Part shown: positions 1-41,177 of the stretch, one piece after another
How the letters are laid out: every line of letters starts with the position of its first letter
Numbering within the stretch: position 1 is the first letter of the stretch
Program-made: the position numbers and the translations under genes
IMG/VR virus record: IMGVR_UViG_3300008267_008796
Span: 1 to 41,177 of that record
Direction: 5' to 3' (one strand)
DNA: 41,177 nt
DNA from: a virus
Notes under the pieces: model-generated
What the model was told of the DNA's origin: nothing
The model's input: only the letters and a program-made list of their open reading frames with translations
The model's database searches: none

Positions 1-187
1 CAAGTCCTCTGATGTTGCACCCGGGAAATCACCAGACGATCGAGTGGAAACACCTGCACCTGCTTTAGCAGTTGATGGTCATGGTGATGTGCATGAAGTG
101 AAGCCTGCCAAAAAGCCAGCAGCCAAAAAAACAGCAGCCAAACCAGCTGCCGCTAAAAAACCACCTGTCAAAAAGTCGTCAGCTTAA
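1..187 (+). CDS. C-terminal end of a Lys/Ala/Pro-rich protein (partial)
   Basis: The reading frame starting at base 2 is open from the window edge to TAA at 185-187, giving about 61 residues of an unrecognised protein whose start lies outside. The last 30 residues are almost only Lys, Ala and Pro with AAKK/PAKK-like units, resembling histone-H1-like or DNA-binding tails; low complexity makes the function unknown. It converges on the minus-strand membrane gene and overlaps its stop by 9 nt. That the frame is coding rests on the absence of stops and the strongly biased basic composition. Confidence 0.6.
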   Translation, partial: KSSDVAPGKSPDDRVETPAPALAVDGHGDVHEVKPAKKPAAKKTAAKPAAAKKPPVKKSSA

Positions 188-472
188 CAACAGCATCCGG
201 GTCAGGCCAACACTATCTATCGTCGTGAGCAAGACGTAGTTGGCCAGCATACCAAACGATCTGCGAGTAAAACTAGCCCAAGCATACATAGCACACCCTG
301 TAATCCATATAGGATACATGACCAGTAAAGGGGGATTTGGAACAGTGGCAGCCATGGTGATAGCACACCCAATGCTAACACCCCAAGCCAGCACTTCCAC
401 ACAAAATCTAAATCGATTAGTTTTGTAATCACTGTGTATCCAATCAAAAGTGGGTTTAAATAAATCAATCAT
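179..472 (-). CDS. Small inner-membrane protein, two transmembrane helices
   Basis: A 97-residue protein with two hydrophobic segments (about residues 27-45 and 50-68) separated by a short Pro/Asn turn, and a charged N-terminus (KPTFDWIHSDYKTNRFR). This is the look of a short integral membrane protein. I recognise no family with a known role; similar small two-helix proteins occur in T4-like aquatic phages. Its ATG overlaps the TAA of the SGNH hydrolase gene by one base (TAATG), so it is probably translationally coupled as the last gene of the minus-strand operon that includes uvsE. Confidence 0.75.
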   Translation of the reverse strand: MIDLFKPTFDWIHSDYKTNRFRFCVEVLAWGVSIGCAITMAATVPNPPLLVMYPIWITGCAMYAWASFTRRSFGMLANYVLLTTIDSVGLTRMLLLS

Positions 473-1161
473 TAAGGTATAGTTTTTAAAATAGCAGAAG
501 CCACAATACTGGCCATTACTTCACGTGCCGCCATATTGGGATGATCGTTGCAGGGGCGAATGTATTTTTGCACCCCAGGAGATTGTGAGTGCAACCAATC
601 ATAAAAATCACTGTTGCGATAGATATCGTACTGCCCAAACCATTCGGGGGCAAACAATTCTCTAACCATGCATGTGGTTGGTGGCAGTATCCAGTGGTGT
701 TTGGGTATGTGTTCCCATAGTAGGCACAATTCAACATAGTTTACATTAAATGTACTGACAAACAGTGGTGTGACGTTGTTTGATACGCAAAATTGTTGCA
801 TGGCGAAACAGTGTAAAGAAGACAACCAGCTGTCTTGATGGTCATTGACATACTGTTGCTGTAGATCCACTGATATTGTGAATTGTTTTCCTTGATCGTC
901 AAAGTAAGTTCTTCTTGACGGTGAACTCAAAAGAAATACTGCAACATCCTGTGATTGTATTTTGCTGTGTTGTAATTGCAAAAACATATCAGCTTGACTA
1001 GCACCGCCACGTGCATGGCAGAGATATTGTAATCCGCACAACTCAGCAGTTAGCCTGGCAAAACTTTGAGGTGGGCTTTCAATTTTACCTTCACTGTAGA
1101 GATCTTCTAGTTCGCTGTTTTCAGCTGCCCAGCTGTCACCGAATATGTGTAACACCGTCAT
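472..1161 (-). CDS. SGNH/GDSL-type hydrolase-like protein
   Basis: A 229-residue protein. The N-terminus carries the block I motif GDSW (residues 8-11) directly after a hydrophobic strand, with Ser as the expected nucleophile; a Gly-rich segment (HARGGAS) near residue 50 fits block II, and NDHPN near the C-terminus resembles block V with the catalytic His. In the family this fold hydrolyses esters, for example acetyl groups on sugars; the substrate here is unknown. The Asp usually three residues before the His is not in its canonical place (Asp is adjacent), so activity is less certain than fold. ATGA overlap with uvsE upstream indicates coupling. Confidence 0.6.
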   Translation of the reverse strand: MTVLHIFGDSWAAENSELEDLYSEGKIESPPQSFARLTAELCGLQYLCHARGGASQADMFLQLQHSKIQSQDVAVFLLSSPSRRTYFDDQGKQFTISVDLQQQYVNDHQDSWLSSLHCFAMQQFCVSNNVTPLFVSTFNVNYVELCLLWEHIPKHHWILPPTTCMVRELFAPEWFGQYDIYRNSDFYDWLHSQSPGVQKYIRPCNDHPNMAAREVMASIVASAILKTIP

Positions 1162-2183
1162 TGAATGATGTACTGATTGTAAACCTGTTCGCTAGCCAAG
1201 TTCTTGCCTTTGGCTTCGACCTGTATGTCCCACTGATCAGTAAATGTCAACGCCCATTCATTCACAGCGGTGTTCCACATGAAGTCTGAGTGTGCTCTCA
1301 ACTTTTGCTTTTTGTAGCCTTGGCTGAGTAAGGCTGAGAGGTCTGGTCGAACAAAGGTATTGTGTCCCACAACAACATCTTCACGGCTAACACTGTAGTG
1401 AAGAGCAGGGCGCACACCACGCCAAGACTCAACAACCCGTTGAGCACGTGGATCCCGGGGCTCGATGTATTCGCCTGTGTTGATCCAATGGTGATGAATA
1501 TCCAAAACAAGAGCCACACTGTGAGCCACAGCAAGAGTAACGTCCAAACCATTTGTCATCTCGTCATTCTCGATGGTAATAAGATTCCTGGCTTCGGGCG
1601 AGAGTCTGCCTAGAGTTTTTAGTAACTTTGCCGGCCCACCTTTGCCAGACAAATGCACATTGATTTTAAATCCATGATCATGCCAGGTTGCGCCATAGCC
1701 CATCCACCGTGCCAGGTCTACATGATATTCAAATTCCAAGATACTGCGTTCCACAATCTCGTCTGACTCTGACGCTAGCACACAAAACTGTCCAGGATGG
1801 AAACTGATACGCACACCCAAGCGTCTGGCTGCTTCGCCCACAGGGGCAAAGATCCGGGCACAGTGTTCTTGTATTTCCGCACGTTGCCACCAGGCAATCC
1901 AGTTGGCTTCAGTGTAGCCTTGTAGCATTTCACTGCCCAGACGTACCATTCTGCGTTCAGGAGGCAGTGTACCCACACGCTCAATCAGCCGCACAGCCGC
2001 GGCAGCATTGTGGTTCATGATGTCCCACTGACGTTGTTCAGCTTCATCTGCGTGTTCGCGCAGCCATCGCATGGTAGTTGATCTGCCGTTTAGGTCACGG
2101 TCCTTTGCATTGACTTTCATGCCACCGCATTCGTCGGGGTCATTGAGCCATTTGCAACAAAAGCCAATTTTAGGTGTGTACAT
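1158..2183 (-). CDS. uvsE: UV damage endonuclease (UVDE family)
   Basis: A TIM-barrel endonuclease that in the UVDE family nicks DNA 5' of UV photoproducts, independently of UvrABC. Recognisable strands and metal-binding motifs: PKIGFCC at the N-terminus, ISFHPGQF, HDHGFKINVHL, ITIENDE, VLDIHHHW and LHYSVSRE. Length (341 aa) is normal for the compact bacterial form. I choose the ATG at 2183 rather than the in-frame ATG at 2198, because the latter lies inside the -10 box of a sigma70 promoter and family homology begins at the second Met. Photoprotection fits a phage of sunlit water. It is the first gene of an operon with the SGNH hydrolase and the membrane protein. Confidence 0.9.
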   Translation of the reverse strand: MYTPKIGFCCKWLNDPDECGGMKVNAKDRDLNGRSTTMRWLREHADEAEQRQWDIMNHNAAAAVRLIERVGTLPPERRMVRLGSEMLQGYTEANWIAWWQRAEIQEHCARIFAPVGEAARRLGVRISFHPGQFCVLASESDEIVERSILEFEYHVDLARWMGYGATWHDHGFKINVHLSGKGGPAKLLKTLGRLSPEARNLITIENDEMTNGLDVTLAVAHSVALVLDIHHHWINTGEYIEPRDPRAQRVVESWRGVRPALHYSVSREDVVVGHNTFVRPDLSALLSQGYKKQKLRAHSDFMWNTAVNEWALTFTDQWDIQVEAKGKNLASEQVYNQYIIQ

Positions 2184-2189
2184 CGCTGT

Positions 2190-2218
2190 AGTATACATGA
2201 ATATGATTTATTGGTCAA
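2190..2218 (-). promoter_or_regulatory. Sigma70 promoter of uvsE
   Basis: On the minus strand, TTGACC (2218-2213), a 17-nt spacer and TATACT (2195-2190). The predicted transcription start, about 7 nt past the -10, falls on or next to the ATG at 2183, suggesting a leaderless or nearly leaderless mRNA. Confidence 0.75.
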
Positions 2219-3136
2219 CTAGTTTGATCGCACCAAATCCAGTGTGACACAATGGAACCCACCACCCAGTGTACGGCTGTGGCGTAATTCCAACGGAATC
2301 ACTGTGAAGTTGCGTTGTTCTAATTCAGCAATCAAGTCGGGTTGGTTCCGGTCCATAATCACTGTGTTTGGATCCACAGCCAACATGTTCATCCCCACCC
2401 ATTTTGATGCATACGGGTATTCATGGAATCCTTGTGCCACAACATCATCCACATAGATTTTGTCCCATGAACGGAACACTTCAGGACAATTAGCAGCATT
2501 TACTCTAGTGCCATTCAACAACACCAGGCCTTCACGTATGGGCACAATGGTTGAGTCAATGTGTACCCCTGCATAGAAGTTGCACATTTCAATCTTAACA
2601 TCGGGAAACTGCTCACGCAACCAGTTCAAGGCAGCACGATTGCCACCGGCTGATTCCAGCACCAACCACGAATCGTTGAGTCTGCACACATTGGCTGCTT
2701 CCAATATCATGCCTTTGTTTCTGGGCATGTGCAGGTAGTGTTCAGCCTCGTCAATGATGTTATAGTAGCACTGTGCTTCCATGTCTCTACAGGGATACAT
2801 CATCACAGGATTTACAATGGTCGAACCATATACCAACAATCTATCTCTAGGGCAATAGGTGGAGAGTCCGTCATGTGTTTGAAAATTCAAACAAGGATCT
2901 GGACGTAGTACCTCCACACCTAGGTCTTGCAATGTCCGAGTCAATATTTCAAGGTCTTCGTTGGTTTCGTCTATTACCCATTGTGTCACGGGACCACGCG
3001 GCACAGGAGTTTCTTTCCATGTGGTCTTCTCTCCTTCATTTTTGAACACCGGATCGTTGATGGGCCAGTTGGCTGTGTCAGCACGACCCACTACTACTCG
3101 TTTGAGTGGATCCCACTCGTTATAGGTACTAATCAT
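2219..3136 (-). CDS. Amidinotransferase-family protein (GATM/ADI fold)
   Basis: A 305-residue protein of the guanidino-group-modifying superfamily (glycine/inosamine amidinotransferases, arginine deiminases). The N-terminus (YNEWDPLKRVVVGRAD) is typical. The catalytic triad is visible: Asp98 in CPRD, His192 in GVHIDST and Cys296 in GGGFHCVTLD, so it should be active. The family transfers an amidino group from arginine to an amine, or hydrolyses guanidines; the acceptor cannot be told. It overlaps the preceding gene by ATGA and closes the operon starting with UDP-sugar dehydrogenase, suggesting modification of a sugar or amine in a glycan or small-molecule pathway. It is an unusual auxiliary metabolic gene for a phage. 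Confidence 0.85.
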   Translation of the reverse strand: MISTYNEWDPLKRVVVGRADTANWPINDPVFKNEGEKTTWKETPVPRGPVTQWVIDETNEDLEILTRTLQDLGVEVLRPDPCLNFQTHDGLSTYCPRDRLLVYGSTIVNPVMMYPCRDMEAQCYYNIIDEAEHYLHMPRNKGMILEAANVCRLNDSWLVLESAGGNRAALNWLREQFPDVKIEMCNFYAGVHIDSTIVPIREGLVLLNGTRVNAANCPEVFRSWDKIYVDDVVAQGFHEYPYASKWVGMNMLAVDPNTVIMDRNQPDLIAELEQRNFTVIPLELRHSRTLGGGFHCVTLDLVRSN

Positions 3137-4047
3137 TGTGAACTTTCTGCGTATACTAACAAAGGTTCAATAATTTCTTTTTTGATACGTTGTTCTATTA
3201 ATGTACGATCAAAAAATCTTGCATGATTGTGTTGAAGTTTTTGCATAGTCACTGTGTCGTACGGAACCTTGTTAAATGCGGCAATGTTGCTTACTACTGC
3301 ATCCAATCGTTGTTTATAGTTAGAAATATCATCATAAGATTCATCAAACAAATTATCAAATGTTTCAAATCCAAGACTTTTCAATCTTGCCAAAGTTCCC
3401 ATTTCTCCCCAGATCAAAAATGGATGACGGAAAGCAATAGGTTTAAATGTTTTTTCACTGAGCAATAACAATTCATTTGCCTTGCGTACTATTCTAGTTT
3501 CAACCACCAGGCTGATGCATGTGTCATCATACCATTTGGGATCGAAATGTCGTTGAGCTGAAAAATTCCATGATACATCGTCAGGCAGCTGTCGACCATG
3601 TGCAACATAACTCCAATAAAAATCATCAAGATATGCCACTGTTTTTTCTAGAATCTGAGTTCTGTGTATTTTTGCCAGATTCATTGGCATTAGAGCAAGT
3701 TTTTTATATGTTTTATTTGGTTGGTACTTGTCATACCCGTGGCCAATCATCAGTAAACTGTCATGATACCACATGTAGTTTTGATTGTGCATGGCATAGC
3801 CATGCTCTGCAACAAAATTTGATCCTGGTTCATGTAAATTATCATACACAATTCTAAATCCCTGATTTAAAAAAACATCGCGCAATTGGGTTTTTTTTGA
3901 ACTGTCGGTGTAATACAATGTTGTTTTTGGATTGTATTCTTTACCTGGTTGGTATGGTTCAACATCTATGTATTCTTGGTACAATGGAAGTTCTAGGTTA
4001 GAATGTATACTACCCAGATGATCGTACACCAATGTAAATTGCTTCAT
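3133..4047 (-). CDS. TEKT/PIA-domain protein, possibly glycosyltransferase-like (paralogue 1)
   Basis: A 304-residue protein of no named family. Its C-terminal third contains SEKTFKPIAFRHPFLIWG (from about residue 197) followed by LGFETFDNLFDESYD, a block repeated in the 401-aa product at 5782-6987 (LTEKTLRPIACGKPFML, YGFETFADVIDETYD). The arrangement loosely recalls the nucleotide-sugar-binding end of GT-B glycosyltransferases, so a transferase role is inferred only. The start is taken at 4047 because it has an AGG six bases upstream and makes an ATGA overlap with the oxygenase stop; the alternative ATG at 4053 lacks a spaced ribosome site. It sits between the oxygenase and amidinotransferase genes. 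Confidence 0.75.
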   Translation of the reverse strand: MKQFTLVYDHLGSIHSNLELPLYQEYIDVEPYQPGKEYNPKTTLYYTDSSKKTQLRDVFLNQGFRIVYDNLHEPGSNFVAEHGYAMHNQNYMWYHDSLLMIGHGYDKYQPNKTYKKLALMPMNLAKIHRTQILEKTVAYLDDFYWSYVAHGRQLPDDVSWNFSAQRHFDPKWYDDTCISLVVETRIVRKANELLLLSEKTFKPIAFRHPFLIWGEMGTLARLKSLGFETFDNLFDESYDDISNYKQRLDAVVSNIAAFNKVPYDTVTMQKLQHNHARFFDRTLIEQRIKKEIIEPLLVYAESSQ

Positions 4048-4571
4048 ACCCATCCTGTTATTTGTAGTGTGTATCGGGGTTCTAGTCCCATATTGGCAGC
4101 CATGTGGGGCGCATCATACATCCATTCAATTGCATCACCGGCACGCCAATGTGTGACTGGCGCTTGAGCACCTTCAAAATAGTGCCCACTTTTCCAATCA
4201 TCCAAAAACACAATGGCTCTGCGTATGCGATGTTCTTGACCGGGTAAGTTGAATAACCGGACGTATTTCACATACAAGTCTTGATGCATGGGCAGTATAG
4301 TACCAGTGGTCATTCTGTAGTAACTGGTGCCTATGTCTTTCCAGCCCATTTCACGGTAGATATCAACAAAAGTCTTGTTCCACCTAGGCTGTGTACCGCG
4401 CATGTCACACATGTCTCCTGTGAATTGATTTGCATAGCCTTGTTGGGTCCACAATTTTAAATTCACAGGATCATTAAATGGCTCGTTGATGTAGTCAAGC
4501 CGTTTGAACTCATCATCCCAGAACACTGGGATGTGATATTTAATGAACTCGGGTGTTACCGTAGTGGACAA
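4044..4571 (-). CDS. 2OG-Fe(II) oxygenase-like protein
   Basis: A 175-residue protein from a proposed TTG start at 4571, with GAGG well placed upstream. The frame extends open further upstream, but that part is a shadow of the dehydrogenase C-terminus. The iron facial triad is visible: His96 and Asp98 in MHQDLY, His156 in APHMAANMG, plus Arg166 in EPRYTLQITG for 2-oxoglutarate. Such phage enzymes hydroxylate protein or small-molecule substrates; the target is unknown. The gene overlaps the end of the dehydrogenase gene by 32 nt and is coupled by ATGA to the next gene. ATT at about 4542 is a less likely start. Confidence 0.75.
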   Translation of the reverse strand: MSTTVTPEFIKYHIPVFWDDEFKRLDYINEPFNDPVNLKLWTQQGYANQFTGDMCDMRGTQPRWNKTFVDIYREMGWKDIGTSYYRMTTGTILPMHQDLYVKYVRLFNLPGQEHRIRRAIVFLDDWKSGHYFEGAQAPVTHWRAGDAIEWMYDAPHMAANMGLEPRYTLQITGWV

Positions 4572-5781
4572 CTTCGACCTCAGGGGTTGATGTGAGTTTG
4601 CGCCATGGATCAACAATGATACTGCCAGGCTTGATTTCACAGTAAGGCAGTGTGTCCAATTGGTCACCTGTGTATTCATAAGTGATCTTGCGATTGTGTG
4701 CCCACAAAAAGATTGCAGGTGTATCCACTGTGGCCACAACATTGGTGGGATCATCAGCCAAGGGATCAACGTATACAACCTGGCGACCTTCTTGTTCAAT
4801 GTAGTGTCCTACCAAGGTTGAGTAGGAGCCAATACAGTATTCCACATCAGGTTTGTAGGCTTTGCCGTGGATCACAATGGGCAAGTTGTTGTTCATCACA
4901 CTCAAGTCCAACAGGTACATGGCCAAGTTTTTGGCCTGCACTTCGCGGGCATGCATCACAGTGTCAAACAAGTCGTAGCCAATGTTGTATTCTTTGGCCA
5001 ACCAACGCAGTGCAATGTTGTCTCTGGGGTGGCAAGCACCTGCATCGCCCATGCCGGCTGTCATGTACTTGGGTCCCATGATGCGCATGGTGCTACGTGC
5101 CAAGGCATCTGTTACCACATCTACATTGATGTTGCCAATGCGCAGGGCAAAGTCCTGAATCATGTTCACCAAGCCCACTTTTGCACTAATGAATGTGTTA
5201 TAGAAGATCTTGATGGCTTCGCATTCGTCCCAGGTGCCGATTTCATAGCGTGGATCATTCACCATGATGGTCTTGTACAGGTCGATCAGTTCGCCTGCTA
5301 GTGCGTTGGGGTTGCCATCTTCTGTGCCGATCATGACCATTTCAGGATTGACCATGTCCCACTTCACTGAGCCCATGGCAATCAGGTAAGGGTTGTACAG
5401 GAATTGATGCTTGTTGTCCAGCAATGGATAGAAGTGCTTGCGTGTAGTGCCGGGCAACACAGTTGAAATCAACACAACTTTTTTAGGTGTAGTGGCGTAC
5501 TTGTTTACATTCTTGATTGCATCAATCACAGCCGCATGCCCAAAATCTCTAGGCTCCATGTGGCTTGACGGAACTGAGCCATCATAGCCTTCAGCATGCG
5601 GGGTGGGCACAGCAATAAAGATCCATTCGCTTTGGTCAACCAACTCCGCAATTTCACAAACTTTTACTGAGTCGCTTGAACGTGGGTAAATATCGTAACC
5701 GCGTACTTCATGCTTTTCAGCCATGACTTCTGCACAATCGAGACCCAGTTTGCCAATCCCAATAAAACCAATTTTTTTCAT
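4540..5781 (-). CDS. UDP-glucose/GDP-mannose dehydrogenase family protein
   Basis: A 413-residue NAD-dependent nucleotide-sugar dehydrogenase; the family oxidises a UDP- or GDP-hexose at C6 to the uronate. Seen in order: Rossmann motif GIGKLG (8-13), ISTVLPGTT (about 105), central helical part with GTWDECEAIKIFYN, the catalytic block with Cys250 in AGACHPRDN, and the C-terminal nucleotide-binding start HGKAYKPD. Length is normal. The substrate is not certain; UDP-glucose to UDP-glucuronate is the default for this shape. AAAGGA lies upstream of the ATG. Its start codon directly abuts that of the divergent gene at 5782. It heads the operon with oxygenase, TEKT/PIA protein and amidinotransferase. 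Confidence 0.9.
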   Translation of the reverse strand: MKKIGFIGIGKLGLDCAEVMAEKHEVRGYDIYPRSSDSVKVCEIAELVDQSEWIFIAVPTPHAEGYDGSVPSSHMEPRDFGHAAVIDAIKNVNKYATTPKKVVLISTVLPGTTRKHFYPLLDNKHQFLYNPYLIAMGSVKWDMVNPEMVMIGTEDGNPNALAGELIDLYKTIMVNDPRYEIGTWDECEAIKIFYNTFISAKVGLVNMIQDFALRIGNINVDVVTDALARSTMRIMGPKYMTAGMGDAGACHPRDNIALRWLAKEYNIGYDLFDTVMHAREVQAKNLAMYLLDLSVMNNNLPIVIHGKAYKPDVEYCIGSYSTLVGHYIEQEGRQVVYVDPLADDPTNVVATVDTPAIFLWAHNRKITYEYTGDQLDTLPYCEIKPGSIIVDPWRKLTSTPEVEVVHYGNTRVH

Positions 5782-6987
5782 ATGAGTGTTCCTTTAGACA
5801 GATTATATCATTATTTGGCTGATGTTGTCAACCATGATCTAGTAATTTATCGCTGGTCGCCACACGGCTCAAGAAAACTGGAAGACCTAACACAGTTGAC
5901 CAAATATCCAGAATATCAATGGTATGAAAATCCAATAGCTATATTCCACGATCAAGAACCATTGGATTATGACTTTTACACTCAAGATCAGGTGCAGAGT
6001 CAAGTTAACCAGCAGCATTCAAAATGGTCAGTGAACCGTACTTTTAACTATTCAGCACTGGAATATATATCTCAGCAACATCTTAGAGCAGTGACCGACT
6101 GTGCCAACCAATATGATTTGACAATATTGGTACACTCTGAGCTGTGTAGTTGGCAAGTGGACCACTACTCAAAGAAAGGATTTGTGCCGGTATATTATTG
6201 GAGCCATGCCGTGATTGCGCAAGATTGGTTTAGATATGCCAAACATGATCCAACACTTGATTTTAAATTTTCCAATTTCAAACAAGATTTTTTAATTTAC
6301 AATCGTGCCTGGTCAGGCACTAGAGAATATCGATTGTCTCTAGTGGAAAAATTAATCAGCAACGGCTTGGTTAAAAATTGCAAAACCTCATTCAATCCGG
6401 TTGATCAACAACTGTGTTACACCAGTCACTGCTTTGCAAACAAAAAATTCAACATACAAAATTATCAGTTGGAGAATCACTTTCCCCTCAACACCTATTC
6501 TGCAGATGCCAGTGCTGACTATGTCACTGAAGATTATGTTGAAACTGGTATAGAAATTGTGTTGGAAACATTGTTTGACGATGATCGTTGGCATCTCACA
6601 GAAAAAACTCTACGCCCTATTGCTTGTGGCAAACCTTTTATGCTGGCAGCTACACCGGGCAGTTTGCAATATTTGAAAAACTACGGATTCGAAACGTTTG
6701 CAGATGTGATTGATGAAACTTATGACACCATTGCCGACGGTGCGGCCAGATTGGATGCTATTATTCAAGAGATGAAAAGAATTGCTGATCTTGACGCTGC
6801 GGCTAAACAAGTGCTGTACACAAAATTGCATGAGATTGCACAGCGCAACAAACAACGTTTTTTCAATGGCCTGCTTGATCAGGTCGTACAAGAATACAAA
6901 ACCAACATGGGTCAGGCCATGATTGTTATGCAACAGCACTGCACCGGTAAACACCGTGCAGTTATCAAACAATTACTACAAAATTAA
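5782..6987 (+). CDS. TEKT/PIA-domain protein, possibly glycosyltransferase-like (paralogue 2)
   Basis: A 401-residue protein sharing with the product at 3133-4047 a C-terminal block starting near residue 272 (LTEKTLRPIACGKPF, then YGFETFADVIDETYD). The N-terminal part is rich in aromatic residues and different from the paralogue. I know no characterised member; a GT-B-like sugar transferase is a guess from the TEK...PIA...PF pattern and from lying next to a UDP-sugar dehydrogenase. The start at 5782 is adjacent to the dehydrogenase ATG on the other strand and has no clear Shine-Dalgarno; upstream in-frame ATGs lie within the dehydrogenase gene and are less likely. Confidence 0.75.
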   Translation: MSVPLDRLYHYLADVVNHDLVIYRWSPHGSRKLEDLTQLTKYPEYQWYENPIAIFHDQEPLDYDFYTQDQVQSQVNQQHSKWSVNRTFNYSALEYISQQHLRAVTDCANQYDLTILVHSELCSWQVDHYSKKGFVPVYYWSHAVIAQDWFRYAKHDPTLDFKFSNFKQDFLIYNRAWSGTREYRLSLVEKLISNGLVKNCKTSFNPVDQQLCYTSHCFANKKFNIQNYQLENHFPLNTYSADASADYVTEDYVETGIEIVLETLFDDDRWHLTEKTLRPIACGKPFMLAATPGSLQYLKNYGFETFADVIDETYDTIADGAARLDAIIQEMKRIADLDAAAKQVLYTKLHEIAQRNKQRFFNGLLDQVVQEYKTNMGQAMIVMQQHCTGKHRAVIKQLLQN

Positions 6988-7045
6988 ACTGGAGTTTATA
7001 TCCTAAACACACACAATAAGTATTTTAACCTGCAAGGAAACGCCT

Positions 7046-7198
7046 ATGAGTTGGTTTAACAGAGCACCACGAAGAAACGAGCCCAAAAAACCCCACGTGT
7101 ATCATCCTCCTCAAACCACCCCAGCAACCGAACGCATGCTGGAAGAAGCCAAGGCTGCCGGTCCCAGCAAAAAGAACAAATCAGTCAAGAAACTGTAA
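7046..7198 (+). CDS. Small basic conserved phage protein (50 aa)
   Basis: ATG at 7046 has AAGGAA seven bases upstream and opens a 50-codon frame ending in TAA. The product begins MSWFNRAPRRNEPKKP, has a His/Pro-rich middle (HVYHPPQTTPATERMLEEAK) and a Lys-rich end. Short proteins with an MSWF start and a TxxTERMLEE-like centre are common in T4-like aquatic phages; the function is unknown. Its stop codon lies inside the first half-site of the Pho box of pstS. Confidence 0.75.
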   Translation: MSWFNRAPRRNEPKKPHVYHPPQTTPATERMLEEAKAAGPSKKNKSVKKL

Positions 7199-7227
7199 CA
7201 ATACTGTAACATCTTTGTGTTTAAATA
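7193..7227 (+). promoter_or_regulatory. PhoB-type box and promoter of pstS
   Basis: Two identical 7-bp direct repeats CTGTAAC (7193-7199 and 7204-7210) are separated by the 4-nt linker AATA, the exact layout of a PhoB half-site pair (consensus CTGTCAT). Eleven nt further lies TAAATA (7222-7227), in place for a -10 element without a -35, as in PhoB-activated promoters. A weaker half-site, CAGTCAA, sits one 11-nt period upstream. The same module with identical spacing occurs at 11965-11999. Confidence 0.85.
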
Positions 7228-7264
7228 TTCATGTGCAATCGCACAAATTCACAAAGGAAAACAC

Positions 7265-8281
7265 ATGAAAAAAATCTTAGCAGTTATCGCGGCATCAGTG
7301 TACTTGATGAGCCCACAAGCAAATGCACAAACAATCACGGGTGCAGGCGCAACTTTCCCCTTTCCCGTTTACAGCAAGTGGTCAGAAGCATACAAAGAAA
7401 AAGCCAACGTTGAACTCAACTATCAAAGCATTGGTAGTTCAGGTGGTATCAAACAAATCAAAGCAGCCACCGTGGACTTTGGTGCCACAGATGCACCGCT
7501 AAAAGGTGAAGAGTTGACCGCAACTGGCTTGGTTCAGTTCCCCACAGTGTTGGGTGGTGTTGTGCCAATCATCAACGTAGAAGGTATCAAGCCAGGTGAG
7601 TTGCAGTTGACTGGTGATGTGCTGGCCAAGATTTTTATTGGTCAAATCACTCTGTGGAATGATGCACAGATTCAATCACTCAATGTCAAACTCAAACTGC
7701 CCGCAGACCCCATCACAGTGGTGCATCGTGCAGATGGTTCAGGCACAACATTTATTTTCACAGACTACTTGACCGAAGTCAGTGCTGCATGGAAAGAACA
7801 AGTTGGCAAGGGTGCTGCTGTCAAATGGCCTGCTGTGAGTTCCGTAGGTGGCAAAGGCAATGAAGGGGTTGCTGCCAACGTGGGCCGTATTCGTAATTCA
7901 ATTGGTTATGTGGAGTATGCCTATGCCAAGAAGAACAAAATGACTCATACTAAATTGCAGAATCGTGATGGCCGATACGTTGATCCAGATGATTCAACAT
8001 TCTCGGCTGCTGCCGCAGGTGCTGATTGGTTTGCAACACCAGGCATGGGTATCAGTTTGGTAAATCAAAAGGGCGCACAATCATGGCCCATCACAGGTGC
8101 AACATTTATCCTGATGTACCGTGAACCAAAGAACGTAAAGAACAGTCAAGAAACCCTCAAGTTTTTTGATTGGGCATTTGTGAATGGTGCCAAATTGGCT
8201 GCAGAACTTGATTATGTCCCGTTGCCACGAGCAGTGACTGACCGTATCCGCAGTGACGTTTGGACACAAATAAAGAAATAA
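7265..8281 (+). CDS. pstS: Phosphate-binding periplasmic protein PstS
   Basis: A 338-residue substrate-binding protein of the PstSCAB phosphate ABC transporter. It has a Sec signal peptide (MKKILAVIAASVYLMSPQANA, cleavage after ANA) and phosphate-site segments ITGAGATFPFPVYSKW, SIGSSGGIKQI, VDFGATDAPL and HRADGSGTTFIFTDYL. The start at 7265 is supported by AAAGGAAAACAC and the signal peptide; an earlier in-frame ATG at 7217 lies in the promoter. No other pst gene is present, so the phage protein must feed the host permease, as known for cyanophage pstS. A Pho box lies directly upstream, so expression should rise in phosphate-starved hosts. Confidence 0.97.
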   Translation: MKKILAVIAASVYLMSPQANAQTITGAGATFPFPVYSKWSEAYKEKANVELNYQSIGSSGGIKQIKAATVDFGATDAPLKGEELTATGLVQFPTVLGGVVPIINVEGIKPGELQLTGDVLAKIFIGQITLWNDAQIQSLNVKLKLPADPITVVHRADGSGTTFIFTDYLTEVSAAWKEQVGKGAAVKWPAVSSVGGKGNEGVAANVGRIRNSIGYVEYAYAKKNKMTHTKLQNRDGRYVDPDDSTFSAAAAGADWFATPGMGISLVNQKGAQSWPITGATFILMYREPKNVKNSQETLKFFDWAFVNGAKLAAELDYVPLPRAVTDRIRSDVWTQIKK

Positions 8282-8285
8282 AAGA

Positions 8286-8314
8286 TTGACAAATAGTCAA
8301 GATAAATATACAAT
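8286..8314 (+). promoter_or_regulatory. Sigma70 promoter of the outer-membrane barrel gene
   Basis: TTGACA (8286-8291), 17-nt spacer, TACAAT (8309-8314), one mismatch from consensus. The spacer also contains ATAAATA, so a phage late promoter could overlap. It lies five bases after the pstS stop and gives a leader of about 30 nt to the next ATG. Confidence 0.8.
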
Positions 8315-8350
8315 TACAGAGTTAACACAGTAAATTAAAAAGGAGATTTT

Positions 8351-8902
8351 ATGAAATTTACAAAACTAGCAGTGGTATTCGCATCATTATTGATTGCAGG
8401 TTCAGCCGTGGCAGCAGGGGGTTATGCATCAGTGGAATATTCTGATGAAAGCAATCGTTTGACCGGTGCAGAAAATATCAACCATGCTGTAGTCATTGGC
8501 AGCAAAATAGATACTGTTGACTACAGTATCAAAATGGCCAACAGCCAAACAGAACTTGGCAGTGGATCAATCACTCAAGCACTTGAAGTTCGTGCAAAGA
8601 AAAATTTTGGTGCAGTGTACTTTGGTGGTCGTGTAGGTGAAAGAATCACCAGTTCAACACATTTCAGTTACTATGCAATTGATTCCGGCGTTAAGTTTCC
8701 GCTGGTGGCTGGCTTCACAGCAGATGTTGGTGCTCGCTACCGCAATGCGTTTGAATCAGGTAAATTGTATGAAACCACCCGTGGTCATGTTGCAGTGGGT
8801 TATGCATTGACCAAGCAAGACGCAGTTGCAGTTCGTTGGAGCCGTAGCTGGGGTGATGAAGAAAAAGACGCAGTACGTTTGCAATACACACGCAGTTTCT
8901 AA
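8351..8902 (+). CDS. Outer-membrane beta-barrel-like protein with signal peptide
   Basis: A 183-residue protein with a clear Sec signal peptide (KFTKLAVVFASLLIAGSAVAAGG) followed by alternating polar/hydrophobic strands (VEYSDES, VDYSIKMANS, AVYFGGRVGER, ADVGARYRNAF, VAVGYALTKQDAVAVRWSRSW) and ending in the classic outer-membrane Phe (RLQYTRSF). It should form a small barrel of roughly eight strands in the host outer membrane. AAAAAGGAG precedes the ATG, and it has its own strong promoter and terminator. Lying right after pstS, it might aid solute or phosphate entry, or mask receptors against superinfection; both are inference. No named family is recognised. Confidence 0.8.
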   Translation: MKFTKLAVVFASLLIAGSAVAAGGYASVEYSDESNRLTGAENINHAVVIGSKIDTVDYSIKMANSQTELGSGSITQALEVRAKKNFGAVYFGGRVGERITSSTHFSYYAIDSGVKFPLVAGFTADVGARYRNAFESGKLYETTRGHVAVGYALTKQDAVAVRWSRSWGDEEKDAVRLQYTRSF

Positions 8903-8920
8903 ACTGTATTTTTAAACCGA

Positions 8921-8956
8921 CCGCAACGATAGAGCGGCGCTGGAACTCGTAACCAG
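8921..8956 (+). other. Two tandem small hairpins in the 3' UTR
   Basis: CCGC (8921-8924)/GCGG (8934-8937) and CTGG (8940-8943)/CCAG (8953-8956), each with a 9-nt loop, sit between the barrel gene stop and the terminator. With the terminator stem they make a three-hairpin tail that could stabilise the mRNA or be released as a small RNA. Confidence 0.4.
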
Positions 8957-8960
8957 TACT

Positions 8961-8984
8961 AAAGGCCCAGAAGGGCCTTTTTTT
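8961..8984 (+). terminator. Rho-independent terminator, probably bidirectional
   Basis: Perfect 8-bp stem AAAGGCCC/GGGCCTTT with an AGAA loop followed by four more T residues. It ends the barrel transcript. On the minus strand it lies at the stop of the amidotransferase-like gene, so it may separate the two convergent units. Confidence 0.9.
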
Positions 8985-9624
8985 ACGACCGCATGAGTTG
9001 ATCAGCAAATTCTACCAGTTGAGCATGATGTCCACCGGTCCAGCGCCGGCGCATCCATGAGTAATCATTGTACCAAAACTGTTCGGCTTCAGGATGACAC
9101 CCTATCAAGCCAATGCGGTTTTGTATGATGGCCATGGCGTCACCGTTGACATAAGTTGCTACAGTTTCAAATTTTGTGTTGTCTCCAACTAGCGCACATC
9201 CATCATAAAAAAACATTCGATCTGATTCGCCCTGCCAGATCACGTCAATGGCCTTGGCATGTGGTCGGCGTGTGTCTGCGCCCGGGCGACGAATATACTG
9301 CACAGCATCTACTGAGTCCAAGATATTGAAATAGTGTTGCCCTGCCCAGTATGCACCCATGCAGATGCCTAGATATCGGCCGCCAGCTTGCACAAATTTT
9401 TGAACTGCTGGGGCATTGTGTTGCAACAGGTTGTCGTAACTGTCAGCATCGCCAAATCCACCAGGCACTGCAATCATGTCCACATCATCAAAGAACACAT
9501 CTTCAACTTCGTTTCGGCTGAATAGTTTGAAGTTGTAGCGGTTGCTCAAGGCATGCATTATACCATTGCCGCTCTGTACTGAGCATCGGGGATCATGTAT
9601 GAACAGGGCTATGGTGGGTTTCAC
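8983..9624 (-). CDS. Class I glutamine amidotransferase-like protein (BPL_N type)
   Basis: A 213-residue flavodoxin-like protein starting with GTG. The catalytic triad of the GATase-1 group is present: Cys88 in the elbow GICMGAYWAG, His177 and Glu179 in GCHPEAEQFW; VPGGFGDADSY (53-63) forms the oxyanion-side loop. The N-terminus (ALFIHDPRCSVQSGNG) matches the domain named biotin-protein-ligase N-terminal, whose reaction is unknown. It could be a stand-alone amidotransferase or hydrolase. The gene is convergent with the barrel gene. An exact TATAAATA lies only four bases upstream of the GTG, with no Shine-Dalgarno. Confidence 0.8.
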   Translation of the reverse strand: MKPTIALFIHDPRCSVQSGNGIMHALSNRYNFKLFSRNEVEDVFFDDVDMIAVPGGFGDADSYDNLLQHNAPAVQKFVQAGGRYLGICMGAYWAGQHYFNILDSVDAVQYIRRPGADTRRPHAKAIDVIWQGESDRMFFYDGCALVGDNTKFETVATYVNGDAMAIIQNRIGLIGCHPEAEQFWYNDYSWMRRRWTGGHHAQLVEFADQLMRS

Positions 9625-9628
9625 GGGG

Positions 9629-9636
9629 TATTTATA
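9629..9636 (-). promoter_or_regulatory. T4-type late promoter box TATAAATA
   Basis: Exact TATAAATA on the minus strand, four bases before the GTG of the amidotransferase-like gene. If used, transcription would start at or within the start codon. The surrounding 118-nt divergent gap (9625-9742) otherwise shows only AT-rich sequence and an ATAAGTATTTT similar to one before the 50-aa gene. Confidence 0.5.
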
Positions 9637-9742
9637 AACGCATAAATTACAGATTTATATCCTGTATACTTGCCCAAAATCTTCCCATGGTGGCATATCA
9701 TACCATAAGTATTTTCCTAAAACAAACTAAGGCAGCAACTTA

Positions 9743-11419
9743 ATGGATAGATATCGAGAACTTGAACAACTAGTAAAACAATTTAGAAGAGAATTACCAC
9801 AAGATCCCAAATACGCACATAGACTGGCAGAAGAACTAGAATTAATTAGAGATCAAAATTTTTCCCGACATTTCTTGCGTGTGAGAGAAATACTGGATCT
9901 CACTAGAGACATACCACACATCACCCGAGGCAGCGCAGGATCAAGTCTTGTGTGCTGGCTCATGGGCATCAGTGATCTTGATCCTGTGGAGGAAAACATT
10001 CCCATAGCACGTTTCATGAATCCCAAACGTGACGACCTCCCTGACATTGATCTTGACTTTCCACACTGGCAACAGGCCACAGTGATGAATCGCATATTTC
10101 GTCGTTGGCCTGGACAAAGTGCTAGAGTTTCCAACTATGTGATGTACAAAGAAAAGTCTGCCAAGAGAGAAGCAGCCAAGCGACTGGGAGCCAAAGGCAC
10201 CCTCAAACGTGGGTTTGAATTCAGCCAGGTCCTGCCTCCAGAAGAAATAAAAGAGGCCGAACGAGTCACAGCCAAACTCATGGGCAAAAAACGTTGTATA
10301 TCCAAACACTGCGGTGGCATCCTGATCTTTGATCGTGCTGTGCCCAAAAGTCTAATCAACGGTGACAATCAAATTTTGTTGGACAAGTACGAAACTGAAG
10401 ATCTTGAACATTTCAAAATAGATATCCTGGCCAATCGTGGACTGAGTCAGTTGTGGGAAATAGATCAACGTCCACTCACAGACTATCCTGAGCTGGATGA
10501 GAAGACCAGTGATCTGTTGGGTCGTGGTGATGTGTTGGGTGTGACTCAGGGCGAATCACCTGCCATGAAGCGACTGTTTAGAGCCTTAAAGGTTAAAAGC
10601 AAAAGCGACTGTACCTTGGCCACGGCCTTGATCCGTCCAGTGGCCACACAGGGTCGACGCAAAGCTTCAGCGTTTCAAGACTGGAGTGCTGATACTATAC
10701 AGCAAGACACAGTGGTGTTTGAGGATGATGCTATCACCATGATTGCTGATATTCTGGATTGTGACATGTACACGGCTGACATGTGGCGCAGAGCATTTGC
10801 CAAACGCAATGAAGAAAAGATCTATGAGTTCATGCAGTTGATTGGTGATCACCCCAAACGTGATCGAGTGTTGGCGTCACTACGTGAACTCAGTCACTTT
10901 GGACTGTGTCGAGCTCATGCCACCAATTTGGGCAGATTGATCTGGGCCTTGGCCTATCAAAAGGCACACAACCCTGAGGCTTTCTGGCGAGCCTGTTTGA
11001 AACACTGCGAAGGCAGTTACAGCAGTTGGGTGTATTACCAAGAAGCCAAACTGGCCGGGGCAGTGCCTTCGCCCAGCCAAGGCGGAGAGTGTGCTGAACT
11101 AGCCAGAACTGGTCGTTGGAGCAGCAGTAATTTTATTCCTGCCTGCACTGAAATACGTCGCCCCGGCGAAGTAGAGTTCCTGGGCCTGGTGGCCAATTAT
11201 CGTGTGTTCAAAAGCGGCGCCAAAGACTACATAACCTTTGCTACCCTGGGCACCGGCAACGGTCGTTATCTAGATGTGATAGTGCCACATGCCATGTCCT
11301 TCAGCGATCAACCAATCTTGTGGGGCAAGGGCCGTTTAGACTATACAAACAGTTCAGAATGTGTTAAAGTGTACAAAAGCAAACGTATGAAATTACAGGA
11401 CATTGAGCACATAACATAA
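9743..11419 (+). CDS. PHP-less C-family DNA polymerase (DnaE-like)
   Basis: A 558-residue protein with the polymerase core of bacterial DNA polymerase III alpha. Seen: TRGSAGSSLVCWLMGISDLDP (61-81, like the GPGRGSGAGSL block), FMNPKRDDLPDIDLDF (91-106) with catalytic Asp101 and Asp103, third Asp227 in KIDILANRGL, CRAHATNLGRLIWALAYQKAHNPEAFW (389-415) in the fingers, and an OB-like segment near 497-515 (YITFATLGTGNGRYLDVIV). It is about half the usual length: the N-terminal PHP domain and most of the C-terminal region are absent. DNA synthesis is therefore likely, intrinsic PHP proofreading not. Whether it replicates the phage, repairs DNA or is accessory cannot be told. Confidence 0.85.
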   Translation: MDRYRELEQLVKQFRRELPQDPKYAHRLAEELELIRDQNFSRHFLRVREILDLTRDIPHITRGSAGSSLVCWLMGISDLDPVEENIPIARFMNPKRDDLPDIDLDFPHWQQATVMNRIFRRWPGQSARVSNYVMYKEKSAKREAAKRLGAKGTLKRGFEFSQVLPPEEIKEAERVTAKLMGKKRCISKHCGGILIFDRAVPKSLINGDNQILLDKYETEDLEHFKIDILANRGLSQLWEIDQRPLTDYPELDEKTSDLLGRGDVLGVTQGESPAMKRLFRALKVKSKSDCTLATALIRPVATQGRRKASAFQDWSADTIQQDTVVFEDDAITMIADILDCDMYTADMWRRAFAKRNEEKIYEFMQLIGDHPKRDRVLASLRELSHFGLCRAHATNLGRLIWALAYQKAHNPEAFWRACLKHCEGSYSSWVYYQEAKLAGAVPSPSQGGECAELARTGRWSSSNFIPACTEIRRPGEVEFLGLVANYRVFKSGAKDYITFATLGTGNGRYLDVIVPHAMSFSDQPILWGKGRLDYTNSSECVKVYKSKRMKLQDIEHIT

Positions 11420-11733
11420 TGGCTAGACTACACATATACCCTCACAGTGAACCCCGACAAGATTTACACATCATAGCAGACCCAGCGGCTCTTAGAGCAC
11501 TGGCACAGGCCTGTATGAACGCAGCCAAGACTCCACAAGGATTTGAACGAGTAAAACTGCACACCAGCGACGGACACGAATACACTGCTATGATTGTGGC
11601 CGGTGTGAGTGAATCTGAATGGCAGGCTACCCCTCCTGCCTACATGAAATCTCATGTGCCTTCCGTTGCCACGCTGGAAGATTACAACACCTTACGTCAA
11701 GAACTCCAGACCTCTAGGCAAGACGCACTGTAA
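11419..11733 (+). CDS. Conserved hypothetical protein (104 aa)
   Basis: A soluble 104-residue protein, no recognised domain. Features: DLHIIADPAALRALAQACMNA (helical), then a strand-turn-strand LHTSDGHEYTAMIV. Its ATG shares a base with the stop of the DnaE-like gene (TAATG), so the two are translationally coupled and may act together. Confidence 0.75.
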   Translation: MARLHIYPHSEPRQDLHIIADPAALRALAQACMNAAKTPQGFERVKLHTSDGHEYTAMIVAGVSESEWQATPPAYMKSHVPSVATLEDYNTLRQELQTSRQDAL

Positions 11734-11739
11734 AATTAG

Positions 11740-11768
11740 ATCACACATTGTGTGATATATTATAAATA
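11740..11768 (+). promoter_or_regulatory. Palindrome plus exact TATAAATA late promoter
   Basis: ATCACACA-T-TGTGTGAT (11740-11756) is a perfect 8-bp-arm inverted repeat directly after the 104-aa gene. Four bases on lies exact TATAAATA (11761-11768), which precedes the 52-aa gene by 25 nt. The palindrome could be an operator or a weak hairpin terminator; it has no T-run. Confidence 0.65.
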
Positions 11769-11793
11769 TTTGTACACTGATGGAGGGTGGGCT

Positions 11794-11952
11794 ATGAAAC
11801 AACGGAAATTGATTTCCAAATTGTATCGGGCTTGCTTCGACCACGACGAGAAAACTATTCGGGAACTACGCATGCAGGAGTTCCGGAAGATTGCTAAACG
11901 CCGAGCCGAGGGCAAGTCATTTGATACAAAATGGACCTTGGTTAGAATTTAG
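11794..11952 (+). CDS. Small basic conserved phage protein (52 aa)
   Basis: ATG at 11794 with a strong GGAGG eight bases upstream; the earlier in-frame ATG at 11752 lies inside the promoter. The 52-residue product ([18 protein letters not shown], then [18 protein letters not shown]) is highly basic and helical, a type repeatedly seen in T4-like aquatic phages. Nucleic-acid binding is plausible; the function is unknown. It is followed by the Pho box of the plcP-like gene. Confidence 0.75.
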
Positions 11953-11964
11953 ACTTACACAAAA

Positions 11965-11999
11965 CTGTAACACTACTGTAACACATCTGGTTGTAAATA
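11965..11999 (+). promoter_or_regulatory. PhoB-type box and promoter of the plcP-agt pair
   Basis: CTGTAAC (11965-11971), linker ACTA, CTGTAAC (11976-11982), then 11 nt to TAAATA (11994-11999). Degenerate half-sites continue the 11-nt period on both sides (CTTACAC at 11954, CTGGTTG at 11987). Spacing to TAAATA equals that before pstS. The ATG follows after four bases, so the mRNA may be leaderless. Confidence 0.85.
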
Positions 12000-12003
12000 C
12001 TAG

Positions 12004-12876
12004 ATGCAAAAAACTTATCGCTCAATTTTCATAAGCGATGTTCATCTTGGCACCAAGGATTGTCAGGCTGACAAACTCAACAACTTTCTCAAACACAACA
12101 CCTGCGAAACACTGTATCTTGTGGGGGACATCATAGATGCTTGGAAAATCAAACAAAACAAATGGCGCTGGAAACAGAGCCACACTAATGTTATTCGCCG
12201 TGTGCTGGGTCATAGCAAGCGTGGTACTAGGGTTGTATATGTGGCTGGTAATCACGACGAGTTTCTAAGACCCTTCATGCAGTATGGCATTGGGTTTGGT
12301 ATAATTGAATTGGTAAATCAAACTGAACACATAGGTGCAGACGGCAGGCACTATCTTGTGGTGCATGGTGACATGTTTGACGGCATCACTAGGCTGGCGC
12401 CGTGGTTGGCAATGTTGGGAGACAAAGCATATGACTTCATTCTTGGGCTCAATACTCGGATCAATTGGATTCGTCATCGTATGGGTTTTGGTTACTTTAG
12501 CCTTAGCCTGTTCCTTAAACACCGGGTCAAAAAAGCAGTAGACTTTATATTCCATTTTGAACACAATCTTGCACAGTACTGCAAGAAGCGTGGGTTTGAT
12601 GGTGTGATCTGCGGACACATTCATCATGCCGAAATCAAAGATATAGACGGCGTTGCATACATGAATGACGGCGACTGGGTAGAGTCATGCACAGCCTTGG
12701 TAGAACGGCATGATGGCACCTGGGAAATCATAACTTGGACACAGGAGACTGACAATGTGGTTGATGATATTGATAGCAGTACACACAACGAATCCGCAAG
12801 ATCAACCCGCAAGAATAGAATTGCTTTTCCCAACGCAAATCAGTTGCGAACAGGTGTTGACAACTATGAAATATGA
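12004..12876 (+). CDS. plcP: PlcP-type metallophosphoesterase (phospholipase C, lipid remodelling)
   Basis: A 290-residue calcineurin-like phosphoesterase of the LpxH-related group. Metal ligands: Asp12/His14 (SDVHLG), Asp42 (GDIID), Asn83/His84 (GNHDEF), His121 (HGDMFD), His205/His207 (GHIHH). The text FISDVHLGTKDCQADKL, YFSLSLFLKHRVKKAV and NDGDWVESCTALVE matches the PlcP subgroup (Sinorhizobium and marine bacteria), which cleaves phosphatidyl-glycerol/ethanolamine/choline to diacylglycerol during phosphate starvation; family members are often annotated as UDP-2,3-diacylglucosamine hydrolase. The pairing with the following glycosyltransferase and the Pho box strongly favour PlcP over LpxH. 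The C-terminal 35 residues are a low-complexity extension. No Shine-Dalgarno. Confidence 0.88.
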   Translation: MQKTYRSIFISDVHLGTKDCQADKLNNFLKHNTCETLYLVGDIIDAWKIKQNKWRWKQSHTNVIRRVLGHSKRGTRVVYVAGNHDEFLRPFMQYGIGFGIIELVNQTEHIGADGRHYLVVHGDMFDGITRLAPWLAMLGDKAYDFILGLNTRINWIRHRMGFGYFSLSLFLKHRVKKAVDFIFHFEHNLAQYCKKRGFDGVICGHIHHAEIKDIDGVAYMNDGDWVESCTALVERHDGTWEIITWTQETDNVVDDIDSSTHNESARSTRKNRIAFPNANQLRTGVDNYEI

Positions 12877-12909
12877 TTTAAAGTTCAAAACATTCAAGGT
12901 AACGGGACA

Positions 12910-13908
12910 ATGTCAAAAACAATCTTAATAGTCACAGACAACTTACCGGATCAGATCAATGGCGTGGTTACCACTTACAAAAATATTGAAGCGTGTGCGA
13001 TTCGGGACAACTATCGTGTTGTATATCTTGATCCCCGGAGGTTCCGCTACATTGATTGTCCTGGCTACAACGAAGTCAAGATTGCCTTTCCCCGGAACCT
13101 GGGCCCGATACTTGAGGAGATCCGTCCGGATCATATCCACATCGCCACAGAAGGTCCTGTGGGTCTGCGTGTTAGACAATATCTTGACAAACGTCATTAT
13201 CGCTACAACACTGCTTATCATACTAAGTTTCCAGAAGGACTTAGAAAACTGTTTGGCATACCTGAAGCTGTTACTTGGCCTCTAGTGCGCTGGTTCCACA
13301 AACACTCGGGCAAAGTGCTGACCACCACTGAAACCATGGTTCAAGAATTAAAAGCACATGGATTTGACGGCGAAGTAATTCCCTGGACCCGAGGTGTTGA
13401 TCGTGAGATATTCTATCCCAGAGAACGCCTGCCCAACGCCAAGACCACACTGGTGTGTGTCAGCAGAGTCAGCCGAGAAAAGAACTTGGATGATTTTTGC
13501 ACCATGAGTTATCCCAACTCACGCAAGATCATGGTAGGCGATGGTCCCTATCGTGCAGAATTACAAGCACAGTATCCTGATGTGGAGTTTGTGGGATACA
13601 AAACTGGTGCTGATCTAGCATACTACTACAATCTAGCAGATGTGTTTGTGTTTCCCAGTCAGTGGGAAACATTTGGCATTGTGATGATTGAAGCCATGGC
13701 CTGTGGCACACCAGTGGCTGCGTATCCTGTCACAGGGCCATTGGATGTCATCGACGAAGGCATCACAGGATGTATGAATCCGCACTTGAAACAAGCTGTC
13801 ACAGATTGTTTGTTTCTATCTAGACGTCAAGTGTGGGACGGCAGTCAACGTTGGTCATGGGACCGGGCATGGGAAATATTCCGAGATAATTTAGTACCTG
13901 TTGTGTAA
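12910..13908 (+). CDS. agt: Agt-type glycosyltransferase (GT4, diacylglycerol glycosylation)
   Basis: A 332-residue GT-B glycosyltransferase. The N-terminus has the acceptor-side loop DQINGVVTTY, HIHIATEGPVG (76-85) and YHTKFPE (103-109), then WTRGVDREIF (159-168). The C-terminal domain has the donor-site EX7E motif (Glu253 to Glu261, ETFGIVMIEAMACGTPVA). These features fit the Agt enzymes that sit after plcP in aquatic heterotrophs and glycosylate diacylglycerol with glucose or glucuronate, replacing phospholipids. It follows the plcP-like gene with a 33-nt gap and AAGG upstream, in one transcript. Alternative: another GT4 sugar transferase; context makes Agt most likely. Confidence 0.87.
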   Translation: MSKTILIVTDNLPDQINGVVTTYKNIEACAIRDNYRVVYLDPRRFRYIDCPGYNEVKIAFPRNLGPILEEIRPDHIHIATEGPVGLRVRQYLDKRHYRYNTAYHTKFPEGLRKLFGIPEAVTWPLVRWFHKHSGKVLTTTETMVQELKAHGFDGEVIPWTRGVDREIFYPRERLPNAKTTLVCVSRVSREKNLDDFCTMSYPNSRKIMVGDGPYRAELQAQYPDVEFVGYKTGADLAYYYNLADVFVFPSQWETFGIVMIEAMACGTPVAAYPVTGPLDVIDEGITGCMNPHLKQAVTDCLFLSRRQVWDGSQRWSWDRAWEIFRDNLVPVV

Positions 13909-13914
13909 TAAATA
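13907..13914 (+). promoter_or_regulatory. Late-promoter-like AATAAATA
   Basis: AATAAATA overlaps the stop codon of the agt-like gene and lies 19 nt before the ATG of the 99-aa secreted protein, a normal leader length. Confidence 0.5.
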
Positions 13915-13933
13915 TGCAACAGGAGAAGCCATT

Positions 13934-14233
13934 ATGCACAAGTTATCAATGGCGTTGTTATTCTGCCTAATCAGCTCTATAGCCCACGCCCAACAAATTA
14001 TAGATTTAAACAAAGCAATGAAATGTTCAGAGCCACAAAACGTAATGAACTATTTTGTTGACAAGCATAAAGAAACACCAGTTTGGGTCGGTAAGACAGT
14101 GCATAATAGTCATATTACATTGTTGACGAATCCAGCAACTGGTTCATGGACCATGATAGAATATGACGATAGACTGGCGTGTGTGTTGGGTGCTGGTGAG
14201 GACAAGCCAGGCAGTAGTAAACCTGAAATTTAA
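13934..14233 (+). CDS. Small secreted/periplasmic protein (99 aa)
   Basis: Start at 13934 with AGGAG nine bases upstream and a Sec signal peptide (MHKLSMALLFCLISSIAHAQ). The mature part is about 80 residues with two Cys (AMKCSEP, RLACVLGAG) that could form a disulphide, and conserved-looking blocks ETPVWVGKT, NPATGSWTMIEYDD. Proteins of this pattern are frequent in aquatic phages, but no function is known to me. Together with PstS and the barrel it makes this arm rich in envelope-targeted products. Confidence 0.75.
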   Translation: MHKLSMALLFCLISSIAHAQQIIDLNKAMKCSEPQNVMNYFVDKHKETPVWVGKTVHNSHITLLTNPATGSWTMIEYDDRLACVLGAGEDKPGSSKPEI

Positions 14234-14263
14234 CTGGCAATTTCCGTGCTGATATATAACAGC

Positions 14264-15325
14264 ATGGAAATAAAATTTTGGTCGCCCGGTGAACAGGAAA
14301 AAACAGTAACCCACACTCAAGGTTCATGGATACATTATTCCAATGGACAACGTTGTTTAGACGTACAGTGTGGCAACATGGCCTATATCTTAGGCTATCA
14401 AAACAATGAAATAGCCACTGCGGTGGCCAACAATCCAGTGAATTTCATACGTGGCAACACCGGTGAAACATCTGCTGACAACAACAAATTGGTAAAATTA
14501 ATTTGCGAACTAGGGCAATGGGCTGCATTGACCTGGGCTGTGAGCGGTTCAGATGCGGTTGAAGCGGCCATGGCCATGAACGATACCTACTGGCAAACTC
14601 GTGGTCTTAAAAAGCACAAGATACTCAGCTTTGCTGGCAGTTATCACGGAACCACCATGTTGGCAAAACATCTGCGTGGTCAATACGAGTATCTCAATCG
14701 ATCAGTATTGGTACCCAGTCCAATTTGGCAATATCAATACCAACAGAACGGACAAGAAAAACTCACACTAAATCATATACAAAAAACATTGAAAGAAAAT
14801 CCAGATATTGGGTGTTTGATCGTGGAAACAGTGAGCTGGGCACAGCACATGGCTCCGCACAGCACAGCATACTGGCAAAGTCTGCGAGACATTTGCACAG
14901 AACACGATGTGTTAATGATAGTGGACGATGTGGCATTTTGTTGGGGCACCAATGGCACCATGTTTGGTTATGAATCTTATGGCATACAACCAGATATATG
15001 TACCATTGGAAAATCATTGACCAATGGATATTCACCCTTGGGTGCAGCCTGTTGCAACCAAAAAGTACTTGCACAAATAGACACCCAAAATTGGTCACAT
15101 GGGCATACCTGGCAGCCCAACATGTCTGGTGTGGCAGCGGCGCTTAGTGCCACCCAACAGATACAGACCTTACTGCCCCAGGCTACTACAATACATCAAA
15201 GATTGGCAGACATTGCTGCGGAACTTGATCTCAACTGTCGAGGAGCCAATACTTTTATGTCTTTTGATTTTGATCGTGTGATATCTTTTGAAGAACTCTA
15301 CACAGGACCTGGTGGATTAGCTTGA
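14264..15325 (+). CDS. Class III PLP-dependent aminotransferase
   Basis: A 353-residue fold-type I enzyme of the class III group (relatives: glutamate-1-semialdehyde aminomutase, ornithine and diamino-acid aminotransferases). Seen: CGNMAYILGYQN, SGSDAVEAAMAM (phosphate-binding helix), FAGSYHGTTM (123-132), Asp221 in IVDDVAFCWGTNG for the pyridine N, and the Schiff-base Lys250 in TIGKSLTNGYSPLGA. Length is 60-80 residues below the usual 420-450 because the C-terminal domain is shortened. The substrate is unknown. The in-frame ATG at 14246 is an alternative start; neither has a clear ribosome site. The gene ends by overlapping a convergent gene by 28 nt. Confidence 0.88.
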   Translation: MEIKFWSPGEQEKTVTHTQGSWIHYSNGQRCLDVQCGNMAYILGYQNNEIATAVANNPVNFIRGNTGETSADNNKLVKLICELGQWAALTWAVSGSDAVEAAMAMNDTYWQTRGLKKHKILSFAGSYHGTTMLAKHLRGQYEYLNRSVLVPSPIWQYQYQQNGQEKLTLNHIQKTLKENPDIGCLIVETVSWAQHMAPHSTAYWQSLRDICTEHDVLMIVDDVAFCWGTNGTMFGYESYGIQPDICTIGKSLTNGYSPLGAACCNQKVLAQIDTQNWSHGHTWQPNMSGVAAALSATQQIQTLLPQATTIHQRLADIAAELDLNCRGANTFMSFDFDRVISFEELYTGPGGLA

Positions 15326-15627
15326 TAGTTTTCCACACGTTGTAACAAGTTGGTGTAGAAACTGTCTAATTCGCCATTCCAACGTCCAATCAATCCACTG
15401 ATGGCATGCAAACAATAGTCCCAATTCTGATCTCTATAGGCCTGCATCATGTCCGTGTGCACCTTGATAAAGGCTTCCATCACAGGAAAATCAGACAACG
15501 GCACCTTTTCTATCACACAATAACTTGTACGGGCGGCCCCGTCAGGCGGCAACACAAAAGTATCCAGTTCCAACACAGTGTAGTTGTTGGGTATTGATTC
15601 CAGTGCGTCTCCAAATATAATGTTCAT
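15298..15627 (-). CDS. Conserved phage hypothetical protein (109 aa)
   Basis: A 109-residue soluble protein beginning MNIIFGDALESIPNNYTVLELDTF, with a conserved-looking C-terminal half (WDYCLHAISGLIGRWNGELDSFYTNLLQR). AAAGGAACTGC precedes the ATG. Proteins of the same outline recur in T4-like aquatic phages; no function is known to me. Divergent to the metallophosphoesterase at 15652, with a 24-nt AT-rich gap. Confidence 0.8.
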   Translation of the reverse strand: MNIIFGDALESIPNNYTVLELDTFVLPPDGAARTSYCVIEKVPLSDFPVMEAFIKVHTDMMQAYRDQNWDYCLHAISGLIGRWNGELDSFYTNLLQRVENYQANPPGPV

Positions 15628-15651
15628 TGCAGTTCCTTTTAAATATATATC

Positions 15652-16440
15652 ATGAGTTTTGCATTTGATCTAATTTCTGACCTGCACAGTGAGACCTGGC
15701 CTGAATTTGTTTGGACCGGCCAAGCCACCAGTGCTTACGCTATAGTAGCCGGTGATTTGGCCCGAGACCGCAACACTGTGCTTGACATGCTTAGACATCT
15801 AGGTCAGTGTTACCAGGCAGTGTTTTACATTGATGGCAACGACGAACATCGATATTATTATGATAACTTGAAAGCCAGTTTTGCTGATTTGTCAAAAAAG
15901 ATAAAGAAAATCCCCAACGTGGTGTTTTTGCAGGACAATGTGGCTGTGGTAGACGGTGTGGCTATATTGGCCACCAATGGATGGTGGACCTATGACCTGG
16001 ATTGCAGTATTGATGCTGAACAAACTTCCCTGTGGTTCCAAGAACAATGTGCAATCAGTGCCCAAACGGCCAAAATTGTGGGGAGAATGGCCACCACAGA
16101 TGCCAACTACATGATCAGCAGTGTAAAACGTTTGCAAACTCATGCGGATGTGAAAAAAATTGTATGTGTGACCCACACTGTGCCCGCGGCTGAGTTGATT
16201 TCACATGACATCAGTTTGGCCAACACTTTGCGATTCAACACCATGGGCAATGGCTTTATGTCGCGGGCGCTCAGTGCTGATACTGAACACAAGGTGCATA
16301 CTTGGTGTTTTGGACATTATCATGGCGCGGTAGATCAAATTCGTCATGGTGTGAGATTTGTCAACAACTGTCGCGGTAGAGCAGACACTGAATGGAGGCA
16401 GTACGTGTATCATCCCAAACGCATTGTGATAGCTGACTAA
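15652..16440 (+). CDS. Calcineurin-like metallophosphoesterase
   Basis: A 262-residue protein with the phosphoesterase motifs Asp10/His12 (ISDLHSE), Asp35 (AGDLARD), Asn63 in DGNDEH (a GNHD/E variant), His in VTHTVP near 174 and GHYHG near 223. It is unlike the PlcP-type enzyme elsewhere and resembles small Ser/Thr-phosphatase-like or nucleotide phosphoesterases of phages. The substrate is unknown. There is no Shine-Dalgarno; TTTAAATATATATC directly precedes the ATG. It ends with a 4-nt overlap against clpS on the other strand. Confidence 0.85.
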   Translation: MSFAFDLISDLHSETWPEFVWTGQATSAYAIVAGDLARDRNTVLDMLRHLGQCYQAVFYIDGNDEHRYYYDNLKASFADLSKKIKKIPNVVFLQDNVAVVDGVAILATNGWWTYDLDCSIDAEQTSLWFQEQCAISAQTAKIVGRMATTDANYMISSVKRLQTHADVKKIVCVTHTVPAAELISHDISLANTLRFNTMGNGFMSRALSADTEHKVHTWCFGHYHGAVDQIRHGVRFVNNCRGRADTEWRQYVYHPKRIVIAD

Positions 16441-16748
16441 TTCACCGTTTCAGGTTCCAGTTTGATCTGTAATGGATAACTTTGTGATCTTGCACTAAGT
16501 GTGACTTCAATGCCTTTTTGTTCGGCAATTTCATACGGCAACACTGCCACAGTGGCAGCACCAGTTTGGTGAATATCAATGGTTATTTGCTCTGCTGTTT
16601 CTGCTGTGTAGTCAAAGTACTCAATCAAACTTTCCACCACAAACTCCAATGTGGTTTGGTTATCGTTTAGGTAGATAACTTTGAACATGGGCGGTTCTTG
16701 CACAGCCTCAGATGGTTTGATTCGGGTACGGGTGTCACTTTGAGCCAT
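16437..16748 (-). CDS. clpS: ClpS adaptor protein
   Basis: A 103-residue ClpS. In bacteria ClpS binds the N-domain of ClpA and delivers N-degron proteins to ClpAP. Seen: a flexible N-terminus, then FKVIYLNDNQTTLEFVVESL (22-41), corresponding to the LLNDDYTPMEFV block that forms the N-degron pocket, the helix TAEQITIDIHQTGAATVAVLP, and EIAEQKGIEV. The second Asp of the NDD motif is Asn here. AAGGAATAAAA precedes the ATG. It lies downstream of hsp20 and in the same block as clpX, suggesting the phage redirects host proteolysis. Confidence 0.92.
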   Translation of the reverse strand: MAQSDTRTRIKPSEAVQEPPMFKVIYLNDNQTTLEFVVESLIEYFDYTAETAEQITIDIHQTGAATVAVLPYEIAEQKGIEVTLSARSQSYPLQIKLEPETVN

Positions 16749-16768
16749 TTTTATTCCTTGCTTACAAT

Positions 16769-16794
16769 CAGTGACAGCAGGATTGCTGTCACTG
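16769..16794 (-). other. Strong hairpin between hsp20 and clpS
   Basis: A perfect 11-bp inverted repeat, CAGTGACAGCA/TGCTGTCACTG, with a 4-nt loop lies between the hsp20 stop and the clpS ATG. It lacks a T-run on either strand, so a processing/stability element or attenuator is more likely than a classical terminator. Confidence 0.6.
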
Positions 16795-16807
16795 TATTTA
16801 CATTATA

Positions 16808-17272
16808 TTACTCTTTGTAGGAGATCGCAATGGTCTTTGGTTTGGCATCTTCGGGTACTTCACGTTTCAAGTGAATATTCAAGATACCAAGTTCAAGATG
16901 TGCATTGCTGATTTCCACATGATCAGCCAATTGAAATTCCCTGCGGAAACTTCGTTCGCTGATGCCTTTGTGCAAGTATTTTGTAGTGGATTCTTCATAT
17001 GCACTGTCCATGTTCTCACGACTGTGCTTGCCTTCAATGATCAAGAATTTTTTGTCCTTGGTAACACTCAAGTTGTCAAATCCAAAACCAGCCACAGCCA
17101 AACTGATCATGTACTCATCATCATTGATTTGCACAATGTCATAAGGTGGATAGTTGTTGTTGCTTTGTTGGGCACTCACACGCATGAGTTCATCAAACAT
17201 GTTATCAAAACCGATACCAAATTTGTGAATTGCTGGAAGATCGAATGTGCGAAGGGTTAGAGTTTTTGTCAT
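16808..17272 (-). CDS. hsp20: Small heat shock protein Hsp20
   Basis: A 154-residue alpha-crystallin chaperone. Seen: N-terminal arm, then NYPPYDIVQINDDEYMISLAVAGF, FLIIEGKHSRE, the long loop to YLHKGISERSFRREFQLADHVE, and GILNIHLKREVPE; the C-terminus has KPKTIAIS, an IxI-like tail motif. In family members it holds unfolding proteins as oligomers. Hsp20 is a known hallmark of T4-like aquatic phages. AAAGGAG precedes the ATG, and an exact TATAAATA lies about 65 nt upstream, giving a leader with an imperfect stem around 17310-17335. Confidence 0.95.
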   Translation of the reverse strand: MTKTLTLRTFDLPAIHKFGIGFDNMFDELMRVSAQQSNNNYPPYDIVQINDDEYMISLAVAGFGFDNLSVTKDKKFLIIEGKHSRENMDSAYEESTTKYLHKGISERSFRREFQLADHVEISNAHLELGILNIHLKREVPEDAKPKTIAISYKE

Positions 17273-17338
17273 TTGTTTTCTCCTTTATTAAGCAAGATGA
17301 CTTTTTGAATTGTAGCCCCACTATGGGCACTACAGGTA

Positions 17339-17346
17339 TATTTATA
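17339..17346 (-). promoter_or_regulatory. T4-type late promoter of hsp20
   Basis: Exact TATAAATA on the minus strand, followed by a leader of about 60 nt containing an imperfect hairpin (TGTAG...CTACA) before hsp20. Confidence 0.7.
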
Positions 17347-17383
17347 ACACAAATTTCATTCTGTGTCAAAATATTTGGAAAAA

Positions 17384-17608
17384 TTAATATGTTCGCGGAG
17401 GCAGTTGTTGAGCTTCTAGTTGTTTGCGCCAACGATTTTTGGCTGCACTGTGTTTGAGTTTTCTAGCAGTGGTGGGCTTGATGTAGAATTCACGTTCACG
17501 GAGATCATTCAGTATACCAGAATTTTGCACTTTTTTCTTGAACTTGCGCAGGGCTTTTTCAATGTTGTCGTCTTGTACTAGTACTGATCTTGCACGTGAT
17601 TTATTCAT
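17384..17608 (-). CDS. rpsU: Ribosomal protein bS21
   Basis: A 74-residue bS21 homologue: NIEKALRKFKKKVQNSGILNDLREREFYIKPTTARK is the family core, and the C-terminus is basic (KHSAAKNRWRKQL). In bacteria bS21 sits at the 30S platform near the anti-Shine-Dalgarno and affects initiation. Phage copies are known in pelagiphages and giant phages and are thought to bias host ribosomes to phage mRNAs. It overlaps the end of clpX by 8 nt, so it is translationally coupled. Several phage genes here have weak or no Shine-Dalgarno, which makes the S21 interesting. Confidence 0.95.
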   Translation of the reverse strand: MNKSRARSVLVQDDNIEKALRKFKKKVQNSGILNDLREREFYIKPTTARKLKHSAAKNRWRKQLEAQQLPPRTY

Positions 17609-18812
17609 TTATCTCTTTGAGCTCCTCAGGAATATTTACCTGCTGAGTATCAATAGAAACGGTGCGAATACCATGTGTGCGATAACGTGCCAAGTTGTAC
17701 ATGTGTGGCAACAGCACACGTTCAAGTTCTGAGTGCAGACCACGTGCGCCAGTTTTGTTGGCAATGGTGCGTTCAGCAATCAGATCCAGGCTGTCAGGGC
17801 TGAACTTCAACTCAATTTGGTCACGCTGGAACAACCACTGATACTGGCTGACATAACTGTGTTTGACATCTTGCAATATACGTATCAGGTCTTCTTTGCG
17901 GAGTTCTGCCAAAGCTACCCAACTGGGAAAACGTCCCACAAATTCAGGAATCATACCAAACTTGATCAGGTCTTCAGGAGTGGTTTTGTCTAGAGTCATA
18001 CTGGTGCTGTCTGCCACAACCTGGGCGGAGAATCCAATGCTGGTGCCTTTAACGCGACTCCTTACAATGTTATCCAGCCCCACAAAGGCACCACCAGCAA
18101 TGAATAGTATATTGGCTGTGTCAATTTCCACAGTTTCACCTGCAGGATGTTTGCGGCCACCTTGTGGAGTGATTCTACACCGGGTGCCTTCTACCAGCTT
18201 GAGCAAAGCCTGTTGCACACCTTCCCCTGACACATCTCGAGTGATACTGGCACTCTCGCCACGGCGGCTGATTTTATCAATTTCATCCACAAACACAATA
18301 CCACGTTGTGTCTTGGCCACATCGCCACCAGCGGCTGTGTACAGTCTGGTGATCAAACTCTCCACATCGTCGCCCACATAACCTGCTTCGGTCAGGCTTG
18401 TGGCATCAGCAATTACGAATGGCACATTCAAATAACGTGCCACAGTACGTGCCAGCAGAGTTTTGCCCGAACCTGTGGGGCCAAGCATGAGTATGTTGGC
18501 TTTTTCAATTTCTACACCCGGGTCCGCATTGTCAATGCGTTTGTAGTGATTGGCAATGGCCACACTCAACACCATCTTGGCATGATCTTGTCCAATCACA
18601 TACTGATCCAAGTGCTCTTTGATAGCTCTTGGATCTAATGTATCATCTGAGATTTCTTTGGCTTTGATGGGTAGCTCTTCTTTGAGCAAGGTCTGGCACA
18701 GGTCCACACACTCGTTGCAAATTGAGACTTCGTTGCCTACTATGAGCTTGGCTACTGAATCTTTGTGTTTGCCGCAGAAACTACAGTTGTCTAACGTTTC
18801 AGGTAATTTCAT
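17601..18812 (-). CDS. clpX: ClpX ATPase, full length
   Basis: A 403-residue AAA+ unfoldase close to the bacterial length. Seen: N-terminal zinc finger (Cys10, Cys13, Cys32, Cys35), Walker A GPTGSGKT (111-118), pore-1 loop GYVGDD (144-149), Walker B IVFVDE (172-177), IGF loop (259-261) that docks ClpP, GMIPEFVGRFP, and sensor-2 region TGARGLHSELE. With the IGF loop intact it should bind host ClpP and compete with or replace host ClpX; no clpP is in the window. Its start overlaps the preceding membrane-protein gene by 14 nt, and its end overlaps rpsU. A complete clpX is unusual in a phage. Confidence 0.97.
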   Translation of the reverse strand: MKLPETLDNCSFCGKHKDSVAKLIVGNEVSICNECVDLCQTLLKEELPIKAKEISDDTLDPRAIKEHLDQYVIGQDHAKMVLSVAIANHYKRIDNADPGVEIEKANILMLGPTGSGKTLLARTVARYLNVPFVIADATSLTEAGYVGDDVESLITRLYTAAGGDVAKTQRGIVFVDEIDKISRRGESASITRDVSGEGVQQALLKLVEGTRCRITPQGGRKHPAGETVEIDTANILFIAGGAFVGLDNIVRSRVKGTSIGFSAQVVADSTSMTLDKTTPEDLIKFGMIPEFVGRFPSWVALAELRKEDLIRILQDVKHSYVSQYQWLFQRDQIELKFSPDSLDLIAERTIANKTGARGLHSELERVLLPHMYNLARYRTHGIRTVSIDTQQVNIPEELKEINE

Positions 18813-20298
18813 ATTTGAATTGGTTTACACGACGAGCAATAGCATCAGCTTCTGCATCACTCAACATGTCTGGATCATATTCGCCACTAGTGAGTTTGGC
18901 AATCAAGTGCTCAATATATGCATCGTCATATGTGTAGTTATCTGTTAAAGTTTTGTCCACAATAATCCAGTGATATCCGTTGAACTTGTACAACACATTG
19001 GGCATGGCATCCACACGCATGTATGTGTCACCCTTGACTGGATTTGCAGGGAAGCCAATACCAAAACCTGATGTAGGTTCTCTGCCCAGGTCATTGTCTG
19101 CTACCAGCCCCATCCAAGGCAACTTTTGAATCTTTCCACGAGCCAATTTAGCACGTTCTTCTTTTATTGTGCCATCTGGATTTTCGCTCTTCCATTGTTT
19201 GATAGCAGCTTTGGTGCTGGGGGTGTCATGATCATCGGGCTCAATATCTTCAGCCACTGCATCTAGATAATCCTGGTTGAATTCCACAGGGTTGTTGTGC
19301 CGTGCTTGTTCAAATTCTTCTACAACTTCTTCTACTTCCGCTTTGTTGAGGGGATATGACTTGAGTTCGTCATACATCCACCCTGGCGGGTGTGGGTCCT
19401 TGGGCGGATCATCAAACAATTTGCTGGTCTCGACCACCTCATCTGTGGGCTGCTCTAGTTCTGCTATCTTGCGCAGTTGCTCTATCTGTTGTTCTGACAA
19501 TGGACCATCATCAGGTTCATATGCAGGTTGATTGGCCCTGCGTTCACGTTCCCACTTCATGCTCTCTGTGGCAGCCAGCACCATCATGATGGCTAGTGGA
19601 TCAAACACCACAACCAATATGATAATGACCCAACGCACAGCACGTTCTAATAAGTTGGCATCTGGGTTGTCGCCGTAGATGAACGCCGCGATATACTTAA
19701 TTGGCCCAACCTCTGCTTCGACTTTACGTACCTCGGCGGCAATAGGCGCACGGGCATCGTTAAGTTCCGCAATAGACTTCTGCGACTGAAGTATTTCATT
19801 TTGAAGTCTAACACGCTCTTTCTGCTGGGTTCTTCGCAGAGCCACAGCCTTGTCGGCACCTTTTTCATCTGCTGAGCGGCCCAATACCGAGTCCACTCCC
19901 TCATCCATCTGTTTAAGCACCTTGCGGTTTGCTTCAATATTTTCCTTTTGGGTTTTGATTTTTTCATCATATATAGCAATCTTGCTTATTACATCACCGC
20001 TGATCAAGTTTTGATCACTGTGTGCTTTGCTTAAGAAACCAAAGATACCCATGCTGGTGATCACCATGAGCATGACCACTGCCGGTGCCAGGTACATCTT
20101 CATCAGCAGTCGGCAACGGTGCCAGTATTCATGCAACCATACAGTGACAGTGATCTTGGCCACTTCCAGGATGGATCCCATGATGATGATGGGTATGACT
20201 GCTGAGGCAAAAATAGCAGTAAGGCCCAGGATACTGTACCAGGCCGCAACCACGCTCAATGAAAGAGCGGTTAACAATGTGAAATAACTGAGGAACAT
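18799..20298 (-). CDS. Large membrane/coiled-coil protein (499 aa)
   Basis: N-terminal hydrophobic segments (about 5-28, 30-48, 70-92), a long charged coiled-coil region (about 105-215, with EKIKTQKENIEANRKVLKQ), a further membrane helix near 222-245 (WVIIILVVVFDPLAIMMVLAA), then an acidic, Pro-rich linker and a C-terminal part with GFPANPVKGDTYMRVDAMPNV and YKFNGYHWIIVD. The C-terminal block looks like a small beta module seen in phage structural or carbohydrate-binding proteins. Function unknown; an inner-membrane role during assembly or lysis control is possible. It follows the 105-aa gene by 4 nt and overlaps clpX. Confidence 0.8.
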   Translation of the reverse strand: MFLSYFTLLTALSLSVVAAWYSILGLTAIFASAVIPIIIMGSILEVAKITVTVWLHEYWHRCRLLMKMYLAPAVVMLMVITSMGIFGFLSKAHSDQNLISGDVISKIAIYDEKIKTQKENIEANRKVLKQMDEGVDSVLGRSADEKGADKAVALRRTQQKERVRLQNEILQSQKSIAELNDARAPIAAEVRKVEAEVGPIKYIAAFIYGDNPDANLLERAVRWVIIILVVVFDPLAIMMVLAATESMKWERERRANQPAYEPDDGPLSEQQIEQLRKIAELEQPTDEVVETSKLFDDPPKDPHPPGWMYDELKSYPLNKAEVEEVVEEFEQARHNNPVEFNQDYLDAVAEDIEPDDHDTPSTKAAIKQWKSENPDGTIKEERAKLARGKIQKLPWMGLVADNDLGREPTSGFGIGFPANPVKGDTYMRVDAMPNVLYKFNGYHWIIVDKTLTDNYTYDDAYIEHLIAKLTSGEYDPDMLSDAEADAIARRVNQFKYEIT

Positions 20299-20302
20299 AG
20301 AT

Positions 20303-20620
20303 TTATTTACCGGGTGGTATACGGACTGTGACGGCTAGTTTAACGGCCAACCATGTGGCAATCTTTTGATCAGGTACATCAAACCAAACCCAAATATTCT
20401 TGTCGGTGTCCCAGATCAAATTTTCTAGTCGACGTCGAACATGATTTTGGCCTCGCCAGTTGTTGGCACCAAATACTTGATTGAGTTCGCGAATAACTGC
20501 ATACCATGTGGCAATATCACGCAACTCAATCTGAATACGGTGCATGACCAAGGGCGTTGCTCTAAGAGAGTCGAGGGATTCAAACATACTCAATGCAGAG
20601 GTTTCAATTTCAACAGACAT
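20303..20620 (-). CDS. Hypothetical protein (105 aa)
   Basis: A 105-residue soluble protein without a recognised domain; contains RDIATWYAVIRELNQVFGANNW and a C-terminal strand-rich part (WVWFDVPDQKIATWLAVKLAVTV). AAGGATAGT precedes the ATG. It is the first gene after a consensus sigma70 promoter and a structured leader of about 190 nt. Confidence 0.7.
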   Translation of the reverse strand: MSVEIETSALSMFESLDSLRATPLVMHRIQIELRDIATWYAVIRELNQVFGANNWRGQNHVRRRLENLIWDTDKNIWVWFDVPDQKIATWLAVKLAVTVRIPPGK

Positions 20621-20811
20621 TACTATCCTTTACACTGTTTTATCTACTGGGCATACTCCACTGGGTACCAGCCAGTGTTTTGACCTATTGCTAGGTCTAG
20701 CCAGTGTCTCATCCTACGGGATTTATGTTTCTGATGCCACGGCACACAGCAGGACCGGTTGCAGATCTATTCCTACTATGTCCATTAAACAACCCACCTC
20801 CATGGTCATGC
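20621..20811 (-). ncRNA. Structured leader or small RNA
   Basis: About 190 nt transcribed from a perfect sigma70 promoter before the first sizeable gene. It contains a hairpin GACCTA-GCAA-TAGGTC with a GNRA loop (20682-20697), a second stem CACTGG/CCAGTG (20659-20664/20672-20677), and a direct repeat GCCAGTGT (20671, 20700). A 20-codon frame at 20723-20785 with GGAGG upstream could be a leader peptide. No known riboswitch class is recognised. Confidence 0.45.
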
Positions 20812-20817
20812 ACAGTA

Positions 20818-20846
20818 ATTATACTGCACAAGTCAGGCGTTGTCAA
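20818..20846 (-). promoter_or_regulatory. Perfect sigma70 promoter
   Basis: TTGACA (20846-20841), 17-nt spacer, TATAAT (20823-20818) on the minus strand: full consensus. The -35 lies within the last codons of the gene at 20833-21300. It should drive the 105-aa, 499-aa, clpX and rpsU genes. Confidence 0.88.
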
Positions 20847-21300
20847 CTTGTTTTTTAGTTAATTCACACACCAGGAGAAACTGCTCATAGGCCAGTCGCA
20901 CAGCAGGATTGGTTAGTAATTGTTCGGCTTCCGCTTGCATGGCTTTTAATCCAGCGTCGGCTATGTCTCTGGCACTGGCAACTTCAATGGTGTAAATGTC
21001 ATCGCCCATGGCTCGGTTCAACCGAGTCCAGGCACGTTGTTGATCACTTGTGAGTTCTTTTCGGCGTGGACGCATTTCACTGGCCTTGCGCACAGCCTCA
21101 CTCATTCGATCTTCGGCCACACGGCCTGCGGCAATCATGGGTGCCAGTGCAGGATCAATATTGTAGCGTGTGCTACGTCCGCCTGGAAAGCACATGATCA
21201 AATGATTTCCCTTGGGCATGGCATTGTCTAATTCGTAGTCGGTCTCCAACACCGGTATATATCTACGCCCACGTTTTTCGTAGTAGATTTTCTTGGTCAT
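20833..21300 (-). CDS. Conserved phage hypothetical protein (155 aa)
   Basis: A 155-residue protein with recognisable phage-conserved segments: KKIYYEKRGRRYIPV, PKGNHLIMCFPGGRSTRYNID, APMIAAGRVAEDRMSEA and NPAVRLAYEQFLLV. It is mainly helical in the second half. Many T4-like aquatic phages carry a similar protein; its function is unknown to me. GGGAGG precedes the ATG, which overlaps the preceding stop as ATGA. Confidence 0.8.
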   Translation of the reverse strand: MTKKIYYEKRGRRYIPVLETDYELDNAMPKGNHLIMCFPGGRSTRYNIDPALAPMIAAGRVAEDRMSEAVRKASEMRPRRKELTSDQQRAWTRLNRAMGDDIYTIEVASARDIADAGLKAMQAEAEQLLTNPAVRLAYEQFLLVCELTKKQVDNA

Positions 21301-21569
21301 AAATGCACCTCCCAGGCTCCAGTTTTACGGTTCCAATGACGGGTGTCATAGATTTGAAATGATATGCTACGACCAAACAATATCAGTTCTACTGTGAGTC
21401 CAGCATGATCTTGACGCCGGGTGTAGTTGATTTCAAAGCCAACTAATGTTTTGACAACACACAATTCTACTTCCCAGGCCATGTGGTTGGTGATCAACCC
21501 TGATCTGTTCCACAGGTTGCCAAAGGGCCGGCCCCAAGGGTTGCTCAATCCAAAACTAAGATAAATCAT
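21297..21569 (-). CDS. Conserved phage hypothetical protein (90 aa)
   Basis: A 90-residue beta-rich protein beginning MIYLSFGLSNPWG. Conserved-looking pieces are NLWNRSG, WEVELCVVKTLVGFEINY, RQDHAGLTVELILFGRSISFQIYDTRHWN. The ATG at 21569 is preferred over TTG at 21572; neither has a clear ribosome site. It is linked to the next gene by ATGA and follows the 53-aa membrane gene by 4 nt. No function can be assigned. Confidence 0.75.
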   Translation of the reverse strand: MIYLSFGLSNPWGRPFGNLWNRSGLITNHMAWEVELCVVKTLVGFEINYTRRQDHAGLTVELILFGRSISFQIYDTRHWNRKTGAWEVHL

Positions 21570-21573
21570 CAAT

Positions 21574-21735
21574 CTATGTCAACTGAGCGACCCAAAGTAA
21601 ATTAATGACACCAAGCAATACACCGGTGACTGCAAACCAAAAGTCTTTGCGATCTCCCGACACACGGTATTTTGCATACAACTCACCGGCCGCAAACATC
21701 ATGACCGCACCAATAAACAAATACAATAATATCAT
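21574..21735 (-). CDS. Small membrane protein (53 aa)
   Basis: ATG at 21735 with AGGAG eight bases upstream, overlapping the ligase stop as ATGA. The 53-residue product has two hydrophobic helices (LLYLFIGAVMMFAAGELY and FWFAVTGVLLGVINLLWVA) joined by a basic loop (KYRVSGDRKD). Function unknown; a small inner-membrane phage protein. Confidence 0.75.
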   Translation of the reverse strand: MILLYLFIGAVMMFAAGELYAKYRVSGDRKDFWFAVTGVLLGVINLLWVAQLT

Positions 21736-23123
21736 ACTTTTTCTCCTGCTTCAAAATCTCTAAAACGTAAAAACCTTGGGAATCTCAAACTGTATGATCC
21801 GTCTTGGTTTTGCGTAACTGCGTCAGCTTGCACTTCAACCAAGTGCCCAACCAAGTCTGCCCGACTGTGCCAATACTCATCACGATTGCTATCAGACAAG
21901 CCACTGCCAACATTAACTTGTATGTGTCTTCCATTGTCATCCCCTTCACAGATTATAGCACCCACCCGGCCTAGATTGCGACCGGTACCTTCTTCAAATC
22001 CCACAATGCTCAGGTCAACTGTGATTGTGGGTTTCCATTTCATCCACGAATCTGTGCGTTTGCACAGGTACGGGGCATCCATGCTCTTGATCATGATACC
22101 TTCAAATCCACCCTCCACAGCGGCTTCGGCATAGCGTTGCATGATGTCATGTCCTTCGGCTGTGTCCAGATCTACATCTAGGCCGTTCATGATCTGCAAA
22201 GGACCGTCTTCGGGCAGTTTCACTCGGGTACGTTCCAGTTGTTCAATGCGTTTGTGTTGTTGTGCATTGCAGTGACCTTCTTGAAAACTGCTCAAGGGCA
22301 AGATATCAAAGATATGGTACGTCATGCCTGTGGTCACTGCATTGCTTTTGCGGTGTGCTTGCTTCATCAGCTTCTGAAAACTCTCGCCCACAATCTCGCC
22401 ATCCAGCACCAGTCGTTGATGCTGGGTTCCATGGCCATTGCCGCCGCCCAGCATGAACTTGGTGCTGTGTTGTCGGATGGCTTCTTCAATTTCGGGAAAG
22501 TTTTCAAACACTTTGCCATTGCGGCTGTACAGTGTGACATCACCATCTTCAATCACTGCCAACACACGCACACCATCCAGTTTGCACTCCAGGCGTTTGA
22601 TGCCTTTCAGCTTCTTGGGTTGGTCTGTGGAGTCTTGTGCCAACTGACAACTGAACACAGGAATTTTCCATTCGGTCCGGCCCAGCACCTTGTTTAGTGT
22701 TTTCTCACTAATGCCACAACGCAGGTCTTTGGTGATCACACGTCTGCAAAGATTATTCCACTCTACACTATCAAAACGTTTCATTGTTTCTGCAATGGCA
22801 TCTCGGGCACGATGACCAGTGAACGATCGTGTGCGCAGGCCTTCCAGCAAGCCCCAAAACACAGGCCAAGGATTTTCTGCATGTTCGATACCTGCACTCT
22901 CAGGCACCTGTTTCACATGGAATGTGTAGTAGGGGTTGTATGCTTGGTAGCAGTTGAACAAAAAACACTGTGCGTTGGCACTGCCCAGTTTTGAGGCTAA
23001 TAGTGCTTTTTCAATCACTCGTTCTTTGTGCAAGCGACTGTCAGATGCTTCTAGGTCTCTTATCCAATCGGCTGCCACAGTGATACCGTTGAATTGTTTG
23101 TGTGTGAAGTCAATGTCATTCAT
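21732..23123 (-). CDS. ATP-dependent DNA ligase
   Basis: A 463-residue ligase of the T4 gp30 type. The nucleotidyltransferase motif I CKLDGVRV has the AMP-accepting Lys181; YSRNGKVFENFPE is motif Ia/III region, LDGEIVGE motif III, GGFEGIMIKSMDAPY motif IV, and SWMKWKP motif V. An N-terminal helical domain (1-170) precedes and an OB domain follows (IQVNVGSGLSD). It seals nicks in replication and repair. No Shine-Dalgarno is seen; TGTAAATAT directly precedes the ATG. It is coupled by ATGA to the 53-aa gene downstream. Confidence 0.95.
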   Translation of the reverse strand: MNDIDFTHKQFNGITVAADWIRDLEASDSRLHKERVIEKALLASKLGSANAQCFLFNCYQAYNPYYTFHVKQVPESAGIEHAENPWPVFWGLLEGLRTRSFTGHRARDAIAETMKRFDSVEWNNLCRRVITKDLRCGISEKTLNKVLGRTEWKIPVFSCQLAQDSTDQPKKLKGIKRLECKLDGVRVLAVIEDGDVTLYSRNGKVFENFPEIEEAIRQHSTKFMLGGGNGHGTQHQRLVLDGEIVGESFQKLMKQAHRKSNAVTTGMTYHIFDILPLSSFQEGHCNAQQHKRIEQLERTRVKLPEDGPLQIMNGLDVDLDTAEGHDIMQRYAEAAVEGGFEGIMIKSMDAPYLCKRTDSWMKWKPTITVDLSIVGFEEGTGRNLGRVGAIICEGDDNGRHIQVNVGSGLSDSNRDEYWHSRADLVGHLVEVQADAVTQNQDGSYSLRFPRFLRFRDFEAGEKV

Positions 23124-23135
23124 ATATTTACAGTG

Positions 23136-23561
23136 TTACCATGATGAGTTATAGAATACTTTCAAACCCAAAAACATTTCTGCACGGGCTTCCTGGATAA
23201 ACTTCAAATCGTCGTTGTAGTAATAGTCATCTGCATCGTTGCCAAAAAAGAATCCTGATGTGCCTGGCAGTTCACGTGCTTTTACCACATACTCCAGCAA
23301 CTCCAGGTCGTCAGCATCAAGTTCCAGTTCAATACCGTTGAATTTGTCGAGTTCACGCAGTTCATTGCCTTCACGAGCCAACCATAGTCGGGCCATCCAG
23401 CCGTGCAGGTTAGGGTGTTTGCGCCAGTAGGCAATTTCTCTTGGCCGGTTGACGTTGGGGTTTCGATGTTCTTTGTGATCTGGATCCCACTCTGAACCTT
23501 CGTAAAATTCTGCTTGCTGGCCTGCCCGAGCGGCCACGTATGCGTACATGTCAAGTCCCAT
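23136..23561 (-). CDS. Conserved hypothetical protein (141 aa)
   Basis: Start at 23561 with GGAGAGAAAT upstream; an in-frame TTG at 23576 is less likely. The product begins MGLDMYAYVA, has YWRKHPNLHGWMARLW in the middle, and an acidic C-terminal half with SGFFFGNDADDYYYNDD. This GLDMY...RKHPNLHGWM pattern is widespread in phages and some bacteria but has no established function; database names such as phosphoglycerate kinase for it are not supported. Confidence 0.8.
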   Translation of the reverse strand: MGLDMYAYVAARAGQQAEFYEGSEWDPDHKEHRNPNVNRPREIAYWRKHPNLHGWMARLWLAREGNELRELDKFNGIELELDADDLELLEYVVKARELPGTSGFFFGNDADDYYYNDDLKFIQEARAEMFLGLKVFYNSSW

Positions 23562-23572
23562 ATTTCTCTCCG

Positions 23573-23791
23573 TCAATCAAGTGGAACATTTTTCATTGGC
23601 TCAGTACCTGTCCAGTGTGCCTGTGTGACACACACACCTCGATACTGCACACCCATTGGGTGCTCACTTTTTTTGGGCAGTGTTTTTAGTGCCCGCTCGC
23701 ATGCAGTTTTGGTAGGCATGGTCACAGGCACTTTGTCCATGTAGTTGCCACCGGGGCTGAGCATGGCAACGATCAATATCCATTCATTCAT
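23573..23791 (-). CDS. Small protein (72 aa)
   Basis: ATG at 23791 with GAAGG eight bases upstream and a TAATG junction with the 41-aa gene. The product (MNEWILIVAMLSPGGNYMDK, then ACERALKTLP and GVCVTQA) has a short hydrophobic N-terminus and two Cys in the pattern of small exported proteins, though the signal peptide is weak. Function unknown. Longer upstream extension of the frame is a shadow of the neighbouring genes. Confidence 0.6.
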   Translation of the reverse strand: MNEWILIVAMLSPGGNYMDKVPVTMPTKTACERALKTLPKKSEHPMGVQYRGVCVTQAHWTGTEPMKNVPLD

Positions 23792-23916
23792 TATGCAGCC
23801 TTCAAAAAGTCTTGGTGCACCATGAACGACCCGGCACCGTGACGGGTAGGCGCAATCTCTACTATCTCTCCATATGTAGAAATCACAAAATACTGTTGAC
23901 CTTGATATGTGACCAT
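23791..23916 (-). CDS. Small protein (41 aa)
   Basis: ATG at 23916 with GGAGG eight bases upstream, sharing one base with the preceding stop (TAATG) and one with the next start. The 41-residue product is MVTYQGQQYFVISTYGEIVE followed by a short helix; unrecognised. The chained overlaps with both neighbours and the ribosome site support it as real. Confidence 0.65.
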   Translation of the reverse strand: MVTYQGQQYFVISTYGEIVEIAPTRHGAGSFMVHQDFLKAA

Positions 23917-24200
23917 TATACGGCCTCCAACATGTTGGCTGGCACCTTCCACAGCATGGAACCGTCTTTGACTGTGACATACTTGATGGCAACCTTGGTC
24001 ACTGTGCCTTGTACCACAAGACCGCCACGCTTGGCGCTGGTGAACTTGACTGTGTCACCTTTGGTGAACGTGCGGATCTTTTGCTTGCCTAACTGGGCAC
24101 GAGCATACTGCACCGCACTCACAATGCTGTTGAGTTGTTCGTTTGTAAAATCGCCAAACATGATGGCAGTGTTGACTTCTTGGATTGTTGCGTATGTCAT
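23916..24200 (-). CDS. Conserved phage protein (94 aa), KOW/SH3-like C-terminus
   Basis: A 94-residue protein: an N-terminal helical part (TYATIQEVNTAIMFGDFTNEQLNSIVSAV) and a basic beta part (FTKGDTVKFTSAKRGGLVVQGTVTKVAIKYVTVKD) that looks like a small KOW/SH3 barrel, the type that binds RNA or ribosomes. The same outline occurs in cyanophages. It is the first gene behind a strong sigma70 promoter with an upstream palindrome, so it is probably early expressed. AAAGGAG precedes the ATG. Confidence 0.8.
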   Translation of the reverse strand: MTYATIQEVNTAIMFGDFTNEQLNSIVSAVQYARAQLGKQKIRTFTKGDTVKFTSAKRGGLVVQGTVTKVAIKYVTVKDGSMLWKVPANMLEAV

Positions 24201-24230
24201 TTCAGGCTCCTTTTGTTACAATATGTTCAT

Positions 24231-24259
24231 ATTATAGCATTTTGGCAATTATTGGTCAA
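24231..24259 (-). promoter_or_regulatory. Sigma70 promoter of the 94-aa gene
   Basis: TTGACC (24259-24254), 17-nt spacer, TATAAT (24236-24231) on the minus strand. Promoter and leader are nearly the same as those at 24588-24616. Confidence 0.88.
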
Positions 24260-24270
24260 CCACCAAAACG

Positions 24271-24288
24271 GTAATACTCAAGTATTAC
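24271..24288 (-). promoter_or_regulatory. 18-bp palindrome upstream of promoter (operator candidate)
   Basis: GTAATACTCAAGTATTAC has perfect 8-bp arms and lies 11 nt upstream of the -35. It overlaps the stop codon of the 90-aa gene. A second copy with one mismatch sits in the same place before the next promoter. Confidence 0.65.
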
Positions 24289-24557
24289 ATGCTCCAGAAA
24301 GTTTCGCTGGAGGGTGAGCAGAAGTAAGGCGTGTCATAACGTTCCTGGTATGTCTTACCAGTCATCATGTTGCGTTTGGTAACCCAGGTCTCATGGGGTT
24401 CCACAATGAAACCCAATTTAGTTTTGGATTCAATCACCGCCCGGATATAGGCTCTGGTCACAGGAGCAAATTCTTCTTTTGCCACAAGACGCTTGCCTTC
24501 TTTTACCCGCTTGTCAGATTTGTACAGTTCCAATGTGTATTCAACTAATGCAGTCAT
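24285..24557 (-). CDS. Hypothetical early-type protein (90 aa)
   Basis: A 90-residue basic protein (VEYTLELYKSDKRVKEGKRLV, EFAPVTRAYIRAVIESKTKL, TKRNMMTGKTYQERYDTPYF) of no recognised family. AAAAAGGAG precedes the ATG; the leader resembles that of the 94-aa gene, and it has its own consensus promoter and upstream palindrome, pointing to early expression under the same control. Confidence 0.72.
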   Translation of the reverse strand: MTALVEYTLELYKSDKRVKEGKRLVAKEEFAPVTRAYIRAVIESKTKLGFIVEPHETWVTKRNMMTGKTYQERYDTPYFCSPSSETFWSM

Positions 24558-24587
24558 TTTGGCTCCTTTTTGCTACTCTATGTCTAT

Positions 24588-24616
24588 ATTATAGCAAAAT
24601 GGGCATTTCTGGTCAA
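24588..24616 (-). promoter_or_regulatory. Sigma70 promoter of the 90-aa gene
   Basis: TTGACC (24616-24611), 17-nt spacer, TATAAT (24593-24588) on the minus strand, with a TGC just before the -10 as in the neighbouring copy. Confidence 0.88.
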
Positions 24617-24626
24617 CCGCTAAAAA

Positions 24627-24644
24627 GTAGTACTTGAGTATTAC
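24627..24644 (-). promoter_or_regulatory. 18-bp palindrome upstream of promoter (operator candidate, copy 2)
   Basis: GTAGTACTTGAGTATTAC, one mismatch from perfect symmetry, 10 nt upstream of the -35. It overlaps the stop of the 282-aa virion gene. Same core and position as the copy at 24271-24288. Confidence 0.65.
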
Positions 24645-25489
24645 ACCAGTGCCCGTGCTTCTGCGGGTGTGTATTCGCTGTCGCTCAGTGTGGCCTGCGG
24701 AGGAACTGCATTGGGTTGGCTGGGCACATCATTGTCGGGCTTCAAGCCAGAGGCGTTGAGTCCTGCGGTATTACGCCCTTCACGCAACGCACCCACCATG
24801 GCCTGACCTGACTGGTTGGCAGTATTGGCAATACTTTCCAAAAATTCAGCTGCCATGCCAGTTTGTGTTTCTTGTCCGTAGCCGGCCAGGGCAGGAATGA
24901 AAGCAGTGATGGGCAACTGAGCGCCAGCTGTGAGTGTGGTATAGTCAATGCTGGCTTGAGTTTGAAAGATGCTTTCGTTGGCACTGTGTTGTACCATTGC
25001 GGTCCAAGCAGTGTTCAAGGTGGCAGTTGCAGTGCCCATGGCAGTGATGGCTGTACCGATCTCAGCATCAGCGGCTGTGACCAATACCACCAAGGCTGAA
25101 TTATAACTGGCATAGGGATTTCCGGCATTGTAAGGTGCTGGAAGAGCAATTGCACCTGGCAATCCATACACATCGGTAATGAGATTTTTCATATAAGAGT
25201 ATATGGTGTTGAGTGTGGTCAATGTTCCGGCTGTGAGTTGTGCTGAGATAGTACTGGTAACTGTGGTCAAATAATCATTGTAAGGAATACCAGCTGCTGA
25301 TCCAAAAAAGTCTGTGGTCAAGAATGTGCCATTGGGTCCAGAACCCAATGCTATGTTTGTGCTATAATATGTGGCCACATCAGCAGGTACAGGTGTGGCG
25401 GTATTGGCAATCAATGGTAGCCCCTTGAGTGTGCCTAATTTTCTTGAAAATGCTGCCGTCTCGGCTGCTGTTTGATTTAGAGTGGTCAT
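24641..25489 (-). CDS. Virion structural protein candidate (282 aa)
   Basis: A 282-residue protein very rich in Ala, Thr and Ser with few charges, e.g. TTVTSTISAQLTAGTLTTLNTIYSYM and GTAITAMGTATATLNTAW, typical of tail or baseplate proteins. It ends with a Pro-rich stretch. It follows the 384-aa gene by ATGA overlap, and that gene follows the PAAR protein, so a role in the tail tip or baseplate is inferred from context. No specific family recognised. Confidence 0.7.
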   Translation of the reverse strand: MTTLNQTAAETAAFSRKLGTLKGLPLIANTATPVPADVATYYSTNIALGSGPNGTFLTTDFFGSAAGIPYNDYLTTVTSTISAQLTAGTLTTLNTIYSYMKNLITDVYGLPGAIALPAPYNAGNPYASYNSALVVLVTAADAEIGTAITAMGTATATLNTAWTAMVQHSANESIFQTQASIDYTTLTAGAQLPITAFIPALAGYGQETQTGMAAEFLESIANTANQSGQAMVGALREGRNTAGLNASGLKPDNDVPSQPNAVPPQATLSDSEYTPAEARALV

Positions 25490-26640
25490 TGTAGTATGGC
25501 TGCCAGTTGGGGTGCAGTGACTCCGTTGATGCCTTTGACCTGTTGGAATGCAATCTGCAGTGCTCGATTGGCAGCAGCATCGGCAGCAGGAATGATTTTG
25601 GCCAGGTCATTACAACCAGTGGGCGTAACTGATCCTGAATTCAATATGGGAGTGATCACACTGTTGACTGCGCCAGTGACATCATATATCAGCACAGGGC
25701 CATCAGGTGTGGGCAGTGTCAGACTGCTGTAGCTGGTGGGAAATAATTTCACAGGATTCAATAGGTCTGCCATGGTCGCAATGTTGGGCAACGTACAATC
25801 CAATATAGACAGTACATCTTGCAAACAACTGCCAGTGACATTGACCAACGCAGGGTAACATTTTTTTTGCAAACGATCAAATTGATTGGCAGTGAGTCCT
25901 TGTGAATTAAAAAGACTCTGCACATTGCGATTCACAAGATCTGATATGTTCTGATCGGTCAACCCTTGAGCTCTCAAGGCCGCGGTCACACACGGTGTTG
26001 AGCCATTGAGCATGCGACCTTTAAGTGCCAGCTGTTGCAACAGTCCGGCCGGAGTACCAAACTGTTCCAGATTGTCAAACGCAATGAGATCGCCACAGTC
26101 TGCTAAATCAGCACCAAATGCAGGAAAAGCCAAGTTGACCTTGCCAATGTCCGCAGTAATAAGATTGTCTTGATTTGAAAATGTGGGCCCAAGATAGTCA
26201 GTACTGTTGACATTCACAGCACTGTTGATCACTGCATTGGTAAGAGTGATATATCCTTGTGCGGCACCAAAAGCCTGTGCAAATTTTCCAAAGTCGCCGC
26301 CGCCCAATTGAGTGCTGGCTGCTGTGGTAATAGTAGTAGCATAACCGGCATTGCCCACAGTCCAGGACACATTACTAGGTACCGAGTCTCCTAACGCAGG
26401 ACAATAGTTACCACTCACATTGGCGCCCAATGTTTTGAGATTGGCCAGGGTACCTGCACCAATGCTCAATGACACATTGCTTGCGGCTTGCCCAATGGTG
26501 TAGATCAAGTTGGCAATGGGTGCAAGAGCGTTGTAACTGGCAATGTTATTGGCCAATTGTGTGTTGGCTGTGATGGCATTGCCTGCGTAAAATCCCACGC
26601 CTGCTGTGAGTTGTAGTGGTGTTGCTGTTGACTCTGCCAT
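25486..26640 (-). CDS. Virion structural protein candidate (384 aa)
   Basis: A 384-residue protein rich in Ala, Asn, Leu and Thr, with several Cys (NYCPAL, ADCGDL, KKCYPAL, GSCLQDVLSILDC, PTGCNDL). It is of the type encoded next to PAAR or baseplate genes in T4-like aquatic phages. It starts one base inside the PAAR stop and runs into the 282-aa gene by ATGA, so the three are coupled. Function is inferred from context only. Confidence 0.7.
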   Translation of the reverse strand: MAESTATPLQLTAGVGFYAGNAITANTQLANNIASYNALAPIANLIYTIGQAASNVSLSIGAGTLANLKTLGANVSGNYCPALGDSVPSNVSWTVGNAGYATTITTAASTQLGGGDFGKFAQAFGAAQGYITLTNAVINSAVNVNSTDYLGPTFSNQDNLITADIGKVNLAFPAFGADLADCGDLIAFDNLEQFGTPAGLLQQLALKGRMLNGSTPCVTAALRAQGLTDQNISDLVNRNVQSLFNSQGLTANQFDRLQKKCYPALVNVTGSCLQDVLSILDCTLPNIATMADLLNPVKLFPTSYSSLTLPTPDGPVLIYDVTGAVNSVITPILNSGSVTPTGCNDLAKIIPAADAAANRALQIAFQQVKGINGVTAPQLAAILQ

Positions 26641-26924
26641 TACGCTGCTCTCACTGTGCCGGAACCTGCTACCCTAGGATGACCACAGGTGTCTGCATCG
26701 CCATCACGTATGACCGGCTTCCCGCCAGCACGTACAGATCCTGAACCACCCGAAGTCACTGCTGAACAATGAATGCCACAGCCAGGTTGTCCGCAACAAG
26801 GATGCGGCGAGACTGAAATACCAGGTACAACTATGGGACGCCCGTTCACACGCACAGAAGCCACACCTGAAGTGTTTACTCCCCCCGATGAGTTTGGATC
26901 ACCTTGTCGTTGTACTGCTGGCAT
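26640..26924 (-). CDS. PAAR-domain spike-tip protein
   Basis: A 94-residue PAAR protein, which in phages and type VI systems caps the central spike as a sharp, zinc-bound cone that punctures the outer membrane. Seen: MPAVQRQGD at the start, repeated Gly-turn-Val motifs (VASVRVNGRPIVV, GSGSVRAGGKPVI, AGSGTVRAA) and zinc-type residues in SPHPCCGQPGC, GIHCSAV and DTCGHPRV. It corresponds to T4 gp5.4 in role. Length is normal. It marks this region as baseplate/tail. Confidence 0.9.
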   Translation of the reverse strand: MPAVQRQGDPNSSGGVNTSGVASVRVNGRPIVVPGISVSPHPCCGQPGCGIHCSAVTSGGSGSVRAGGKPVIRDGDADTCGHPRVAGSGTVRAA

Positions 26925-26925
26925 G

Positions 26926-27225
26926 TTATCCCATTAAGATTTTACTGCGCACAGGCTTGATGCCTGTTGTGGCTTCCAGATAACTGTCCCCGACATCTTC
27001 ACGCACAGGGGCAATCATGGCCACGCTAGATATATTTACCGTGACTTCTGCTTCGGGATCTGCGGTAAACAATGAATTCATCAGTTGTATGCCTTGCTGT
27101 CCCGGCACCACTGCCACGGGCTTGCTCAGGGTGTAAGTACTGCTGTCATATGCTGTGATTTTTGCCACTATTTCCTCACCATAGCCCATGCGCATGGTGT
27201 ATGTTTTTCCTGTTTCAATGCTCAT
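26926..27225 (-). CDS. Hypothetical small beta protein (99 aa), Sm-like appearance
   Basis: A 99-residue, mostly beta-strand protein: KTYTMRMGYGEEIVAKITAYD, TYTLSKPVAVVPGQQGIQLMN, then VTVNISSVAMIAPV. The pattern of a bent strand, a charged turn and a later VxMIxP strand recalls Sm/Hfq-like small barrels, common as adaptor proteins in T4-like aquatic phages. It is one base upstream of PAAR and coupled by ATGA to the methyltransferase before it. Function not assigned. Confidence 0.72.
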   Translation of the reverse strand: MSIETGKTYTMRMGYGEEIVAKITAYDSSTYTLSKPVAVVPGQQGIQLMNSLFTADPEAEVTVNISSVAMIAPVREDVGDSYLEATTGIKPVRSKILMG

Positions 27226-27827
27226 TCTAATTCCTTTTTAACTATTGCCAACTGATAATTTACCAGTCCTAACTTGAGCCTGTGATAAAACATGTTCACA
27301 AAGGCATCAATGCTTTGTTTGCAACGCCCCAGGTAGTGTTGGTCATCTTCCCACAAATAATCATCAAACAACATCACGCCACCTGGGCGCAACAACCCAA
27401 AGCACATCACAGCATCTGCTAGAGCATCATCTGCATTGTGACTGCCATCCACATAGATGAAATCGTACTGACGTTGATCCACAATCAGCTGTGCCAGTGC
27501 AGGAAAACTCATGTTGGCCAGCACTTCTACAGTTTGCTCAGGCTTGCGAACTTCGGCGGTGTTGGCGCGAAAGATTTGTTCTATGCTGCGATCTTCTGGA
27601 ATGGTGTCGTAACTGAATGCTGTGACAGGACGGTCAGCAAACGGATCAATGCAGGTGATTGTGCCTGTGTCTGCTAACATGTTTTCCAACATCCAGCAGG
27701 TGCTGCGACCTTCGTGGCTGCCTATTTCTAGTATACTGTCAACTGTTTTTTGTTTTTGTAAGTAGTTGGTGATGTAATCAAAATTGACCAGTGCATTGCT
27801 GAACCAGTCAGATGTGAATTGTGGCAT
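27222..27827 (-). CDS. Class I SAM-dependent methyltransferase (Methyltransf_24-like)
   Basis: A 201-residue Rossmann methyltransferase: ILEIGSHEGRSTCWMLENML is motif I for SAM, TGTITCIDPFAD is motif II, and FIYVDGSHNADDALADAVMCFGLLRPGGVMLFDDYLW covers motifs IV-VI, with the DGSH feature of Methyltransf_24/cephalosporin-hydroxylase relatives. The substrate is unknown, often sugars or small molecules in this group. Its ATG overlaps the glutaredoxin stop (TAATG). Confidence 0.85.
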   Translation of the reverse strand: MPQFTSDWFSNALVNFDYITNYLQKQKTVDSILEIGSHEGRSTCWMLENMLADTGTITCIDPFADRPVTAFSYDTIPEDRSIEQIFRANTAEVRKPEQTVEVLANMSFPALAQLIVDQRQYDFIYVDGSHNADDALADAVMCFGLLRPGGVMLFDDYLWEDDQHYLGRCKQSIDAFVNMFYHRLKLGLVNYQLAIVKKELE

Positions 27828-28048
27828 TACATCAACCTTTGACGCAGTTCTGAGAATCCGCCCACATACTCTTCATCCAAGAAGATCTGTGGCACAGACC
27901 GTGCAGTGGGCACTGACTCCAACAGTTGTTCACGTGTCCAGTCGTGACTGATGTTGCGCACTTCATATTCGATGCCTTTCATTTCCAACAGGCTCTTGGC
28001 TTGTTCGCAGAAGGTGCATTGGTCCTTGGACCATACTATGGCTTTCAT
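27827..28048 (-). CDS. grx: Glutaredoxin
   Basis: A 73-residue glutaredoxin with the dithiol active site CTFC (11-14), cis-Pro53 in SVPQIF and VGGFSEL for glutathione binding. In the phage it most likely reduces ribonucleotide reductase, whose nrdB starts downstream in the same direction (T4 NrdC role). The product lacks nothing of the fold but is short. The AAAGGA upstream is 14 nt from the ATG. Confidence 0.92.
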   Translation of the reverse strand: MKAIVWSKDQCTFCEQAKSLLEMKGIEYEVRNISHDWTREQLLESVPTARSVPQIFLDEEYVGGFSELRQRLM

Positions 28049-28054
28049 TATATT

Positions 28055-28642
28055 TTATTTTCCTTTAGATTCTGTTCGATCTTGTGCCTTGATTGGCAAA
28101 CTCACAGGGTATTGAGCACATGCTTCGGGGTTGCCTTGGCCCGCTTCAGTCAAGAATGATGTTGCAGGTGGCACTTGGCCTGCAGGGCAAGAACATACAG
28201 CTATGCCATCAGCACCTTTGACACAATTCCAACTAAAGCAATTGCTGGATTTTGCGCCAAGATTTAAACTGGCATCACACTTCTGTACAGTTGCCTTTTG
28301 TTTCCAAGGCCATGGGCTAAAGTTGTTGGCTTCCTGGGGGTAAAATATTTTAGGTGCAAACAAACTCCAGACATGTTTGCTGTCTGTTGCAGCACATGAC
28401 CCCTTCATGTTGCCAGCACTGGTATCAGCAATGGCAATGCCTTCAAGGATGGGACAACGACATTCTACTTCAGGGTAAGGTACACCATTGTTGCCTGTGA
28501 TTGTTCGGCCAGTGGGCTTGCAAGTACTTGCGGCACACAGTGCGTATTCGCCCGAGCAAGTTGTAATTCCATCCTTGGATGGTTGGGCAAATACGGGGGT
28601 TGATAGCATTAAGAATGCTAGTATTACAAATAGTTTTTTCAT
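28055..28642 (-). CDS. Secreted Cys-rich protein (195 aa)
   Basis: A Sec signal peptide (MKKLFVILAFLMLSTPVFA) is followed by a mature part with about 14 Cys, e.g. TTCSGEYALCAASTC, VECRCPILEG, SNCFSWNCVK, AVCSCPAG. Regular Cys pairs predict a disulphide-rich exported domain. Similar Cys-rich proteins are seen in Proteobacteria, so acquisition from a host is plausible. The role is unknown; in the envelope it might act on host or competing phages. It lies between glutaredoxin and nrdB. AAAGGAAAACCAA precedes the ATG. Confidence 0.75.
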   Translation of the reverse strand: MKKLFVILAFLMLSTPVFAQPSKDGITTCSGEYALCAASTCKPTGRTITGNNGVPYPEVECRCPILEGIAIADTSAGNMKGSCAATDSKHVWSLFAPKIFYPQEANNFSPWPWKQKATVQKCDASLNLGAKSSNCFSWNCVKGADGIAVCSCPAGQVPPATSFLTEAGQGNPEACAQYPVSLPIKAQDRTESKGK

Positions 28643-28654
28643 TTGGTTTTCCTT

Positions 28655-29767
28655 TTATAAATTGGGTAATTCGTCGTAGTTCAGTTGATCACTCATGACG
28701 CCGATAACATAGTTAGTTGATTCGTTCTCCTGGAGTGCAGTTTGTTTCTTTGATGTGTCCACATGCTTCATGAACCAAGGAATTGGTGTGCTTCTAGGTG
28801 CAGGCTCCTGATACTTGATACCAATTTCTTTGAGTGCGCCCACTGCTGTGTAATCCACAAAGTCTTTGAGAATGTTGGCATTGAGTCCAATCACAGGACC
28901 TTTCTGGAACAAGTAATCTGCCCAGGCCTTTTCCTCACGGATCACATCCAGGTACAACTGATACACTTCAGCTTCACATTCCACCTTGGCAGCAGCAAAT
29001 CGTGGATCTTCTTTTACAACTTGATTGATCATCCATGCTGTCCAGTCCTTGTGCAGGATTTCATCTTGCAGGATCAGGCTGATGATGTTGCCATTGCCAA
29101 TGAAGATACGGTTCTCTACCATGGCCAGGCTTGTGGCAAAACTTACCATGAAACGAAATGCTTCTAGTGCATAACTGGCGTTGAGCGCCAACCATATGGC
29201 CTTGATATGTTCTTGTTCACGAACCATACCTGTCATTTCACTGCCGAGTTCTTTATGACAATTTATTCTGTGTAGTTCGTCGTAGTACTTGCCCACACTT
29301 GATGCCATTTCTACAATCTCTCGGGTGTCATGGATGGTGTTGAACACATCCTTGGGTACATTGTAGATGTTGCGAATGATGTGGCTATAACTTCTACTGT
29401 GAATGTTGGTTTCAAAGAAACTCCAGTTGTACATCAGGGCTTCCAGTTCAGGAATACCCACAACAGGAGTAAACACCTGTGCTGGTCCACGGCCTTGCAA
29501 ACTGTCTAATGCTGTTTGGCGCAACAAATTTGACGTAAAGATATGTTTCACAGTTTCGCTTGATTCTTTGAAGTCGTTGGCGTCTTTGGTCAAGGACACT
29601 TCTTCAGGGATCCAAAAGAAACCACGTGCTTCTTGTTCAAATTTCACAAGTTTGTTGTACTTGACTTCTTCAAAGCGTTGTATTGTTACAGGTCCCGCAG
29701 GGTCAAGAAACATCTTGCGATGTAGGTAGTCAGTTTTGGTGGCTAGATTGTATTGTGCTTGGCTCAT
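28655..29767 (-). CDS. nrdB: Ribonucleotide reductase class Ia, beta subunit NrdB
   Basis: A 370-residue R2 subunit that holds the di-iron/tyrosyl-radical cofactor for dNTP synthesis. Ligand and radical segments: Asp88 (LDSLQGRGP), ETNIHSRSYSHI with Glu119, His123 and radical Tyr127, and QDEILHKDW with Glu and His. The Glu-His spacing in the second segment is one residue longer than in E. coli. The acidic C-terminus (YDELPNL) should dock NrdA. AAGGAACTAAA precedes the ATG; it is coupled by ATGA to the methyltransferase gene before it. Confidence 0.95.
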   Translation of the reverse strand: MSQAQYNLATKTDYLHRKMFLDPAGPVTIQRFEEVKYNKLVKFEQEARGFFWIPEEVSLTKDANDFKESSETVKHIFTSNLLRQTALDSLQGRGPAQVFTPVVGIPELEALMYNWSFFETNIHSRSYSHIIRNIYNVPKDVFNTIHDTREIVEMASSVGKYYDELHRINCHKELGSEMTGMVREQEHIKAIWLALNASYALEAFRFMVSFATSLAMVENRIFIGNGNIISLILQDEILHKDWTAWMINQVVKEDPRFAAAKVECEAEVYQLYLDVIREEKAWADYLFQKGPVIGLNANILKDFVDYTAVGALKEIGIKYQEPAPRSTPIPWFMKHVDTSKKQTALQENESTNYVIGVMSDQLNYDELPNL

Positions 29768-30678
29768 TTTAGTTCCTTTATTTTATATGAGATTTTTCCT
29801 GTGCGGAAATCATGTTCAACTATCACTTTACTATTGGGAGCATTTATTACAGCAGGATAGGTTGGCAGCTTCCAGTGTCCGGTGTCCAGATAAAGTCTAT
29901 GTTGGTTATGTTGCATGCCTGCTCTGAGCACAATCAATACTGGCCGGTCATCTGTGTCAACTTGCAGTGTACGAACAGGATTGTCCACAAAAGATGCATT
30001 GGCGTCAACCAAATATTGACCAGCATAGTTGTGGTTGTTTGTACAAGCTACATGAGCTGTTGAGCAAGGCAATTCAGTCACCCCTGGGGGCAACCCCATT
30101 TTTGACTTGATACGTTTGTTGTATTTCTTTGACAACAACAAATTTATGTATGATACAAACCGAGGATCAACGTCCACCCCAGGAAAAAAATGATTTTTTT
30201 CATGTGTGCGAATCAAATTACAAGCACTGTCCGTTGACATCGGTACTGCATATATTTCTAAAAAATACTGCCCTGGTAAAAATTTCTTACCGGTCTGCCT
30301 GGGCAGGCTGTTGTAAAGACCTTCACCCCAGATATTACCGTCTACAGTTTCAGTAAACACCACTGAGTGGTCATGCTCGCAGGTGTGATCATAGCGTTGG
30401 TTGATCAGTGTGATACGATCTTGCAGTTTGAGTATTTTAATTACTTCACAGCCCAAACGATAACGATCAGAATCTGACTCGTAGGCCACAATGCTCCGGG
30501 CGCCATGCTTTAAGGCCAGCATGCTCAACAAGCCTGTGCCAAACCCAATCTCCACACAGTGTTGATCATGAACCTCAGTCAGTATTTGATCGTAGAATTG
30601 ATTTCGTGCAACATCATTCAACATGGAGAGATATACCCCATCGTGTTGTTCAAAATCAATGCGATCTAAGAATTTCAT
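29764..30678 (-). CDS. PRMT/PrmA-like SAM methyltransferase (304 aa)
   Basis: A 304-residue methyltransferase. SAM motifs: HCVEIGFGTGLLSMLALKHGA (motif I), IVAYESD (acidic end of strand 2), VVFTETVDGNIWGEGLYNSLP (post II, double-E loop-like), typical of protein arginine N-methyltransferases and relatives. The substrate is unknown. It sits between a methyltransferase and nrdB within the nrd operon. Classical PRMT is mainly eukaryotic, so the assignment is to the fold, not the activity. Confidence 0.75.
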   Translation of the reverse strand: MKFLDRIDFEQHDGVYLSMLNDVARNQFYDQILTEVHDQHCVEIGFGTGLLSMLALKHGARSIVAYESDSDRYRLGCEVIKILKLQDRITLINQRYDHTCEHDHSVVFTETVDGNIWGEGLYNSLPRQTGKKFLPGQYFLEIYAVPMSTDSACNLIRTHEKNHFFPGVDVDPRFVSYINLLLSKKYNKRIKSKMGLPPGVTELPCSTAHVACTNNHNYAGQYLVDANASFVDNPVRTLQVDTDDRPVLIVLRAGMQHNQHRLYLDTGHWKLPTYPAVINAPNSKVIVEHDFRTGKISYKIKELK

Positions 30679-30694
30679 TCAGCGTGTACAATCT

Positions 30695-31402
30695 CTAAAT
30701 AATAACAGTGAAGATTGTTTTGCATGTCGTTTTGATCCGCAATCCTGCTTGATTGATGTATTTTTCAAATGTTCGTGGACCACAGGCATAGGCCTGTTCT
30801 TGCAATAAGATCACTCCATCTGCAGTGAGATTTTTTTTGATATTGGCAAAAAATTCACGGTGTACCAACCAATCAGGATCAGCACTTCTGCGATCATTGT
30901 ACAACACCTGATTTACAAATGGATGATCATTCATATCCCAGTGCGGTGGTGATCCAATGATCAAATCAAATTTTTTGTTTTCTGGAATGTCTGCAACACC
31001 AAGGATATGGAACCAATCCACTTTGCCAGAAAAATATTCTGGCAAGTTCTCAATGGTTTTTTCCACAGCTCGCAGTGCTGGTCTATAGATGTCTGCACAT
31101 GTGAGTTTGTCACAAATGCCGCTGCCTAGAAACAAAAACCCAATGTAGGATGGGCCCGATGCCCATTCCATGAGATTGTTGAATTTTCTTCCTGGATATA
31201 ATTGTTCAACAACTTCTTTGCAGATCAATCCAATGGCAGTACCACCACCTTCAAACTTGGGATGATTGTACATGACAATATCACCAGCCTGACAAGTGTA
31301 GTAATCTTGTTCATCGGGCACCCAGTCAGTTTCAAAATATTTGGCATTGCTGATAACTGGACGTCGACCAAATTCACTCAGGCGTTGTAATTTAATTGGC
31401 AT
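30695..31402 (-). CDS. Methyltransferase with SPPH catalytic motif (235 aa)
   Basis: A 235-residue protein with LMEWASGPSYIGFLFLGSGICDKLTCADIYRPAL (a variant motif I region) and FDLIIGSPPHWD (motif IV, the [NDS]PP[YFWH] signature of N-methyltransferases such as PrmC or adenine-N6 enzymes), then GVILLQEQAYA. A base or glutamine/amine-nitrogen target is suggested by the motif; the exact target is unknown. CAGGAGAACAATC precedes the ATG; it overlaps the preceding gene by 11 nt. Confidence 0.72.
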   Translation of the reverse strand: MPIKLQRLSEFGRRPVISNAKYFETDWVPDEQDYYTCQAGDIVMYNHPKFEGGGTAIGLICKEVVEQLYPGRKFNNLMEWASGPSYIGFLFLGSGICDKLTCADIYRPALRAVEKTIENLPEYFSGKVDWFHILGVADIPENKKFDLIIGSPPHWDMNDHPFVNQVLYNDRRSADPDWLVHREFFANIKKNLTADGVILLQEQAYACGPRTFEKYINQAGLRIKTTCKTIFTVII

Positions 31403-32117
31403 GATTGTTCTCCTGGGGTTCGTACACAGGCACAGCCCAAAAGGTCACTGTGCCTGCTGGTATAACATGTTCTCTATGCACAGCCAGCACTGTTTCTATG
31501 TTGAAATAGTTGTAACTGTTATCAATCGGTGTGCCCCATGTACTGTAATTACCTAGGCCTGTGTTGGAATTGTTTATTTGATAGTTGGCTCCCGGAGCAC
31601 CGGCAAATGCCTGCCAATGCGGTGACCATTCCCAGGGGTTGGGCAAGATCATCATGCGCCAACCTGGTGCCATTTTGGCACGCCAGGGCCAGAACAACAA
31701 TTTCATTCGATATCGATAAGGACTGAAATCGCGACCAGTTGACGTCTCTGTGGGGTCATGCCATCCACCTTCAGGTGTGCCTGGACAATCAGCCCAGGGT
31801 GTGCCATGCATCATTTCTGGGTGCAAGTTACCAGAAGCAAAATGTGTTTGCCATCCGCCCACCGGCACCGGCAATGGCATGGCATAACCAATGTCTACCA
31901 GTCCTCTAAATCCCACGCAGTGTCTGATGGTATGGTCGGCCCCAAATCCTTCAGGCAGGTATTCAGTTATGTTGCCTCGTAAATTTTTAAACCATCCAGG
32001 TAAAAAATTATGCAATGGCTCAGGTGGAGCACATTCAAAATCAAATCGTGAATCGTTGCAACTTTCCCAGGTGAGGTAAGGTGTGGCTTCAACGCTGTGA
32101 TTGACTGTGGTAAACAT
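31392..32117 (-). CDS. Conserved hypothetical protein (241 aa), aromatic-rich
   Basis: Start at 32117 chosen because it lies 4 bases after the nrdA stop; the frame upstream overlaps nrdA and is probably not used. The product begins MFTTVNHSVEATPYLTWESCN and is very rich in Trp, Pro, Gly and His: PGWFKNLRG, HTIRHCVGFRGLVDIGYAMPLP, MKLLFWPWRAKMAPGWRMMILPNPWEW. This P-x-W-[FY]-K plus HCxxFxxx pattern recurs in hypothetical proteins of phages and bacteria. I cannot assign a function. Confidence 0.72.
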   Translation of the reverse strand: MFTTVNHSVEATPYLTWESCNDSRFDFECAPPEPLHNFLPGWFKNLRGNITEYLPEGFGADHTIRHCVGFRGLVDIGYAMPLPVPVGGWQTHFASGNLHPEMMHGTPWADCPGTPEGGWHDPTETSTGRDFSPYRYRMKLLFWPWRAKMAPGWRMMILPNPWEWSPHWQAFAGAPGANYQINNSNTGLGNYSTWGTPIDNSYNYFNIETVLAVHREHVIPAGTVTFWAVPVYEPQENNHAN

Positions 32118-32121
32118 TTGA

Positions 32122-34443
32122 TTACAGTTTGCAGGATTCACAGTCTTCCGCATCATCAAAATCAATCACTTCCAAGGGTGCTGTTTCTTTGTCTGCCCGG
32201 GAACCTTGTTTGTTGATTAGACTGTAGTAGAATGTTTTGATACCCCAGTGATGTGCTTGCATGAGATTTTTAGCAATCAGCGTGGTGGGCACTTTGCGGT
32301 CTGGCCAGTGTGCAGGATTGTAGAATGTGTTTGTGGAGATTGATTGATCAATGTATGCCGCCAACACAGCGGCTGTTTTCAAATAGCCCACACAGTCTTT
32401 TTGCGCCCACATCATTTGATATTTGTTTTTAAGCCTATGGTACTCGGGCACAACTTGTGTAAGCGATCCTGCCTTGCTTTCCTTAACTGAGATCAGACTC
32501 ATGGGCATTTCAATGCCATTGGTTGAATTGATCACAACTGAACTACTCTCCACAGGCGCCACTGCCATCAGTGTAGCATTGCGTACACCATATGCTCGCA
32601 TGTTGCCACGCAGGGTGTTCCAATCCAGTGCAGGATCAGGTGTGAAGTCTGTGAGTTCATTCACGCCTTTGGCTCTGCGTTCCCAAGGAAACTCGCCCCG
32701 ACCATAGCGTGTTTTGTCCGAGTCTAGGCAACGACCACGTTCTCGGGCCAGTTCCACTGTGGCTTCAGTCAGGTAGTAGGCTTGATGTTCCATCCACGTC
32801 TTGACTTCAGCCAAGGCGTCTCGTTCTCCGTACTTGAGGCTGCGTTTGGCGTGCCAGTAGGCCAGGTTGGTGATTCCAATGCCCAGGGGCTGGATCTCGT
32901 CGTTGGAGAGTTGAGACTGGATGGAGAGAAAGTCTTGATAGTCAAGAATGTTACACAGGCTACGCTGAAGTATACGGCAAGCACGGCGCATGTCTTCTGG
33001 ATTACGGAATGCACCCCAGTTGATTGAGCCCAGTGTGCAAAGAGCGATACGACCATCACGGTCATCCAGACGTTTAAAGGGTTTTGTAGGAAGAAGTATT
33101 TCACAGCAAAGGTTACTCTGGTAAATGGTGTGATATTCAGGATCAAATGGGCCTTGACTCATGACATTGTCAATGAACACAAGATAGATGCGCCCAGTGT
33201 CAGTACGTTCTTTCAAAATGCCTGACTTGAACACTTCTTCTGCAGCCATTGTTTGTGTACGCAGACTGGAATCCTTTTCGTACTTGACATACAGTTCCTC
33301 GAACAGTTCTGTATTTGAATAAAAGGCTTCGTACAAGTCAGGCACTTGATTGGGATCAAAGAATGTGATGTTCTCTTTGTTCTTGAATCGGCGCCAAAAG
33401 AAAGCAGATAGTACAACTCCGTAGTCCATGTGTCTGACTCGTGTTTCTTCTGTGCCTTGATTGTTTTTAAGTACAATAAGATCATCAAACTGCAAATGCC
33501 ATATGGGATAGAACACAGTGGCTGACGCATTGCGAATGCCACCTTGGCTGCAACTGCGCAGGTCTCCAAACCACTTTTTCAAGAAAGGTATCATGCCTGT
33601 GTGCATGATCTCGCCGCCACGTATGGGTGAACCTAATGGACGCAAGCGACCAATCTCCAAGCCAATGCCAGCACGTTTGCTGGCATACTTGGCCATCATC
33701 TCACCGCTGGCAAATATGCTATCGAGATCATCGTCTGATCTAATCAGAACACAACTGCTAAACTGCTTAGTAGGAGTACCAAGCCCAGCCAGCACAGGTG
33801 TGGCCAAAGTGAAAAGTCCGTCGCTGGCTGCTGTGTAGTATTCTTTGATATAACGCATGCGAGCTGTGTTAGGTTCTTCTTTATGGAAAACCGTGGCCGC
33901 TGCCACCATGTATCTAACTTGAGGGGTTTCATATGTTTGTCCTGTACTACGATTTTTTACTAGGTATTTTTCAATCAGTTGTTCTACTGCGGCATAGCTG
34001 TAGGATTCGTCCTTGGCATGATCAATCATGTCTTGCATGCGATTCCAGTCGTCCTCTGAGTACCATTCTAGGAGTTCGGGAGTGTACAGGCCAGTGGCCA
34101 CATTGGTTTTCACAATGTCATACAAGTGTGGAGGATCATATGATCCGTATACGTCTTTGCGCAGCATTGATAAACGCTGTTTGCCTGCCACGTACTGATA
34201 GTTGGTGTGCCCAACATCGGGGTTTGACTCCACATCAATCAGGTCCACAATGGCACGTAGGGTAATACCATCAATTTCTTTGGTGGTAATACCATCATAA
34301 AAATGCAACTGTGCTTTGATCTCCACCATGCTCTGGCTAACATCTGCTATGCCTGCGCATACCTTGGCTATCTGTGTCTGCCATTTTTCCAATGCCAGCG
34401 GCTCACGAAGGCCACTGCGCTTTACAACTGTAATGCTTTTCAT
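32122..34443 (-). CDS. nrdA: Ribonucleotide reductase class Ia, alpha subunit NrdA
   Basis: A 773-residue R1 subunit. The N-terminal ATP cone is present (ITVVKRSGLREPLALEKW), followed by the barrel with FSSCVLIRSDD, QGGIRNASATVFYPIWH, NLCCEIL, CTLGSINWGAF and APVESSSVVINSTNGIEMP, and the C-terminal redox pair Cys768/Cys771 (DCESCKL) reduced by glutaredoxin. It is the head of the nrd block; two methyltransferase genes and one unknown lie between it and nrdB. AGGAAGAG precedes the ATG. Confidence 0.97.
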   Translation of the reverse strand: MKSITVVKRSGLREPLALEKWQTQIAKVCAGIADVSQSMVEIKAQLHFYDGITTKEIDGITLRAIVDLIDVESNPDVGHTNYQYVAGKQRLSMLRKDVYGSYDPPHLYDIVKTNVATGLYTPELLEWYSEDDWNRMQDMIDHAKDESYSYAAVEQLIEKYLVKNRSTGQTYETPQVRYMVAAATVFHKEEPNTARMRYIKEYYTAASDGLFTLATPVLAGLGTPTKQFSSCVLIRSDDDLDSIFASGEMMAKYASKRAGIGLEIGRLRPLGSPIRGGEIMHTGMIPFLKKWFGDLRSCSQGGIRNASATVFYPIWHLQFDDLIVLKNNQGTEETRVRHMDYGVVLSAFFWRRFKNKENITFFDPNQVPDLYEAFYSNTELFEELYVKYEKDSSLRTQTMAAEEVFKSGILKERTDTGRIYLVFIDNVMSQGPFDPEYHTIYQSNLCCEILLPTKPFKRLDDRDGRIALCTLGSINWGAFRNPEDMRRACRILQRSLCNILDYQDFLSIQSQLSNDEIQPLGIGITNLAYWHAKRSLKYGERDALAEVKTWMEHQAYYLTEATVELARERGRCLDSDKTRYGRGEFPWERRAKGVNELTDFTPDPALDWNTLRGNMRAYGVRNATLMAVAPVESSSVVINSTNGIEMPMSLISVKESKAGSLTQVVPEYHRLKNKYQMMWAQKDCVGYLKTAAVLAAYIDQSISTNTFYNPAHWPDRKVPTTLIAKNLMQAHHWGIKTFYYSLINKQGSRADKETAPLEVIDFDDAEDCESCKL

Positions 34444-34449
34444 CTCTTC

Positions 34450-34875
34450 CTAACGAATTTTTTGTTTTATTTGTTCTTGATTGACACGCCGTCGGGGTTT
34501 TGACTTTCCCAGACTGATATTTAACACTTGATCAGGATCCCAATTCAGTATATATTTCTCTTTGGCGACCAGGACTAAATTGTCACTGTAATACTCTATC
34601 ATGCAGGAATCCTGTAGGTCTTCACGGTCTAACATAGCAATAGTATACATGATTCCCAGGCCTCTTGCAACCGGACAATACTGGTCATCGCTCAACAACT
34701 GCCAAGGATCCGGCCAGTCCGCTTGATCATCCCAGTGCAGATGATAGGCAGTCCAAGGAGTTTGGAACCACCATTGATTGATTTTGATCAAAGCAGGCTC
34801 TGAGTCCAGTTGACAGCATTGCTGTCTCAACTGTGCCCAACTCTCCAGCCGCTCACTGAAGTCTCTAGGCCACAT
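34450..34875 (-). CDS. Conserved phage hypothetical protein (141 aa)
   Basis: A 141-residue protein beginning MWPRDFSERLESWAQLRQ, with the conserved-looking core ALIKINQWWFQTPWTAYHLHWDDQADWPDPWQLL and ARGLGIMYTIAMLDREDLQD. Trp-rich and often found near tail genes of aquatic T4-like phages; the function is unknown. It follows the tail-fibre gene by 5 nt with no obvious ribosome site. Confidence 0.78.
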   Translation of the reverse strand: MWPRDFSERLESWAQLRQQCCQLDSEPALIKINQWWFQTPWTAYHLHWDDQADWPDPWQLLSDDQYCPVARGLGIMYTIAMLDREDLQDSCMIEYYSDNLVLVAKEKYILNWDPDQVLNISLGKSKPRRRVNQEQIKQKIR

Positions 34876-34880
34876 GGTGT

Positions 34881-36632
34881 TTAATAACTGCGACCCAAGT
34901 GTGTCAAACTGTAATAAATTGTACCAGCAGCTCTCACAGCACTGGAAGAATACAGCACTGTCATTGTACCTCCCACATCTGTCACAGACAATATTACATC
35001 GGTATCTGAGTTTTCCACATAGTCATCAGTAAAGCTCAAGCCGTCGCCGGCTGAATCATCAGCATCATTGACCACTGTGATGGTACCTGTACGTGCCGAT
35101 GTTTCTCGTGTGATGGTATAGTCCATTTTGAATGCTTTGATCTGCACTGAACTTACTGTGAACAATGTGGTTGACACAGCACCGGCACTGAGTGTGCCCT
35201 GGGTGCCAGTTTCCCGCACAAAACTGCCCATTTGAATCTGCGCAGCACTGTCAACTCCAATGCTGGCTGGCACTGTTTGAGTCACACTGTTGTACAGTTG
35301 GATTCTAGGAAACGTACCACTGTAGACAGTGGTTCTCTGAAACATGTCGCCCACGCTGACATTGTTGATGGCGTCTATTGTGATCACCGCTGTGGACGGC
35401 AATGTGGTTCCGTTGAAGTGATTGCCCACATCATAAAAAATGTTGTAGCCTGATGAATTCAAGCTGACATTGTTGAACACCAAACCCTGTTCGTAGATGT
35501 TGTCAAAACTGTTGCTGATAAATTTTACCCCGGTGGCGCCGCCGTTGCTGGGACTGGCCCCACCTAGCACGGCACCCTGATACAATGTATCAAAATCACT
35601 ATTGCTCACAGTGGCACCGCGAATCTGTTGATCAGTGTTGATACCATAGGTAAAACCTGAAAATTTGCAGTTATCAAAATTGATCTGTGTACATGGCAAA
35701 CTGGGAGTGCTGAGCCAGTCCACGGCTCGGGTATCATCCACGCTGACATTTAAATCACCAGTCAGCAAAGGACCAGTCATGGTCATAAGCGTAAAACTGC
35801 ACTGCTGAGCCTTGTCAATCAGCATGCCTGTGTTGAGTTGATTGGTTCTAATGCCAATGCTGGTGATTTCAATGTTGGTGGGAGCAATGGCACCGTTGGT
35901 GGCAATGTTGACTCCGGTCTGCTGTAGGCTGTCTGCCGTCTGCGTCACGTAGGACGGCAACGACTCTGCTGTCCAGTACACAGGATTGGTGATTGCAACG
36001 CCCGTGGCCGGAACTGACACCAAACTGCGATAGTAAGCACTGCCTGGCACATAATAAACCAACACACCTTGAGCATAAGCAGTGTTGGCTGCCCAGTTTT
36101 GCACTTGAAAGTCCAAGATAGAACTGTTGCTGCCTTCGCCGTACAAACAAGCAAACGGTGGTATGAGAATACTGTCTGTAATGATATAATTGCCTGCTGG
36201 AAAAAACAAACTGCGACGAATCTGAGAGTTGGCCTGCACACAATACAGTTGAAACAGTGCGCGATTGATGGCTGCTGTGTCATCAGTTTGACCATCTCCA
36301 GTGGCGCCAAAATCTGTAATCACTGCATAGCTGTCCAGACGACTTTGAATACTTTGAGATACAGGGCTGCCAGATGTGACTCCAGTCTGCGCAGTGTATC
36401 CAGCGGCTTCGCCTTTGTAAGTGTATTGTCCAGCAAAACTTAAGATGTCTGAAAACTCAGTGAGAATTTCTGTGTTGCCCACCACAGGAGCACCGTCTTC
36501 TAAGGGACCATTGCCTATGAACAATCTGCGTTCGTCTGTTGCCCAGCCCAGTTCGGCTCCAGCCAGGGGCTGCGGAAGGTCTTCTACCAGCCCTTTGCGG
36601 GCTGTGATTCTGGATATTTGTAAAATTGCCAC
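34881..36632 (-). CDS. Tail fibre/tailspike with beta-helix (pectate-lyase-like) domain
   Basis: A 583-residue protein from a GTG start at 36632 (AAGGA eight bases upstream). The N-terminus (QISRITARKGLVEDLPQPLAGAELGWATDERRLFIGNG) looks like the module that tethers phage fibres to the particle. From about residue 106 VITDFGATGDGQTDDTAAINRAL opens a right-handed beta-helix of the pectate-lyase-3 type (FFPAGNYIITDSILI, LYGEGSNSS), and the last 100 residues form a separate beta domain. It probably binds, or degrades, host surface polysaccharide. Confidence 0.88.
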   Translation of the reverse strand: MAILQISRITARKGLVEDLPQPLAGAELGWATDERRLFIGNGPLEDGAPVVGNTEILTEFSDILSFAGQYTYKGEAAGYTAQTGVTSGSPVSQSIQSRLDSYAVITDFGATGDGQTDDTAAINRALFQLYCVQANSQIRRSLFFPAGNYIITDSILIPPFACLYGEGSNSSILDFQVQNWAANTAYAQGVLVYYVPGSAYYRSLVSVPATGVAITNPVYWTAESLPSYVTQTADSLQQTGVNIATNGAIAPTNIEITSIGIRTNQLNTGMLIDKAQQCSFTLMTMTGPLLTGDLNVSVDDTRAVDWLSTPSLPCTQINFDNCKFSGFTYGINTDQQIRGATVSNSDFDTLYQGAVLGGASPSNGGATGVKFISNSFDNIYEQGLVFNNVSLNSSGYNIFYDVGNHFNGTTLPSTAVITIDAINNVSVGDMFQRTTVYSGTFPRIQLYNSVTQTVPASIGVDSAAQIQMGSFVRETGTQGTLSAGAVSTTLFTVSSVQIKAFKMDYTITRETSARTGTITVVNDADDSAGDGLSFTDDYVENSDTDVILSVTDVGGTMTVLYSSSAVRAAGTIYYSLTHLGRSY

Positions 36633-36651
36633 TGTGTGATTCCTTGAGGTA

Positions 36652-37368
36652 TCACATATTTAGCAAGTAATACTGTTCAACCTTTTTCCACCACAAGTCG
36701 CGATACCGATCAAACTCTTGCCCTTGCAGTACAAATTCTTGGTATTCTGGCTGGGAGATCATGTTCATTTGTTCATCCAACGCAGGTTTAACGCACATCA
36801 AAACTACGCCTTTTCGTATTTTCGTGCCGTGCAGTTCGTTGTGTGCTTCTGCATAGGCACATAACTGTACAAAGTAATCATCAATCCACTCGCGCCGTTT
36901 GGGTTTGTTGGTTTGCTTGTAGTCTAGAATGGCTTGTTCATTCAAGTGTATACCAGCGCCATCTGTAGTACCTGCATAAACTCGGGGGAAATACAGAGGA
37001 ACTTCTATACCCCAAAATTCTGAAACATTCTTCAACCCGTGCTCAACAACTTTTTGCGCCATGGCATGACTGGCCCAGGAGAATGGATTTGTGCCACGAT
37101 CTTTGATCACACCGTCTCGAACATACTGTTCAAGATATGTGTGCATGCGTGTGCCACGGTTGGCAGCTTCTGTTGTTATGGCCTGTGCTTGCTCATGCCC
37201 CACTCGATTGCGCCAGTTTTGCAAGGCTTTCTTACTTTCCTCACTTTTGGTAGCATCAAGTATGGTGGTCACTGATGGCAACCGGTTGCCATCAGGAGTG
37301 GCATACAGTCTACGGCCATTGACGTTTTCCCGAGGTATGGGTTGATAATTGAATTTTGGATTGTACAA
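36652..37368 (-). CDS. PD-(D/E)XK exonuclease-like protein
   Basis: About 238 residues from a proposed TTG at 37368, just after the iscA stop; an alternative TTG at 37395 would overlap iscA by 25 nt. A nuclease core is seen: RGTRMHTYLE (GxxxH, about residue 72-81), AGTTDGAG (Asp136), AILDYKQTNK (Asp149, Lys151) and FVQLCAYAEA (Gln168). That layout is the Cas4/RecB-like PD-(D/E)XK family carried by many aquatic T4-like phages. Probably recombination or host-DNA degradation. The TTG start is inferred from homology position, not from a strong ribosome site. Confidence 0.8.
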   Translation of the reverse strand: MYNPKFNYQPIPRENVNGRRLYATPDGNRLPSVTTILDATKSEESKKALQNWRNRVGHEQAQAITTEAANRGTRMHTYLEQYVRDGVIKDRGTNPFSWASHAMAQKVVEHGLKNVSEFWGIEVPLYFPRVYAGTTDGAGIHLNEQAILDYKQTNKPKRREWIDDYFVQLCAYAEAHNELHGTKIRKGVVLMCVKPALDEQMNMISQPEYQEFVLQGQEFDRYRDLWWKKVEQYYLLNM

Positions 37369-37370
37369 TA

Positions 37371-37694
37371 TTAAACTCTGAAACTTTCTCCGCAACCACA
37401 GCGATCGCGTTCGTTCGGATTGGAAAATTCAAAGCCCTCGTTAAGGCCTTGGCGTACATAATCTACTTGTGTGCCACGCAAGTACACATCATGTTTTTTG
37501 TCCACTATCACACAGAAATTTGGTTGGGCATAATTTATGGTATTCTCATCAGTTTCATATGCTTTAACATATTCTAACACATAAGCCAGTCCTGAGCAAC
37601 CTGTAGTTTTTACACCCAGTCGTATGCCGGCATAGCCTTTGGTTGTTACCAATTTTTGTATTTTAGATTGTGCTTGATCAGTTATGGTTATCAT
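37371..37694 (-). CDS. iscA: A-type Fe-S carrier (IscA/ErpA family)
   Basis: A 107-residue HesB/IscA protein with all three conserved Cys: Cys33 (TTGCSGLAYVLEY) and Cys99/Cys101 (RCGCGESF). It carries and transfers Fe-S clusters to apo-enzymes. It follows the radical SAM gene by 8 nt and iscU lies just upstream of that gene; together they make a Fe-S module. IscA-like genes are reported from aquatic phages and viromes. Confidence 0.93.
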   Translation of the reverse strand: MITITDQAQSKIQKLVTTKGYAGIRLGVKTTGCSGLAYVLEYVKAYETDENTINYAQPNFCVIVDKKHDVYLRGTQVDYVRQGLNEGFEFSNPNERDRCGCGESFRV

Positions 37695-37702
37695 TGTAAT
37701 AT

Positions 37703-39412
37703 TTAATCCATGTCAGAGAAAATTTCGTTTGCTAAGTGCTGAAACTTAGATTTGACTGCCATCTTTACAAATGCCTGTTGACGGTCAACAGGTACCTCCT
37801 GCTGTATAAACTTCATGAACTCGGGCTCTCGGATAAAACTTTGCCATAAAGCTACGTCAGCAATCTGTACTAAGTTTCCAGAAAAATTTATGGTATAGTA
37901 AAAATTGTTTTCAATTGTCCAATTATGATATAGATTGTCATGTAAATTTTTGTATTGTTGACTATTTAAAAATTTATCAACAAGTTTACTGGTCTCCAAT
38001 GGTTGAGACATATTTTCTTTCAATCCAAGATTTATAGCACTCAATGCAATGTAAATCTGAGACAACAAATTCATTTGTACAATGCCAGACTGATCAAAAG
38101 AACTGCTTTTTTTTGGAATTTTACTGGAGTAAACACCAGTAAAAATTCTATTGCTGTAAATATATTCAAATTGAAATTTTTTCTGGTATTCTGGATTGTA
38201 TATTGCAGGACTGGCAGGCAACGGCTCGTTTAAAAAAATTATAGGGAAGATATTTTGTTGCGTGACCTGGTCAAGAGTGTGTCTCCAGGTCACAGGCGTT
38301 TGGCCCGGAAGTCCATAGATCAATTGAGCCTTGACAATCAAATGAGGATATTTTTCTCTCAATTCATTGGCCATAGACACATGTACATCCCACCCAACGT
38401 CAGGACGATCAATGTTATCCAACACTTGTTTGTTAACATCTTGTACTGAAAAATTCAACGTTTTATTGACCAAACGACCACGTGCCATGATGTTGAAAAT
38501 TTTTAAATTATTTTCTTTTTTTAATTTACTAAAATTGCCACCAACATGGAAATTGGCATTTTCTTGTAGATTTTTTTGTGCAAAATATTCAATCATATCT
38601 ACATCTTCGTCGTATTGTCCAACATTGGCATCAGACAAATATATATTCTTCAGTCCAACTCGTTGAAATAGATCAATCTCTTGTTGATAAGTGCCTTTCC
38701 GTCGAGAAACTTTGTTCCCGAGTCCACTGTTCCAGTCACAAAATGTACAAGAATACGGACATCCTCTAGTAAGAGTGTATGGCAACCACACTGCCAATTG
38801 TTTTTTTCTTGCATCAGCAACCATGGCTTCAAACATTTTTTCGTTGTGTACAAATGGACTGACAGTTAGCATTTTTACAAATTTGTAGTCTGCTACCACA
38901 GGACTGCCCGAAACTGAGTGTTTCCACGCACAGTTGGATGTGTTGAAAGCAATCATGGGAGTATTAAATACCAAATGATTTACAATGTCTGCAAATGCCT
39001 GTTCACCGGCGCCGTACACTGCATAGTCAATGTACGGATGTTGATCAAAAAAATCTTTGTTGTTGTTAACATCAATGCTGGGTCCGCCAGCAATCACAGT
39101 GATTTTTGCAGCAAGTGCTTTGATTTTGGCTATCTGTTGCATCAAAGATTCGTTATTCCAGAGATAATGGCTGGTGCACAAAACATCCACATTATTTTGA
39201 AGCATGTATGCCACAAGCTCTTCTGTATTGATTTCTTGTTGTATAGGGAGCAGCCACTGCACATGCTGAGCTGTGTCTTTGTATAATATGTCAATGTATG
39301 TTTTCAATTGCAGGGCTGCAGGGTACACCCAGGACTGCACCATACCGCCAGCATGATAGAATAATATTCTAGTTTTTTTATTTGCTATAAAACTGCTTGC
39401 GCTACGTGGCAT
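37703..39412 (-). CDS. B12-type radical SAM protein
   Basis: A 569-residue radical SAM enzyme. The cluster motif Cys218-Cys222-Cys225 (RGCPYSCTFCDWNSGLG) is complete. The N-terminal 170 residues look like a cobalamin-binding Rossmann domain (ILFYHAGGMV..., VDVLCTSHYLWN, ITVIAGGPSIDVN), and the TIM-barrel part continues with IYLSDANVGQYDED and LIVKAQLIYGLPGQTPVTW. The B12 variant methylates or rearranges unactivated carbons in many pathways; the substrate here is unknown. It is flanked by iscU and iscA, which could build its cluster. Confidence 0.88.
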   Translation of the reverse strand: MPRSASSFIANKKTRILFYHAGGMVQSWVYPAALQLKTYIDILYKDTAQHVQWLLPIQQEINTEELVAYMLQNNVDVLCTSHYLWNNESLMQQIAKIKALAAKITVIAGGPSIDVNNNKDFFDQHPYIDYAVYGAGEQAFADIVNHLVFNTPMIAFNTSNCAWKHSVSGSPVVADYKFVKMLTVSPFVHNEKMFEAMVADARKKQLAVWLPYTLTRGCPYSCTFCDWNSGLGNKVSRRKGTYQQEIDLFQRVGLKNIYLSDANVGQYDEDVDMIEYFAQKNLQENANFHVGGNFSKLKKENNLKIFNIMARGRLVNKTLNFSVQDVNKQVLDNIDRPDVGWDVHVSMANELREKYPHLIVKAQLIYGLPGQTPVTWRHTLDQVTQQNIFPIIFLNEPLPASPAIYNPEYQKKFQFEYIYSNRIFTGVYSSKIPKKSSSFDQSGIVQMNLLSQIYIALSAINLGLKENMSQPLETSKLVDKFLNSQQYKNLHDNLYHNWTIENNFYYTINFSGNLVQIADVALWQSFIREPEFMKFIQQEVPVDRQQAFVKMAVKSKFQHLANEIFSDMD

Positions 39413-39418
39413 AGTGTT

Positions 39419-39790
39419 CTAATGTTTTTTCCTATAGTCCTCTACGGCAGCCTTTATAGCATCTTCAGCAAGAATAGAACAATGAATCTTGACTGGTGGC
39501 AATGCGAGTTCCTCAGCAATCTCTGAATTTTTAAGAGCTGCGGCCTGGTCAAGCGTTCGTCCTTTAACCCACTCGGTAACAAGAGAGGATGAGGCAATGG
39601 CACTTCCGCAGCCGTATGTTTTGAACCTGGCATCTACAATAATTCCGTTTTCAACTTTGATTTGCAATTTCATCACGTCGCCACAAGCAGGTGCTCCCAC
39701 CATGCCTGTACCAACGGTGTCGTCAATTTCAAACTTGCCCACGTTACGTGGGTTTTCATAATGATCAATTACTTTTTCTGAATAAGCCAT
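39419..39790 (-). CDS. iscU: Fe-S cluster scaffold IscU
   Basis: A 123-residue IscU with the three ligand Cys: Cys36 (PACGDVMKLQI, with Asp38), Cys61 (TYGCGSAIASSS), Cys104 (KIHCSILAED), and the HscA-binding LPPVK (97-101). All key residues are retained, so it should work with host IscS and HscA/B. It heads an operon (iscU, radical SAM, iscA, nuclease) behind a perfect sigma70 promoter, and AAGGAATATCAC precedes the ATG. Confidence 0.96.
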   Translation of the reverse strand: MAYSEKVIDHYENPRNVGKFEIDDTVGTGMVGAPACGDVMKLQIKVENGIIVDARFKTYGCGSAIASSSLVTEWVKGRTLDQAAALKNSEIAEELALPPVKIHCSILAEDAIKAAVEDYRKKH

Positions 39791-39807
39791 GTGATATTCC
39801 TTCGCTG

Positions 39808-39836
39808 ATTATAGCGTATTTACTAATAGATGTCAA
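39808..39836 (-). promoter_or_regulatory. Perfect sigma70 promoter of iscU
   Basis: TTGACA (39836-39831), 17-nt spacer, TATAAT (39813-39808) on the minus strand, with a leader of about 10 nt. Confidence 0.9.
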
Positions 39837-39845
39837 TCGGGATGG

Positions 39846-40202
39846 TTATACGCCGCGGTCTTTGCCGGCGGCGGATTTGGCCGAGGCAGCCACAATGTCT
39901 TGCGCTTTGTTCACCGGCATTTGGGTTGGTCCGTCAGGAGCCGAGCCTTTGTATTTGATTACCGTGGGATTTTGCGGATCCATGGGTTCTAAAACTGAAT
40001 CCAATGGGGCTTGACTCACCACGCTTACAATGTTTTTTTGATTGACCGGAAACCCCAAACTTTGAGCGGCGCTGATGAATGCATCTGTGCTGATTTGTTT
40101 TTGTGCATTTTCATCATCGGCTCTGCCTGATAGAAAATTCACTAGACCCAATAATTTTTTTGGATCTGTTGAATTGCTGTTTTCGACTTCGTCGATTCTC
40201 AT
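39846..40202 (-). CDS. Hypothetical protein (118 aa), phage-conserved type
   Basis: A 118-residue hydrophilic protein: MRIDEVENSNSTDPKKLLGLVNFLSGRADDENA, then ISTDAFISAAQSLGFPV, and an Ala/Lys-rich C-terminus. Charged, mainly helical; no recognised domain. The start is coupled to the 302-aa gene by TAATG. This kind of gene pair is often near capsid or scaffold genes in aquatic T4-like phages; the role here is not shown. Confidence 0.72.
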   Translation of the reverse strand: MRIDEVENSNSTDPKKLLGLVNFLSGRADDENAQKQISTDAFISAAQSLGFPVNQKNIVSVVSQAPLDSVLEPMDPQNPTVIKYKGSAPDGPTQMPVNKAQDIVAASAKSAAGKDRGV

Positions 40203-41110
40203 TATCTACGGGCTCTGCCCAGTGCGGCTCCGGCTGGTGCTGGTTCTTCAGCGTCCATTTCAGCACCCATTTCAGCACCCATTTCAGCACCCATTTCAGC
40301 ACCCATTTCAGCATCGGCTTCGGCACCTGACAGTGGAGCAGGTGCAGCACCTGGCACACCACTGGCAGCCATACTGGTGTCTAATGCAGCAGGTTGGCCT
40401 GTGACCACACCCAGTGCTGTTTCCAGTTGTTGCTTGGAACCTTGCAAGTTTTGTACAAGCCCTTGCAATGCCGCAGTGACATCAGTGTTGAATTGTGTGG
40501 CTTGTTCCATGCCAATTTGATTGCGGATACTATCAACCAAGGCAGGCAGTTCTTTAAATTGCATCTCTGTGGTGTCTTCCAACATCGATTGCATTTTGTC
40601 TACCATGTCTTGTGCAGCCAGCACAACTTGTGCTTGCTGAACTTCTGATTCTTTCAAGAACTGGTATGCTCTACGCAAACGGCTTTCGGCAGTCAGTGTG
40701 GCCTGTGCATTGATTAGTTCTTGTTCTTCGGGAGAAGGAGTCTGACCTTTTGCCAGTTTGTCTTTGGCTGCCTTGAGCTTGGCTTCGGCTGCTGGATCAG
40801 CTGCCACGTTGCCTGTTGGCTGTGTGCCGGGTTTTGCTGCGGCACCTGCTGGGGGTGCCATGTCTTCGCTCACACGATGTGCAAGGGCCTGTTCCATCAT
40901 CACCAGTTTCAAGTAAGCAGGATTGCGCTCACTGGTGTGACGACCAGTACCACGCTGATGTTCAGCAATCACACCACGCACACGTTTCAGCATGGTCTGT
41001 GCTTCACGCACTGTGAGTTTGTCCACAGGCATCTTGGTACCAAAGTAACTTTCAAATACTCGGGACACTTGGCGGCTCTTTTTTGGCGTGGCCAGTTCAG
41101 TTAATTTCAT
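40202..41110 (-). CDS. Ala/Gln-rich helical phage protein with a Met-Gly-Ala-Glu repeat (302 aa)
   Basis: A 302-residue protein with an N-terminal segment (RQVSRVFESYFGTKMPVDKL, REAQTMLKRVRGVIAEHQ, SERNPAYLKLVMMEQALA), a long Ala/Lys/Gln helical middle (QQAQVVLAAQDMVDKMQSML) and a C-terminal low-complexity acidic tail with five AEM[GD] units. The pattern suits a scaffold-like or virion-associated protein, but no motif proves this. AGAGGA precedes the ATG. CTAAATAT lies about 30 nt upstream as a possible late promoter. Confidence 0.75.
   Translation of the reverse strand: MKLTELATPKKSRQVSRVFESYFGTKMPVDKLTVREAQTMLKRVRGVIAEHQRGTGRHTSERNPAYLKLVMMEQALAHRVSEDMAPPAGAAAKPGTQPTGNVAADPAAEAKLKAAKDKLAKGQTPSPEEQELINAQATLTAESRLRRAYQFLKESEVQQAQVVLAAQDMVDKMQSMLEDTTEMQFKELPALVDSIRNQIGMEQATQFNTDVTAALQGLVQNLQGSKQQLETALGVVTGQPAALDTSMAASGVPGAAPAPLSGAEADAEMGAEMGAEMGAEMGAEMDAEEPAPAGAALGRARR
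40254..40313 (-). repeat. 12-bp tandem repeat, five copies, in-frame
   Basis: Five 12-bp units with CCATTTCAGCA in common (plus-strand reading), encoding AEMG/AEMD in the 302-aa protein. The first unit differs by one base from the other four. It is a coding microsatellite and could change length by slippage without breaking the frame. Confidence 0.9.
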
Positions 41111-41177
41111 TTGGCAAATCCTCTTAGTTGTAGATATTTAGCCGAATTTAAACATTTTTCAAGTTCTTGATTCAGCA

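Follow-up and report, generated by a model that had tools for sequence, protein, structure and literature searches.

Organisation of the locus

The DNA analysed here, referred to as the window, is the whole 41,177-nucleotide stretch of the IMG/VR virus record IMGVR_UViG_3300008267_008796. It encodes ribonucleotide reductase subunits, ClpS and a DNA polymerase whose best matches are DnaE-like. Two promoter modules lie on its minus strand, with the following features between positions 23,916 and 25,489:

24641..25489, minus strand: gene upstream of module 1, 282 aa; its stop codon lies inside palindrome 1
24627..24644, minus strand: palindrome 1, operator-like, GTAATACTCAAGTACTAC, one mismatched pair; recurs in relatives
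24611..24616, minus strand: promoter 1 -35, TTGACC
24588..24593, minus strand: promoter 1 -10, TATAAT, with TGc in front (extended -10)
24285..24557, minus strand: gene 1, 90 aa; no known family
24271..24288, minus strand: palindrome 2, operator-like, GTAATACTTGAGTATTAC, perfect
24254..24259, minus strand: promoter 2 -35, TTGACC
24231..24236, minus strand: promoter 2 -10, TATAAT, with TGc in front
23916..24200, minus strand: gene 2, 94 aa; no PHROG or Pfam match, no known family

Both promoters have the form TTGACC-17-TATAAT with TG before the -10 and match the consensus at 11 of 12 positions; promoter 1 drives the start of gene 1 and promoter 2 that of gene 2. The leaders and ribosome-binding sites (AAAAGGAGCC) of the two modules align. 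The palindromes share the form GTAATACT-NN-AGTAYTAC and stand 10 bp (24627 to 24616) and 11 bp (24271 to 24259) above their -35 elements. Each contains a TAA that is the stop codon of the preceding gene, at 24643-24641 for the 282-aa gene in palindrome 1 and for gene 1 in palindrome 2. The initial annotation had described two minus-strand promoters with a common leader and ribosome site, a palindrome 10-11 nt above each -35 and the overlap of both palindromes with the preceding stop, and these points were confirmed. It had also spoken of a duplicated promoter module; the two modules are real, but the scope is wider, and they are the local case of a genome-wide module set. The early timing ascribed to these promoters and genes is presumed from the promoter type.

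When the window was searched for the palindrome pattern with up to three mismatches, only the two sites were found, equal to four strand matches against 0.27 expected, and four matches were reached in 1 of 100 shuffles of the window. Three other perfect palindromes with 8-bp arms and a spacer of the same 2 bp are present in the window, so a lone palindrome of this kind is weak evidence; the weight of the two sites rests on repetition and position, not on palindromy alone. As a contrast case, a promoter matching the consensus at 12 of 12 positions (TTGACA-17-TATAAT, window 20846-20818, minus strand) has no such palindrome nearby.

Recurrence and promoter spacing in related phages

Protein searches recovered orthologs of gene 1 in 74 viral loci and of gene 2 in at least 80, on contigs of up to 367 kb. 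Among named phages, none close to gene 2 was found, and gene 1 gave short C-terminal matches only, in Sinorhizobium phage Phosso and Stenotrophomonas phage DLP_6. A blastn search with this region of the window gave no match, and a literature search for the motif returned nothing relevant. The pair of palindromes is retained in most close relatives. The initial annotation had suggested a dimer-type activator or repressor site, to be rejected if relatives lacked it; copies were present in dozens of relatives, at equal or helically equivalent positions, in support of such a putative site.

The unit conserved across loci is GTANTAC-N4-GTANTAC, that is, two 7-bp boxes with a free central base and starts 11 bp apart. 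Large-phage relatives carry 3-9 copies per 200-350 kb contig, or 6-12 sites per large contig when one mismatch is allowed, and six contigs (212-349 kb) together hold 35 exact copies, each no more than 45 bp from a promoter. The palindrome usually stands at a gene end and often supplies the stop codon. The left box is mostly GTAATAC, likely because the TAA that ends the preceding gene is part of this form. Downstream of the sites lie 36 families of mostly small genes among the matches listed. In orthologs of gene 1 the palindrome stands at gap 10 (the gap being the distance to the -35) or at gap 0, or is missing, so that the same orthologous gene may have its site shifted by one turn; the genes ahead of gene 2 orthologs are of many different kinds, and the palindrome is there in some cases and not in others. 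TTGACC is the -35 in 37 of 48 site-bearing promoters versus 95 of 274 without sites (nominal P = 5e-8), and a TG-extended -10 is found in 47/48 versus 123/274. Site-bearing promoters are a distinct promoter class.

Two further sequence families were noted in these phages. Among the matches listed, 18 sites, 11 of them at gap 10, are followed directly by a member of a family of small GIY-YIG-like proteins (for example L193, L170 and L184); a free-standing GIY-YIG-like endonuclease could help to move the cassettes. A separate 18-mer, GTAATACCAATGTAGTAC, recurs at G003:157896, G018:129164, G020:8387 and G025:41586. In L089/L090, where it was examined, it is distant from any promoter, and it is therefore probably a conserved coding stretch and no operator.

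For the spacing analysis, two upstream scans, one of the viral collection for a box pair at any 0-30 bp above TTGACC and one for a box pair 22-52 bp above the -35, were merged and made non-redundant at 75% identity, giving 165 sites among the matches listed. Among these, the gap to the -35 was 0-1 bp for 28 sites, 8-12 bp for 53, 17-26 bp for 12, 30-37 bp for 60 and larger for 12, with none at 2-7, 13-16 or 27-29 bp. The 35 exact sites of the six contigs occupied gaps of 0-1 (8), 9-12 (15), 21 (2) and 31-33 bp (10) only. Among the matches listed from the 0-30 bp scan, sites with a -10 clustered at 0, 9-11 and ~20 bp, with a Rayleigh R of 0.81 at 10.5 bp (nominal P ~6e-14, a value that overstates independence because the sites share descent); sites without a -10 showed no clear periodicity (P = 0.20).

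The 22-52 bp scan revealed, among the matches listed, an extra class at 30-37 bp with its mode at 33. In these gap-30+ modules palindrome and promoter are usually separated by a GC-rich intrinsic terminator (L340-L446; for example L380, L401 and L344), and the order palindrome, GC-rich intrinsic terminator, promoter characterises a large class of modules among the matches listed. This order is that of an insulated operator-terminator-promoter cassette, with the operator putative. The class is broad (30-37 bp) and should not count for phase, because the length of the inserted terminator could set the gap.

All these sites adjoin near-consensus promoters on the upstream side. In the mirror scan, a box pair 0-30 bp downstream of the -10 of TTGACC-17-TATAAT was found zero times in the whole viral collection, versus many matches upstream of TTGACC promoters. 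Upstream-only placement and whole-turn spacing to the core promoter are the features expected of class I/II activator sites.

A putative operator and its proposed mode of action

We next consider how the site may be read. With any box spacer of 0-14 bp allowed, 59 pairs had a spacer of 4, 25 of 7 and 4 of 6 among the matches listed; many of the spacer-7 pairs overlap GTAGTACTAC. The two N bases formed Watson-Crick pairs in 18 of 59 sites against 16.6 expected, and in 64 of 165 against 57.2 expected, again among the matches listed. The fixed spacing of the boxes, together with the lack of covariation of the central N, therefore indicates a site read as DNA rather than as an RNA hairpin.

We propose, with a probability of roughly 0.6, that the palindrome is an operator for a symmetric and most likely phage-encoded protein, most likely an activator of a promoter subset acting through RNA polymerase. 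The protein would bind as a dimer or a pair of dimers, each subunit or dimer reading one 7-bp GTANTAC box, with the two boxes one helical turn (11 bp) apart on the same DNA face. Through contact with the alpha-CTD and/or sigma of RNA polymerase, it would most likely activate some of the phage's promoters of the sigma-70, extended -10 type. Site centres would fall at about -45 for gap 0, -55 for gaps of 10-11 (the case of the window), -66 for gaps of 20-21 and about -78 for a gap of ~33, the last class usually with an intrinsic terminator between operator and promoter. Operator, optional terminator, promoter and ribosome-binding site would then form a module placed at gene junctions, in which the TAA of the operator doubles as the stop codon of the preceding gene.

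Some observations weigh against this proposal. The promoters are already near the sigma-70 consensus, so the need for an activator is not obvious, and the 10-11 bp gap contains a T-rich part to which the tail of a terminator could contribute. Since the core promoters are strong, the main alternative is a repressor, in which a phage protein at the palindrome would shut the promoters off later, by polymerase contact or by occlusion of the upstream region. Near-consensus promoters need shut-off more than help, and the gap-0 sites abut the -35. Repressor sites, however, usually also overlap the -35, -10 or +1. This expectation is not borne out by the whole viral collection, in which no site follows the -10 within 0-30 bp, nor by the many sites that are separated from the -35 by 30-37 bp including a terminator. 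We prefer an activator because of the strictly upstream placement and the whole-turn spacing, and consider repression unlikely.

Known upstream regulators offer several parallels to the proposed activator. CRP, a host protein whose targets are typically weak promoters, works in its class I and class II modes from sites at several distances, whole helical turns apart, upstream of the -35. In contrast to CRP targets, the phage promoters are close to consensus, and their site seems to be specific to phages. PhoB/OmpR-type activators use 7-bp boxes with a 4-bp spacer, repeated with an 11-bp period above the -10. Box length, spacer and period are the same in the phage sites, whereas here each GTANTAC box is symmetric, the pair is often an inverted repeat and a good -35 is present. 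The P2 Ogr and P4 Delta late activators use a dyad-symmetric site near -55, which is the position of the gap 10-11 palindromes of the window; the sequence differs, and no Ogr_Delta match above cut-off was present in ten contigs. The CRP activation classes are used here as summarised in PMC4287176. The Mor protein of phage Mu is a dimeric activator that binds a dyad from -51 to -36, centred at -43.5 (PMC4287176). As at the Mor/C-dependent promoters of Mu (Pm and the late promoters), the dyad here lies just upstream of the promoter; the gap-0 palindromes match the Mor position, and those of the window lie one turn further up. The sequence is different from that of the Mor/C sites, Pm requires Mor, and ten contigs contained no Mor-family gene.

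In another explanation, the palindrome would serve mainly the upstream gene, as its stem-loop terminator or RNA-end element, and the repeated cassettes would shuffle genes by homologous recombination. Elements of this kind, the PeSLs, were reportedly described by Arbiol in 2010 and Comeau in 2014. As far as PMC4503421 presents them, PeSLs of T4-type phages are repeated cassettes of promoter and stem-loop among small variable genes. The resemblance extends to repeated sigma-70 promoter cassettes, many copies per genome and many different genes at one module, and the phages studied here differ in an added sequence-specific, phased palindrome that is itself no terminator and, for the window phage, in a DnaE-like polymerase. 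Also in keeping with a PeSL-like cassette, the palindrome usually sits at a gene end, often with the stop codon; some copies have A-run and T-run flanks and pair well; most gap-30+ modules hold true stem-loop terminators; and many different genes precede genes 1 and 2 in relatives.

The palindrome itself folds poorly. Among the matches listed, the 18-mer hairpin has a median MFE of -3 to -4 kcal/mol, and the terminator segments of gap-30+ modules have one of -13.8 kcal/mol. Copy 1 of the window folds no better than shuffled sequence, and the gap-0 copies lack a T-run and have a median MFE of -3.1 kcal/mol. The palindrome also persists beside strong GC-rich terminators, and its spacing to the promoter is quantised. 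It thus lacks the GC-rich stable stem, compensatory variation and U-tract of an intrinsic terminator. A terminator or RNA hairpin as the main function was rejected on the absent N-N covariation, the weak folding and the gap-0 copies without a T-run, and we regard the PeSL-like explanation as a whole as quite unlikely. At position 4895 of L085/L086, a symmetric double substitution in the palindrome (GTAACACTTGAGTGTTAC; GTAACAC...GTGTTAC) keeps full symmetry; this change is compatible both with a symmetric protein site and with an RNA stem.

For the putative operator, the data suggest a phage-specific, phased site common to a clade of uncultivated large phages; upstream activator-type operators in mobile cassettes are already known. 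More tentatively, an undescribed activator family of these phages may read GTANTAC-N4-GTANTAC, turn-shifted between orthologous promoters, in portable operator-terminator-promoter cassettes that control dispersed small accessory genes. Such cassettes often, not always, include the terminator. For very large phages, known chiefly through metagenomes, transcription control has hardly been studied. An operator specific to phages and present in dozens of them would make a regulon readable directly from sequence and could serve as bait for finding its regulator, and the natural variants at zero, one and two turns, with the terminator-inserted class, would offer a test of how an upstream-bound factor acts on RNA polymerase. 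Gene shuffling in these phages may move complete insulated control cassettes.

Search for the reader protein

The reader could also be a host regulator whose site is exploited by the phages, since the use of host factors is common among phages. Species genomes of bacteria and archaea, 84,980 in all, were scanned for GTCAA N0-12 GTANTACTNNAGTANTAC and gave 6 matches, none with a -10 in register, although the scan demanded a TTGAC-type -35 and could miss host sites elsewhere in a promoter. As no comparable cellular promoter site was found, a phage-encoded reader is likelier than a host one, which we judge very unlikely. That the palindromes arose by chance, or by neutral descent of one repeated segment without regulatory role, is hardly credible: several copies clearly share descent and the window holds chance perfect palindromes of similar size, but dozens of unrelated genes follow the sites (36 families among the matches listed), the boxes are fixed and the centres variable, the spacing is in whole turns and no site lies downstream.

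Candidates for a phage-encoded reader were sought among the genes of the contigs. HTH_39 (PF14090) was rejected as regulator: it is present both in contigs that have the motif and in contigs that lack it, its recognition segment is near-identical in the motif-free G011, and HTH_39 loci contain no boxes. RHH_1, HTH_3 and ParB_N gave no matches above cut-off in the contigs searched. The Mor/C family (PF08765) was found in 0 of 10 large contigs, which may be incomplete, and Ogr_Delta (PF04606) gave, besides the absence of matches above cut-off in the ten contigs, one weak match in G016. Matches to the PHROG categories "DNA binding protein" and "transcriptional regulator" were likewise set aside; they occur in motif-positive and motif-poor contigs alike and are probably ferritin/Dps and RNA-polymerase-omega-like proteins. 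Comparison of gene presence and absence between the six motif-rich contigs and the motif-poor G001 (GC 36%) yielded no clear DNA-binding candidate.

The G003 contig encodes several proteins of separate interest. At G003:179031-179216, immediately after a gap-0 site, a 61-aa protein is encoded whose start (MKITISVPKSAVKAVKEYAKE) is ribbon-helix-helix-like; it has no Pfam or PHROG match, and most other motif-rich contigs gave no copy of it. A small protein at G003:C1:125218-125436 (L524) matches the PHROG "transcriptional regulator" phrog_639, as do proteins in G001, G005, G006 and G014. A match to the RNA polymerase omega/Rpb6 family (PF01192) in this contig is probably to that same phrog_639 protein; a phage-borne omega-like subunit would be of interest in its own right. 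Further Pfam matches in this contig (L279-L290) are S21, IF-1-like, NifU, Fe-S assembly, ferritin/Dps, SOD, ClpP and DnaJ.

Two other repeats were observed in the window. A 12-bp repeat (TTCAGCACCCAT) occurs in tandem at 40235-40330, within the coding frame 40202-41110 on the minus strand. A perfect inverted repeat with an 11-bp stem (CAGTGACAGCA GGAT TGCTGTCACTG) lies at 16769-16794 in the ClpS leader, between an HSP20-like gene (16808-17272) and the ClpS gene (16437-16748), and could be a terminator or a leader regulator.
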